A DNA stretch of 64,000 nucleotides from Thysanoteuthis rhombus (taxonomy: Eukaryota; Mollusca; Cephalopoda; Oegopsida; Thysanoteuthidae), in NCBI GenBank assembly GCA_963457665.1, contig OY735209.1, positions 10,518,314-10,582,313 of the forward strand, read 5' to 3'. This document shows, piece by piece, positions 1 through 64,000 of this stretch. The notes below the pieces were generated by a model. That model was given only the letters and a program-made list of their open reading frames with translations, was not told the DNA's origin and searched no databases. Position numbers and translations under genes: made by a program. Position 1 is the first letter of the stretch. Each line of letters opens with the position of its first letter.

Positions 1-2680
1 ATATACGTATATGACCAATCAAGATGGTGCAGATCATCTTTCTAGTCCAAACAAATCAGTTGTATTCGTATAAACCTGAAGCGATGTAAAGAGGCTGTCA
101 ACCCGTAGCAAATCATATCCAAATTTAATTACTTGCGACTAATAAACAAGTTTTTTGTTCTTGTTTTTTTTGTTTGTTTTTGTTGTTTTGTTTTTTCTCA
201 TTGTATAAAGTAACTTTTATTTCATATATAGTTTTCAAGTGCGTCTGAATTATATTTTTTTTAATGATCAAGACATCATACTGTCATGGAGCTTCCTGAT
301 CCCCCGAGACTGGGCAAGCTTTATTTGAGATAGCAAGATGGTCATGGGCGCCTAAGCGTAGCATTAACACAGAGCAATACCAAACCTCCGAAAAAAAAAC
401 CTTCATTGTCCATGGTATCGCAGCGCAAAGCTTTACAAAACTTACAAGCCACCGGACGAATCTTGGGCCAGGTATTGGAAAAACGTGCCATTCTCGCAAC
501 ATACTGACTGTCCATGATAACAGCGGTTCTTCGTTAACATGCATGTATGTATATTACCTTCTGGTGTAATAAAGATATTTGTAATTTTGAAAACTTCAGC
601 CCGATTTTCGCACATGTCTTTAAATTCTACCCAAAATATGCTAAGGTCCGATTTCAATAAAAATCAAGGAATATATTAATTCCCGAATGGATTTCCAGAA
701 ACAAGTGAACAATATTTTTGCATGATCCAATCAATTAATCATTGAATCAGCCAACTTTCTCCGATTCAAATTTCTCTGGAATAAATTCTGTAGTTTTTTT
801 GTTTGTTTGTTTTTTTCTCAAGATTTTTAAACATCAAATTTCTTATCCCTGTTGACATTTCAACCAAAACTTCCAAAATGTCGGAATTCCAGTCAAATCA
901 CGTGATCACGGTGTGAAATCGCTTAGAAATCCTCTGTGAATACGTAAAATAATTTCTTTTTACGATTCACTTTATGCTTTATTGTTGCAACTATAACCAG
1001 AATTACAACTTCAAAAAAGATATTCACAATTTGCTTGACGTTTATAAAAGAGCATACAAAAAGTCCGTGATAGTCCCTAAATTCATGCCTCTGTTTTGAT
1101 TATCTACGTGTTGAATTTTACCTTGTCTCCTGGACCAGAGAGTCAAAGCAGTACAAGGGAGAGAACTCCTATCCATTCTATATTTCATGAATTTGATGAT
1201 GTAATCATTTACTTAAGGTGATACCTTACATTACAGAAGTTTTTAAAAAATGTGCACTTTGATGGGTAATTTTTTTTTTAAATATAGCGGGGGAAAAAAA
1301 AAATTTATAATTGTTTTTCTTCCTATTTCATGAACTTTCAATTTATTAGAGCTTCAAACCTGCCGGGAATTTATCAGGTTTGAGAAAGAAAATGATTAAA
1401 GATTTTATGAGAGGGGTTCTATTTACAATGCAGCCATAATGCTTAACTGCATCTCTAATTCTTAATCGTCAAAGGTGATATCAGATATGAATTTCTTCCT
1501 CTGAGTGGGCATTTGGCAATGTTTTTCGATGAATCTGACCCTTAATCTAAAAATAAAACGTGTTTTTTAGAGCAAAATCCCAACCCAACCTCTTAACCTA
1601 ATCCAAACTCAAAGACAATGATAAAACAAATGCATAAAACTGAAGTTTGTGTTTATGTTTGTAATCTGAAAATTCTAGAACTACACATTACAAGGGGAAA
1701 ACAAAAGCATATCCGAAATCAGTTGATCGTAAAGTTGATATAACATGCAATGAATGAAAACTTAATAATATTCATCATTTTTTTTTTTTAATTTTTAGAT
1801 AATGTTCTGGAAAATCCAGATACTTTTTGGATATTATCTGCTTCAATTTTAATAGAGTTGGCAACGTTGGGTGTTCCTATTAAGGTAATACAATCCTGAT
1901 TCTGATTAGGTCAGTAGTTTGAAGGTATCTCCTTGCTATTTTCCTAGTTCTTTGGGTAAGTCTGTAGAGCAGTTGAAATAACAAAAAAAAATTGCATCCA
2001 TCTTTCAGTAATTATGCTTCAACTAAATGTTTCTATAAACTGTGGAAATTCATATTGTTAGAAAACAAAATGATTGAGATTGGAAAATAAAATGCAATTA
2101 TTCCCCTGGACAACTTGGTAAATAATTGTATTTCTTTTAGGTATTTCATTTTCTTTCTTGGAAACTTGGAGTTTATGTGCCTTATTTATCATGTATGAGA
2201 AAGGTAATTGGATTCTCTGCAATTATGTCGGAAAGAGCGTCGCTACATTGCTTTTTGTACTCGTACCGAATCGTTGAGGGATCATGGTGGGCATTCGAAC
2301 TCTTTTGAGTAGGCAACAAGGCCACCATAACTTAAGCCTTGGTTTAAGAAAGGATTATTACTTACGTTTGATCTGACTCCATATAGTTATAACCTGATCT
2401 CACCTCATGTATAAAATATAGGACTGCATTGATCTGACACATAGATGAATTCATTTCCATTTTGAAAAGTTGAAGAGGTTTTATTCTTTTAACAAGATAA
2501 TAATTGTGTTCATGCGTGAATGCTTTCGTTGAAGGGTAACGTCTTTGTACTTGTGTGTATGTGATATAAAGTTCAAAGATGCATGCAGAACAGATTTTAG
2601 ATCAAGGTTTTGTTTTCTGTTTGGGGTCAACACTGATCCCTGACGGGGGAGCTATGCAACCACATCCGTTTACCGTGGGC
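1..2680. other. Non-coding AT-rich DNA, no gene seen
   Basis: I see only short open frames, homopolymer runs of A or T and no recognisable protein or RNA. A stretch near 980-1060 weakly resembles part of the repeat described at 7740-8235 (a Cys-free AT-rich block around 'AAAGATATTCACAAT'), but it is too decayed to be sure. Confidence 0.6.
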
Positions 2681-3097
2681 CTAAAGGTGTTTGTTTATTT
2701 GTATCCCAACGACTACAAATGTGACACGAAGTCGGATTAAGGTGGGGTTCCACACGTTCGAAAACGTCCAGGCACAGGGTGCAATGAACCCGATTCCTTG
2801 TGCATGATTTTGCAAGGACGTCAGGACAAGCTGGACTATGTCCACCGGACGAATCCTGTTGTACAAGAGTCCCTAACTCCCGATGCTTGTTTTCATGGAG
2901 TCATTAAGGCAAGCTTGGCGTGGTTCACAGGACAGATCTTGTTGATGCTCTCAGGACGAGCCTGAACATGCTGGTCAGTGGTTCCGGGATGGGGCACAAT
3001 CCTGGACAATGATCAACTTCTCAGCCCGAGGGCGTCAAAGAATAGATACTACACTTTGATCTTAGCCAAGAGGTCGAAGAGGCTGAGAAGTGATAGA
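2681..3097 (-). repeat. U2-snRNA-headed SINE-like element or U2 pseudogene fusion
   Basis: On the minus strand the element begins near 3094 with a sequence closely matching the 5' end of U2 snRNA, including the segment GGCTAAGATCAAAGTGTAGT at about 3065-3046 and the following TATCTATTCTTTGA. The first stem has a short internal duplication compared with the usual U2 5' end. U2 identity stops after about 60 nt. The rest, about 340 bp, is unlike U2 and contains two or three diverged copies of a motif resembling 'AGGATTCGTCC...CTTGTCCTGA', spaced roughly 100 bp apart. The far end is A-rich (AAATAAACAAAC near 2690), as expected for a retroposed tail. The U2 match is seen directly. The idea that the whole block is one mobile element is inference. 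It could instead be a truncated U2 pseudogene inserted beside a small satellite. Confidence 0.55.
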
Positions 3098-3469
3098 ACT
3101 ACGTTATTGAATCAGATAGATTGTTCTTAGTTTACAATGTGTTAGTTCTTTTATATCAAATGATAAAATTATAAACATACATGTGTGTATAACTACATTA
3201 TGTTGTAGACGAACAGGTCGATCTCGAAGTAATGTTCTCGAAAGCGATAATAGTATATCGATTTCTGGCACATTTTCTGACATAATTTTTTCGAGGAAGA
3301 ATCTTAACAACGAGGTCAAACCACATCTAAAAATGATGTGCATTAAAAAAAAAAGAATAGTTGCCAGTTCATCTATGAAATCGTAGGGCAGTCATTTTGA
3401 AATTCAAAATGGACGACCGTCAACGTATACTCCTTACAATTATGACTGAAACAATGACAGACATCAGAA

Positions 3470-3819
3470 TTACAAAATTTCATTAGAATCTATTGGAAAC
3501 TTTTTGGAGATATCGCATGGAGAGACAGAAATATATGAGTATCTCAAAAATTTCACGAAACGGTAAGTTCCAGGGTAAGAGAGATTGAATTTTGAGATGG
3601 ATCCAGGAATTTGTTTTTGATTGAAAAATATTTTTTTCAGTTTTGATATTTTAAACATTTCTGAATACACTTCAGCCTGTCCATTTGGAATCATTGAAAG
3701 TTCACCAAGAATTTTAAAGGAATTTCGTGTAATGGTGCGTCATCTTGTAAGGAAGTATTGATTAAATTCTGAGGCGAATCTAGGACTTTGTTTTGATTGG
3801 GAGATATTTTTATGTTTTC

Positions 3820-3899
<80 letters not shown>

Positions 3900-4450
3900 T
3901 TGCTCGTCTACCCATATGATATCAACAAAAGTTCTGGATAAGTTTAATTGAAATGTTGTTGAATGATACAGCACTGGGTAGAAAAGAGACACAAAATTTT
4001 GGAATGGAGATTGGGATTCGTTTTTGACTGAGAGATATTTTTACGTTTTTTCCCTTAATTTCTTGGTCACCCCTTCTGTCCATAGGATATCTCCAACAGT
4101 TTCCAAAGAAGGTAAACAAAATTTCATGGAAAGGTGGACCACAGTGTATTATTTCCTGTAAATTTCTGTCTCCACAAGCTCTCAATGAATCATGATGAAA
4201 TTTTGTAGAAAAGGTAAAACACATTGTACAAATGAAGTGATTAAATTCTGGGCTTGATACAGCAATTTGTTTTTTGATTGAGAGATATTTTGGCATTTTT
4301 ATTCATATATGTCTGTATTCGCTCCTGTTTGTCCACATGATATCTTCAAAAGTTCTTTGTGGAAGATTTGCAATAGGCCACAGGAGACGTGATTGAATTT
4401 CGGTATGGATCCATTCACTATGACGTCGTCATAATTGGAAGAAATATACA
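3470..4450. repeat. Degenerate tandem array of a ~180-250 bp repeat (family G)
   Basis: Four or five diverged units repeat the order 'ATTAAATTCTG..GATCCA..TTTGTTTTTGATTGAGAGATATTTTT' followed by 'TGTCCACATGATATCTTCAA'. Core positions are near 3612, 3790, 4021, 4269 and 4395. A (TA)n(TG)n microsatellite at 3825-3898 interrupts one unit. Related single copies occur at 9950-10095, 42400-42760 (opposite strand) and 43010-43120, so this is also a dispersed family. No coding capacity survives. Confidence 0.6.
3825..3898. repeat. (TA)n(TG)n microsatellite
   Basis: About 35 bp of TA is followed directly by about 40 bp of TG, with almost no interruption. Confidence 0.95.
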
Positions 4451-4459
4451 TTCACAGTC

Positions 4460-5040
4460 CATTTTGAATTTCAAAATGGCTGAACTTTGAACATAGAAAA
4501 GTTTACATTTTTTCTAATCTACGTGGCTTGTAGATATGATTTAACATATTTTGCACACAAAAAGTGTCAACTTCCAGATTTCTATGGACTGTAACGAAAC
4601 AATTTTTGAAACTTATCAATTTAGCCTTACATAACCTCCAAATTGTGATTCTTGACCATGAAATATTTGCAAAGAGTCATTCAATATTGGATATTCATTT
4701 TAGTCTACTTATATTACATATAGTGGAAATCAGAGAACTTCAGTGGCAATATTTGTATCATTATTGATGATTTGTCTTGTTTTTATGAATAGACAGAACT
4801 GACTGAAAATACTACAATTTTGAACGTGCTGTATAAAATTTTACAAAAACATTCATGACTTGTTTTTTTTCTGTTATTCTACACGAAATGGTTTAACTTT
4901 TTATGCAAAAATTGCTAATGGCGTATCTATTTCCAGGTTCAACTCTAATTTGACTGGACTATATATTTGCAAGTGTAGTATCATGTGAACTCGAGTCAAA
5001 ATGCAAGACATGCACTTTAGAAGAACATGGTTTCTCTTGG
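4460..5040. other. Non-coding interval, nothing recognised
   Basis: AT-rich sequence between the tandem array and the zinc-finger relic. Short open frames here have no recognisable family features. Confidence 0.5.
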
Positions 5041-5049
5041 GATTTTTCA

Positions 5050-5410
5050 CATTTCAAATTTAAATTTGTAGAACCAGAATATGCTAATTCGCACACTTAG
5101 CACTGATAAGGATTCTGTCACATGTGCATTCACATAGGTCTCTTCAAAGCTGTTCTGGGCGAAAATGCTGATTATTACACTTGGAGAGGAACACGTATGT
5201 TTCTTGCTGATTATAACGCTTTGCAAGAAACGTCTTCCTCTACAGTGTGTGTTCGTATATGTTTCTTCAAAGTTGAATGATGTGAAAATGCTGATCCTCA
5301 CCACTTGACAGAAGAAAGTTCCTCTTCAATGTATATTTCTGTGCGTACCTTCAAAGCTGAATTCTTTGAAAATGCTGTCTCAATGTAAATTTTGGGTCAC
5401 GATTGAATAG
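5050..5410 (-). pseudogene. Decayed C2H2 zinc-finger relic
   Basis: Reading the minus strand, the segment around 5225-5295 keeps a finger-like order: an F-S-C start, an isolated core Phe, a T-x-T-H end and a linker resembling HTGEEPFSC (rendered HCRGRRFLQ in the open frame). A second, similar block lies around 5130-5170, with matching 'CTTTGAAGA' and 'GCATTTTC' segments. Most Cys and His ligands are lost and the frame shifts between blocks. It resembles the finger arrays at 15.4-16.5 and 34.7-36.0 kb, and is most simply a dead member of the same family. It could be a much diverged fragment of a third gene copy. Confidence 0.5.
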
Positions 5411-5660
5411 TAAGAGGATCCCTCGGTAAGTGTGTGGACCACGTTCTTGCATATTTCCTCACGGGGTCATACCCTTTTTTTGAAGCTGACTTCTTGTCCA
5501 TTTTTGGGGTTTCCTCACATTTACTGACTCTCTAAGTGCACTATCTGCAAAGGAATGAAAAACAAAATGTGAGGTTCTGTGTACAGACTTTCTCGTATAC
5601 ACCTATACCTAAAAGTTTACGTTGTTTTGGGGTACAAATGAGGATTTTCCAAAACCCCTC

Positions 5661-5704
5661 ATATACATACATATACACATATATATACACTCACATATAT
5701 ATAC

Positions 5705-5735
<31 letters not shown>

Positions 5736-5781
5736 CACACACATATACATATATACGCACACATATATATGCACACACACA

Positions 5782-5813
<32 letters not shown>
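5661..5813. repeat. Compound AT/AC microsatellite
   Basis: Mixed runs of TA, CA and TACA make up the tract. The long open frames over it encode only Tyr/Ile/Thr/His repeats and are not genes. Confidence 0.95.
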
Positions 5814-5816
<3 letters not shown>

Positions 5817-6361
5817 TTGAAAGTTTTACAGCTTTAAACACTAAAAATTGAAAAACATTTTTGACAGATTTTCTTCTGTCACTCCAGTCACCTCTTTCCC
5901 GATATCTGTCAATGCAATTTATGTTATTTCCTTCAGTGTTTTTTCCTTGTTTAACATATACTCTTATCTTATTGCACAATGTATAAATTATCTCATGATA
6001 GGATCATCAGTTGTTCACCATGTAACCGTTTCGGGGATTTTAGAAACAAAACCGTTATATCAACATGGCACCTCCAGCAGTTTTCATCAAACACTACCTC
6101 CCTTTCTTGTTGTATAGTTTATGTCATACATGTAGTTTGTCATTTAATTTAAGGTTTTATGTGTATCATATATTGATATTATTTTATACTGCATATCTAT
6201 TCCTTGAAACTGGGCTTACTTACGTAGGTTATCCAAAAAACGTTTTTAGTGATGAGGGATAAGTAAGTATAACAACAGACATGATTCGCTTTTCGTGTCA
6301 TTTCTATTGAATGTTCACCCATGTGAATATCAAATCCGTTGAGTCGGTTTTGATCGCAGAT

Positions 6362-6446
6362 TATATACACACACATACACCCACACACACACACACCCAC
6401 ACCCACACACACACACACACATATATACGCACATATATATACATAG
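6362..6446. repeat. CA-rich microsatellite
   Basis: A run of CA with CCCACA interruptions ends in a short TA tract. Confidence 0.95.
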
Positions 6447-6464
6447 CACTTCAGTTACCTCTGC

Positions 6465-6930
6465 TTCAAAGGCATACGATTGCTACTACTAATGCTTGGC
6501 ACAAAGTCCAAATCTTTCGCCTACAGCTATCTCCTATATTTCTTTTCTCTTCACGATCGTATCAATGTTTTCTTATATGTATTTCCATTCCAGTTCTGTA
6601 TCGTTATAAATGTTAATGTATCAAATGTACACTTCATTGATTGTCTAAATACTTGTATATGTCTTCTCTACTCAGTATAATCTCTGCGTCCCCAATCATA
6701 CTCGGCGCACATATTCTCCCTGCTGTCATGGCAGCCACACATCTCCCTTCCTCCTTCAGCATCTCCGGTGATGTCAGTGTGTGGTGCTAACAACCACACT
6801 ACGTGGAGGCTAAATCTTCGGCCTTCACCAACATCTTCTCACCACACACAACCAACAATCATCATCACCCTCCCTCATACATTATAGGAACCATAAATCC
6901 CATATATTCGAGCTGATACTCTGCGTTTTT
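6465..6930 (+). repeat. Dispersed repeat X, copy 1
   Basis: This block shares ordered similarity with 29890-30540. Shared features include 'ATCTCTGCGTCC' versus 'ATCTCTACGTCC', a following 'GATGTCAG' versus 'GACATCAG' segment, and a CCTTC/ACAAC-rich stretch ending in 'CACACAACCAACAATC'-type sequence. Neither copy keeps an open frame of note. It is probably an old transposon fragment of unknown class. Confidence 0.45.
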
Positions 6931-7739
6931 CATTCCATACATCCCCTCCTGCTTATTTACTTATACTAGTATTAAGATTCTATCGAATCTTTTCATTAAA
7001 ATGTGACAGGAGGTGACAGGCAGCGTTAGGTATTAGAAAAAATGTATGTCAGGAAGTGCCAAGCAGTGTCAGGCATAAAAGTAGTGCCTATATTTTTCAA
7101 ATCAATTCACCCGGGCACTGGGAGATTATAAATCAAATAACGCTTGAAAAATAAGTCAAATAAGGCTGATACTAGAAAATGCTTCATTCGATCATCCGCA
7201 CTTAGAAAGATGCTTAATCCAACCACATGAATTTCGACGTTTGACCACGAAAATATATTATTAGCAAAAACTCTCCGAGTCTGTCCGGGCATTGGAAGTA
7301 CCAAATTCAAAGTCTGGGCATATTGAATTCAGCTTCTTTTAGTAACTACCTGGGCGTCAGAATTTTGAATATTTTAGAGATCTTGGCATATCTGGTCAAT
7401 TCTCGGTAGCACCCAAAATAAATTATAAAATATCAAATTTTACCGAAAATTGATTTTCCGATGATGAAAGATAAGACATTTCTGAAAATTGATCATATGA
7501 AATGGAATTAAAAATTTAAAGAAAATCTTCCTGGAATTTCACGAAAGACAGTGGGCGAATATTACTTATTTATTTCCTCTGGTTTGTTTTCCTTCCTGCA
7601 ATATCAACATTAGCAAATATATAGAATCTCTAAAATTTCAGATTGAAAAAAAATCACTTCGGAGGGTTTTAATAAAACCCAGTCAACAAATCGTTTTATA
7701 AGATTTTTAAAGACAATCTTCAATTTTTTGCAATGACAC

Positions 7740-8235
7740 ATGCATCAATCATAATGAATTTGAAGTGATTTCCTGACAGAAATGTAAACAAGATTTTAAA
7801 AGAGTCAAAAATCTGCTTAAAACATGCAAAAGCATTTTTACTATTTTCTTGCAATCAAAAGCAAAATTAGACCCCAAAAGAAGATATTTAATTATTGCAA
7901 TATATCTTGGAAAATATCTTTTAAAAGTGCTAGGAGGTACTTGATTGCTGACCAAAATGAAAGAAAGCATGGATATTCCAAATGAAATATACTTTTTCAT
8001 TCATGCTAATTGTCATGTCAAGGTATAGAATTATTTGTGACCTCCACTCACCCCCCTTATCTTCCTTCCTGAACCCAACCTATTGTGAGCACTCAATCTC
8101 ACCGAAATAGCTAGGCCTGGCTGAGCATGGCATCAGTGATGAAAATTTCCCTTGGGGTCAACACAACAGAAAGTAGTTCACTGTCTGATATTCCTGAAAG
8201 ATCTGACTTCACATCAGATAATCTCATTTTGCAGC
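7740..8235 (+). repeat. Dispersed repeat Y, copy 1
   Basis: The copy matches 25430-26060 in order. Shared blocks include 'ACAGAAATGTAAACAAGATT', 'AAGAAGATATTTAATTATTG', 'CAATCTCACCGAAATAG' and 'ATCTGACTTCACATC'. A minus-strand copy of part of it lies at 40270-40470, and a weaker one at 44160-44300. No coding sequence is recognised. The class is unknown. The length and order with blocks Z and W suggest one large element. Confidence 0.6.
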
Positions 8236-8273
8236 CCCCCCCCCCCCAACACACACACACACACACACACACA
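8235..8273. repeat. Poly-C plus (CA)n tract
   Basis: Thirteen C residues are followed by about 25 bp of AC repeat. Confidence 0.95.
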
Positions 8274-9100
8274 AACACTTGGCTCGCTGGGCAACTGCCT
8301 GTGTTGCTGGTGCCTAAGGCCGGCTCTGCATTACTGTAAGATATCGGGACAAAATGAAGATCTAACTCATGGAATCCATTTGGAAAGGGGGTCAGCACTA
8401 TTCGCAGGTTCCTGCAATGAATTTGCCTCCAAGATTGTTGGATTGAGCTGAAATTTGGTGGGGAGACTTTTGAACCAAGGCACAACTTATGTATACATCG
8501 GACTATAAAAAAGATGCAGCTTCAGCCATTCTGACTTAAAAAACTGATGCCCCACCATTTCTTTAAATAGGCAAAAATATTTGAATGTATAGAGATAATC
8601 AAAAAATATACCCTTTAAAATTTATTCTAGGTGCGAGAAATTAAATTCATGCAAATCAGTTGACTCCACTTCTTTGATATAAATCTTATTGTAACTTTAT
8701 AATGAAGAGTTTGGTTAGTTGTGTTTCGAATAAGGGATTCATCCTATGGCCTCAAAAATTAACTCAGCCAAGTCTCGGGAGAGCGGCACATCCCGGGGCA
8801 GTACCATCCCATCACACTGAAATGGAGGGTCAGGCTTGCCCTGATGCCTTCGCAACACTAGTTCAGTGGACAGGAGCAATTTTTGCAGAGCATCCTCATT
8901 AGGACCCCACATTAAAACAAGCTTGTGTCATATTTTTCTCTTGTGAGGGTGAGAGTAAATACGTTGTGGTGTGGATAAAACCAGATTGTCAATGAAGGTT
9001 ATGGCTTGCTTGATGATTATGCAAGCTGCCATACTACCACAAGGAGGAGCCAAGGTTGTGGGTGACTAGTTAGCCTTTCAGGAAAATGTTACCATCATCA
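8274..9100. other. Non-coding, unassigned (inside the Y-Z interval)
   Basis: No gene is seen. The interval lies between blocks Y and Z of the large dispersed repeat and may be part of it, but I could not match it block by block. Confidence 0.4.
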
Positions 9101-9310
9101 CTATCTAATCATCACGACCCAACAAAAAGCAAGTCACCTTTTTCTCAAATTTTTAATTCATCATCCCCAACATACAGCCAAAAGACATTGGTGACATGAC
9201 AGTTTCTATTGAGCAAGTGAATAAACCTATTTGTTTTCTTCACTTTCCCATCAACGAAGATGAAACTACCATGACATCTGGTTTTTGGTTATGATTTAAG
9301 CTTTCATCTA
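9100..9310 (+). repeat. MITE-family fragment next to block of the large repeat
   Basis: The segment 9109-9215 resembles the interior and left end of the 11218-11644 element ('TTAATTCATCATCCCCAACA', 'GACATGACAGTTTCTATTGA'). The segment 9240-9310 matches 26650-26730 in the second copy of the large dispersed repeat. Confidence 0.45.
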
Positions 9311-9316
9311 TCATTT

Positions 9317-9320
<4 letters not shown>

Positions 9321-9375
<55 letters not shown>
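9321..9375. repeat. (AT)n(AC)n microsatellite
   Basis: About 40 bp of AT is followed by about 15 bp of AC. Confidence 0.95.
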
Positions 9376-9950
9376 AGAAATACTGGTCAACTATAATTCT
9401 CTCAAATGAAAAACAATGAATCCAAATATGTTTTTTTGAATTTTCTATTGCTCCTACTTGCATATCATTATGTTTAGTATATATATACCCTATTGGTATC
9501 AACTAAAATTGAGACTTTTCTTCATAACTTCCATCATGTGTCAAAACACAAAATTTACATGAAATGCAAAACAAACCTCAAAACACGTTCTCAAAATTAC
9601 AATAGCTTCTAGGATAAGCATACACAAAGAAATACAATTTCGACTCAAAATTTACTTGGTATGTAAAACAAACCTCAAAACATGTTCTTTCAAAATTACA
9701 ACTTCCTAGCTTCTAGAATAAGCTCAAACAAAGAAAAATGATTTGAAAATGATTCAGGCAAGCTGATTATTTCATATTGAAGCCCATTGGAGCTCCAAGT
9801 AGCTACTATTACAAATGCGTGCTGGGTACATAAGATGACAGATGAAAACAGCTCAAGGCAATCAACTACAAATACTGCAATGTTGAAAGTCTGCTCTACA
9901 ACCCTAAACCAATGCCTATAGTCACCCACTCTACTGCATCCACAAGTGGC
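9376..9950. other. Non-coding; short internal direct repeat
   Basis: A segment near 9545-9610 ('CAAAACAAACCTCAAAACA...TTCTCAAAATTACAA') recurs at 9665-9705, followed in both by 'AGCTTCTAG.ATAAGC'. This is a local direct duplication of about 120 bp. No gene is seen. Confidence 0.5.
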
Positions 9951-10095
9951 ATAGATTTATGTTTGTTGGTCATGACTGTCCACACTTTCTGACAAAAAGC
10001 TCTCAATGAGTTGCAATGAAATTTTATGGGAAGTTGGGCTGTGGAAAAAGTGATTAAATTTGGGGGGGGCAGATCCATGCACAATTACTTCCCCT
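9950..10095 (+). repeat. Family G repeat, single copy
   Basis: It contains 'CTGTCCACACTTTCTGACAA', a Cys-free 'AAGCTCTCAATGAGTTGCAA' segment and 'GTGATTAAATTTGG..GCAGATCCATGC'. This is the same order as the units at 3470-4450. Confidence 0.55.
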
Positions 10096-10279
10096 GACAA
10101 TGGTATTGACAGATGTATGGCGCTGTCTGATTGCTTCCTAGTAATAGAAATTTATAGCTCTGTAACTTGAAAATCAGGCCAGATGGAAAAATTCAAAAAA
10201 CAAATTCATATTCAATTTAAACTTAAAGAGTCACCTATTTCAGTTTGTGGAACAAAAAGAAAAAAAGTTGAAATTTTGT

Positions 10280-10920
10280 TGACCAGTGAAATTAGCATAT
10301 GTTTGGCCGCTCAGCAAAATATGTGGAAAATTTTCGACTCCTGGAATAGTTTTTAGAAAAATTCCACTGCTAACTTTAGATATGTCAGTTTATATCAATC
10401 AAAATATAGAGCAACATTTGCTCATATTTATTAAAATTTAAACTTTTAGTTTGCTTCTTCGGGTGCAAATTACAATTGAATATAATGAATAGTTACCTCC
10501 CTTGTTTAAGACAGGCAAGGAAGCCTTTTTGATCCAGCAACGCCACATGAGACATTTTTCATCTTTATTTGGGCAACACATTCACTTAAAAAACATAGAT
10601 TGTTTGACAGAAAGCATACTTAATTTCTATTTCACACAAACAAATAAATAATCATATCATTGATTTCTTAAGCCAAAACAATAGTGATTTTCCAATATAA
10701 ATTAAATAATTGACTTCCTGAGAAGAATTACATATGATTTTAAAAGAATGTGTAGGTTGACCAAAGGCCACAGATGATGCTGTCAAATTGGACGCACAGG
10801 CCTATGGTTGCTCCTATGAGCTTTAAAACTTTGTTTCACTCAGTACAGAATTTCAATTCTTATTTATGATTTTCAAAGCAATCATATTAATGCTCACTGG
10901 CCAGGAAATGATCTGGGGTT
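10280..10920 (+). repeat. Dispersed repeat Z, copy 1
   Basis: It matches 27835-28145 in order: 'TTAGCATATGTTTGGC' versus 'TTAGCATTTGTTTGAC', 'CTCAGCAAAATATGTG', 'TGCAAATTACAAT', 'TTTCACTCAGT', 'CCAGGAAATGA'. Copy 1 carries about 320 bp (10510-10830) not present in copy 2. Confidence 0.55.
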
Positions 10921-11217
10921 CTTCAGTTTTCAAGTTGGTCTGGCTGGCTGGCTATGCATGTATGACATGTACAGGCTGCCCCAATGGAGCAAGAGGGCTG
11001 TAAATATGAACATTAACCACTACAATGTCTAGATAAAACATTTTGATTTTTGATTTTTTGGAAAATACCCTTCCCTCCTAAATAGGCTTCAAGTCGGGGT
11101 TCAATATACAATGTAAGTACCTGCTAAATTGATCCCTTAGTTTGCGCTCACTTGTTTTTTGAAAATTCAGACTTTACTAGTTATTACTAAGCTCAAACAA
11201 AAGGTGAGGAAACGTGA

Positions 11218-11644
11218 CTTATTCACTAATCACCCTTTTTTCCAATTTTTTTAATTGATCATCCCCAACAAAGAATGCTGCTAACAGACGTCAGTCACAC
11301 GATGGTTATGATTTAGTGACTAACTGGACATGTTATTAGAAACCATTAACCAGAACTGTCAACCTAGGGTTCTTCGAATTTTGAACTGGTATGGCTGGCT
11401 GACTATGTATATATATATATGTATCATGTATACAGGCCGCACCACTTTTTTTAATTGATCAACCCCAACAAAGCATGCTGCCAAAAATGTTGGTCATATG
11501 ACAGTTTCTATTTAGTGACTCACCTGACCTGTCGTATAAACAACCAAATCTTAAAGAAATATCAAAAGATGTTGCAAAGGCCTCTTGAAAGATTATAAAA
11601 TGATCAATTGAAAAAATTGGAAAAAAGGGTGATCAGTGAATAAG
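11218..11644. mobile_element. MITE with ~44-bp terminal inverted repeats
   Basis: The left end (11218-11261) starts CTTATTCACTAATCACCC. The reverse complement of the right end (11601-11644) starts CTTATTCACTGATCACCC. The two 44-bp ends differ at about two positions. The 340-bp interior has no open frame. It contains an AT tract and a 'GGCTGGCTGACTATGTATAT' segment that recurs elsewhere in the window. No clear target-site duplication is seen. Fragments of the same family lie at 9109-9215, 11964-12040 and 61860-62340. Superfamily cannot be assigned. Confidence 0.65.
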
Positions 11645-11963
11645 AAATAAAAAACATTTAATACTTGCTTTCAAGTTCTTTTGCTCATTTCTTGAAATTT
11701 TAGTAAACTTTTAATTAAAAAAAGCAAAGTGATATCCATGCTATACACAAATGAATCACCTTAGCCCACACATGTACCAGAACTAATTATCTAAAAAAGT
11801 AAATCTTTCATCTAAAAAAATATCAGTACAAGATTTGGGAATTATTGGTCCAGAATGATCCCAAGGACTGATTAAGATTAAGATGAATGTATAAAGTCGT
11901 TATAAAATTTTGAAAATAATAATGAATTATTCTGATGGAAAATATGAAACACTGCCACCCATA

Positions 11964-12040
11964 TATTGTGTAGGTAGTGATCGATAAAAAGTCGGAAAAA
12001 AGGGGTGATCAATGAATAAGTTACTTCTATCATCTTTTGT
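11964..12040 (-). repeat. End fragment of the 11218-11644 MITE family
   Basis: It contains 'GGAAAAAAGGGGTGATCAATGAATAAG', shortened here to its core GGTGATCAATGAATAAG, which matches the right terminal repeat of the MITE. Confidence 0.5.
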
Positions 12041-12481
12041 TTGGCAGTGATCACTAAAAAAAGGTATGAATTCTCGAATAACAAGTGGGCATAAAGTAGT
12101 GACCAATTTAGCATAAACTTACATTGCATTTTGATCTACCCCATCCAGAACCTATCTTGGAGGGGAATTTTCCTAAAACAAAAAAAAATTCATTTTACCT
12201 ACTCATTGAGGGATAGTTGTGCAAAATTTAAAATTCCAACTATGAACAATAAGGGCTGGGTGAAATCTGGATAGATATATACATATGTTTGAACACACGA
12301 ATAACCTGAACCAAGCAACAGTGCTTAGACTGGTCTGTTGTGAGAAGCAGTGATTAATATAATACTTTATCTAGTAAAAATCGAAAAACAGAAATATTTT
12401 CAAGTTTTTATAAATCCTTTTTCTCATCATTTCTTGCTGTGGTCCCTAACACTACACAAAAACTACATATTTGTGATTACA

Positions 12482-13060
12482 TGACAGTGAGTCAATAATT
12501 AATTGTACTTTTGTTATATTTACTGATGAACTAAGTTTTGCACACATGTAAAGTTTTAGCAAAATTGTTGCTGCTGAAGTGATTATTTGCCTTTGATCAG
12601 TCAGTTGCCTTCACATTACATTAGAGTAAACATGGCCTATCCACTCTCAGTTTACATAATAATGAGCAGTGATCTTTTTTCAAAGATTGAAGGTTTACCA
12701 ACGAATGTTTTCAGCACAATACTGAAGTGAGGGTGAGTCAATAGTTATCCGCATTTTTGTAACATTTTTCCATTAGTGACCATAATGAGGTCTGTGCACA
12801 CATAAGATTTTGATGTTTGATGTCACTGAAGTGAATAATCATCATTGATCATTCACTTTCCTTTGTACTACCATAGAGTAAACATAGCCTCTCTGCTCTC
12901 AACAATATAGAAGTATTTTACCATGGATTGCGAGGTTCAAAAATGGGAGGACATTCATTAAGCACAACAAAGGAATGTGTTTTCCATCAGCACATGAAAT
13001 CCTGACTTTGCTCCCTCAGATTACAATCTGCTTCGACATCACGATTCACAACATAGATCC
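12482..13060 (+). mobile_element. Decayed mariner-type element with tandem end duplication
   Basis: At 13001-13066 one frame reads P-D-F-A-P-S-D-Y-N-L-L-R, which matches the block around the third catalytic Asp of mariner transposases (usually SPDLAPSDYHLF). The sequence before it has frame breaks. Upstream, two diverged direct copies of a ~170-bp segment (12482-12650 and 12728-12905) share 'GTGAGTCAATA.TTA', 'GCACACAT.A' and 'AGAGTAAACAT.GCCT'. They look like duplicated element ends. The element is dead. Confidence 0.5.
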
Positions 13061-13065
13061 CCAGA

Positions 13066-15000
13066 GATCACATACGAGGCCGATGTGAGGCCGATGCTAG
13101 CAAAATACAAGATAGATGAACTAGACAAATTCAGAAAATACTGGCTCTGTGACGCCCATGATAGAGAAATGTGGCGTATCTTGGGGATGGTCTGTGTCCA
13201 ATGACGGACATTAAAAGACTGATGATGATGAGGATGTAAAAGATGCAATCCATACAAGGCTGAAAGACCAACAAAAAACATTTTTTTCTCTGAAGGTATA
13301 TACCAAAGTAAGGGGACTATATTGAAAAATAATGCATTTGTAAGTTCTGCACTGTTAATCCTAATAAACTATTATATCAAAAGTGAAGATAATTATCGCC
13401 TCACACTTGTGCATTACACATAAAGTGAGATGTGATATAATAAAATATGGTATATGTTTGGCTCGTTTGTCTTTATTGTATCAAACAGATTTTTTTTTAA
13501 TGTGCCTCATGAGGTTCCAAACATGAATCATGAGAAAAATATAAAAGCATAATTTAAGACAATGTTCTCAACAGTGAATTCACAAGAGAATTTTTCATGC
13601 CAAACAACCTCAAAAAGTTTCCAATATATATCAGGATACAAATGCAGATCAAAAAACATGTCTTTAGTCAAATTACTTGATTTAAGTTTGGAAGGTGAAT
13701 TGAGTATAATTAATTAGACGCAAGGATATGAGGAAGTTTGATCTATAGGCAGTGAAAGCCAGTCTTTGCAAACATTATCTCAATAAAATTAAATGCCCAC
13801 ATTTTGCACATTATTCCTTCCTTTCCAGAGTGTGCTTCTATATGTTGCACTAAAGCTAACTCCTACGGAAGATAAAGATCCACATATTTCACAAGAATAT
13901 ACAGATATCCTTTGATATTTGCAGGTTTTCTACTTGCAGATTCAATAATTAACGGAGAATTATTTCGAGAGTTTTGCGGCATACCATGAAAAGCCACGTC
14001 ATGGAATAAACGCTGTGCAATATGAACAAAACATAAGTTTAAGAACATTCAGAAAAATCATAAATGTATCGTGATAATATTTTTTTTTTCAATCTGTAGA
14101 CAATATAAACCCCAGTTGGAAACTTGAACTTGCTCAATGTTTACACTTGTGAACTGATTAGTTAAACAGTATTTGAGACATTAAATTTTCTAATTTGCTA
14201 TGCTGTGAACAGATTTATTCATTTTCCAACAGATGAAGTATCATAAATTATTATTAACAATTTTTTCATTGTTATGCTACTGTTAAATTCAATTTAATAT
14301 TTTTGTTGCTTTTTATCGCAACTTTTCTCAGACTGGATGAAATTTCTAAAATATCAAGATGAACCTAAATTGTTGCATAAAAAAAAAAAGGAAAAATTGT
14401 TTGTGTTTTTTTCCACTAGCATCTACAGAGCATAGTTTAAATGATCATTCAAAATGCACTGCAATAATCAAATATCTTTCTTCAAAAGTTTTATTAAGGT
14501 TATAACTGCAAGAAAATGGCTTAAAATTGATCATAAGAAAGAGAAAAATACTGTTGCGTACTCACACAGGATTCAAGCAGATAAGGGCTATTTTTATGTT
14601 TTTGACTGAAAAAAATATCTATATGGATCCCTCACCAAAAACAATGGAGACAAGTTTGAAAATTGAAAATTTTTTACAGTAGGCTTTGCTGTATTCATTT
14701 ATTTATTCGCACATTTACATTTGGTGATGGTGAAAGAATGTTTATCAATTGTTTATGGTATAAGATTTATGGATCCACCAAAAAAATTTAAACCATGGAT
14801 TTTTGTATTCTTGGTCCCCTGGTGCCCCCAACACCTGCAAATAGCAAGGGATAACTGTAGTTTATAGTCAATGCATATCCTGATGCGTGTTATTAAATTA
14901 TCTGAAAATGACTATGATAGTATGGGTCCTCTCGAGTGCATATTTGCTAGTTGCATAAAATTCAACTTTCAGGAAAAAAATGATCATCAATTAAGATTAA
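13066..15000. other. Non-coding interval, nothing recognised
   Basis: AT-rich DNA between the mariner relic and the decayed 3' part of ZNF-A. Only short frames occur. Confidence 0.5.
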
Positions 15001-15356
15001 TAGATTTTCTTTGCAGAGTATATTTGCATATGTTCCACCAATTTTAACTTCAATAGAAAAGAAAATCTTAGCTGGATTTCTTTTCAGTGTGCGTCTGCAT
15101 ATATTAGTAAGGATGAAGATCCACACATTTAGCAAGAATGTGGTTTATCACCAGTGTGTTCTTCACATATGTTGTATCAAATGGGTTTGGGGGAAAAAAG
15201 AAAATTCACACATTTTACACAAATATTGTTTCACCTATGTTCCACTAAATTGGACTTAAATGGAAAGGAATATCCACGCACTTTGCTAAGATATAGTTTC
15301 TCTCTAATATGAGTTTGTACATGTTATACTGAATGTGACTTCAATATAAAAGACTA
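15000..15356 (-). pseudogene. Decayed zinc fingers beyond the ZNF-A stop codon
   Basis: The 84-bp finger periodicity continues on the minus strand past the TAG stop at 15357-15359 for about four more units. Linker remnants such as HTGDKPH (near 15160) and finger-core remnants such as LKSHSV are visible. They are broken by stops and frameshifts. The functional protein therefore ends inside an older, longer array. Confidence 0.8.
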
Positions 15357-18300
15357 CTAACCGCACCCTTCTGAAGACTTTGGCTTCTCTCCTTCGTGTG
15401 TTTTCATATGTTCCTCTAAATTGGATTTCAATGTAAAAGATGAGCTACACACTTCACAAGAAAATGATTTCACTCTATTGTGTATTCGCATGTGTTGTTT
15501 CAAATTTGACTTCTTTGAAAAGGAAGAGCCACACACTTCACAAGAATATGGTTTCTCACCAGTGTGTGTTTGCATATGTTGCGCTAAAGTTGAATTCTGG
15601 GCAAAAGAAAATCCACATACTCCACAGGAATATGGTTTCTCTCCAGTATGTGTTCGCTTATGCCGCCTTAAATTCGTCTTCAGTGAAAAGGCAGCGTTAC
15701 ACACTTCGCAAGAATATGGTTTCTCTCCAGTATGTGTTCGATTATGTTTCACTAAATTAGAAGAAGATGCAAAGGAAGATCCACACACTTTGCAAGAATA
15801 AGGTTTTTCTCCAGTGTGTGCTCGTGTATGATATCTTAAATGTGACTTAGATGTAAAAGATAAGGCACAAACATCACATGAATATGGTCTGTAACCGGTA
15901 TGTGTTTGTGTATGATATATTAAATGTGACTTCTGTGAAAAGCACATATCACAAAGTTCACAGGAATACGGTTTCTCTCCAGTGTGTTTTCGCATATGCT
16001 TGACCAAATTGGTCTTCAATGCAAAACATGACTTACACACTTCACAAGAATATGGTTTCTCTCCAGTATGTGTTCGTGTATGATATACTAAATGTGACTT
16101 TGACGTAAAAGATGAGCCACACACTCCACAAGAATATGGTTTCTCTCCAGTATGTGTTCGCTTATGATGTACTAAATGTGTCTTCTGTGAAAAGGATTTG
16201 TTACATACATCACAAGTATATGGTTTTTCTCCTGTGTGTGTTCGCATATGTTTCACTAAATTGGACTTTAATGTAAAACATGAGTCGCATACTTGGCAAG
16301 AAAATGGTTTCTCTCCAGTGTGTGTTCGCATATGTTCTCTTAAACTGGACTTTGTTGAAAAGGAAGATCCACACTCAGTGCAAGGATGTGGCTTTTCTCC
16401 AGTATGTGTTCGCATATGTTGCGTCAGATGTGACTTCAATTTAAAACATGACCCACATACTTCACAAGGATATGGTTTCTCTCCAATAAGTATTTTCATA
16501 GGTTGCACTAAAAGTGATTCGCATGTTTTTTCTTTCTCAGCAGTGTCTGCTTGTGTATGCGGCGACAAATTTGGCTTCTCAGAAGAGGAAGATGCACATG
16601 CCTCCCCAGTTTGTATCTCTGATTTCTCTGGAAATGCAGAGTCACTCTCATCATAGGCAGATGGGGGCTTCTCTCCAGAGTCAGTTGTGGAGAGTTGGTT
16701 CAACGTTGAATTAGTTGAAGATGTAGACTTACTCTCTCCAGAAGCATATGGCGGCTTCACTCCAGTATTGGTGAGAGAGTCTGTATTTACTGAATCAGTT
16801 GAAAATGTAGATGCATTCTCTTCATAAGCATATGCTATCTTCTCTCCAGTATCAGTTGGGGAGTCTGTATTTAACATAGAATTAGTTGAAAATGCAGATC
16901 CACTCTCTCTATAAGCATGTGTTGTCTTCTCTCCAGGGTCAGTTAGAGAGTCTGCAGTTACCGAATTAGTTGAAAATGCAGGTCCACTCTCTCTACAAGC
17001 ATGCGTTGTCTTCTCTCCGGGGTCAGTTAGGGAGTCTGAATTTACCAAATTAGTTGAAAATGCAGGTCCACTCTCTCTATAAGCATGTGTTGTTTTCTCT
17101 CCAGGGTCAGTTAGGGAGTCTGCAGTTACCGAATTAGTTGAAAATGCAGGTCCACTCTCGCTATAAGCATGTGTTGTTTTCTCTCGATGGTCAGTTAGAG
17201 AATCTGAATTTACCGAATTAGTTGTAAATGCAGGTCCACTCCCTCTATAAGCATGTGTTGTTTTCTCTCTATGGTCAGTTAGAGAGTCTGTATTAACCAA
17301 ATTAGTTGAAAATGCAGGTCCACTCTCTCTATAAGCATGTGTTGTCTTCTCCCCAGGGTCAGTTAGGGAGTCTGCATTTACTGAATTAGTTGAAAATGCA
17401 GGTCCACTCTCTCTATAAGTATGAGTTGTTTTCTCTCCATGGTCAGTTAGAGAGTCTGTATTAATCGAATTAGTTGAAAATGCAGGTCCACTCTCTCTAT
17501 AAGCATGTGTTGTCTTCTCCCCAGGGTCAGTTAGGGAGTCTGCATTTACTGAATTAGTTGAATATGCAGGTCCACTCTCTCTATAAGTATGAGTTGTTTT
17601 CTCTCTAGGGTCTGTTAGGGAGTCTGTATTTACTGAATTAGTAGAAAATGCTGATTCCCTTTCTCCATAACTAAAAGACTGCTTCTCTGTGTCAGTTGGG
17701 GAGTGTCTGTTTAACATTGAATGATTTGGAAATGTGGGTCCACTCTCTCCATAAGAATATCGCTGCTTCTCTCGACTGTCAGTTGGGGAGGGTCTGTTCA
17801 ACATTGAATCATTTGGAAATGCAGACCCACCCTCTCCATAAGCATACGGCCGATTCTCTCCAGCATCAGTCGAGGGATGTCTGTTCAACATTGAATTATT
17901 TGAAAACGCAGATGCACTCTCTCCGTAAGCGTACACCCGCTTCTCTCGACTGTCGGTTGGGATGGGTCTGTTTAACATTGAATTATTTGAAAATGCAGAC
18001 CCACCCTCTCCATAAGCATATCGCCGCTTCTCTCCAGTGTCAGCCATAGCGTCTGTATTTAACATTGAGGTATTTGAAAATGCAGATCCCCTCCCTCCAT
18101 AAGCATATGTCGGTTTCTCTCCAGTGTCAGTTGGGGAAGGTCTGTTTAACATTGAATTATTTGAAAATCCTGATCCACTCTCTCCATAGAGATATCGCCG
18201 ATTCTCTCTTATGTCAGTTAGGGAGTCCGCGTACACTGAATTGGTTGAAAATGCCGATCCACTTCCACCATAAATATATGGTCGCTTCTCTCCCATGTTA

Positions 18301-18902
18301 GTTGGTGAGGGTCTGTTTAACATTGGATTAGTTGAAAAGGTAGATCCACTTTCTCCGTAAGCATATGGGGGCTTCTCCCCACTGTCAGTTGAGGGGTGCT
18401 TGTTCAACATTGAACTATTCGAAAATGCAGATGCGCTATCTCCGTAAGCATATCGCTGCTTCTCTCTAGGGTCATTTAGGGCATCTTTATTCAACATTGA
18501 ATTAGTTGAAAATAAGGATCCACTTTCTCCATAAGCATATGGTGGCTTCTCCCCAGTGTCAGTTAGGGGATGTCTGTTCAACATTAAATTACTTGCAAAC
18601 GTAGATCCTCTCTCTCCATAACCATATGGTAGCTTCTCTCCGCCATCAGTGGGGGAGTGTCTGTTTAACATTGTATTATTTGAAAATGCAGATGCGCTAT
18701 CTCCGTAAGCATATCGCCGCTTCTCTCTAGGGTCAGTCGGAGAGTCTGTATTTAACATTGAATTACTTGAAAATGTAGACCCTCTCTCTGCATAGACATG
18801 CGGTGGCTTCTCTCCTGTGTCAATAAGGGAGTGTCTGTTTAACATTGAATTAGTTAAAAATGCAGATCGACAAATATCAGATGGATATTTTTTTTCAGTC
18901 AT
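15357..18902 (-). CDS. ZNF-A: C2H2 zinc-finger protein with a giant degenerate-finger N-terminal array
   Basis: The protein has 1181 residues from the ATG at 18900-18902 and lies in one exon. That Met is chosen because the same M-T-E-K-K-Y start occurs in the paralogue at 34443; the frame stays open further upstream, but there is no earlier ATG in the exon. Residues 1-764 form about 27 finger-derived units without zinc ligands. Residues 765-806 are a spacer shared with ZNF-B. Residues 807-1170 are 13 consecutive 28-residue C2H2 fingers with TGEKPYSC linkers, and residues 1171-1181 start a 14th finger cut off by TAG. The finger array predicts a nuclear, sequence-specific nucleic-acid-binding protein; no effector domain (KRAB, BTB, SCAN) is visible. 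Predicted contact residues (-1,2,3,6) are LSHQ, TSSE, LSNK, QTHH, SSHY, LTNK, QSHY, SSHY, SSNK, LTNR, QSTQ, KSNQ, LSNE. The open frame over more than 3.5 kb argues for a live gene. Its target is unknown. Confidence 0.9.
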   Translation of the reverse strand: MTEKKYPSDICRSAFLTNSMLNRHSLIDTGEKPPHVYAERGSTFSSNSMLNTDSPTDPREKRRYAYGDSASAFSNNTMLNRHSPTDGGEKLPYGYGERGSTFASNLMLNRHPLTDTGEKPPYAYGESGSLFSTNSMLNKDALNDPREKQRYAYGDSASAFSNSSMLNKHPSTDSGEKPPYAYGESGSTFSTNPMLNRPSPTNMGEKRPYIYGGSGSAFSTNSVYADSLTDIRENRRYLYGESGSGFSNNSMLNRPSPTDTGEKPTYAYGGRGSAFSNTSMLNTDAMADTGEKRRYAYGEGGSAFSNNSMLNRPIPTDSREKRVYAYGESASAFSNNSMLNRHPSTDAGENRPYAYGEGGSAFPNDSMLNRPSPTDSREKQRYSYGESGPTFPNHSMLNRHSPTDTEKQSFSYGERESAFSTNSVNTDSLTDPREKTTHTYRESGPAYSTNSVNADSLTDPGEKTTHAYRESGPAFSTNSINTDSLTDHGEKTTHTYRESGPAFSTNSVNADSLTDPGEKTTHAYRESGPAFSTNLVNTDSLTDHREKTTHAYRGSGPAFTTNSVNSDSLTDHREKTTHAYSESGPAFSTNSVTADSLTDPGEKTTHAYRESGPAFSTNLVNSDSLTDPGEKTTHACRESGPAFSTNSVTADSLTDPGEKTTHAYRESGSAFSTNSMLNTDSPTDTGEKIAYAYEENASTFSTDSVNTDSLTNTGVKPPYASGESKSTSSTNSTLNQLSTTDSGEKPPSAYDESDSAFPEKSEIQTGEACASSSSEKPNLSPHTQADTAEKEKTCESLLVQPMKILIGEKPYPCEVCGSCFKLKSHLTQHMRTHTGEKPHPCTECGSSFSTKSSLREHMRTHTGEKPFSCQVCDSCFTLKSNLVKHMRTHTGEKPYTCDVCNKSFSQKTHLVHHKRTHTGEKPYSCGVCGSSFTSKSHLVYHTRTHTGEKPYSCEVCKSCFALKTNLVKHMRKHTGEKPYSCELCDMCFSQKSHLIYHTQTHTGYRPYSCDVCALSFTSKSHLRYHTRAHTGEKPYSCKVCGSSFASSSNLVKHNRTHTGEKPYSCEVCNAAFSLKTNLRRHKRTHTGEKPYSCGVCGFSFAQNSTLAQHMQTHTGEKPYSCEVCGSSFSKKSNLKQHMRIHNRVKSFSCEVCSSSFTLKSNLEEHMKTHEGEKPKSSEGCG
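15393..16484 (-). repeat. ZNF-A: 13 intact tandem C2H2 fingers
   Basis: Every unit is C-x2-C-x3-F-x5-L-x2-H-x3-H with a 7-residue linker, 84 bp per unit. Finger 8 has a divergent linker (TGYRP), and finger 13 follows H-N-R-V-K-S-F instead of H-T-G-E-K-P-Y. Confidence 0.95.
16611..18902 (-). repeat. 27-unit in-frame array of zinc-ligand-less finger repeats
   Basis: Each unit has 27-29 residues (81-87 bp) and reads roughly T-G-E-K-P-P-Y-A-Y-G-E-S-G-S, then F-S-T-N-S-M-L-N-R-H, then S-P-T-D. Aligned to an intact finger, the linker TGEKP, the core Phe and Leu and the spacing are kept. The first Cys is Tyr, the second is Ser, the first His is kept or changed to Pro/Asp, and the last His is Asp. 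Units 1-14 and 24 are mostly 29 residues with MLN. Units 15-23 are mostly 28 residues with VN. No stop or frameshift occurs in 2.3 kb. The first unit still has one Cys, in the segment S-D-I-C-R-S. Confidence 0.95.
16938..17609 (-). repeat. Homogenised sub-block (units 16-23) with 168-bp dimer periodicity
   Basis: Eight units of exactly 28 residues with the core E-K-T-T-H-A-Y-R-E-S-G-P-A-F differ at only a few positions. The start (P-G-E-K or H-R/G-E-K) and end (V-N-T-D or V-N-A-D) residues tend to alternate, which gives a two-unit higher-order repeat, clearest in units 16-20. This is the most recently amplified part of the array. Confidence 0.85.
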
Positions 18903-19459
18903 TTTTTTCACTTTTTCACACGAGTAGTCACTTGTAAAATTTCAATTCATCCGAGTTTACAATGTTAAGAAATGATTTTCATAATGGTAAAAGGCTGGAA
19001 AAAAAAAAGAAAGAGAATTTTTAAAATGACATAAGAATTGAACATTTTTCATCAAAACAAGTTTGTTCTAATAAAATACAATAAAAGCCAACAGATAACA
19101 GCAGAAGCCAACAGATAACAGCAGAAAATAATTATTAGACTTTGATTGGAGAAAAACTATAACTGAACCAAAACATACACATGGCCTAGACTTTAGTACG
19201 AATAATGATCTGATATTTTCAAAGAACATGGCTACAGCATTGAAAAAAATATCAGTCTCTAGTCGGCTTGATAGACAGGACTTGAATCTAGGGATGAGAA
19301 AGCGAATGGCTCTACTGGAATAAATGAAAAGGAATTCAAAAATTATTTGCCTTCAATATAAAGGATATACAACATCTAAACTACTGGCAATTTTACAGTA
19401 TCTGAGGTAATATTCTATCAGAAGAATACTATTCTGTTATCAATACAAGGAAAATCATT

Positions 19460-19700
19460 GACGGGATACACAGTTTGTAGACAATGCAGTTCAGAAATAT
19501 TTAGTATTATTTTCAAAAATTATATGCATATGACACTTAGTAGACAACAAAATTCAAGAATATTTATAAGTATTCATTTCTTTCAAAATGGAATTTATAT
19601 AAAAGTTTATTGACAATATAATTCTGGAACTGTCAATATTATTCATGTTTTCAAAAAAAAATATTTATATAAAAACTAGCAGTAAATCCCGGCATTGCCC
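19460..19700. repeat. Degenerate ~70-80 bp tandem repeat, three units
   Basis: Units share 'GACAA.A.AATTC' plus 'ATTCAT.TTTTTCAAAA' plus 'TTTATATAAAA'. The same repeat occurs near the donor end of this intron and in the ZNF-B intron. Confidence 0.6.
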
Positions 19701-20389
19701 AGGGAAGAAATGATGAAACATTTTAGAAAATGGTTTGAGTGTATTGGGTGTTGTAACTGGCAGATTGTGCGATTGAAGGTTGGCATTGGGATCACACACA
19801 CGCATCCTAGGAGAGGTCAACATAGTCCACACAGCTTTTCATGTCACTATTATTTGGAAATCGACAATAGGTAGACAAAAGAGCAAAAAGTGACAACTGA
19901 AACAATACAAATGACTAATTATATTAAATAATGACTGTGAATTGTAAAGTTCCACACACTCACTCAATATCAAAACTTTTGTGCACTGATTTTAACATCA
20001 AGCGAGCAAATGTGTGGAAAATTCATGAAAGAAAACAGAAATTATATTGTTATTACTATGAATATCATTTGGTGTGTGAGAATAGTTTTTGTCCTTCTGT
20101 GCATCTATAGTTGATTCTGACAATGGTTAAAATCATTGGTGTTCACAAACAAGGATTTCCCCAATATCTTTTACTTTGAATAAAGAATTAAACGAAAAGA
20201 ACTAACGGAAGTAACCAAATACTTTAAAGGACAAAAAGTAACAGCCTAATGTATCATTGTAGTTACAATCTAGATACTACTCCCCTTAAACTTAAAAGAT
20301 AATTTTTTGAAAACTGACTAACTTCCTGAGAAAACAAAAGTGTTACAAAAGCAGAAAAAATTCTCCGCAAAAATTATTGTTACTTAATT

Positions 20390-21070
20390 TTTCGAAATAT
20401 TCAACTGAAAATTCATAATTTCCAAAAGAAATGAAGGTCAGACCTAGGAAAATATTCATTTTTTAAATTCATGCCTAGATACAGTTATTTGAAAAAATCT
20501 GTTTACTTAGACTAACAGTTCACAAATTACGGTGACTATGCCTGGGGAAGATTTGACTAAAGACAAAAATTTAAATAAGATAAATTCTTAAAGAGCAACT
20601 TTATTTACATCATACATCAAAATTACATTTTCTAAACTGAATCATAACCAAAAGTATAAAAACATTGACAGTAATTGATAACTTGAACATCAAAAGTGGA
20701 AGTAAGATCTAAAAACTGGCAAATTGCCAGTTCAGATGAGGGTTTTATGGATTAAAGAAAGGAATCAACCAAAACAAATTCTTTAGAAAATTAGTCACAA
20801 AAGAAATTCCTGCACAATTCAATCTTAAAATTTCGAAAAGAAATGAAGGTCAGATTCAGTATTAAGAGAGAAACATTCTTTAAATCAAGCCTAAAGTTAT
20901 TGGAAAAAATCTGTTTTAATTTAGATAGATTTTCAAAGAGCAGCTTTGCTTATGATTTAAATTTAAATTAGATTCGAATCGTAACAAAAAAAAAAAAAAG
21001 ATTAACAATTAAAAGGTAACCATAACATCAAAAGTGGAAGTGAGTGATATTTTTTCAATATAGGCAATTC
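20390..21070. repeat. Direct tandem duplication of ~400 bp in the ZNF-A intron
   Basis: Paired blocks: AAAAGAAATGAAGGTCAGA at about 20424 and 20836; a 'GAAAAAATCTGTTT' segment at about 20490 and 20900; 'AAAGAGCA.CTTT' at about 20590 and 20935; AACATCAAAAGTGGAAGT at about 20686 and 21027. The blocks are in the same order with drift, so the duplication is old. Confidence 0.65.
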
Positions 21071-21769
21071 AACTGTTGAAAAATTTGACTTTGCTTTTTA
21101 CAATGATACTGCTGATAATTTCAACATCAAGTATTGGGCAAGAAACCTAAGTGTACTTTATATACATGTCTTCATGAGTCAGTGGTGAGTCATCTGGCAG
21201 GTAATATGTTGGAACCTGTGTACAGTTGTGAAGAATTTTGAATATCTCTTTGCTTCTATTTGGATAATTTGTGCATACAAACATGCAACTAAACTGATAT
21301 TTCTTAGGAATAGACGCATTAAAATGTTATGTCAATATTTTGGAAGGAAGATAACCAAGAGAGACGTTATTCTTGATTAGCTGCTGTGTGGCCACTTTGA
21401 ATGGCTGAGAGTAGCTAGATTTTTACTGCTGATCAAGTAATATTTTCAAACTAAAAATACTGAATATTTAAGGCATTTAAGAAGTTAAGTTGTGAGTTGA
21501 GGGTTAGAAAGAGGGTCGGGAGTTTGTGTTCGTAATTACCAAATAATTGGTGTTATTACCTTTGGCTGGAAATTAAATCTACCCAATGGCCATCCGTTTT
21601 TTTTTTATATAGCCACTTTTAGCCATTAAAAATGGCAAAATTAAAAAAGGAGGTACCTCAAAAGGAGCAACTAATCGCGTCTGCTGAGAAGTCATCTCCC
21701 TTGCAAAATATCTACATAACGTTTTAATGACCCTATTCCAAATGATTACCACAAATTCATATATCTATA

Positions 21770-22060
21770 AGGTTTTACAGACAATGAAAATCAGGATAAT
21801 TTATATTTTTCATATTTTTAAAAAGATATTTGCATAAAAATTTGCAAACAATAAAATTCAGGAATGTTGATACTATAGATTTTTTTCTTAATGATATCTG
21901 TAAAAGTTCGAAGACAAGATGAAAATCAAAATATTTAATATTTTTCAAAATGATTTTTAAAAGATTTTAGACAATAAATTCCGAATTATTTAATACTAGT
22001 TTCCAAAATATTCATATTAAGGATTGCTGACGATAAAATTCAGGAATATTCATATTTTTC
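21770..22060. repeat. ~57-68 bp tandem repeat next to ZNF-A exon 1, about five units
   Basis: A core resembling ACAATAAAATTCAGGAAT recurs near 21780, 21848, 21912, 21973 and 22030. The array ends at the splice donor of exon 1. A shorter array with the same core lies at 32875-33010, directly after the ZNF-B exon 1 donor. Confidence 0.65.
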
Positions 22061-22067
22061 AACTTAC

Positions 22068-22290
22068 CTTTCAAATGAAAAATTCTATCGGGAAACTAAA
22101 AGCCAAAAAAAAAACTGTCTCTGTTTTCAAGTGCTTTTCGAATTTGATCGGTTTGGCCGGATTTTTCGGTCAATTCCTCACAATTTCTCTATTGTTCGTT
22201 CAATAATGTTAAAGTTGAAAAGAATGACGGAAAGAAACCAGAATTAACAAACGATTCAAACGTCAAAATATTTCGTTTGATGACAAAATA
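22068..22290 (-). promoter_or_regulatory. ZNF-A exon 1 (non-coding) and core promoter region
   Basis: The minus-strand sequence here aligns with 32690-32852 upstream of ZNF-B: a shared 'TTTGACGTTT.ATCGTTTGTT' block, the segment ACATTATTGAACGAAC, a CCGA/CCAA stretch, and the donor end TTGAAAG|GT(A/G)AGT. The transcription start cannot be placed exactly. No ATG begins a long frame, so the exon is taken as 5' UTR. Confidence 0.55.
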
Positions 22291-23300
22291 ACAAAGGAAA
22301 TCTTCAAGCGGTGAAGAAAATAATTTGGTCCCTTTTAAAGAAAGGGATCGTCGGATCGTTCTTTCTGTCAATCAGTCATTTGAAAATTCACAAAGATTTC
22401 ACTGCTTCTTGCTGCAAAAATTATCGAAAATGTTCGTATTTGCTATAAAATAGAAGACTCCATTCTTAAAAGATTTCTTTTGCTAAATGTTCAGAAATCC
22501 GGTGAAGAGAAAACCCAGTTTTGCACACATGACTGAACCGAAATAACAAAAATGCTATTTCAATAAAATTCAAGAACAGCTTTTTAATGAAATTTCAATA
22601 TTCTTCTTTCATAGATGAATCAATCACCTATTTACAATAAATACTATAGTTATCGGTAATTCTTGCTTATTCGGGACTGAAAAACTTTAGCTATAAAAAA
22701 TGGCTACTTCCGTTTAATTTCAGCAATATAGAAACTTCTGTAGAACTTTTACGATAGTTGTTATGATGATTTTAATGTTACTGACGTAGGGGTAATCAAA
22801 AAAAAAATATTTCAGAAATTGAATTTTTAGAAATAGAAACAAAACAAAACAATTAAACAAACAATCTTTGCGTAATGAAAGAACAATATTCTAAGTCAAA
22901 TTAGAAACAAAGTGAATTATTTCAGTTATATTATTTATTTTAAAGAAAGTATTTTATTTCATCATTATGTGAGGAAACTAAGAATATAGAAATTATATGG
23001 ATGCGTGTCAAAAGTTGATTAGGACGATAGTTTACCGAAAAAAATCTATTTGAAGTCAAAGTTAAACGGAAGTAGCTATACGGCTAAATTAGCCATTTTC
23101 TAGCTATGGTTTTCTCAGTCCCAAAGAAGTAAAGTTATACAGCTTGGTCAAAAAAGAATTTTTTTAGAGTAGTTTTGGTGCCGCTATACACTTTAAAGCA
23201 GAAAAGCAGGTGAACATAGCGTTTTCAACTTTTGTTAAAGAACTAATTTCCAGCTGACACCGTATTTCCTTGCAAAGGAGCTAAGGTTTTATTTTCGTAT
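22291..23300 (-). promoter_or_regulatory. Upstream flank shared with ZNF-B, interrupted by an inverted-repeat element
   Basis: Blocks on the minus strand match ZNF-B upstream sequence in order: 'TCCGACGATCCC' versus 'TCCGACCATCCT'; 'GGATTTCTGAACAT' versus 'GGATTTCTAAATAT'; 'TTCTTGAATTTTATTG' versus 'TCCTTAAATTTTATTA'; 'CACCAAAACTACT' versus 'TACCAAAACTACT'. The element at 22668-23125 splits the match and is absent from the ZNF-B side. Confidence 0.6.
22668..23125. mobile_element. MITE-like element with inverted ends in the ZNF-A upstream region
   Basis: The left end reads GGGACTGAAAAACTTTAGCT and later GGCTACTTCCGTTTAA. The reverse complement of the right end reads GGGACTGAGAAAACCATAGC and later TAGCTACTTCCGTTTAA. 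The ends are about 50-75 bp, separated by about 330 bp with no open frame. A related single end sits near 21600-21640 ('AGCCATTAAAAATGGC'). No clear target-site duplication is seen. Confidence 0.55.
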
Positions 23301-25380
23301 CAAAAATTTTTACAAGACCCACAATTTAATAAAATCAATAAAAAATAATGTGAACCCCAAAGACACAAGCTACTCTTAACCCCTAAAAAAATTTGTCCCC
23401 ACGTTTTTTGTTGATTTTTGAAAAGGGCAGAAACTGAACATTTTTGGAGTCAATATTTGATTTAATTCAATTACAAAATAATTTCATTTTAAAATCAAGT
23501 TCCCATTTATAATGGCTCGTAGAGGTGTCAAGTAGTGTCGACCAAGTCTTATAAACAAGATGAATCTTGTACATGAATTATTAGACAAATGAATCATGAT
23601 CTTAAATTTAATTTTGTTATTGTTAAGATTTTTGCTTATCATTAAAAAACACGTTTGTTTTGTTTTTTTTTCGTCAAGAAAAATCGGATACCAAAATAAA
23701 AATGTTAGCTCCTTAGGAATACGGTGTGTACTGAATATATAATCAAACGATCAAATGACTTAGATTGGGTTAAAAAATGCTTGTAAGAAATCGATATGAC
23801 GCGAAAACATTTTTTTTTTTAAGCCCAAAACTTGTACAAATATCAATTTTATTGTAAACATTCGTAAAAAGAATGATTAGATAAAATTCTGATGTAAAAG
23901 TTGTTTGAATCCTATGTTTGAAGCCGGATATTTTCGTCCTTGAAAAAATTGTTTATTATATGTAAAAAAAAAAAAAAATGCAATGTAACATGGAAGTCTG
24001 TCAGACTTGCCAAGTCTCCCGCATTTTGCGTAGTTCTCACGCAATTTTCTCTGTCCTCTCTCTCCTCAACGATTTTTGTTGAAACCTGTTTTTTCCCGCA
24101 ATTTGGTTTTGGAAGGATCAGGGAAATATTGTATTTTTGGCATTTATATTGTTCTTTTCTTGAACTAAAGTTTCGGATAATTCGAGTTTTTCTCCCTCAA
24201 TTTATATGTTGTGTAGAAAAGAATTATCTTATCAGAAGAGAATGGGGAGGCTCTGATATTTTTATTTTCACTGCTATATGCTAACCTTAGTTTGGAGAAA
24301 AATTACTATGATTTGTGTTGTATGTGTTATATATCGAAATTTAGCACTGAAAATGCTATTTCCAAGAGTTTATAAGGGCCAAAAATCAAAACAACCTAGG
24401 GACTCACCGCACCCCTAGATCTCCAGCTGATTTGCTTGCATACTTTATATGCACAAATGATATCTCCTGCATATTACTTTACTAACTTTGGCAGGTCTGA
24501 TTGGCATTTTAAAAAATTCAATTGAAATACAGGCTGATTTTTAAAACTTACCTAAAATTGAATTATCATTGGATTTCAATAACAAATAGGGTATTCATTC
24601 ATTTATGAATAACATAAGGGGGATTTATTTATTTATGAATAAATTTATTCATGAAATGGGTATTTTTGTAAAAAAATTTGTGTTTTTTTTTCTTCTCAGT
24701 CAATCAACAATGCTTTATTTGATTTCCGAAATCTCAAATTATATTGCAATTACTGAAAATATTTACTCTTTTATTAGGATATCCTTTGGAAAATTAGATC
24801 AGTTGAATTTATATTCAAAACTTCTTCAGGGGAGGTAAAAAATATGCCCTGGATTGAAAAAAATTTAAAATGCTTTAAAACCCAAATATTGTTTTGTTTG
24901 AAAAGTTAGCAGATGCTATTTTTTATCAAAATATATATTGAGTACTTTGGGGCTGTGCAAAAGATATTTGTTCAATAAATCATTTTTAAATGGATGAATA
25001 TTTTTATTATCTTAAAATCTTTTATCCTTTGTGATTATTTCTGAAAAATTGTTATTAGATAAAATGTGTTTTAATAATCGAGAAATGTGAAGTTTAGCAA
25101 GATTCAACAATCCTGAGTTCTTTAACTGAAATATTTTGATATTCTTTTATTTTCGGATTGTATAGAATTTGCATGTGTGGAAAAATGGTACAATGAGAAA
25201 TAATTTTCATTACTTTCTTTGGTAAGCCTCAGCTCATTTGTTTACAGCTATCTCTCATCATAGTAAAAAAAGGATTCTTGTCTATTATTCTATTGCTTCT
25301 AGTAGTTTTCTAGTGTGTGAATAGTGTGACAGTTAAAAACATTAGGATTTTATTCTTCATTTTTAAAAACAGAGTTTGAT
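23300..25380. other. Non-coding; local repeat of an upstream segment, otherwise nothing recognised
   Basis: The segment near 23690-23735 ('TAGCTCCTTAGGAATACGGTGT') is a diverged inverted copy of 23260-23290 on the other strand. From there to 25380 I see only AT-rich DNA and short frames without family features. Confidence 0.5.
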
Positions 25381-26140
25381 TTTTCTGGTGACACAGCCAT
25401 TAATCAAAATCAATCAAAGTAATTTGTTAACAGAAATGTAAACAAGATTTAAAACCAATCTAAAAACTGCTTTATGTGTATAAAATCATTTTTTTTTTCT
25501 TTTTTATGACTAAATTTATACTATTTTCTCACAATTAAACACAAAATTAAAACTTTTAAAGAAGATATTTAATTATTGTAATACATTTCAAGAAGTTCAA
25601 TGAAAAGTGTGTGGAGGTGCCTTGTTGTTGATTGAAGTGAAAGAAGACATTCATGTAAAATAATATGACCCATGTGCTCTTCAATATAATATTATGAATA
25701 TTTTGATGAAGTTGTCCCTTTTGAAGTTGGTTGAAATCATATTATACTTCTTCTGGGATGGCCCTGAGGGTTCATGGTGGCCTTGGCAAGTTGAACTTTG
25801 GCACCCTTTTACTTATAGATATATCTTATTTATTTCTTTTACTTGTGACCTCACCTTACTCCACTTACCTTACAAGCCTTAGCTATTGTGAAGAATCAAT
25901 CTCACCGAAATAGTTAAGCCTGATTGTACTTGTAATCAGTGATGAGAATTTTTTTTTTGTCAATAGCTTCTATTTGTTTGTCACCAAAATAGAGAGCAGT
26001 TCACCATCAGATATTCCTGGAAAATCTGACTTCACATCGGAGAACTTTGTTTTGCTAAGTCCTAGTGTCTCTAGCACTCTAGCACTTGTCTCCCTGGGAG
26101 ACTGCAAGTGTTGACAGTACCAAGGGCCAGCCCTGCATTT
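25380..26140 (+). repeat. Dispersed repeat Y, copy 2
   Basis: It matches 7740-8235 in order and extends further with a segment around 25735-25805 ('GGCCCTGAGGG', 'AAGTTGAACTTTGGC') that also appears inverted at 40370-40440. Confidence 0.6.
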
Positions 26141-26289
26141 CCTTTACTTAACTTAATCAAGAGCACATTATCATCATTTATATTTGGATGCTTTTTTAAA
26201 CTAAATAAAATAACACATAGCACAATGTAATCATCTGTTTTTGCTTAAAGTTTTAATTCAAAGGGATCAATATAAACACCTTTATCAAT

Positions 26290-26640
26290 TGGATAACTGT
26301 AACCCCACAAATGGCCCAACCAGCCAGCCAAGTGGGCTATAGATTCCGTGTGTCTTTAGATGCTTCTGGTCGCATTTAGGGGCCACAACCTTGAAAATTT
26401 GCATGAATACACCATTTGGCACAATCTAGAGAGGGATTTTATTGTTTTTTTTTTTAAAAAGTGCCCTCAGGGTTCTTATTTTTGACCAGCAATGCCCAAA
26501 CTTTGGGCAAGTATTTTTTTTCTTTATGATAATTTTATATGAAAGATCCATTTTTTTTTACATAATATTAGATGATTACTTCTGGTACATGCACTGGCTA
26601 TGGTGATTCAATTATGGGAGGTACAGATATCTTTTTTATC
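26290..26640 (+). repeat. Dispersed repeat V, copy 1
   Basis: Shares with 53290-53640 the order 'AATGGCCCAACCAGCCAGCC' / 'CAAGTG.G.TA.AGATTC' / 'TTGTGTC..GATGCT.T' / 'CC.TTGAAAATT' / 'ACACCA.T.GGCA.' / 'GGCTATGGTGATTCA.TTATG'. Shorter copies lie at 52080-52230 and 63837-63980. It is probably a SINE or DNA-transposon derivative; no class signal is seen. Confidence 0.6.
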
Positions 26641-26759
26641 ATTCTTTTTTTTCTCCTTTCCTTTCCCCGTTGAAGGAAGAAAAATTTACCATAACATCTC
26701 ATTTTTGTTTGATAATTTATGCTCTCTGTACCAAAACAGAAAAATTCCTAACATTTATT

Positions 26760-27330
26760 TATCATTTTATCCAAACGCTATACCATATTTCTTTCTCAAA
26801 AACCATCACATTTATACTCTCTCCAAACACTGTATAAAATTCATTCTCTTCCCAAGTACTATATCACAATTATACTCAATTCAAACATGATATCACATTT
26901 ATTATCTTTCCAAACACTATATCACATTTAATCTTTATCCTGACAATATATCATATGTATTCCCTATCCCTCTATATCACATTAAGACTCTATCCAAACA
27001 CTATAACACATTTATACTCCATCCAAACATTATATGAAATTTATTCTCTATCCAAACTCTATATCACATTTAATCTTTATCCTGACAATATATCATATGT
27101 ATTCCCTATCCCTCTATATCACATTAAGACTCTATCCAAACACTATAACACATTTATACTCCATCCAAACATTATATGAAATTTATTCTCTATCCAAACT
27201 CTATATCACATTATTTTTCTACTCAAAACACTATATCACATCTATACTGTATCCAAACACTATATCACATCTATTATCTTTCCAAACAATATATCACAAC
27301 CATTTTCCATCCAAACTATATTACAGGTTG
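26760..27330. repeat. 28-29 bp minisatellite with a perfect 142-bp internal duplication
   Basis: The basic unit is close to CACTATATCACATTTATACT plus CTATCCAAA. Around 19 units vary at several bases. The segment 26921-27062 is repeated without any difference that I can find at 27063-27204. The frame crossing it encodes Tyr/Pro/Asn/Ile/His repeats and is a by-product. Confidence 0.9.
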
Positions 27331-27834
27331 GCACTTTTGAGTGCTTGGGTCCCTTCTCTTTTTCTCCTTCATATCAAAAGTACCCTTTTAGTCAAAATCA
27401 AAATATATATTTTAATAGAAGACAAGTTACTAGCACTTGGTTTTCAGCTATTGGTTCTACCAGTACAACCTAATGCTTTTGTTATTTACTTTGGCAGCAG
27501 TAGTAATAACATTTGTTTAGTATATTTGGGTACCATTATATAGTTATCATCTGTTATGTATTACTGTAATTAATGGTATTTTTTCCAGATGAATATACAT
27601 GATTGTGCCTGTTATATAAAAGTCTTTTTTTTTACTTCTGTAAATATAAATAGATTACTATTTCTAGTTTCACTTTTATGCTAATGATATAGGTATATAA
27701 ACTGGGGAGGATGTGAGCGATTTTTAATCATTCCCAGATTTGGAGCCACTATAAATATTGTTGGAGTGCTCTTCTTGCAACTGAGCCCCTGCCCTTCTGG
27801 AAGCCTGCACTTGTTACTGCACCTAATACCCAAG

Positions 27835-28145
27835 AAATTAGCATTTGTTTGACTACTCAGCAAAATATGTGCAGATTAATCTTCTACATGAAGACTTCTC
27901 TTAAGAATCTGCTACTACGTTTAAATACATCAGTTTGTATCAGCTGAATAAAGAGTAACGTCAGCTCATATTTTTTGAGTTTCAAGTTTTAGTTCCCTTT
28001 TCCAAATGCAAATTACAATAAAATATAGTGATTAGTTATCCCCTTTGTTTTCGAACCTTGTTTCACTCAGTGGAAAATTTAGATTCTTACTTATGATTTC
28101 AAATCGATCAAATTAATGCCCATTTCCCAGGAAATGACCTTAAGG
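27835..28145 (+). repeat. Dispersed repeat Z, copy 2
   Basis: Shorter copy of 10280-10920, in the same position relative to block Y as in the first copy. Confidence 0.55.
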
Positions 28146-29890
28146 CTTCTCTTGCCTCATTGTAACAGGCTCGTAACAGACATTGCTTTGACAAATCAAT
28201 TTGCACACATGGAAATTAGAGGCCAACGTAACTTAGCTGCAACTGCCTTCACTCTTCAATGACTGGGATTCATATAATGAAAAGCATTTTGATAACTAAA
28301 CAGGGTCTAAACAGCAAGTTTTATTTATCAGAAGGTAACCGCAAAGAATTTTTAGGTGTGTGCTTACTGCTATTTAGTAAGGAGTTTGCCTTTATCATTC
28401 AGCCAAATAGGGCAAAAAGAAGGGTCTTGTATACTAGATAGGCAAATCAAAGATAAATGAGCAACAAAGTAAATATACTTCATCATTTATTTTTTTGTTT
28501 ACAAAGAGTTGAGAATGTACAGTCGTTTCAGTATATAAAATAAAAGTCTCTAATCAAGCTACTTAGTTGAGTTCTCATAAACACATGTTGATGATCAGGA
28601 GATTTTGCTGGGCTGAGTTCTCATCTGTTGGCTTTCCCTTGAAATTATAGTCTAAGTTTTCTCAAAAGTTTTGGCCTTTTCCTGAGAATCTTCATCATTT
28701 ATATCAAAAAGGGATGATTTCCGGAAAAAAACTAGTTCATTTCACCTTTTTTGATAATTCCAGGAAAAAAAAAGCTTAGCTATCAGCAGATTCTCAGGTG
28801 TGTTCCTGTTTCCAAATTTAATCACTGTCTTTTAAGGTAGATATGATAGTATGTTAAAAACAAAGAAATTTGATTTTGTTATTTTTTATTTTAATAGAAT
28901 CTTTTTTATTTCTTTTTATATTAATAAACATATATTGTATTAAACTGTAATCATTACAAAGTAGTAAAATCTTTTTTGGAACTCTGTTTTAAGCCTGTCT
29001 GATTTACCTGGAGCCCATTAATTCCAGGTACACAAAGGTTGGAACAGACTGACTTCTCCAGAAGCAGACTCCACCTAGGAGACTAAGCTACGGATCTCTT
29101 TTTCCACACAGCACACCTTGTGGCTACTTTTCCTCCACACCATAACCTGTTTTCGTCTGTGAATGATGATTTTCAAAACAACATATATACAAAGGCATGT
29201 ACCTTATTAAAAAAAAAACAAATCTAAAAAAAAATACTGAAATTGTAATAAATTACTTGCTTCTAAGTTCTTTTGCTCATTTTTTTAATTGAGTAAAAAT
29301 TTAGAAAATCTACTTTTTATTGCATAGGAGTGAAAAAAATTCAATCTCTGAGAAAAATATGATCATACTAGCCGGCATGATTACAAAGCAATTATTTATT
29401 CAAAGATGTTCATAAGAAAATCAGTTATTAGATCTCTATCTAGCTGTAAAGAAATAAGTATTAGCTTTGGATACAAAGCCTTAAATCTAGTCACATATAC
29501 AATATGTCACTATAATTTTCCAGCCCTAGCAGTCAATTCAAACTATCATTTTTCCACCATAAACAATCACTGTTTTAAACCTTACCACTTTCATTTCAAA
29601 GATATAGAGATCTCTCTCATACTCCAAGCTACTAAATCATATGTTCTCTTTTCCAACTTATACACATCTCCATCTCACATGAATAAAATGACAATGCATT
29701 TACTACATAACTGTCAAGATTATCTTCTGTCTTCTAATTCCCCTTACTTCAGGAAGCATACGTGAATTAAACCCTCATATGTTTTCGATGACTTAAATGG
29801 TCTTTCTGTCATATTTTTTAGCATCTGATAATGACCTCTAAGTTGCCCTCAGTGACCATAAATTCAGGTGTAATACATTGCCCCCAACTT
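28146..29890. other. Non-coding; contains block W of the large repeat
   Basis: The segment near 29245-29320 ('ACTTGCTTCTAAGTTCTTTT', then 'GCTCATTTTTT') matches 11655-11740. Otherwise there are no genes or recognisable elements. Confidence 0.45.
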
Positions 29891-30540
29891 GACAGTAAAG
29901 CATACCACTGATGAGCCTATCTTCAGAATTATTCTTTGGTCGTTGAAATACCAAGTCTTATTGATTCAAAGCATTTCAGTCATCTCTGCTTCATTAACTC
30001 ATGACTGCTACGACTATTGCACATGGCTCCTACCTTTCACTCAAGCACTAACTTCTATCTTTCTCTTTTACCAAGCTACAAGCTGACACTATATACCCAT
30101 TCTATCATGGATCCAACCTCTTTCCTAAGGCCTATTCTATGAACAATCATATCAATGTTCGTAATGCTTATATGTCTTTTCCTTTCAGCTTTGAATGTAA
30201 TGCTCATATACGTCCTGTTTGTCAATTCATTAAATGTATGTCCTATTCCTAAATATTTGTATTAGTCTTCATTTTGATTATGAATATTTTTACATTACAA
30301 TGTTTAATCTCTACGTCCATATTAATACTTTGCATGCGTAGATTATCCATCTTAACACAGAACTGTTGTGACTCCTACTGTGACATCAGCCTGTGACGGC
30401 AAACTCAATACACATGGGTAGATTCCTTTGTCCTCAACGACTACAACCTTCTTCTCGCAACACAGAACCAACTGCCATAATAATTTAGGATTCACATCAA
30501 CTTACAATCCTGAACTACTTTGAGCTATGGAGCCATGATA
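29890..30540 (+). repeat. Dispersed repeat X, copy 2
   Basis: Related to 6465-6930 through the order of short CT-rich and 'TTTAATCTCTACGTCC' segments. Diverged and without coding capacity. Confidence 0.4.
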
Positions 30541-32150
30541 GAGGGAAGTTGTTCTTTTTATGGCAAAGAACTAAGAGGGGGTGATGTCAGAAAATGTGGG
30601 GCAGATTTACTATTTTCATTTTTTATCTATGTATTTAGTTAGTTTTGTAATAATTTTAGCTAAATGGAAATGAGGCACTACAGCTGTACAGGTATTAAGC
30701 TCCTCTAATGTGTGGAAAGATAATGATGATTATAATAATAGTCCAGTGTGGGAAAAAGATTATTTAAAGGAGCCTGGGAAGATGGAGTCCTTCTGGCCAT
30801 CGCCACATGGTTCCGTATTTCCAGTTCCTGCCATTGTGTGAGATGTTATGGAAAATTTGAAGAACAATCTGGAAGTCTAGTGTCTGCTATGACGGTCGCT
30901 ATCTTAGCTTTGTTTAGAGCATATGTTCTCAGTGCCCATTCTAAATAAATGGACACAAAGTATCAAACAGAGTTCATTATTGGAATAAAGACAGAGGTTT
31001 TAGACAAACAATGAAACGTACATCTAATAATCATCAAATAAGACTTTTAGAATGGTGCATACATTTCAGCTGAAAGAAAGAGAACATATAAACATTAGGA
31101 TGATAGATATGACGTGAACTTTGCCAGCTCTGGTATGTTATTATAGAGAAGTTAAATATGCCATCTAAAGGATAGTTACTCGAGTGAATAGAATAGATTT
31201 ATGACTGTTGTGTAGAATCATATTGTTAGTTCATTCACTCAATGATGGAGATGAAAGAAAAAGTGTACCTCCGCCAAAGACTGGGTTTAATGCTAAAGCC
31301 CCCAATTATTTGGCCAAAGTAGTTGTTATTCATTAAGGGTTTGTGTCGGGCTGCAGAGAGAGAGGCACACAATTTTAGTAGCCAAGCAGAAGGGAAGAAG
31401 ATCCCAACACCAGTGAAATGAAACTGGCAAAATTTACAACAGCAATCAGTCACAATTAAAAAGAGAAAATTTCTCTGGCCAGGAGGCCAGGTAGATATCC
31501 AGTCTTTGCAAACCAGGGCTAGCACATGGCAAGGGATAACCAGAGAGTGAGTAGTGAATTACAGAAGTTCATGATTTTAACATCCAATAGCCAGAAGTAA
31601 CATCATTAGGTATGAGGCTAGCTTAAGGTTTTATAATTGAAGCTATGTACTTATTCATATTTATTTTCGTATCAATTTCAACTAAAAATAAACAGGCTAC
31701 TACAAGTGTAACACGAAATTTTGTGAACCCAAATAACATGGGGAATCCATACATAAAACATTGAGTGTATATGGTCTCACTTGCAACATAAAATGAAAAT
31801 AATCTTTGGATCTCAGTAAATTTTGCTCCATGGCATGAAGAAATAAAGACGCCAACGAAAATGTATATTTTCCAAATTTATTCTCTACAATAAAATATCA
31901 TTATAATTTCTAAATAAATAACTATGATATTGCACATAAATATTTAAATGAATCAATCTTTCATATCATAATTTTATAGTTTATTCCATCCTATGACTCA
32001 CATATTTTTCTATTTATTCAATTTTAAAAAATGAATACGAAAGTAAATATCTCGGCATTTTTAGCAGCCGACACCAAGCCTAAACGGTGTTTCATGAAAA
32101 GTGTTCCTATGACATGAGCGAATACAGATTTGAAGTCGGAAATTCAATAT
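30541..32150. other. Non-coding interval, nothing recognised
   Basis: Unique-looking AT-rich DNA between dispersed repeats and the ZNF-B upstream region. Confidence 0.5.
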
Positions 32151-32852
32151 TTGCCTAAATTTTAAAGTACGAAAAAAGGAATGCTAACCTAGAAAAAAAA
32201 TGCGGTGTTTAGTCAAACTAAATCCTAATCAAAAAGTCCATTTTTTTACAGCTTAAAGGTAAAACTTGCCCATTTCTATCCGTCAGAAGTGTTTTCAGGT
32301 ACCAAAACTACTTTTTTTGAATAATTTTTCACAATATCCTTGATTATGAAATCCATTGAGAATATTTCATTTTTATGTGAGGGAACATTATAAAAACTTA
32401 CCTGATTGAAACTGTTGTCCTTAAATTTTATTAGATTGAATTTTACGTTCGATCCAATATTGTAAATGTACAGAAACTTTCCTTGGATTTCTAAATATCA
32501 AAATAAATCTTACAAAAATCGAGTCTTTGGTTTAATAGCAAAGATGAAAATGATCGATTTTATTCTAATTTCATGCTAAGAACTATCCGACCATCCTTTT
32601 TTCTAAGGAACGAAATGATAATTATTACCGCTTAGTAATTTCCTGTATTATCCTATGTAATCGTACGAAACATTTCTCGAAAATAATTTGACGTTTATAT
32701 CGTTTGTTGATACTGGTTTGTTTGTGTCAGTCTTTTTAACTTCAACATTATTGAACGAACGAAAAAGATATTGTGTGGAATAGACTGAGGAATCACAGCA
32801 AACCGACCAATCACAGAAAGCATTCGTGAAAACAGTTTGCATTTGTTGAAAG
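32150..32852 (+). promoter_or_regulatory. ZNF-B upstream region, promoter and non-coding exon 1
   Basis: Aligned in inverted orientation with the ZNF-A upstream DNA (22068-23300). Exon 1 ends GTTGAAAG|GTGAGT at 32852. A CCAAT-type motif (CCGACCAATCACAG, near 32797-32812) lies in the conserved segment. The transcription start is not resolved. Confidence 0.55.
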
Positions 32853-34363
32853 GTGAGTTGAAAAACATAAATAGTAATAAATATTCCTGAATTTTATTGT
32901 TTACAAAGTTTCATGTAAATACCATTTTGAAAAATATGGACAATATTTAATATTTTTTAATTTTATCGTTTAAAAACTTTTATATAAATACTACTTGGCA
33001 CCCGGAACTTTTGACGAAAAAAGGGATGTGTGGCGGGAAAAACTTATATAAGAATTATCTTTTTTGTAAGACACCTTCCCTATTCGTAAAAACAAATTAC
33101 AAATTTTGGGGGGTCAAATTTTTTTTTTTTTTTCCATGTTTAAAACTGGTGAATTTTCTCTTTGAAAAAGTTGTTCGCCTAATGTAAAATATGGGGAGGA
33201 ATATTTTGCATCTAGTGAATATTTATGCAAAATACGCATATTTTAAAATTCTTCCAAAAATCAAATAATTGTTTTATTTCCATGAGTATTTTGATGTCTT
33301 TGATTATGGAATGCATATTTTTTAGGAAAAATGAGAGAATTTTCTTTTCAAATCAATTACCCCTTCCCCCTTATTTAATTTTATAAAATCTCTTATATAT
33401 TGTGAATAAAAGAAAAATTCAGGGAATGATGAAATTCAATACCTAGAACAGTTTTTTTGTTTTGTTTTGGCTGTTTGTAATAGCTTATTTCAAATAGAAT
33501 GTATTGTAGACTTCAAGATTATACAAGGAAAGTAAATATTTCTTTTTTTTTAGACTTCCAGAACAACATAAAATTTCCTACTTTTGCTTAAAATGAAAAA
33601 ATAAGCAACAGATTTACAGCAGATGGTGTAGTTTTGAAATATCTTTTAATCCCTCTGTCTCGAATTTAATATCAAGTATAAAACTATTGCATATTCATTG
33701 ATTTCATTACAAAATTATCAATGCCACTCTTACTTACTTAAATTGTATATTATTTCGACAGATTATTGTAACTGTATTAAAAGCCAGTTTCTAACTGATT
33801 TGCCACTAAGCAAATGACCCCATACCTTGAATTATATTGACATCTTAGAGAAATTTAGTAATTTGATAATTTTGTTTTGAGTTAAAAGAATATCATGGTA
33901 GTTAGGCTAATTAGTGATGCAATGCCAGCTCCTATAGTTTGACAATGGATTTACCAAAATCGTACAGTCATTCCTGCTTGGACAGTATTTATTTGAGAAT
34001 AGTTAGCTGAGGTGCTCACTCACACTTATTGTTCTCTATCCACCATTGTGGCATGCCAGATATGAGGATTTCTTTGTTAGGATATCTGGTGATGGCACAG
34101 AATATAGGTATGTTGATTCATACCTTCATTAAGAGCATTGCTGCTGTGTGAACGTAAGCAGCCTCACCTAAAATTTGAATCTGGTTTACTGTTCTACTAT
34201 TCTATGTTGATAAGCAGTAGGCTACCCAGCACCTCCTCTTCTAATGCTAGATATTTGCAGAAAATTTAATCGTGCATGGTTCGGGTGAACTGAAACTGAG
34301 TCTGCGCAATTTATTTGTTGAATTCATACATCATTTCTTGAATTATTTCTATTTTTCTTTCAG
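32853..34363 (+). other. ZNF-B 5' UTR intron
   Basis: GT-AG intron of 1511 bp, from GTGAGT to CTATTTTTCTTTCAG. The position and flanking exon sequence match the ZNF-A intron. It starts with one to two units of the same AT-rich tandem repeat (32875-33010). Confidence 0.7.
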
Positions 34364-34442
34364 CATTACCAGCATGAAGATCATTTGTTTACATTGTAAA
34401 CTTGAGTGAACATTAGTGACTTCACAGGAGAAAACCTGAAGA

Positions 34443-35984
34443 ATGACTGAAAAGAAATATTCACCTGAGATTTGTGAATCTACATTTTCAACCAATTCAA
34501 TGATAAGCAGACATTCCCCGAATGATTCTGCAGAGAAGCCATCATATTCTTCTGAGGAGAGTGGATCAGGGTTTTCAGAGAAATCAGGGATCCAAACTGG
34601 AGAAGTGTGTGAACGTATCTTTCCGGAAAAGCCAAATTTGTTGAAACATACACATGTACACTCAGGTGAGGAAGAAAAACCATGCGAATCACATTTGGCA
34701 CAACAAGTGAAAGTAAATACTGGAAAGAAACAATATACGTGTGAAGTATGTGGCTCCTCCTTTAAATTGGAGTCACATTTGGCACAACATACATTAACAC
34801 ATACCGGAAAGAAACAATATTCTTGTAGAGTGTGCAGTTCATCTTTTGCATCGAGGTCACAATTAGTATATCATAGACAAACACATACTGGACAGAAACC
34901 ATATTCGTGTGAAGTATGTGGATCATCTTTTCCTCAAAAAACAAATTTGGTGCGACATATGCGAAGACACACTGGAAAGAAACCCTATTCTTGTGAAGTG
35001 TGTGGCTCATCTTTTATGTCAAAGTCACATTTAGTATATCATACACGAACACACACTGGAGAAAAACCATATTCTTGTGAAATGTGTGGATCATTTTTTA
35101 CATTGAAGTCACATTTAGTACAGCATACGCGAACACATACTGGAGAGAAACCATATCCTTGCAAAATGTGCAAATCCTCCTTTCGATCAAAGTCCAATCT
35201 AGTGGAACATATGCGAACACATACTGGAGAGAGACCATATTCTTGTGATGTTTGTGATGCTTCCTTTTCACAGAAGTCACATTTGGTATATCATGCACGT
35301 ACACATACTGGAGAAAAGCCATATTCTTGTGAGGTGTGTGAAATTTCCTTTTCCCGGAAATCCTCTTTGGTGCCTCATATGCGAACACACACTGGAGAGA
35401 AACCATATTTATGTGATGTGTGCAAGTCATCTTTTACATTGAAGTCCAATTTAGTGACACATATGCGAACACATACTGGAGAGAAACCATATTCTTGTGA
35501 AGTTTGTGACACTTCCTTCTCACAAAAGTCACATTTAGTATCTCATACACGAACACATACTGGGGAGAAACCATATTCTTGTGAAGTGTGTGGCTCATCT
35601 TTTACATCAGAGTCATATTTGGTATATCATACACGAGCACACACTGGAGAAAAACCATATCTTTGTAAAGAGTGTGGATCTTTTTTTGCCTCTACATCTA
35701 ATTTAGTGGAACATATGCGAACACACACTGGAGAGAAACCATATTCTTGTGAAGTGTGTAGTGCTGCCTTTTCACAGAAGTCAAATTTGAGACGTCATAA
35801 ACGAACACATACTGGAGAGAAACCATATCCTTGTGGGGTGTGTAAATTTTCTTTTTCCCAGAGATCAACGTTAGTGCGACATATACGAACACACACTGGA
35901 GAGAAACCATATCTCTGTGAAGTGTGTGGGTCATCTTTTACCTTGAATTCCAACTTGGTGAAACATATGCAAATACACACTTGA
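34443..35984 (+). CDS. ZNF-B: C2H2 zinc-finger protein, 15 fingers
   Basis: Single coding exon, 513 residues. The ATG at 34443 is the first in frame after the inferred acceptor at 34363 and matches the ZNF-A start. Residues 1-51 are two finger-like units without proper ligands, equivalent to units 1 and 27 of ZNF-A. Residues 52-93 are a spacer with Cys-containing remnants. Residues 94-513 are 15 uninterrupted 28-residue C2H2 fingers. Predicted contact residues (-1,2,3,6) are LSHQ, SSQY, QTNR, SSHY, LSHQ, SSNE, QSHY, RSSP, LSNT, QSHS, SSYY, SSNE, QSNR, QSTR, LSNK. No effector domain is seen. The array predicts a nuclear nucleic-acid-binding protein of unknown target. The TGA stop replaces the Gly codon (GGA) of what would be the next linker, so a single G-to-T change appears to have shortened the protein. 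Confidence 0.93.
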
Positions 35985-37060
35985 GAGAAACTACAATCAT
36001 GTGAAGTGTTAGGGTCATCTTTTCTATTATGTCCAAATTAGTCAAACATGTGAACATGCACTTGAGAAAAGCCATATTCTGGAGAAGTATGCTGTTCATA
36101 TTTTACATTGACATCACATCTAGTATAACATGCACAAACACATACTGGAGAGAAACCTTATCTTTACGAAATGTGTACATCTTCCTTTCCATTTATTTTT
36201 GATTTGATGGAACATTTATGAACACATTTTTCACAGGAATGATATTCATGTAAAGGGACATCTTTTACCATGAAGTCACATTTAGTACAACATATAAGAA
36301 CATACATGGGAGAAAAATATCCTCATCAAGGGTGTGGATCTTCATTTTCATAAAAATCATATTTGGTGCTACATACCCGAAGACATACTGGAGAGGATCT
36401 ATATTCTTGCAAGTCTTCTACATTGAAGTTTCATTTAGTGCAGGTTATATGAATACACTGGAGAGAAAGAATATTCCAATGAAGAGTAGCGGTCATCTTA
36501 CCAGTAACATCACATTTAATAAAGTATACACAAACATATACCGGAAAGAGACCACTTTCTTGTGAAATGTATGAAATTTCATTTTCTCAGAAAACGCATT
36601 TGGTACTACAAATTCAAAAGCCAACTGGTGATAAACCACACTCTGGACAAATGTGTGGTTCTTCATTCTCATGAAAGTCACTTTTGTTGCAATACATACA
36701 GACACATACTGGAGAGAAACCATATCCTTGTGAAGTGGGTAGATTTTCTTTTCCATTGAAGTTAAAATTAGTGTTACATATGCTAACAGACACTGCAGAG
36801 AAAACATGTTCATCTAGATAGTAGATTATTATTTTTCTGGAAGTCAAATTTAGCGAAACTTGTGAACGCGCACTTCAGGGAAACCATAATATCATGATAA
36901 GTGGAGATTTTCATTTCCAGATAATTTACCAACCAACCTCAGGATACATATTGACTATAAACTATATTCTTGTGATGTATGCGGATCTCCATTTTTCATT
37001 GGAAAGTTAGATTTGGTGCATCACATGGGAACACACCCTTGGAAGAGAAGAATAACGTGT
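35985..37060 (+). pseudogene. Decayed zinc fingers beyond the ZNF-B stop codon
   Basis: About 12 more finger-length units follow, with recognisable HTGEKP-type linkers (for example near 36136-36160, 36380-36400, 36700-36725) but with lost Cys/His, stops and frameshifts. Decay increases with distance. This may serve as a long 3' UTR. A possible poly(A) signal AATAAA lies near 37367, not otherwise supported. Confidence 0.85.
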
Positions 37061-37699
37061 AGAATATAGACATTCATTTTTGTTGAGATTAAGTTTGTGT
37101 TCTAAAATAGTACATACATACTAGCTGTACCTTTTTTTTAGATCTATGTATGTGCTATTGTATTTAGAAACATCAGATTCTAATTAAAATTTTACGTTAT
37201 AATTTGCATTTTCATGTGATTCATACTGGAAATCTTACAGAGTAACATTTTCAAATATGAATAATTCAATAAGAAACAACCCAAACATATTTCATATTTT
37301 ATTATTTCATTATGTATATTATCTCAAATTTGCTGTTTTTGTAGAGTGTTCAGGACCACAGCAGGAAATAAAGAGGGAATGTGTTGTAAAAACTAGAAAA
37401 TAGATATTTCAGCTGGTACTTTAGGTACAAAAATGTCTGTTAGGATGGTCAGGGTTCAGGTGTGACTTTTGTGAAGAATGCATCAAAGTATTAGTTATGG
37501 AAGTATTTGTATACCTCTCTTCCAACAGAAATGTGTGTTGCGGCATGGTAATGGCCACGCAGCATATAAGTAAACATGCAAGTTGAAGTTAATATGGATA
37601 CCATAAAGACAAGTGGCTTGATCAGAGGTCTGAGATGGTCTGTCTGTTTAAACTGTTACATGCATTTGTTAAATAAATATCCAGATATTAACTTAGCAT

Positions 37700-37960
37700 A
37701 GTTTGGTATCAGACCACCAGTAGTGGGAGATTTAATGAGGATAGAACCCACTAACAAAGGTCAGCAAGGTTAGCTTGCTGATCATTGCTATACGACATGT
37801 ATCCTGGACCTTTTTCTTTCATATTATCTATTAATGTAGAAGTTTTATATCAGACCATGATCAGAAGGAGATCCAAAGTGGAATGAACCCACTTATAACA
37901 ACCAGCAGGGATAGCTTGCCGATCATTGCTATACAACATGTTTCCTGATTAAATTTTTTT
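37700..37960 (+). repeat. Tandem duplication, two ~105 bp copies 142 bp apart
   Basis: Copies at about 37707-37812 and 37849-37951 share 'TATCAGACCA', 'AACCCACT', 'AGCTTGC.GATCATTGCTATA' and 'ACATGT.TCCTG'. No gene function is recognised. Confidence 0.75.
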
Positions 37961-38400
37961 TTCATTTGATCAACTCCTTAATCCCAGAGGAAAAAAATTC
38001 ATAACATTCTATTCTTACACTGGGGAGAAAAATTTATGTGAAATTTTTTTTTTTTTTTTTTCAGAAGAGAATTGAACTTATTTTCCAAAAATTTCTAAGA
38101 AGGGGTCTAGTGGAGTACTGATGCCAATTTTCAAGTCTGTAAACAATACAGTAAAACTTGGAGTGTTGGAATGAACAAATCAATAAACCCACCAGAATAA
38201 GGCCCCAAAAAGGTCAAAAAATATTTTTTACCAAAAATCAAAAGAAATATTTTAAGATCTTTAATGGAACACTGAGGCTAATTTTCAAGTGTGTAGACAA
38301 AACTCTATGATCAGGGGTGCTAGAACAAACATCCAGAGATAAATACATCCATGCATGTATAAAAAAGGATAGAATCTATTGCCATCTTGGTTGGCCACAG

Positions 38401-38913
38401 TCACTCAGTATGGTTATTTGAAAGAATCTGAATGTAATAATTGAAAAGTTCTGCTAATAGAATTTGAAAGTGCGAAAACGTGGAGTGAAGTATTGAGTAA
38501 AAGGGTGAAGAAAAGGTGGAGATCAATTCAAGAGAAAGTGAATGGTAGATGTTTGGGTTTAGTGAAAATTTCTTACTTTTGGTATTGGTTGGTCCATTTG
38601 ATACCATCCAGGAACTATTTGGTAACTTCTTGTTTACTTTATATCTAACCATTAACCTCTTGCTAATCTTCAAATTTTTGTTTGGGAAAATTTGAGCGCG
38701 ATTTTGGCATGGATGTCGAATCTTCATCTTCGAACGGAATTCCATTTTTGACTGTGTGAAAATTGCTAAATAAGTGCAGAAACACTCAAACATTTTGACC
38801 ATTTTTAGCATTTTTTTTTTAAATTTTTTTTTGGTGAATGAGGGGTTGTTCATCGTATTTAGCACTTTTTGACGGTCAAACCAGATGAAAATATTTTTTT
38901 GAGTTAGCAACAC
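38401..38913 (-). other. 170-codon open frame, possible LINE ORF1 remnant
   Basis: The predicted peptide is Lys/Phe/Ser-rich. A central segment (around residues 88-130, with N-K-N-L-K-I-S-K-R-L and a later S-S-W-M-V) faintly resembles the C-terminal region of non-LTR retrotransposon ORF1 proteins. There is no partner reverse transcriptase nearby. It may be a chance open frame in AT-rich DNA; I would not call it a gene. Confidence 0.2.
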
Positions 38914-39079
38914 TGAGTTTCAGTCTTGGCAATTTTTTCTGCAACCACCCATGTGTTGGTGCGTAGCAGCAAAGTAAGATCAAATGATTGAAAAGTCTAT
39001 CAATGAAATTACAAAGTCTGAGATGAAGAAGATGGAGAATTCAAAAATACGTAGCAAAATATGTGCCTCTGGTAGTACT

Positions 39080-39510
39080 CTAAAATACTTAATTGATCCT
39101 CCCTTCCCCCTCTTATTGATTTTAGGGAAAAATCCCTGATCTTTCCACTCTTATCAGCCTTTACTTTCTCCTGGCTGAAATGGGACAACTACAAATTTGT
39201 CAAAATTTTCCAATCAAATGACAGCTATTATAAACAATGAAACGGGGAGAACTTGATTGAACTAATAGTTCAATTTTTTCCTTTGAAAACAAAAGATTTT
39301 TTTATGTTCCTGTCAGTACTGTATGTTTTCACTTTCCATGTGCCTACATCCCCTTTCTTCATTAAATCTTTTCTCTATTGACATTGAGATCCCATTAAAT
39401 TGTATTGATGGCCATAGTTCCCTACTCCTGAGTTGTTTCGGCCCCTCCGCTTATTCAATTGTGACAAGTCCCCCTCCACCAACAATTAAGCACCCAAGAG
39501 TACCTACCTT
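39080..39510 (+). repeat. Dispersed repeat U, copy 1
   Basis: Matches 62770-63080 in order: 'GACA.CTATTATAAACAATG', 'CTTTGAAAACAAAAGA', 'CCTGTCAGTACTGTATGTTT', then 'CAATTAAG.ACC.AAGAGTAC'. No coding sequence. Confidence 0.65.
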
Positions 39511-40270
39511 TGCTTTTGACAGAAACATAAATAAGAATTGGTAATTTCTACGTCTCTGTTATGTGCATATATGGGCATATCCAGTATGTGGCAAGATTTT
39601 TCAGAAAAGATTCTGGAATACTTCTGAGATTTGTTTTAGATTTTCTTTTTTTTTTAAGTTAAAATATTAATTTCTAGATCTAATATACTTTGTAAGCAAT
39701 GTAAATTATATTTTGAACTCAAGTGAAAGAGAACAGTAGTTGCCCTGATGGGCATTTAATGTACAAATGTGTTTATTTTGTTTTTAAATGTTGAATAAAA
39801 GTGATGTATTGATTTATGATAATTATCGTATTGGTTGATATATAATTGTATAATGTGTATTTTGTATGTTTTTTGAATGATTCGATATATTGTGATGATG
39901 GTACGTTTGATGAATTTTTTTGGACAGCCCTGTTAAACACTCTTCTATTTCATACAAATAGGAAATTTTTCTTGAAGACTGAAATTTTTTTTCCCCAGTG
40001 CCATACAATGAAAAGTAAATAATCTAAATGTTTATTGAATTGAAAAAAAATCCCGACGGAATAAGAAGAAAAAATGACTAATCCCGCTACCTAGGACCAG
40101 ACATAAGTACCAACGACACAGAAGGAAAAAAGTCATAACGAGAAAATTCCCTAACATTGGGTTAGATTTTTAAGGAATATCTGACAGTTAACTATCTCTC
40201 TGTTGTTGTGGAATTACAAGGAACAATAGGCAATGATTGACAATAAGCTCAGTTAGGCTTGGCTATTTAG
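39511..40270. other. Non-coding interval, nothing recognised
   Basis: AT-rich DNA with short frames only. Confidence 0.5.
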
Positions 40271-40640
40271 GTGTGATTGACTGCTCACAATAGGTAGGGC
40301 TTGACAGGAAGGTAAGTGGGTTGAGACAATGTTACAAGTAGATTAATGAACAAAATAATTCTATTCTGAAGGGCGCCAAAGTTCAGCTTGTTCAGGACAC
40401 CAGGAATCCTTAGTGCTAGCCCTGAGGAAATGTGATATGATTTCAACCTCTTCAAAAGTGAGAACTTTACTGAAATATTGCCACCTCTGTTTAAAAATGA
40501 ATTGCCATAGCTTAGCTGTTTCATTTTTGTCACAATACACCCACTCTGTATGCTTATCTCTCCATCACCCAAGACTTTACTAAACCACCTACCCAACCCA
40601 GACTGTGATTCAAGATTATATGGGACAATACATCAGCTTG
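40270..40640 (-). repeat. Dispersed repeat Y, minus-strand copy
   Basis: The reverse complement matches 25690-25900 ('GGTTGAAATCATAT', 'GCCCTGAGGG/GCCCTCAGGG', 'AAGCTGAACTTTGGC', the CTTACC segment, and a terminal 'ATTGTGAGCAGTCAATC'). Confidence 0.55.
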
Positions 40641-40709
40641 GCAAGATTGAAGGTGCTAACACGTGACTAAGACCACTGACAGGTGTAGTCAGTTTCATAT
40701 GGGAATGGG

Positions 40710-41249
40710 TGTTACAGAACCAGTGAGACAAAAAAGGATGGAATTTTAAAAATTCATTTTAATTGAAATTTAAAGTTTGTACTTACTCTCGCTCTCCAAT
40801 ACCAACTAAGTTCTTCCCAAAATTTTATAATGCTATGTCACATATTACAAATATATGTGCATGTATTTGAACTTTCAAACAAAGGAAAAACCATTACTCT
40901 GAATGAGAAAGTAGCATGGATTCTTACAAACTTGACATTGGTTAGCCAATCACAGAGTCCTTTACAAAGTTGCATGGTTCACTTGGTCAATCAATAGACA
41001 GCTTTAAAAAAGCTCTCTCCGTCCATTGATTGACTCTTTGAACAAAGCTGTTTGTGGGTAGGGAGTCGAAGATTTTGATTGCTACAGTCAGTTAGCGAGA
41101 TAAGCTGGTAGAAGGCACGTGTTCATAGTTTCGGCTGCTGAGGCCATCGGGAGCATTGAAATAGCGAAGTGGGATGAAGATATACACATATTTTGGGCCA
41201 GACGTACGTTTAATACAAGAATAAAGATGAGGTACATGTAAGTATAACA
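40710..41249 (+). mobile_element. LTR-like segment, TGTTA...TAACA ends
   Basis: A ~540 bp block begins TGTTACAGAACC and ends GTAAGTATAACA, giving a 5-bp inverted TGTTA/TAACA terminus typical of LTRs. An AATAAA lies about 30 bp before the 3' end (near 41219), as in many LTRs. A second LTR, a convincing primer-binding site and gag/pol are not seen, and the flanks show no target-site duplication. It could be a 5' LTR fragment, a coincidence, or a solo LTR with decayed flanks. Confidence 0.35.
40984..41037. repeat. Imperfect inverted repeat (hairpin)
   Basis: GGTCAATCAATAGACAGCTT pairs with the downstream AGCTCTCTCCGTCCATTGATTGAC region (core GTCCATTGATTGAC). The stem is about 14-18 bp with a bulge. 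Confidence 0.7.
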
Positions 41250-41930
41250 TTAACACGATCGATCGTGAGAAGTAATGTTAGGAGAAGAGATTCTAAAAGG
41301 TGGGAGCTTTCCTGTCTTGGTAGTCCTGGCGTCGGAGTTGGAGCAGAGTTGTCTGAACGCGTGGATTCCGTATGGTTGGATATGTCCAAGATAATATGTG
41401 GAAACCGGGTTCAGTGCAAGCCTTACTGCCATGTAAGTAAGTTAACTTGGGGGCTATTCTCAGACGCTATTAGACTCGACGAACAGACTATGAAAGACAT
41501 AGAACACGGAGTTATATCCATGCGTGTTTCCCGAAGTGAGGATGGTGGTTAAGATCAGATCGGCCAAATGATAACGTTCTAAGGGAGATGGGATGAGAGT
41601 GGAAGAGTAGCCCGCCGCGAGGGCCGGGGCCAGAGGCATGACCAGCTAGGGGTCCTGGCGCCAATAAGCCTTGGACCAGGGAGAAGGATAGAGAGAGAAT
41701 GGCTGGCCGCAAAGGCTGGGGCTAGAAGCGTAACCAGCTAGGGGCGCTGGAGCCAATGAGCATTGGACCATGTGCGTCCTGGGGTTTTACAGGGGTCGTC
41801 GTCGGAAGTGACGTTTTGGTTATCTAGCCAAAAGAAGAGTTTCATACTCAATTCCTAGCTAAAAGTATAGGGGGCACTACAATTAATTCCTAACTAAAAG
41901 TATAGGGGACACTGCAATGTCAGTGAACTT
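41250..41930 (+). repeat. GC-richer block with two short tandem duplications
   Basis: A ~90 bp unit is duplicated (about 41618-41681 and 41708-41771, sharing ACCAGCTAGGGG and GCATTGGACCA/GCCTTGGACCA). A 34-bp unit with CTAAAAGTATAGGGG is repeated at 41860 and 41894. Base composition is clearly less AT-rich than the surroundings. It follows the LTR-like block and could be the leader of a retroelement. No protein is recognised in the open frame at 41265-41552. Confidence 0.55.
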
Positions 41931-42400
41931 TGAACACGCTTTGTATTATAAATATGCTTGTAAATTGTTGGTTTAGCCAAATGAGTGCCCCATAGTATAG
42001 ATGACCAAAAATGACTCGAAAACTCATTTCTTATTGCGCACAAGCTGAGTCACCAATTAACCAGCAAATATGAAAGAAAAATACTGCTTGAAAAGAATGT
42101 AATTCTAACCGTTTTAGCTCATACTAATCGTAAGTCAGGAAACAACTTGAGTCGACAGAATAATAGACAAAGGTCGTTTTACTATAAGAGATAATTCCAA
42201 GCGAATGAGTCAAGGTTAGCCAGGGGAGGTAATAAAAATGATTTCTTACTATCCATCATAGAAATTTTCTATTTGCATATTATCAAATTCCATTGTTTAC
42301 GCAGTATGGACAGCGATTTCAAAGACAAATATCCGGTTTAAAACATTGGAAACAAACAATTGAGCAGAAACTTAAAGTATCTCTTCCATTTCCTATTGCC
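41931..42400. other. Non-coding interval, nothing recognised
   Basis: No gene or repeat identified. Confidence 0.45.
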
Positions 42401-43260
42401 CAACCTTTCGCAAAAATTTTGGACATATCGTGTGGACAGACTAGGAAATTTGGGAGATATTGTGTGGTGTGTACTACTGGTCATGGATCTGCTCCAAAAT
42501 CTAATCAAATCACTCCTTCCGTCGTCTATTCCCCGCAGAATCCCATTGAAATTTATAGAGAAATAAAGAAAGAACTTTTGGAGATGTTGTGTGTTGAAGA
42601 CAGTTAGCTGCAACGTATGAGGGGTAATTGCGCATGGATGCGTTCAAAAAATTATCTACTTCTTTTGTATCTTATAGCTCACCCTTCCACGAAATCTCAT
42701 TGAAATTCACAGAGAACTTTTAGAGATATCGTGTGGACAGACAGGCGATAAGAACAGTATCAGAAATTCAATTTCAGATTCTCATTATAAAGACAGTCAA
42801 TTCATCAGTCACCATCAAAAAGTTGAATTACCATTTTTTTTTTTTAAATTGGTAACAGCAAAAAGCTAATAAAATCATTAGAACTTTCAGTAAAAGATCT
42901 TTCAGCATCAAAATCCTTCGAAATTGCCGTAAGTCTCGGTATACTCCCCGGTGACTTTTAAAAATCTATAACTTGACGTTTTTTGTTGTTTTTTTATGAT
43001 GACTGATAATCTCAATATAATGTCTTCAAAAGTTATCAATAATTTTTAAAGAAATTTTGTGGAGAATTGGGCAATAGGCTGAAAGAAGTGATTAAATTTT
43101 GGAGCGAATCCATGCCAATTACAAACCCCTATATTGTAGCGATCAGTCCACGCTACTCAATATCTCCAAAAGTTCTCAGACTGAACGCATAATATCTCCA
43201 AAAGTTTCCGATGAAAATTCATGTGAGATTCTATTCATTACGGAACACATTGAAAGTTGT
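42400..43260. repeat. Family G repeat copies, both orientations
   Basis: At 42683-42760 the minus strand reads CTGTCCACACGATATCTC followed by AAAAGTTCTC. At 43010-43120 the plus strand has 'TTCAAAAGTTATCAATAATT' and 'AGTGATTAAATTTTGGAGCG'. Further 'ATCTCCAAAAGTT' cores lie at 43162 and 43195. These match the units at 3470-4450. Confidence 0.55.
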
Positions 43261-44160
43261 ACTTGAGTTTAAATAGAGTTGCTGAACGTGTCAAAATATT
43301 ATGGAATTCCATAACTATTTCTGTTTTACGCCTTAAAAAAAACTTTCCCCAAGAAATAAAACAAATAATAAATTCGAAAAAAGAATCAACTTAGAAAAAA
43401 TAAATCATGTACAAGCTATAACCGACCAGCCAGACACACTTTCCACACCGTATTCGCCAAAAGTAGATTTACCAAGTAAATATACTGCTAAAATTAGTGG
43501 CCATATTTGTATAGGTAGATATAAAGTAAGGGTCTAGTGTAGCAAATATCTGCTTTGTTAATTGATCGTCAGGTGCCACGAAGACTAACTCAAAGTAAGG
43601 GTCAAGTTCAACATGATACGTACATTGTAAATCGGTCATCAACTTCAGAGCCAATTCACTGCTTCCCCTATACTTTTCCCAAAAACGAAACAATCCCAGA
43701 AGAAACGAAAGTCAGATTTAGTCAAAGCAGATCATACTACGCAGGAAGAATATTTTGTCAATTTTTTTACTTAGTTCAGCTCAAGTGAATCTTCGCCATT
43801 TTATGAATTCACTTGCAATTATCCCTCATCATTTGCAGGAGTAAGGAGCTCTGAATCTGCGGATAATTCTTGCTGGCATCCCCTCCCTCCAACTCTTCCA
43901 GTCTGCAAAATCCATAAATCTCCGACAACATTTTGATAATCTGATATACAAACGCTTTATCATTCCAAAAATTTAAATGCACAAATAAATAAATGAATAC
44001 AGTAAAACATGCAGTTGAGAGTTCTAAATTTTGATATGTGACTTCATTTTTTGGGTGGGGTCGACAGCTCTCAAAATTATCGATATATTTTTTTTGTCAA
44101 AAACGAAAACACAGCCTTAATCTGCCCAAGAATCTTCTGTGGGCATACAAGAGTATTCTC
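43260..44160. other. Non-coding interval, nothing recognised
   Basis: Short frames only; no family features seen on either strand. Confidence 0.45.
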
Positions 44161-44300
44161 TCCTTTTTATTAGTACTATTTTCTTGCAGCTATAAACAAA
44201 ATTGAATTTTCAAAGAAGATATTCAATTATCGCAATACGTTTTAAAAGAGCGTTAAAAAAGTGCATGGCAGATGCTAGTAACGGACAATACAGTTAATTA
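44160..44300 (+). repeat. Dispersed repeat Y, short copy
   Basis: 'TACTATTTTCTTGCAGCTAT' followed by 'CAAAGAAGATATTCAATTAT' matches the central part of the 7740-8235 and 25380-26140 copies. Confidence 0.5.
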
Positions 44301-44819
44301 ACACCAACCATAAATTTCATAAAACTGCTGTGCAAGGATTATTAACATTTTTTCTCTTTTTTATGCTTCTATTCACCGTCATCTTGATATTTTTGTTGCT
44401 CTTTAAAAACTCTGGTCTCAGAAAAGTTGCGATAAAAAACAACGAAATTGTTAAAATGAGGGTAAATAGTAGCATAAAAATGAATAAAACTTATTAATAA
44501 AGATTGTTAATACATATTTTCTATGATGCGTTTTTTCGCAGTACGCTGCAAACCCCCCAAAACTATTCCCAATAGTTTTGTTCAAGACTAAACCACGAAT
44601 TATCAAAACCACAGTTAGAAAAACTCATGAATGGCAAAGGATAACTGTATTTATTTTTTTCATTTTATCAAGCACCATTTTTTTAAATGTAGTGGGAAGT
44701 GGGGAATTTTGAGACATGGTTTTAAATTGAAACAAAAAATGAATCTTGCTTTTTTGAATAATGTTTTGAAAATGAAAATTTTACAAGTAATTCTTGTGTG
44801 TTCCGTTACGGTGTTAGAG

Positions 44820-45190
44820 CGGGCCTGCTCACACTCTCAGACTCATCTGCACAGGCCCACATGTACCCTCAAACAGGCCCATGTAGCACCCCCTTAAACC
44901 ATAATGGAAGCACAAAAAAACTTCTTTTTTTCCTTTTAGGGGTCAAAAGTGAAGGGAAACATTTTTCTTCAAGTGGTCAAAAATGGGGGGTCGTTCCCTT
45001 TCACTGGTTCAATGCGAGAAACAACTTTTCTCCCTTTTAGGCGTCAAATGTAAGGGAAACTTTTTTCTCTTTTTGGAAGTTTAAAGTAGGAGGGGTTTTT
45101 TTTTGGGGGGGGAAACTCTTTTCCTCTTTTAGTACTCAAAATTGAAGGGGGAAACTCTTTTTTTTTTCTTTCGGGCTCAAAAGTGAGGAG
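44820..45190 (+). repeat. Decayed ~55-65 bp minisatellite
   Basis: A unit of the type 'CTCCCTTTTAGG.GTCAAAA.TGAAGGGAAACTTTTTT' recurs five times with drift between about 44925 and 45190. Before it, a short CA/CT-rich segment repeats ACAGGCCCACATGTA.CC. Confidence 0.7.
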
Positions 45191-47550
45191 TATCGCTAAA
45201 GAGATGGTTGAGGAAAGAGCTGAACATCTCCAGAATGAGAGGAAAAGGTCAAGAAAGAGGAGAGAGAGGGGAAACAGACGAAAATAAGGCGGAAATGGAA
45301 AGAATGTGGCGGAAGAAGATACAGATGAAGAAAGGACCGAACGTGCTTAGAATGAGAGGGAAACATAAATTCTATAACTAAGAAGTGACTTTACATCGAG
45401 CTTAACGGTCTCTGAAGGTGCCCTTCTGACGAGTATAAATTTATTTTTGTGATTATTAAATTTTTTACTTTACTCTTTCGTCACTTAGTGCGAAAAAACT
45501 ACGATTCATGTGTATGAGAAAAAATGCCGGGTCTTGTTTTTGATGTTAAAATTTATTTTTTCACATATTTATTTGTAAAAATGAATGTTCCCATTTCAAC
45601 CCAAACCTGTTCATAATCCTTGGTCAGCTCCTAAAAAAGATTTCAAAAATTCATTTTCAACATTGTAATTATTCAAATTATTGCAGATGAACAGAAACTT
45701 CTTTAAATTGTGTCAAATTTCTTTTTACTTAAATAACCTAACCTACCCAACGAGCCACCATAAGAAATTGTTTTATTACCAGGATAAACTTCCATATATT
45801 TGCAATCGGTCAATTGGCAAATCGCCTGATGCTGTTTATTTGTACCCAATGGCGGTGTCTTTAAAACTCAATACAACACACCAATTGTAGAGTTATTTTT
45901 TTAAATCCTCGTATTATATCCTACGCAACCGTCAGAACAATATTTTTCTACCCGATCAGATCAACTTACAGGTTAGTGTCAATGTTCATTATTAAATTTA
46001 TATTGAAAGAACTACATTTTTTTGCTAGAAAACAACTTTTTGTCGGCTTTTTTTCAACGAAAACAAACGTACACCTGTGGTTAATATGAACAAAAAAATA
46101 AAGTTTGTTTATGATCTTTTTTCTTTTATTTAAGCAAATTATCATAACTCATTATAAATTTGTATGCTTTAGTATTTTTGTTGTGAAAGGATTCACACTC
46201 GTAGTTCGTTTTTCTTTTACTTTATCGAAAGCAAACAAGAAAAGTTTGAAGTGACCATCACGATTTATTCGACACGATTAAAAGATCGTTTTTTCAATAA
46301 GTCTCCATTGTTTATTATTGATTTAACTCTTTTTAATGATCTGGTTTTGGTTGCAGAGATTTGCATTTTTTTATTTAATTTAGGAAGGGATATTTAGAAT
46401 GGAAGGTATCTATTTTTCTTTTGTCTAGATGTTTCGATCCTGTGATTAAATAAATACTGTAAAAAGATTCTTCTTGGAACCTAAATAGGGGAATAAAAGT
46501 CATAACTTCGATTTCTGGATGAGGGAAAAGTCATTGGAGAAAGTTTGTTTTATGAAATAAGCTATATTCTATTATAAAATATGAAAATTAGTAATATTTT
46601 AACTTCTTTAATGTCATGCTATAAGCAGTATTTTCAAATAAAAAGAAAGTAATATTTTGAAGTAAATTTCTGATTTTACTTCTAAATCATAGTAATAGAA
46701 TCGCCAAAGTTTACTTAACCGAATCTATAACTTTTTACTAATAGATATTACTTATTTTATTTTTAATAAATACTAAGAATTTCTTTTATCTTTTCTGTAC
46801 TAATGTTGGTTTCTTGTCTGTTTGTTTTTTATGCGTAACGTTTAATTCTGCATCAGTTTTAATTTTCAGAAACTTTGAAAAAGTTGCTTTTTCAACACAA
46901 TTAAGAAAAACTTCAACTTGGTACCAGTTTTATTTCAAACAGATTTTATTAGGATAAAACGTTTAGAAGAACCGAAAAGTTAGCAGGTTTCCATCAGTAA
47001 CTTGTTAAGTTGATTGTCTTAATTTGAGAAAATACAATAAAATTCGGTCTAAAAAAAATGGTTTGTTTGTTTTTGTTTTTTAAATTTGCCCCCCCCCCCC
47101 ATTTATTCTTTTTCAGTTCAACTTTTTTTGTGTGTGTGTTTTCTTAACGTTGACGAGACGAGATGTTACAAGAAAACAGAAAATTTTAATACATTAAAAT
47201 CTCTGAAACATTGCTTCTATGTGAAAGAAGAAAAGATTTATTCAGAGTAGAAAATAAATTAATTAAACTAATAATGTACCAAGAATGAATCTATGCTACT
47301 CGGAAAATTATTACAAATCCAGTGCTCCATAGAAAATATACGATTTGAAGGAAAACAAAATTCGTCTCTAGGCTTATTTTACAAACATGCTTTGACTTGT
47401 CTGTATTTAATCCTTTTGTTTCGCCATTCAGGCTTCGTCTATTTTTTGCACAAAAAATGTCCTTGGGGAAACGAATACTTATTCCAAATTGTATTATTTA
47501 TTCATTTTGTTACTGGAGGAAAAGCGAGGTGGAACAAAATTCGAGATGTT
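45190..47550. other. Non-coding interval, nothing recognised
   Basis: AT-rich DNA with homopolymer tracts (poly-C at 47090-47100). No coding sequence is recognised. Confidence 0.45.
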
Positions 47551-47779
47551 ATATGATAACAAATGTTTTTCTTCCGGGTTTTTGTCATTCCTAATTCTCT
47601 CCCGTTGGCCGTTAGCAACAAGTGCAACTTTCTTTGGAGGAGGTTCAATTCCCCACCAAAGCAACACAATTATTTCGGAGATTCATTTTTATTATTCTTT
47701 TCTCTATTCCACCCAAACAGTCGGTGCATACTCTGCGATTTTATAGTATTTTTCTTTAAATTTTGATTTTTCGCTTCGG
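47550..47779 (+). promoter_or_regulatory. Possible CCDC61 promoter and non-coding first exon
   Basis: The coding exon at 50665 starts after a strong acceptor, so an upstream non-coding exon must exist. A candidate is this less AT-rich segment, which contains an ETS-like CTTCCGGG (47571), an imperfect RFX/X-box-like GTTGGCCGTTAGCAAC (47604-47619) and a strong donor CGG|GTAAGT at 47779/47780. The X-box is two bases longer than the usual 14-bp site. The assignment is inference from distance and motifs. Confidence 0.3.
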
Positions 47780-50664
47780 GTAAGTATTTTCTCAAACCCA
47801 ACCTCAAAAGCAATGTTGCCAACACAAAATATTTCGCGCTAAATCAACCTGGAAAAAGTGCAAAAAAAACGCTTAAACAAACAACTGTTAGCCTTATTAT
47901 GACTATTTCTGTTGTTAAAAATTGATGGATTTGTATAAAGTGGCTAGAAAATAGCTAAAACTGTCCATAGCACTGAATGTTGAATTTTCTCAATGCCTAA
48001 ACGAGCTGAATTGGTAAGACTGGTCAAAAGGCATCAATCCAAAGAGCATAAGTCAAAAGGTAAGCAGTGTAGTACGGAGTACTGCAAGTTACATTAATAA
48101 TCGGTCAAAAGGCTTCAGTCGAGAATGATAATTCTAGCACGAATATTTCAATTTGAATTAATTTAATTCAATTTTTTTTTTTTTTTTTTTGTAAATTTGA
48201 ATGAATAAAGGTTTTATGTTTTCAAGTTTTTATTCAATAGCATATGTCAGATACAGAAATCAGTAATCCTAATTTGAATTTATTGTAATAAAATAAACCA
48301 GAAAGGTACAATGCTTTTCTTCCTCTTCCTTTATGCCAACTACTAAGATTTTTAATTCAAAATAAAGATTTTAACCGTATTGGATTTTTTTTTTCTTTTT
48401 AAACACTTGATGAAATAATCTTCCCTTAGTTTCCATTAATTGTATGTATTGTGGTGCTAAATATATCCAAAACATACAATATCAACTGCCCAACAGGACA
48501 AATAAAAACTATTATTTTTATTTCCATACTAACTTGTGAGAAATGCCATGAAGGATCCAGCAAAGGACCCTGACTATCCGATGTGTTTATTTGTTCATTC
48601 ATCAACATTTGTTAGCTTCTACATCAGGCTAGATTATTTTAGGGAAACTTTTGAATTCACAGAAAAATAACTTGTCAGAAATTTTTGCACTTCAGTTTTT
48701 GTCTTTAATTCATAACTAATTTTGTTCCAAGTGTTGTCCAAAGTATCCATCCCATTTTTAGATGTGTCCACTTGTCTCAATAGGAAGCTTTTTATTCGGT
48801 TGGTCAGTCCCAGTTATGTTAAACAACAGAAATATGAGGGAAGAGGTGTGATTTCATTAAAAGAACATCTATTCCAATCAACCAGCTGCTAATGATGTCA
48901 AAATGGAATGTCTGAGGTTTGCATTTTTATTTTTTGAAAAAGCTAGAAGTGTCCGTTTATTGGAAATAGTAAATGCAGAATATTTCCGTATTGCCGTAAT
49001 TAACAGGTATGAGAATTAATTCAGTCAAAGTCTATTTGTTGTTGCTCCTTCTCCTCTTCCTACTACTACCATAGTTGGGTGAATGCCTCATTGACTGGTT
49101 GTTGATTTTGTTGCTAAAATATCTTGATTAATTCATACTATGACTTTTCAGGTTTACAATGGAAAGAAAGGTGTCTCTTTTTCTTTGCAGTGCAAACCAG
49201 TATTCATGTGTGACTCCACTAAGGCAAAATGTGACACCTGATCTTTTTTTGTGTATGTGTGTGTGTCCATTTCCCCTCCTGCCTCATGGTCAGAATACAG
49301 GGTGGGGCAGAGTGCCTGCTTACCTTCTGTACAGATTGTATGCCTGAAGAGGACTGTAGAATAGATCAATGAAAACACTGTTGCAATAACAAAAGTACCC
49401 AAGAAAGAATCAAGTACTTGGAAGAACTGTTGGAATGATAATGACTCAACTTTAACTACAGAAAGTAACTCCAGTAAACTCTAGTTAAAATTGACACTAT
49501 TAAGCTGGATATCAGATAAAAACAGACAAAATCAGAGTTCAGAGAGTGACCATCACTATCAATTATCGGATAGTAACTGCATCACTTCAAAACTACTACT
49601 ACAATTACTTCTCCATATTTTGAAGTAAACAAACATAATGGTTTATGGATCGTCAGTCTGATCTTGATTAATTAGACTTGAACCAATTAACCTTTCCATA
49701 TGATGAATAATTCCATAATATATATATATATATATATATATTTACATTTTATATGGTTTTATGATGTATCACGTTCAGTGCACAGTTCTTCTCAATATTG
49801 CATATGTATACAGTATTAATCCTTACCATCAATTAACTCAATCAGCTAAAACAGATACTCCCCCCCCAGTCCATTTTGACAAGGGTTCACTGTAATCTAA
49901 ATTGAATCATCCAATCTTTACAATTCTTTCTTCAGAAAATATTAACATAGAAAAAATCTGATTCCAGATACAATAGAAGCCACTTATTGTGATCACTGTG
50001 GGTGAGTGTCTTTTAGATAAGGATAACACATTGAAAATGCTAAGTAAAAAAAAAAAATTGTAGAAATTGGAACAATTTACATCTATTGTTATTAAATTGT
50101 TGTAACCAACTTTATATTATAAAAAATTGATATGAAATTTATTCTGTAATTTTCAATACATTTTGAATAGTGTTTGGTAAAGACTTATTTTGATAACTTT
50201 ATCCATGATTATTATAAATTAATATACCCATGCTGTGTATGCGGAATATATGGATATGCGCATTGCATTCTATATATGTAGATAATAGTTTTGAGAAAAG
50301 GGTTCTGTTAGCCACAAAATTTTTTTCAAAATCTTTGCTCTTATTACTAATATATATTTTATTTTATTTATTTATTTTTTCAGTATCCTTTAATTTCTGC
50401 ATCTTTATTACATCATCAGAGAACCAAATTCTATTTTACTATGTCAGTTGCATCCCTTAGTATGACTGGAGACATCTGCACATTGTTTATTATATATGTG
50501 GAAGGGTTCTGTAAGTTTCGAAAGTAAGCATGGACCTACATTTATGGAGTAGTTCATCAGAACATAAGTCAGCTGGATGTAGTTATCAGAAATAAACGAA
50601 TGTTTTAAATGACAACCTATTCTGCCTTTGATCATTTAGTTGTATTTTTTTCTTCCCTTCCCAG
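47780..50664. other. Probable CCDC61 5' intron; nothing else recognised
   Basis: AT-rich with a (TA)n tract at 49720-49742. A ~20 bp motif GGTCAAAAGGC(A/T)TCA(A/G)TC occurs twice (48025 and 48094). No coding sequence. Confidence 0.4.
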
Positions 50665-50686
50665 CTAATCCAATCATCTAACAAAG

Positions 50687-50849
50687 ATGGCAACAGAAGA
50701 GGAAAACATGAATGCAAGTGGTCAATTTTCCTTCCGAGGCATCGAGTATATCATCTTCATGACAGATGACAAAGATGGAAATAGTTTCACCATCGAAGTT
50801 GAAGACAGTTTGACTCTTGATCGTTGGGGTGGAACATTTGATGTTGAAT
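50687..50849 (+). CDS. CCDC61: CCDC61 coding exon 1 (residues 1-54)
   Basis: The acceptor TTCTTCCCTTCCCAG ends at 50664, giving 22 nt of 5' UTR before the ATG. The donor is GAAT|GTAAGT. The exon ends after the first base of a Tyr codon. It encodes the first strands of the head domain. Confidence 0.9.
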
Positions 50850-53800
50850 GTAAGTATCACTACATTTTTTTTTTTTTTTTTTAATTTTATTCCCCCCCCC
50901 CACACACACACACGTTTTTAACTTCTATAGAAGTTAAAACTCTCAACTCTAACTCAATTAAATTATAAAATGTATTATTTGGCATTGCATAATTTATGAT
51001 TTATATTAACCCCTTGAACTTTTAGACCTGACCACTTGCTGATACATTATTCCTCGACAAAGTCTTTATTGTATACCATTTCATTATCATCAGATTCAGG
51101 CACTTTAGGTAACACTTCTTCAACACTCATGAAGCTTAACCGTTTCCTTTTCTCTACAGAACAGTTGGATTGATTGGTTCTTGAGCCATCTTTTGTTTTG
51201 AATTATTCTCATAAATATGTGAACAAAGGTTGCAGCCATTAGCTTCACCCTATTCCCAAGGGTAAAAAGAGTATTACACTGAATACCATATTTCAAGCTA
51301 TTTTATGGATTCTAAAATCAAGGTACATGCTCTTACCAGTTTAGTGGTACTACAGTAATTAGATGCCAGAGCATTGTACTGGTACTCTAATACTTTGGAT
51401 TAGTACACCATTACCATGGGTCAATTAGTATAGTTCAATATATTTACTTGGTATGCAAGGTAGTCTTAGCTGTTTAATTGTTGTGGTGTTAGAAAATCTG
51501 TCACTATCACAATTTAGTAGGATCTAAACAAAATAAAATGGTAGTTTGTGAAAGATTAATAACGTGTACAGAGTAGACACATTGTGAGTAAAAACGTACA
51601 GTATTGAGAGGAACAAGAAAATTCTTCTGTTTTCAAAGACAAATAAAACTGAAAAGTTTTTTTGTTAGTACAAAATCAGGGACTCAAGAGTATTTCTAAC
51701 CTGCATTTATAATAACTTGTACACGCTTGTGGGTGCCTCACCATAATGTAATGATTATAAAACTAACTTAGTATACTTTTGTTACTGTATCAAGTTAGAT
51801 CCTCAGTGGGTGCTCCACTACTGTGGCCCTGTGCCAGACTAAGCTGAGCATAATGATTAACCTAGGTACTTACCAAAGCATAATGTTTAGCAAGTTGGTC
51901 TCGCAAATCATTTGCTAGTGTGGTGAGTTCAATCCTTACTTGGTACCACGTTACTGTGGCCCTGTGTTAGATTGAGCTTTGTAAATTACCAGTGCATTTA
52001 TGTTAGAATGATCCATGCAGAGGGCCCCAGCTTAGTAAATATCAATGCTATGCTCTTGTTCTTCATGAAATCACCGTAGGAACATAAATGGCCCGGCCAA
52101 GTGGGCCACAGATTCTTCTCTCTTTGAGTGTCTACCAGTCTGAAAAAGATAAAAATACTTCATTAAATTGAATGCACCATATCCCCTATTCATTTCTGGT
52201 CACAAGGATGCCATTTTTATGATATCAGTCCTGAAACGGGAAATTCTTTTCAGTTTTTATTATACATCTTCGTATTTCATTGCATAATCTAACAATTTTG
52301 CATTCAGTGCTTTTCTTTTTTTTCTCTTTCATTCATAAAAGTATTTACGGTCTATGATTTTGAGAAAAGTTATTTGTCTAAGATTTGCTCGAACTATTTA
52401 AGTCATTCTTTATGTTTGTAGTTATCCTCTTGGTGTGTTTAGAGGAATACCACCTTTTTCTTTAGCATACTTATCATAAGAGTCTCTGAAAAATAAGCGT
52501 AGACAGACGAAATATACAAGAAAATTTTATTTTACAATAACTTCGGTATTAATAAATTTAGAATAATGATAACCAGTGGAAAACAGTTGTCGGCAAAAGA
52601 TATTTGAAGAGTGTTTTTTGTGCTTGACATTCTCAGAATTATGTGTTAATATTTTGATGTGCCAGTTTAAATAAAAGCATGTATTTACGTTATTAGCGTT
52701 GGTGTATGTATAGAAATGAAGCAGGTACTTAGCTTAAGCATCAAAAATCCAATCAACTTTAAAATATATGGAGACAGTAGAAACTATATCTGTCTTTTTT
52801 TCATTTTCAATTCAAGGGACGCAACCTGCAACTTCGTTAATAGGAGTAATGTCCCCTTTTTGGAAATTCATAATTCAATTAGTTCTTTAATGCTATTTTG
52901 TTTGTTAGGAAAGAAAAAATGGTGTTAAATATTCAAATGTACAAATGTTCACATTTATCAGTTAATGTGAGATATTTCACAACATGTTGTTGTTCTTGTT
53001 ACAATGTTTCAGCCATCCATTCTACGGCCTACAGTAATTTTGGGAAGAGTCATCATTTGTTCAAGAGTTGTCTGAAATATTGTTGAACCCATTCTTTACC
53101 ACGATTTTGGCCAATCTATTCTACAGCCTTTTTAAAATCTCTAAGAACTGCTCTTTCCTTATAGATTGTATATCAGAAGTGAAGAAGGCTACAGAATTAA
53201 TATGCCAAAGTGTTGTGGTATCAATAAAAGCTACAGTAAACAGAATTCAATAGTCTGACACTTATTGGAAAAATACCAAAATATTGAATTATTGTAGCTC
53301 CATAAATGACCTGACCAATGAGTCAAGTGAGGTACAGATTCTACTCTCTTTGCATATTTGTGTCCAGATGCTCTAGTTCATATTTAAGGGACTATGACCT
53401 TGAAAATTGGCTTGATTACACCACTGGGCATCATTTAAAAGCTTGGGGGGGGGTCCAAAAAAGTGTCTTTTTGGGTCTCTATGGTCAATCATAACTAAAT
53501 AATTTCAATTAAAATATATTTTTTTTATTTATTTATCTATATCATTCTTTTTAATCATATTTTTAGATTATTAGTTCAGGTGCATGCGAGGGCTATGGTG
53601 ATTCATCTATGTTACGTACGGATAATGTTCATAATTCATTTTTCTTGAGCTGTTTTTGCTTGATTTAACAATCATTTTTTTCCTCTTTTTATTTCAGATA
53701 TTGAAGGTCTCACTCACAAAACCGGCAATTTTAAACAATTCTCCATTTTCTTTAATATGTTGAAAACAGCAATTTTACAGGTTAGTCATTATGAAAGATA

Positions 53801-56800
53801 TTTTGATTTCAATGTTTTAATTTCATAGAAATTACATTTTCTTTGCTTCTTTTTTTAGATTCAGTTCTTGTAATTAAATGAATCTAGGTGATGAACAGTA
53901 ACTGTTCCCCTTTGTTTGTTCATCCTTGACAATGGACTGAAAGGTAACTCTTTTGTTGATAAAAATATCTCCTACCCATCCCTTGAAACAATGGGCTCTT
54001 CCACTTGAACAAGTTCAGTGACTTTTTTGATGGAACTTCAATTGGTTAGACATGTTGACAGCTTTGAAGTAGTGAACTATTCAAACTTGAAGCTTTTCAA
54101 TGAGTGCACAGATACTACACTCTGATTCTAGGCAACAACACTAACAAGTGATTCTTTGATCCTAGGTAGAGCGCACAGATACTCCGATCCTAAGCAGAAG
54201 TGCCAATCTATCAGTAAATAATCCCACCATTTTTTACAGGTACTACACTAGTACCCCTTTGATCTGGCATTCTGGGGTTTGGCAAATCCCATGGTCTGGC
54301 ACATTTTGAATCAGTTGCCATTAATTGTAGATCTACCACTAGGGTGGCACTGAGCTTCATTTACACTGTAGACAAATGTCTTGGTGACACAGTCCAGTTA
54401 ATTTCATATGTTCAGCTTATTTTCATATTTTGGCCCTTCAGGATGTCATCCAAGAAACTGAAAGATGCAAAAGATGTTGCTAATTATAAAAAGTGTAAGA
54501 ATAAAACATTATCTATGTTTGAAAAGGTGGCATTGCTGAAAGAATTTTGATATGGGGACTTCTGTAAAGAGTTAGTGTGCGCACATCTGCTTTGCATGTT
54601 TGAAAGAAACAAAAGGAGCAAGTTTATACTTTTTTTTCTTTTTTTTCTTGGGGAAAATAAGTCACAAAGGTCAACTTCTGTAGTCTGATATTTTGTATTC
54701 TGGCAATGTCCAGATCCCACTCTTGTTATATCATATAATAATAATAATAATGATTTTTCACAGAAAGTCGGTCAATTTGAGTTATTTCCCTTCCTGTATT
54801 TTTTGTTTTTTTTTCTTTTCTTATGTGTAAATTAGTGTATGCATCAATGGTCCATAATCTTATTTTATCTCAAGACACCTACAAGACTTTCCCAAACTTG
54901 CGGAACCCACACCTATTTAATGAAACAAATTGTTTTAGAGAATTTATTCTAATGAAAAAAGTCAAAACATTAAAATAAAAACAACACATTTCCCAACCTA
55001 TTTTGAAAATGGTGAATATCATTTTTCTTATAAAATGATTTTTCTTTAAAAGACACCTTATCTCATGGAACCCTAGATTATTTTTCAGAGAACCCACTTT
55101 GGAAACCACAAGTCTACATCATTCTTGAATGAAAAAAATATACCTGCGTAAAGCCTGTAAATTACACTTCTCAGGATTACACGTACAAGCAATTTATAAT
55201 TGTGAATAGAAATAAGATTTTTATTTGTAATTTTTATTGCCAACTTGCATTTTGAATGATCTGTAATTTCCAACAAGACTTGGTATTGTATAATCTTTTT
55301 TGTATGTGCTATATGCTTACAATAAGCTTTTTGATGATGAAATTTTCTCACTGCCATGCAGTAATCAAAGCTAACTGAAATATCAAATTGTATTCTAGAA
55401 AAGTGACAGTGTAACCCTGGATTTATTAACATACTCTGACCTTGAGACACTCCGACAACGCCGTTCAGGAACAAATGGAATGGCAGCTACACTGATGGCA
55501 AATCCCGGCCGCCCTTCCAATCTCAAGTCCAGACGATACTTGATTCTAATTTACACAGTTGAGTTTGATAGGTAAGTAAAGATTTTAACAACCTGAGGTA
55601 TTTGTCAACTGTAAAACCCACAGAAGCATAATAGCCTCAATGCTGAACAAAATATGTTCAAAGACATAAGTTAAGATAACAGAAAATAAGATACCATTTC
55701 CATATTTGAAAAAAAAAACATGCTATCTCATTTGAAAAGACTTGTTTGTCTAGTTTTGAAGAATTAATTCTATATACCGCATAATATTGGTCTTTGAGTA
55801 GAAATTGTAAAGCCAATTCCAGAACGTTAGCTGTGACTGGTATAGTTGGTAACTGCACAGATAATAGAATCGACCCATCTCTTGTTGGGCTGTTTATGTT
55901 CACTTAACATAATTGCCCTCGGAAGGCATGAAATCACCTCTTCCCACCCCACCCACCCCCCAATCATGGGTAAATTAGCAGAGCAGATTGGGCTTTCTAT
56001 TCTTGGGAAGGCAACCAGTGGAGGACAACAACTCTGATTCCAAAACTAAGAAGCAGAACCCTCTGACAACTGGACATCCCAGGGTTTCCATCTTCCCCGC
56101 CCAGGCATGCATCATAGAAGGGGACATTCCATTGTCTGAAGTGACAGAACAGAGGCCATTAATTCTATGTGCACATACTCTACTCTCATATTTGATGTAT
56201 ACACATACACGCCTAGCTGTAATTAGCAAGTTGGTCTCCCAGACCATTGCAACTGTAGTGAATTCGATCATCATTGGCTTCCTCACACTTGTGGCCTTGT
56301 GTCAGACTAAGCTGAAATACCTGTGTTACAGAGTAGGTCAAATTTACCTAGGTAAAATTGGTAAATTTTACCTGCTTAATGGCCAAAATAGTATGAATAA
56401 AAAATATCTCCTACCCACCATTTGAAACAATGGTCTCTTCCTCTGAAATGACTTTCTTGAGTTTTCTAAAAGAAATCCTCTTGAAGAATTCAAATACGGA
56501 TTGTCTGCGTTCTTCGAAAATTTACTTCAGGCCCACCCTCTTTCTTTCCCTCCTATAGCCAAGTCTCCTGTATCTCCTACCATTGTAATCTCCAATGCAC
56601 TCAACCTGACATACCAGTATAAAAAGGAGTAAATATTCAAATTTTCAGCCCTCTAGCTCCATTGCCTGTGCAGGTGATATTGGTAACACCCTGGAGTGGG
56701 TGGAATCTTCTGCTAACCCAATGCTGGTCAAGTTTGTTCTTGAAGGTTTGGATTGTACTGGCCTCTACCACTGAGGGCGATGACTGTTCTATGGGTTTAC

Positions 56801-59800
56801 TACACAACACGCAAAGAAGGGCTGTCAAAGACTTGTATTAAATTTGAGTCATACATACATATCTACGTTGCCAGCCAGCCATACTAACTTGGAAACTGAA
56901 ATTACCTATGGTGACAGTTTTAGTGCAAATGGGGCACTTGCTCTCCCCTTGGATCGGGCCTTCTCACCCAGGGCAAGGGAGTTGAAAAGTTGAAGCCTTA
57001 TAGACGTCAGATCAAGGATCACTATGATCAGCGACAGCTGAGGATGAGCCACAGTTTGGGCACTCTCTAGTCCCTTATTTGACAACAGACATTAGGATAA
57101 GTCTTTTTGTACCCCACCCTGAAAATATCATCTTGCTACCCTACCAACCCCACCTGAAATTTATCCTTTTGTTCATCCCTGGAAGAGTGGCAGTGGTTTG
57201 GAGTGTACTGGACTCTGCCACTGAAGGCAGTGACTGCTCTATGGGTTTTAGTACGCAACATGCAAAGAAGGGCTGTCTAAGAATTGTATTAAATTTGAGT
57301 CATACGTACATACATAGCCAGCCAGACTTTCTCAAAAACTGAAGAAACCTATGGTGACAGTTTTGGTTGATGTTTCAAATAAGATGTTTGTACAGAAAAT
57401 TCTGTATGAATTGTGTTGTCTTCATCATTTTTTTTCGTTACACTTATTACTGAAATGCTTTTTTCTTGCAGAATCCATTATCCCCTCCCACTGCATTTCA
57501 AAGAAAAGTCAAACGCTATTTCTTTACAAGAAACGGTTGTCAAGCTACGAACAGAAATCAAACAACTAAAAGAAGAGGTAATTTATTTATTTTGTTTTTT
57601 TTTTTTCTCAATTCTTCTTATGCTTTTCTTTCATGAAATGCTGGAAATGTAAAGAAATTATCCACATGTATAAAACACAATCCATGTTTACATATTCAGC
57701 CTTACTGCCTGTCCAGTTCCATGGTCCAGAGGTAGAATATCGGCCTACGGGTGAAGGTTTCAATTCTGCCTCGCAGTACTGGATGGGATGATGGAAAGTC
57801 TATAGCCACACTGAAGAGATGTAATACATCGAAACAGCTGTCTGTGGATGACACAATAATATATATATATATATATATATGTATATATGTGTGTGTATAT
57901 ATATGTATATTATATGAAAGAGGAGGTGGTATTTGATCCATACTTCCAAGGAGCCATGGTGGAACAGCAATATTGTTTTTAATTTTCTGAAATTCGTAAT
58001 TTTTGTATTAATACAGAAACAAGTCGGTAAGATCATTAGTTCTTACGACAGTAAAGATGTATAGACTATATATTGAGGTATCCTTCCACATGTCTGGGTA
58101 CTTTCCTGGTACCAAAAGTACTGAGGCTTTTGAATTAATCTAAGTTAACAACCAAATTATAAGAACATCATAACTTGAGAGGGGGGTGGTATTTGATCCA
58201 TACTGCCAGAGACCCATGGTGGAAAAGTAATACTTCTGTTCCATGTGTGCACAGCACTCGATTTTTGAACAGATTTGGCTCTTGTAGAGGTATAACAGTG
58301 TTTTGTATTAGAAACCAGGTAAAAAGATCCTAACGTTCTAGCCAAATCATTCTATTTTTCTCCTTGAGATTTTTGTTTCTCAACAATTTATTTGGATAAT
58401 ATGTAACCAGAAATTTTCTTCCATCATGAATAATTCTGTTTTGTCATACAATTCTATAGATGACCATTTTTATTTATTTTTTTTTTTTCTACTTTTTAGA
58501 TGAAAAATAATAAGTTTGCGGATTTTGACAAGCTACGAAGAGAGTAAGTACAAGATTAGTTTTATCATTACACGTTTCATGTTAGTCTCCTTCATAAATT
58601 TTATCTTAATATATTTTGGATCTGGATTTCTAATTTTCTCAACTATTAATATTATCATTAGAAGAAGTAAATATCCATTCATATATATAATATATATACA
58701 GAGAGATGAGAATTTGGGTTGAAAGCAGTTATTTAGGCCTTTGCATTACCAGCGGCTATTTAGCTCAATGGTAAGAGCATAGCTACGGTGAAGCAGCTAC
58801 CCTATCTGTGGCTGGTTCGATTCCTGCAACATCCCCATTTTCTTCAATTATTTATTCTATTTGAGTTGTCTAGGTTGAATGATATATCAACCGTGTAATA
58901 ACAGAAGATCACTTCAAATAAGTTTTTATATGATATAAGGCAATTTATTATTCATTTATATAATATATGTATTTTTGCGTAACACTAGTGAGCAAACACG
59001 TACTACTCTCTGATCTAGTGATGGAGTGACTCTTTGATCCGAGGCAGAGCACACCAATATCCTGATCCTTGGTAGAATTGCAAATCCATACGTAAATAAT
59101 CCTGTTATTTTTATGTGTACTACACTAATAATAATATAAAATTCGAGGAATTGTTTGATGTGATAGAAAAAAATTTTACTATAGGTTCATGCTGAGAATA
59201 TAAGAATTGTAGAGTTTTCATAAGTTTTTTTTCCATATTTTCATCATAATTTTATTTGCATTTTAGGAGTTTATGTATGTAGTTTAATTTGCATTGAACA
59301 ATGTAATTAAATATTCATCTGTTTTAATGATTAAATAACAAGGAATTATTTCTTACTAACATTTATTCAGTTATAAGTTAAATCATTTCATACATTATTA
59401 AATGGCCTTTGACATAAAGATAGATATTTTCCCTTTTCATTCATAATTGAAGACCCCTCAACTTTCAAAAAGAAATACAACATTTAACATTTGCCTTCTT
59501 TTTTCTTGAAATGTAACAACAAAAAAACAGGCCACTGTCAAATTGTTGACATTTTACCCTTGAAGTCTACGGTTGCTATTTAGTTATAGATGGCAGTAGA
59601 TCAAATGTAAACTTTTAAAACTATCCTTCATTTTTCCCCAATCTCCTATTTGTTATTGTTTTTGCAAATAATTGGGTTAGTAGCAATAGAATCATCTTTG
59701 TTTTTTGTTGTTTTATTTAATTTTTTTTTTATTAAAAATCTACCTCTTCTTTCAGGTACATTTTGCTTTTATGACTCTTTCCACTTATTTTCCTTAGCCT

Positions 59801-59928
59801 CTTAATGAATCTAATATATATTCTAGGATTGCATAAGATTAACTAAAAACAATTTGTCATGGTATACAATTTACAAAAATTTTTGAAATTGAGGAAAAAG
59901 TTAAAGATTAAAAAAGAATATACTGGAA

Positions 59929-59964
<36 letters not shown>

Positions 59965-62900
59965 TAGATTTTTTTTTTTTTTTTTTTTTTTCGATTGTTA
60001 GTATACATACATTTATAACTTGAAGCTAATCTAATAACACCCTTTCCTTATTTTCTTTTTTTTTTTTCTTTTCTTTGAAATTTTGTACAGGTATGATTCT
60101 CTGCAAAAAGACAAAGAAATCGGGTCTCAGTGTTCGGAGGTTCATCAGGAAAGGAAAAATGCAACACACAAAAAAGAAATGTCTTTACTGAAGGAAGTCA
60201 TTAAGAAATTGGAGAATGATTTGATGAAAGAAAAATCCATGCATCAACGACAGCAGCGTAAAAAGGCTCAGGAATTACGAGAACTGCAACTGGAGGTCAT
60301 ACTTTTTATTCCTCGTCACTCTACACACAATAGTCTACACTTAAAAGTCTGACAGTCAGACCATAGATGAACTAATTTAATCTCATGTTGAAACAGGGAG
60401 ACTCTCTTCCTTTGAAAGCACTTTCATTTAACAGCCTTTTCCTTTAAAATCCCCTTTCTTTAAAATTTTGTTTCTGTATGTCAGTCAGTTAGTCAGACTT
60501 TCAGGAGTTAAATGCACCAAAAAGGAGCTAGATCTAGCCTCAAAAGAGTTGAATCGGCAAATTTGTTTTCAGTATGTTAGCCCATGACGGTCATAGGTAC
60601 TAACTCTCATAGCTAGCTGATGACTATACAATTTGCACCGATCGACATCTCATTGGATCCCAGCAGAGAAATTTCTTGAGGGGAGGAATTCTGATACTCC
60701 TACAAGAGTACGGATCAGTTTAAGCTAATGTTTTTGTCCATGGAAGACATTTTGTTTAAAAATTTAGAAAAATCTCCGATGCATAAAAACATTAGCTGAA
60801 GTATATTTTGAATAAAAAGTATAACTGTTTCGTAAGGGATTATTTTTGTGTGTGTCTCACCTTGGAAGAAAATTTTTTTTCAAATCATTCAAGGGGAGTA
60901 ACTTCTTTGTATTTATCGTTGAACTCTTCTTTTGAGTATTGGAATTTTAGCTTGAGGAATCTCGGTCAGAGGATATATAATGATGAAAAAAAATTACTAG
61001 AGATAATTTAAGATGAGGGAGGTATTGAAGAAACCTGGAATCTCAAGGGCTAAAATTTGGCCTCTGACTCTGAGAATCACTATTGTAAATGGAGCTCTCG
61101 AGATAAGGGATGTAAGTTCAAGCAGCAGTGAAATGGAGAAAAATTTATTAAAATTAATGATGAAAACCTAGCTAAACCTGCAGAAATTCCATGGTTGTTG
61201 ACAACTAAGATTATCCATTATCTCCTGTCTCTGTTCATCTCTCAATTTTTGCCTGTATCTTTTCATTCTCTTCTTTATCCCTTCCAATTTTATGGTAGTT
61301 ATTTGAATGGAATAAGCCCTTGCGTATTTCTAACATAAATTTTGGTACTTATGTGAGACTTGTCAATATAGCTGAGGTGGTAAAGGACGCAAGCTACCAA
61401 TCATTTGGTCATAATTTCAAATTACAGAAGGGGAATGTAAATTTTGACCCCCCCCCCCAAATTCAGCGAGGATTGTTCTTATCATTGTTACAGTAGAAAA
61501 ACAAAGTCGACTTTAGATTAGGATTTAGAGAAATTTGTCCATTGGTTGTTATCTGCAAATTTTATTAAAAGAATCATTGCTAATATCTCTGATTCTTATT
61601 ACAAGAAGCATGTTGCCAATAGTTTGTATAGCAGATTCCTTGAAATTGGGTTTCAGTTCATTAAGGCCAAGAACAGGCTGCTTTTTGTGACCTGCCCAAA
61701 TAAAGGACTGTCCAATTAGATCACTAGACGCTCTTATTTGTGTTATCTAATGTTGAATCATTAGATGAGGTTACATAGCCTTCAGCTGATAATAGTAGTC
61801 CTAGCCTCATAGCTATCCAATAAACAGCAGTAACCCCCCCCTTATGCTTCTTCAATAAATTCTAATTAGAAACTGTCAACCAAAACTGCCAACATAGGTT
61901 TCTCTCTGTTTTTAAGCTGGTCTTGCTGGCTATTTATGCACAGTGCATACAGGCCGCTGAAATTTTCAACATTCATATTTTATTATGACCAGAAAAAAAG
62001 TTGTTTTTTTGTTGTTTTTTTTTGTTTTTGTTTTTTTTTGTTTTTTTTTTTACCCCTCCCCTAGGTTTTTAGTGGGGGGGGTCAATTTGCAGTGTAGATT
62101 CATGCTAAATTCATCTCTTGGCTTATGTCTGCCTTTTTGGGGGTTTTTTTGTTTTATTTATAGGGACATTTTTATGATGATTGTCTAAAAAAAAGATAGA
62201 GAAGTAACCAATTCATTGATCATTCCTTTTTTGTCCAGTTTTTGATTTGATTACCCCCCACCCCTACAGCATGCTTCCAAAAGATGTTGGTCATGTGACA
62301 ATTTCTATTGAGTGACTAACCAGACCTGTTATTTGTCGCTTTTGCCAACAGGTGAAAGATTTACGATCATCAGAAAGACAGTTGAAGATCAGAATCAAAA
62401 CCCTGACAAATGAATTGTCCGTGTACAAACGGTAAGCACTTTTCATAAGTCCTGTTCCTCCAACCCTTTTGAGTGGTCCTTGAGATAATTACCTAACACA
62501 AGTTTCTAGAACATCTCTTTTATGTAGACCATTTGTGAAGGTTGCTAATGATCCACTGGGTCAATTTGATTTCCACCCCACCTTAGCCCCAGTCCCACAC
62601 CTGCTTCTACTGTTAGAATTTCCTCTCAAGTGCCTAATTGCTGTTGCCTCTCCCCCAACGCTTATTAGTTCTGAAAAAAAAATTTCCTCATCTCAACACG
62701 CCCTTTTATTAGGATCCCCCTCCTCCCCATTAGTCCATTTCTGAGAGTATCTCTTCTCTCTCCTCCCTAGTAGCTGGTGGTGGGGAGAACTACAGATTTC
62801 TCAAAACTTCCCAATCTAAAAATGACAACTATTATAAACAATGCAAAGGGGAGAAGTTTTTCCAAAAATTTCTTTGAAAACAAAAGAATTTCCTCATCCC

Positions 62901-63711
62901 TGTCAGTACTGTATGTTTTTATATCCAATGTGCCTATCCCACACCTACAATAACTCTTTCTCTAACAACTTTTTGTTTTGTTCAAATCCTACTAATTTGT
63001 GACAGTGGCACCCCACCCCCTGTTTATTCTGATTATCCCCCACCCAGGCAATTAAGATCCTAAAGAGTACTTTTTACTGTACTTTCACTCATTAGAATGA
63101 ATGGAAAGTTTGACATTAGTTGATAAATTCCTCTACATCATACTAGATAACAGCTGGTGTGTGTGTGTGTGTATGATATACTATATATCCCAGTAGACAC
63201 AAAAATAATGATTTAACAGTCAACTAAAATCATGAAATTTGGTTTTGAATTTGCTCTTATCTGAAGGTAACCTTATATTCCGAAATAAATATATAGTATA
63301 TTTTATTTATATATCTTAAGACTGGGCAAAGTCACAGTAGCAATGTATCTATGTATGTATGCATGTATATATATATGTGTGTGTGTGTGTACTCTTTTGC
63401 TTTATTTTTTTAAATCATAACTTCTTTCAGACAACAAGTGAGGCCTGGCCGGACTTGCCGACGTGACCGTTCATCATCTTTGGAAAGCATGAGTCGACAA
63501 TCCTTGCGAGATAGGTCTTCCTCACGTGAACGATCACTCTCACGTGAGCAGACAGGACCGCATAGAGAAAGGTCAAGCTCTCGGGAAACAAGATCGAAAG
63601 GAAGGCTCTACTCTCGCTATGAAAATTCACTGATCAGTTCCAGACATAGTAACAACTCGTCCGGTTCAAAGAAAAATAGTTTTGTTCGAAGCCGAACCCC
63701 ATCTCCATGCA
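50687..63711 (+). CDS. CCDC61: CCDC61/VFL3-like centrosomal protein, 8 coding exons, 3' end outside the window
   Basis: Joined exons: 50687-50849, 53698-53780, 55399-55571, 57472-57577, 58500-58543, 60091-60295, 62352-62431, 63431-63711. All introns are GT-AG and all junction phases agree, giving 378 codons plus one base with no stop. Residues 1 to about 145 match the CCDC61 head domain (XRCC4-superfamily fold): landmarks are the segments F-R-G-I-E, E-V-E-D, L-T-H-K-T-G-N-F-K-Q-F, V-T-L-D-L-L-T-Y-S-D-L-E and Y-T-V-E-F-D-R-I-H-Y-P-L-P-L. Residues about 150-285 are charged heptad-like coiled coil ending in K-T-L-T-N-E-L-S-V-Y-K-R. Residues about 290-378 are Ser/Arg-rich. In this family (VFL3 in algae) the protein binds microtubules and paired filaments of the basal body and is needed for centriole or basal-body orientation. 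The missing C-terminus, roughly a quarter of a ~500-residue family length, should lie just past 64000. Confidence 0.92.
51720..52070 (+). repeat. tRNA-derived SINE-like repeat (family S), in intron 1
   Basis: Has an A-box-like TTAGCAAGTTGG and a B-box-like GAGTTCAATCC about 50 bp apart (51888-51945). A tail segment TGTGGCCCTGTG.(C/T)AGA..GAGC occurs twice, near 51820 and 51957. A related copy is at 56170-56360 with the same A-box. Confidence 0.6.
52080..52230 (+). repeat. Dispersed repeat V, short copy
   Basis: Shares 'AAATGGCCC..CCAAGTGGGC' followed by 'ACAGATTCT' with 26290-26360 and 53310-53350. Confidence 0.55.
53290..53640 (+). repeat. Dispersed repeat V, long copy
   Basis: About 350 bp matching 26290-26640 in order, ending 'GAGGGCTATGGTGATTCATC', shortly before the branch/acceptor region of exon 2. 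Confidence 0.6.
53698..53780 (+). CDS. CCDC61: CCDC61 coding exon 2 (residues 55-82)
   Basis: Acceptor TTATTTCAG, donor ACAG|GTTAGT. It carries the highly conserved segment L-T-H-K-T-G-N-F-K-Q-F of the head domain. Confidence 0.92.
53930..54250 (+). repeat. Two dispersed repeat fragments in intron 2
   Basis: The part 53955-53995 ('AAAATATCTCCTACCCA' with 'TTGAAACAATGG.CTCTTCC') recurs at 56398-56440. The part 54085-54250 ('TGATTCTTTGATCC.AGG.AGAGC.CAC' and 'GTAAATAATCC') recurs at 58985-59125. Confidence 0.6.
54258..54720 (+). mobile_element. Possible decayed pogo/Tigger-like DNA transposon
   Basis: The left edge has GATCTGGCATTCTGGGG (54261) and the reverse complement of the right edge has GATCTGGACATTGCCAG (near 54715), suggesting inverted ends. 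The open frame at 54440-54550 encodes a Lys-rich peptide with K-T-L-S-M-F-E-K-V-A-L-L-K-E-F. This resembles the start of a Tigger-type helix-turn-helix ('SEKVALLK') and ends in a stop. Similarity is short; low confidence. Confidence 0.3.
55399..55571 (+). CDS. CCDC61: CCDC61 coding exon 3 (residues 83-139)
   Basis: Acceptor TGTATTCTAG, donor GATAG|GTAAGT. It encodes V-T-L-D-L-L-T-Y-S-D-L-E and Y-L-I-L-I-Y-T-V-E-F-D. Confidence 0.92.
56170..56360 (+). repeat. tRNA-derived SINE-like repeat (family S), copy 2
   Basis: A-box-like TTAGCAAGTTGG at 56224, a diverged B-box GAATTCGATCA near 56262, and the tail TGTGGCCTTGTGTCAGACTA matching the copy at 51720-52070. Confidence 0.55.
56637..56940 (-). 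mobile_element. 3' fragment of a non-LTR retrotransposon, copy 1
   Basis: The minus strand encodes V-V-E-A-S-T-I-Q-T-F-K-N-K-L-D-Q-H-W. This resembles the C-terminal end of LINE reverse transcriptases of the CR1/RTE kind (pattern V-x-A-x-S-V-x-x-F-K-x-x-L-D-x-x-W). Only the last part of the protein is present. A second copy is at 57180-57375. Confidence 0.5.
57180..57375 (-). mobile_element. 3' fragment of a non-LTR retrotransposon, copy 2
   Basis: Same order as copy 1 on the plus strand: 'CTCTGCCACTGAAGGCAGTG', 'ACTGCTCTATGGGTTTTAGT', 'GCAAAGAAGGGCTGTC', 'TATTAAATTTGAGTCATAC', 'CCAGCCAG', 'CCTATGGTGACAGTTTT'. The Phe-Lys-Leu part of the peptide is lost. Confidence 0.5.
57472..57577 (+). CDS. 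CCDC61: CCDC61 coding exon 4 (residues 140-175)
   Basis: Acceptor TTTTCTTGCAG, donor AGAG|GTAATT. It encodes R-I-H-Y-P-L-P-L at the end of the head and the start of the coiled coil. Confidence 0.9.
57715..57860 (+). repeat. tRNA-derived SINE head
   Basis: A-box-like TGGTCCAGAGGTAGAAT and B-box-like GGTTTCAATTC, about 40 bp apart, followed by a SINE body 'GGATGGGATGATGGAAAGTC' and a (TA)n tail at 57858-57912. Confidence 0.6.
57858..57915. repeat. (TA)n/(TG)n microsatellite
   Basis: TA run with short TG interruptions at the tail of the SINE. Confidence 0.9.
57920..58345 (-). repeat. Two direct copies of a ~120-165 bp repeat
   Basis: Copies at about 57922-58037 and 58181-58342 share 'GGTGGTATTTGATCCATACT', 'CATGGTGGAA.AG.AATA', and 'TTTTGTATTA..A.A..CAGGTAA.AAGATC'-type segments. 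They lie about 260 bp apart in intron 4. Confidence 0.65.
58500..58543 (+). CDS. CCDC61: CCDC61 coding exon 5, 44 nt (residues 176-189)
   Basis: A very short exon after a T-rich acceptor ending TTTTTAG; donor AAGAGA|GTAAGT. It is accepted because it restores the phase between exons 4 and 6; its sequence is not conserved enough to prove it alone. Confidence 0.75.
58745..58850 (+). repeat. tRNA-like sequence, probably a SINE head or tRNA pseudogene
   Basis: Shows TAGCTCAATGGTAAGAGCAT (A-box, D-arm-like) and CTGGTTCGATTCC (B-box, T-arm-like). The 5' and 3' ends do not pair into an acceptor stem and the anticodon region is not a clean stem-loop, so it is not a functional tRNA. Confidence 0.6.
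58985..59125 (+). repeat. Dispersed repeat shared with 54085-54250
   Basis: Shares TGACTCTTTGATCCGAGGCA-type, 'GATCCT.GGTAGAA.TGC.AATC' and GTAAATAATCC blocks, and a final GTACTACACTA. Confidence 0.6.
59126..60060. other. Intron 5 sequence with (TA)n and poly-T tracts
   Basis: (TA)n at 59933-59961 and poly-T at 59969-59992. No gene or recognised element otherwise. Confidence 0.5.
60091..60295 (+). CDS. CCDC61: CCDC61 coding exon 6 (residues 190-258)
   Basis: Acceptor TTTTGTACAG. The exon encodes a Lys/Glu-rich coiled coil. The donor CTGGAG|GTCATA is weak compared with the other donors of the gene, but reading through hits a stop soon after, and the junction to exon 7 gives the family-like continuation E-L-Q-L-E-V-K-D-L. 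Confidence 0.85.
60350..61860. other. Intron 6 sequence, nothing recognised
   Basis: Includes a poly-C tract at 61451-61462. Short frames only. Confidence 0.45.
61860..62340 (+). repeat. Fragments of the 11.2-kb MITE family
   Basis: Shared order with 11340-11540: 'AACTGTCAAC', 'TAGG.TTCT', 'CTGGT.T.GCTGGCT', 'ATACAGGCCGC', then 'CATGCT.CCAAAA.ATGTTGGTCAT.TGACA.TTTCTATT'. A T-rich low-complexity tract (62000-62055) lies between. The element ends 10-15 bp before the acceptor of exon 7. Confidence 0.6.
62352..62431 (+). CDS. CCDC61: CCDC61 coding exon 7 (residues 259-284)
   Basis: Acceptor TTGCCAACAG, donor AAACG|GTAAGC. Encodes S-S-E-R-Q-L-K-I-R-I-K-T-L-T-N-E-L, the best conserved part of the coiled coil. 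Confidence 0.92.
62560..63090 (+). repeat. Dispersed repeat U, copy 2
   Basis: Matches 39080-39510 in order; see that entry for shared blocks. It has a CT/CCCC-rich upstream part and no open frame. Confidence 0.6.
63161..63391. repeat. Two short (TG)n/(TA)n tracts
   Basis: TG run at 63161-63173 and TATA/TGTG at 63365-63391, close before exon 8. Confidence 0.85.
63431..63711 (+). CDS. CCDC61: CCDC61 coding exon 8 (residues 285-378), Ser/Arg-rich
   Basis: Acceptor ACTTCTTTCAG, donor ATGCA|GTGAGT. Contains several R-S-S-S-R-E repeats and R-S-R-T-P-S-P, typical of the low-complexity C-terminal half of this family. The frame continues into an exon outside the window. Confidence 0.88.
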
Positions 63712-63836
63712 GTGAGTTATCCAACTTGTTACTTTTTTGTATTTGATATTTTAACCTGCTTTTTGAATACCCATAGCTACGATCGCTGACCCGACTAAAC
63801 AAGAAAAAACATAGGCTAGAGGTATTCTTCCCTTTT

Positions 63837-63962
63837 CACTCGTTTGTCTGTCCGTCCGTCCCTCCCTGTATTTATTCCAGTGCTCCTGGTCACATTTTTT
63901 GACATAGAGCCTTGAGAATTTCTATGTGTAGTCCAGAAGCCATCCTCTAGAAAGAGACCTTT

Positions 63963-63991
<29 letters not shown>
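63837..63991 (+). repeat. Dispersed repeat V, copy at window end, with poly-T
   Basis: 'TGCTCCTGGTCACATTTTTT', 'CTTGAGAATTT' and 'CATCCTCTAGAAAGAGACC' match the repeat V order. It is followed by a ~25-bp poly-T tract. Confidence 0.5.
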
Positions 63992-63996
<5 letters not shown>

Positions 63997-64000
63997 GTCT

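Follow-up and report, generated by a model that had tools for sequence, protein, structure and literature searches.

Why would a zinc-finger gene carry, ahead of its DNA-binding fingers, a long in-frame row of fingers that have lost their zinc ligands? The question is raised by gene A of the squid Thysanoteuthis rhombus, which lies in a 64,000-nucleotide stretch of contig OY735209.1 (the window; Table 1). We asked where this array comes from, whether it is kept as protein, whether it is peculiar to gene A, and what it might do.

Architecture of gene A and ancestry of its array

The reading frame of gene A opens with an ATG at 18902 and contains no internal stops. Its 13 live fingers have C-x2-C-x12-H-x3-H spacing with TGEKP-like linkers, and a Pfam scan finds PF00096 in 13 stretches (E 1.8e-59), making it a C2H2 zinc-finger protein. 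A splice-acceptor-like AG is present at 18995-18996 in the start-codon flank, and the candidate first exon carries a conserved donor-like sequence (AAAG/GTAAGT in A, AAAG/GTGAGT in paralogue B); we infer that the gene is transcribed.

Table 1. Coordinates of gene A, its parts and its neighbouring paralogue B within the window.
Feature	Position	Strand	Remarks
Gene A CDS	15357..18902	-	1181 aa, read as a single coding exon that encodes the dead-finger array, a spacer and 13 live C2H2 fingers
Array, 26 full and 1 partial finger-derived units without the zinc-ligand set	16623..18890	-	residues 5-760
Unit 1 (28 aa)	18807..18890	-	retains Cys2 and His1; same clade as unit 1 of B, C, D, E
Units 2-14, mainly 29-aa type (Y-A-Y-G-E-S-G-S-A-F...)	17682..18806	-	more diverged block
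Units 15-25, mainly 28-aa type (T-T-H-A-Y-R-E-S-G-P-A-F...)	16755..17681	-	less diverged block
Unit 26 plus terminal unit 27 (partial)	16623..16754	-	unit 27 is the counterpart of B's terminal partial unit
Spacer of further decayed finger remnants	16476..16622	-	aligns with spacers of paralogues B-E
13 intact C2H2 fingers	15384..16475	-	residues 810-1173
Decayed finger DNA beyond A stop codon	14858..15356	-	
Start-codon flank	18804..19044	-	74% identity to B 34316-34541
Candidate non-coding first exon of A	22068..22363	-	73% identity to B over 22121-22363; 5' limit approximate
Paralogue B, 513 aa	34443..35984	+	15 live fingers preceded by two dead units, one full and one partial
Decayed finger DNA beyond B stop codon	35985..37066	+	

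The initial annotation of this locus described a 27-unit array, and the count holds, with 26 full units of 28-29 aa followed by a 15-aa unit 27 in which the His half is absent. Like units occur as alternating pairs within units 15-25. The reported loss of ligands to recurring Tyr, Ser and Asp is equally clear: Cys1 is replaced by Tyr in 24 of the 27 units (Ser in 2, Cys kept in 1), Cys2 by Ser in 19 (Arg 4, Gly 2, Asn 1, Cys kept in 1) and His2 by Asp in 24 of 26 (Asn in 2), and His1 is retained in 6/26. None of the 27 units has more than two of the two Cys and two His ligands of a finger; 20 have none, six have one and one has two. The core was said to survive together with the linker and the spacing, and this is true of the core Phe (24/26 full units) and, mostly, of the linker Glu-Lys and the spacing, but the core Leu remains in only 15 of 26 units; Val takes its place in 10 and Ile in 1, a change that follows from the loss of one adjacent codon in 11 units. 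A description of the array as Ser/Tyr/Gly/Asn-rich is apt only in part, the sequence being Ser/Thr-rich, 22% charged, slightly acidic and 8.9% aromatic. CK2-type sites (Ser/Thr-x-x-Asp/Glu) show no excess, with 24 in the array and a shuffle mean of 25.7. A-to-I RNA editing is common in cephalopods and could recode Tyr to Cys at the first ligand; we set aside a rescue of the fingers by editing because the codons for Ser and Asp that prevail at Cys2 and His2 cannot become Cys or His in this way.

With an E threshold of 0.01, a phmmer search of the array against the PDB matched 12 entries, all of them C2H2 finger proteins (best ZNF568, E 3.6e-22), and unit 1 has homologues in the paralogues. On this sequence evidence the units are descendants of C2H2 fingers and not a chance likeness. 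The Pfam finger models all score the array below cut-off (best zf-H2C2_2, E 0.14, 13 bits vs 40), and nothing in residues 1-764 of gene A rises above it. Finger counts based on motif models overlook regions such as this one.

Open frame and selection on the array

The reading frame of the array has 0 stops and the other five frames have 27-72. Neutral simulations of the array acquired 8-14 stops on average; stop-free runs numbered 1/1000 and 0/1000 under two mutation models, and 0, 0, 1, 2 and 1 per 1000 with five starting units. Finger DNA beyond the stop codon is broken as claimed, with 11 stops in 507 bases of frame 0 behind A and 14 in 1082 bases behind B. The open frame, initially offered as a sign of retention, is thus intact, but it is weak evidence, because any break would also cost the 13 live fingers downstream. 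We therefore dropped the argument that the array must be wanted since it has no stops: reaching the live fingers demands that it be read through, and the untranslated tail is an unfair control.

Better evidence comes from amino-acid constraint, which appears real but modest. By codon likelihood on a single tree, an assumption that recombination among units violates, omega between array units is ~0.55 (best fit 0.5-0.6), significantly below 1 (p 4e-5), and omega between A's live fingers is ~0.35 (0.3-0.4); 2dlnL vs omega 1 is 16.7 for 26 units, 11.9 for units 2-14, 4.5 for units 15-25 and 31.3 for the live fingers. This supports purifying selection between units, weaker than that on the live fingers. 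Codons vary at the unchanged residues (Tyr at Cys1: TAT 19, TAC 4; Asp at His2: GAC 21, GAT 3). Taken one column at a time, conservation was reached in ≤17/500 neutral runs solely for E28, F12 and D25 (and for M17, in the 15 units having it), signals that are weak with 29 columns tested. Among the paralogues, the C array retains Tyr in 12/12 of units 2-13 and Phe in 11/12, and the three middle full units of D retain Tyr in 2/3 and Phe in 1/3. Module omega is 0.35-0.57 between genes A, B, C and D and 0.55-0.89 for pairs including gene E; among C's units it is 0.57-0.63, an estimate only, with no comparison to omega 1.

These values bear on a possible though less favoured explanation, in which the dead N-terminal fingers are tolerated ballast multiplied by unequal exchange, the frame being kept for the live fingers and by mild pressure against harmful residues. 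Frame upkeep upstream of 13 live fingers requires no function of the array, the lower constraint, the weakly conserved columns and the loss of core Phe in D agree with ballast, copy number ranges from 2 to 27 across paralogues, and dead N-terminal finger remnants are visible by eye in at least one of eight finger loci (L007). However, ballast accounts less well for an omega significantly below 1, for the same Tyr and Phe being mostly retained in the A and C arrays, and for a module that matches ~20 loci.

A second alternative, by analogy, is a role of the finger-derived repeats at the RNA level, within the mRNA. For human ZNF12, retention in the nucleus and shortened poly(A) tails have been demonstrated with finger sequences of three kinds, canonical, degenerate and from the 3'UTR; reporters with only the degenerate 5'-ORF fingers or only the 3'UTR dead fingers stayed largely in the nucleus and showed poor binding to oligo(dT) (PMC6242934). 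The layout of A and B resembles that of ZNF12, with dead N-terminal units, live fingers and dead finger DNA after the stop. However, selection on the array is visible at the amino-acid level, an RNA element would need neither an open frame nor a fixed Tyr, and the effect was demonstrated solely in human cells with other sequences; we consider this improbable.

The dead-finger module in paralogues

We considered whether gene A is the sole carrier of such an array and dropped this view after finding paralogues. Some 20 loci match A's N-terminal module, and the six that were read (A, B, C, D, E and C47:12650k) each have an MTE-unit 1 start, one or more dead units, a spacer and live fingers; A and B are arranged head-to-head. 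With the terminal partial unit included, the members read have 2, 3, 4, 5, 14 and 27 units, and the paralogues other than A thus carry N-terminal modules of 2-14 units. Additionally, another zinc-finger gene, F, contains two further dead arrays whose ligand losses differ from the A-E type.

In a tree of units, the unit 1 sequences of genes A-E group together as a single clade, and younger units fall into separate clades for A and for C. Since unit 1 is homologous in A-E and younger units cluster by gene, a dead finger appears to have come first, followed by separate expansions, suggesting that the module is a feature of the gene family that has grown more than once. The proposal that ligand loss preceded amplification accordingly fits Cys1 and His2, which are missing from unit 1 in 5/5 genes, but not every ligand: Cys2 is retained in paralogue units C05, E02 and E03. 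Alternatively, A's array may have grown before the A-B split and then been lost in B, because the median dS of unit pairs (0.51) overlaps the A-B module dS (0.48).

Predicted disorder, proposed role and known systems

AlphaFold2 predicted no secondary structure, and hence no beta-beta-alpha fold, for the single triple modelled, units 11-13 (23 rows; pLDDT 48.8), and three helices for a matched control triple of live fingers (22 rows; pLDDT 91.9). The prediction agrees with the flexible domain first suggested for this region. Charge-hydropathy places the array on the disordered side (0.383 vs 0.425), but as a crude measure it does not discriminate, placing the live fingers there too (0.413 vs 0.439). 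The ~750-residue tandem-repeat arm of gene A is thus probably disordered by these models, and we infer the same state in cells. That the units are instead structured modules, folding without zinc or with partners, would suit their mostly retained core Phe, linker and spacing and is very unlikely, given the predicted unfolding of units 11-13 and the former-helix residue missing in 11/26 units.

The reading that we prefer, and hold about evenly balanced against the rest, is that A is a C2H2 gene of this family with a disordered, copy-number-variable arm ahead of its DNA-binding domain, in an effector, interaction or spacer role. Finger ancestry, ligand loss, the shared module, gene-specific expansion in A and C and moderate constraint are shown by sequence; the lack of a fold is a prediction. 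The module would have grown to 27 units in A, probably through unequal exchange, and the 13 live fingers should still bind DNA and so place the protein there. The flexible, repetitive, weakly acidic arm, with Tyr and Phe at regular spacing, could then offer a multivalent interaction or effector surface, for self-association or recruitment, or serve as a spacer. In short, the dead-finger arm may have acquired a new purpose.

Poly-zinc-finger genes are capable of rapid change in DNA-binding specificity. If the arms are functional, such genes would also gain a fast route to effector domains by recycling dead fingers. More tentatively, and on balance doubtful, the lineage may repeatedly convert fingers to disordered repeat domains: ligands are lost, unequal exchange amplifies a dead finger like a live one, and selection keeps a copy-number-variable effector arm. 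If true, this would be a route from DNA-binding module to low-complexity domain, taken in at least two C2H2 groups (the A-E type and gene F). Members with 2 to 27 units form a natural series for asking whether a transcription factor can be tuned through the length of its disordered arm.

FET-type low-complexity domains, which occur in transcription and RNA-binding factors, are disordered and aromatic-spaced. In composition, the only aspect compared, A's array is like them in having Tyr/Phe at regular intervals within a background rich in Ser, Gly, Asn and Thr; unlike them it is more charged, more Thr-rich and finger-derived. Within cephalopods, lineage-specific groups of C2H2 genes have been reported (iScience 2025, PMC12513265), and A's family is probably part of the same superfamily expansion; in the main text of that report the terms 'degenerate', 'non-canonical', 'N-terminal' and 'linker' are all absent. 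The cyprinid FiNZ-ZNF genes likewise form an expanded family, defined by a short, Glu-rich stretch of 28 aa at the N-terminus that is specific to the lineage (PMC10547256). From the descriptions available, FiNZ is set apart by being unlike known domains and by having no tandem array described; A's module is finger-derived.

Mammalian KRAB-ZNF genes (e.g. the 8q24.3 cluster; human ZNF12) are like A in having degenerate fingers both in the coding region and past the stop codon (PMC2865497). Unlike them, gene A gave no KRAB family match in a Pfam scan of its frame at E up to 1. In the portions of the KRAB-ZNF literature available, single degenerate motifs or rows of them stand among complete ones, whereas in A a dead unit has been amplified to 27 copies, with Tyr, Ser and Asp newly common at the ligand positions.

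Composition and ancestry of the array

The units of the gene A array match live C2H2 fingers position by position, a typical unit reading PPYAYGESGSAFSxNSMLNRHSPTDTGEK versus ...H...HTGEK in live fingers. Tyr stands at the position of the first zinc ligand, Cys1, in 24 of 27 units, Ser at that of Cys2 in 19 of 27, and Asp at that of His2 in 24 of 26. Twenty of the 27 units (26 full and one partial) retain no ligand, six retain one and one retains two, which bears out the initial annotation of a repeated finger-derived unit with its ligands lost. Judged by sequence, the array descends from C2H2 fingers, and PDB matches are independent evidence of this: the array alone retrieved 12 sequences at E up to 0.01, all C2H2 finger proteins (best 3.6e-22). 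Its C-terminal half (residues 408-764), searched at E up to 1, retrieved 13 rows: the top six (E 1e-6 or lower) are all finger proteins, and the seven below them, at E 0.04 to 0.75, comprise 2 finger proteins and 5 others (a fimbrial adhesin and four noelin).

The AlphaFold2 model of units 11-13 (23 overlapping unit triples aligned, units 15-25 entering as alignment rows) has no predicted secondary structure (pLDDT 48.8), versus three helices at pLDDT 91.9 for a matched live-finger triple (22 rows from genes A and B), consistent with the flexible domain first proposed. Ser makes up 16% of the array and Thr 12%, and 22% of its residues are charged; its net charge per residue is slightly negative (-0.033), versus positive in the live fingers (+0.071). 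Aromatic residues, regularly spaced in the array, make up 8.9% of it and 8.2% of the live fingers.

Features of the window and of related loci
Feature	Location	Strand	Description
Gene A	15357-18902	-	1181 aa; from N-terminus: 4 residues, 26 full units (28-29 aa), 15-aa partial unit, 49-residue spacer, 13 intact C2H2 fingers
Decayed finger DNA 3' of gene A stop	14858-15356	-	
Gene B	34443-35984	+	head-to-head with gene A, same window
Decayed finger DNA 3' of gene B stop	35985-37066	+	
Repetitive DNA	26757-27325		matches itself at 72-82% when shifted by about 87-281 bases
Weak tRNA match	58754-58835	+	31.4 bits versus cut-off 29, E 0.013; possibly SINE
Gene C	L033		14 units (terminal partial counted), 18 fingers
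Gene D	L034		5 units (terminal partial counted), 14 fingers
Gene E	L035		3 units (terminal partial counted), 21 fingers
L043	C47:12650480-12651370		four dead units followed by five live fingers and the start of a second dead block
Gene F (L036)	C12:4758500-4764000		1525 aa or more in fetched piece; chosen for long frame
Relative of gene F	C9:15530108-15531241		1071-aa frame, 56-58% identity to F's N-terminal dead run
L041	C17:56395500-56399000		scattered dead fingers, each short of a ligand (often the first Cys), alternating with live ones

A family carrying the dead module

Between genes A and B, the candidate first exons agree at 73% and the flanks of the start codon at 74%, and the two genes also have the spacer and the fingers in common; of dead units, B has just one full copy and one partial. 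Searching the whole genome (2.73 Gb, 514 contigs) with the gene A array yielded three further genes, C, D and E. A search with the N-terminal dead module of gene D found at least about 20 loci among the matches listed (12 on contig C12, 6-7 on C47 and one on C17), counted by eye among many ordinary finger matches. N-termini were read in six of these loci (A-E and L043 at C47:12650k), and all carry the module, so the supposed uniqueness of the gene A array does not hold: on this homology, the dead-finger array is a trait of a gene family rather than a lone oddity. In L043, the module appears to recur beyond the live fingers. Neither a finger motif nor a match to gene A turned up in twenty 10-kb pieces from 100 kb either side of the window (three of these pieces hold 5000 N each).

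In a midpoint-rooted tree of full units, whose topology was read without node support, unit 1 of genes A-E forms one clade and C02 groups with D02. Younger units cluster by gene (A units 16-24, C units 8-12), with mixed placements of A26 with D04 and of E02 beside C units. Because of the unit 1 clade and the gene-specific younger units, the dead module was probably present in the common ancestor of A-E and expanded afterwards independently in A and C. Ligand loss before amplification, as originally proposed, is thus supported for the module, but the loss was incomplete in places, Cys2 being retained in C05, E02 and E03. Tyr occupies the Cys1 position in 23/25 units of A (units 2-26), 12/12 of C and 2/3 of D; the core Phe is present in 23/25, 11/12 and 1/3, respectively. 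Module omega (dN/dS) is 0.35-0.57 among A, B, C and D and 0.55-0.89 for pairs with E.

Among 11 long-frame loci (L029-L032 and L036-L042, part of the long frames in the search lists), only gene F has homogeneous dead arrays. Its N-terminal run of 11 units retains Cys1 and His2 and has lost Cys2 and mostly His1 (omega 0.35, 9/11 units scored); an internal run of 14 units between live fingers has mostly Phe at Cys1, mostly Ser at Cys2, Ser for the core Phe and mostly retained His (omega 0.74). Since different ligands were lost, we infer that the dead arrays of F and of A-E arose independently. L037 and L039 contain a few degenerate stretches.

Open frame and amino-acid constraint

The gene A array has no in-frame stop, and its other frames have 27 to 72. 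Neutral simulation from group consensus sequences gave means of 7.8 and 10.3 stops under two mutation models; simulation along a unit tree from five existing units gave means of 9-14 stops, with 0, 0, 1, 2 and 1 stop-free runs per 1000. The open array is not chance. However, it is no proof that the array itself is wanted, as first argued, since a stop or frameshift there also costs the 13 live fingers. Past the stop codon of either gene, A or B, the finger DNA is indeed decayed (about 6 to 13 finger-lengths), but it is untranslated as read and an unfair control; its presence past both stops suggests that the ancestor had a longer live finger array.

More telling is constraint at the amino-acid level. 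Omega between pairs of gene A units (Nei-Gojobori) is 0.37-0.54 in four groupings; a codon model fits best near 0.5-0.6, and a value of 1 is rejected (p = 4e-5 over all 26 units, 6e-4 for units 2-14, 0.03 for units 15-25). The units are thus constrained, more weakly than the live fingers of A (0.3-0.4, codon model). Among 29 columns tested, per-column conservation is suggestive only; it is strongest at E28 (3 of 500 neutral runs), F12 (7), D25 (17), K29 (22), N19 (44), Tyr at the Cys1 position (47), and M17 (1, scored only in the 15 units having it).

Readings of the array

We favor, at about an even chance, the reading that the array may be a disordered arm kept as protein. A tolerated passenger array, its main rival, would account for the weak constraint and the variable copy number, and we regard it as possible but rather unlikely. 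Action at the RNA level would be improbable, although it has an experimental precedent that A and B resemble in layout: in PMC6242934, reporter mRNA carrying either degenerate fingers or 3'UTR finger sequence from human ZNF12 was mostly nuclear and bound oligo(dT) poorly. For the amplified dead-finger array, we found no earlier report in the open-access literature searched. Single degenerate fingers are ordinary according to PMC2865497; the genes described there carry them individually or in rows mixed with complete fingers, whereas in gene A a dead finger has been amplified as an array.
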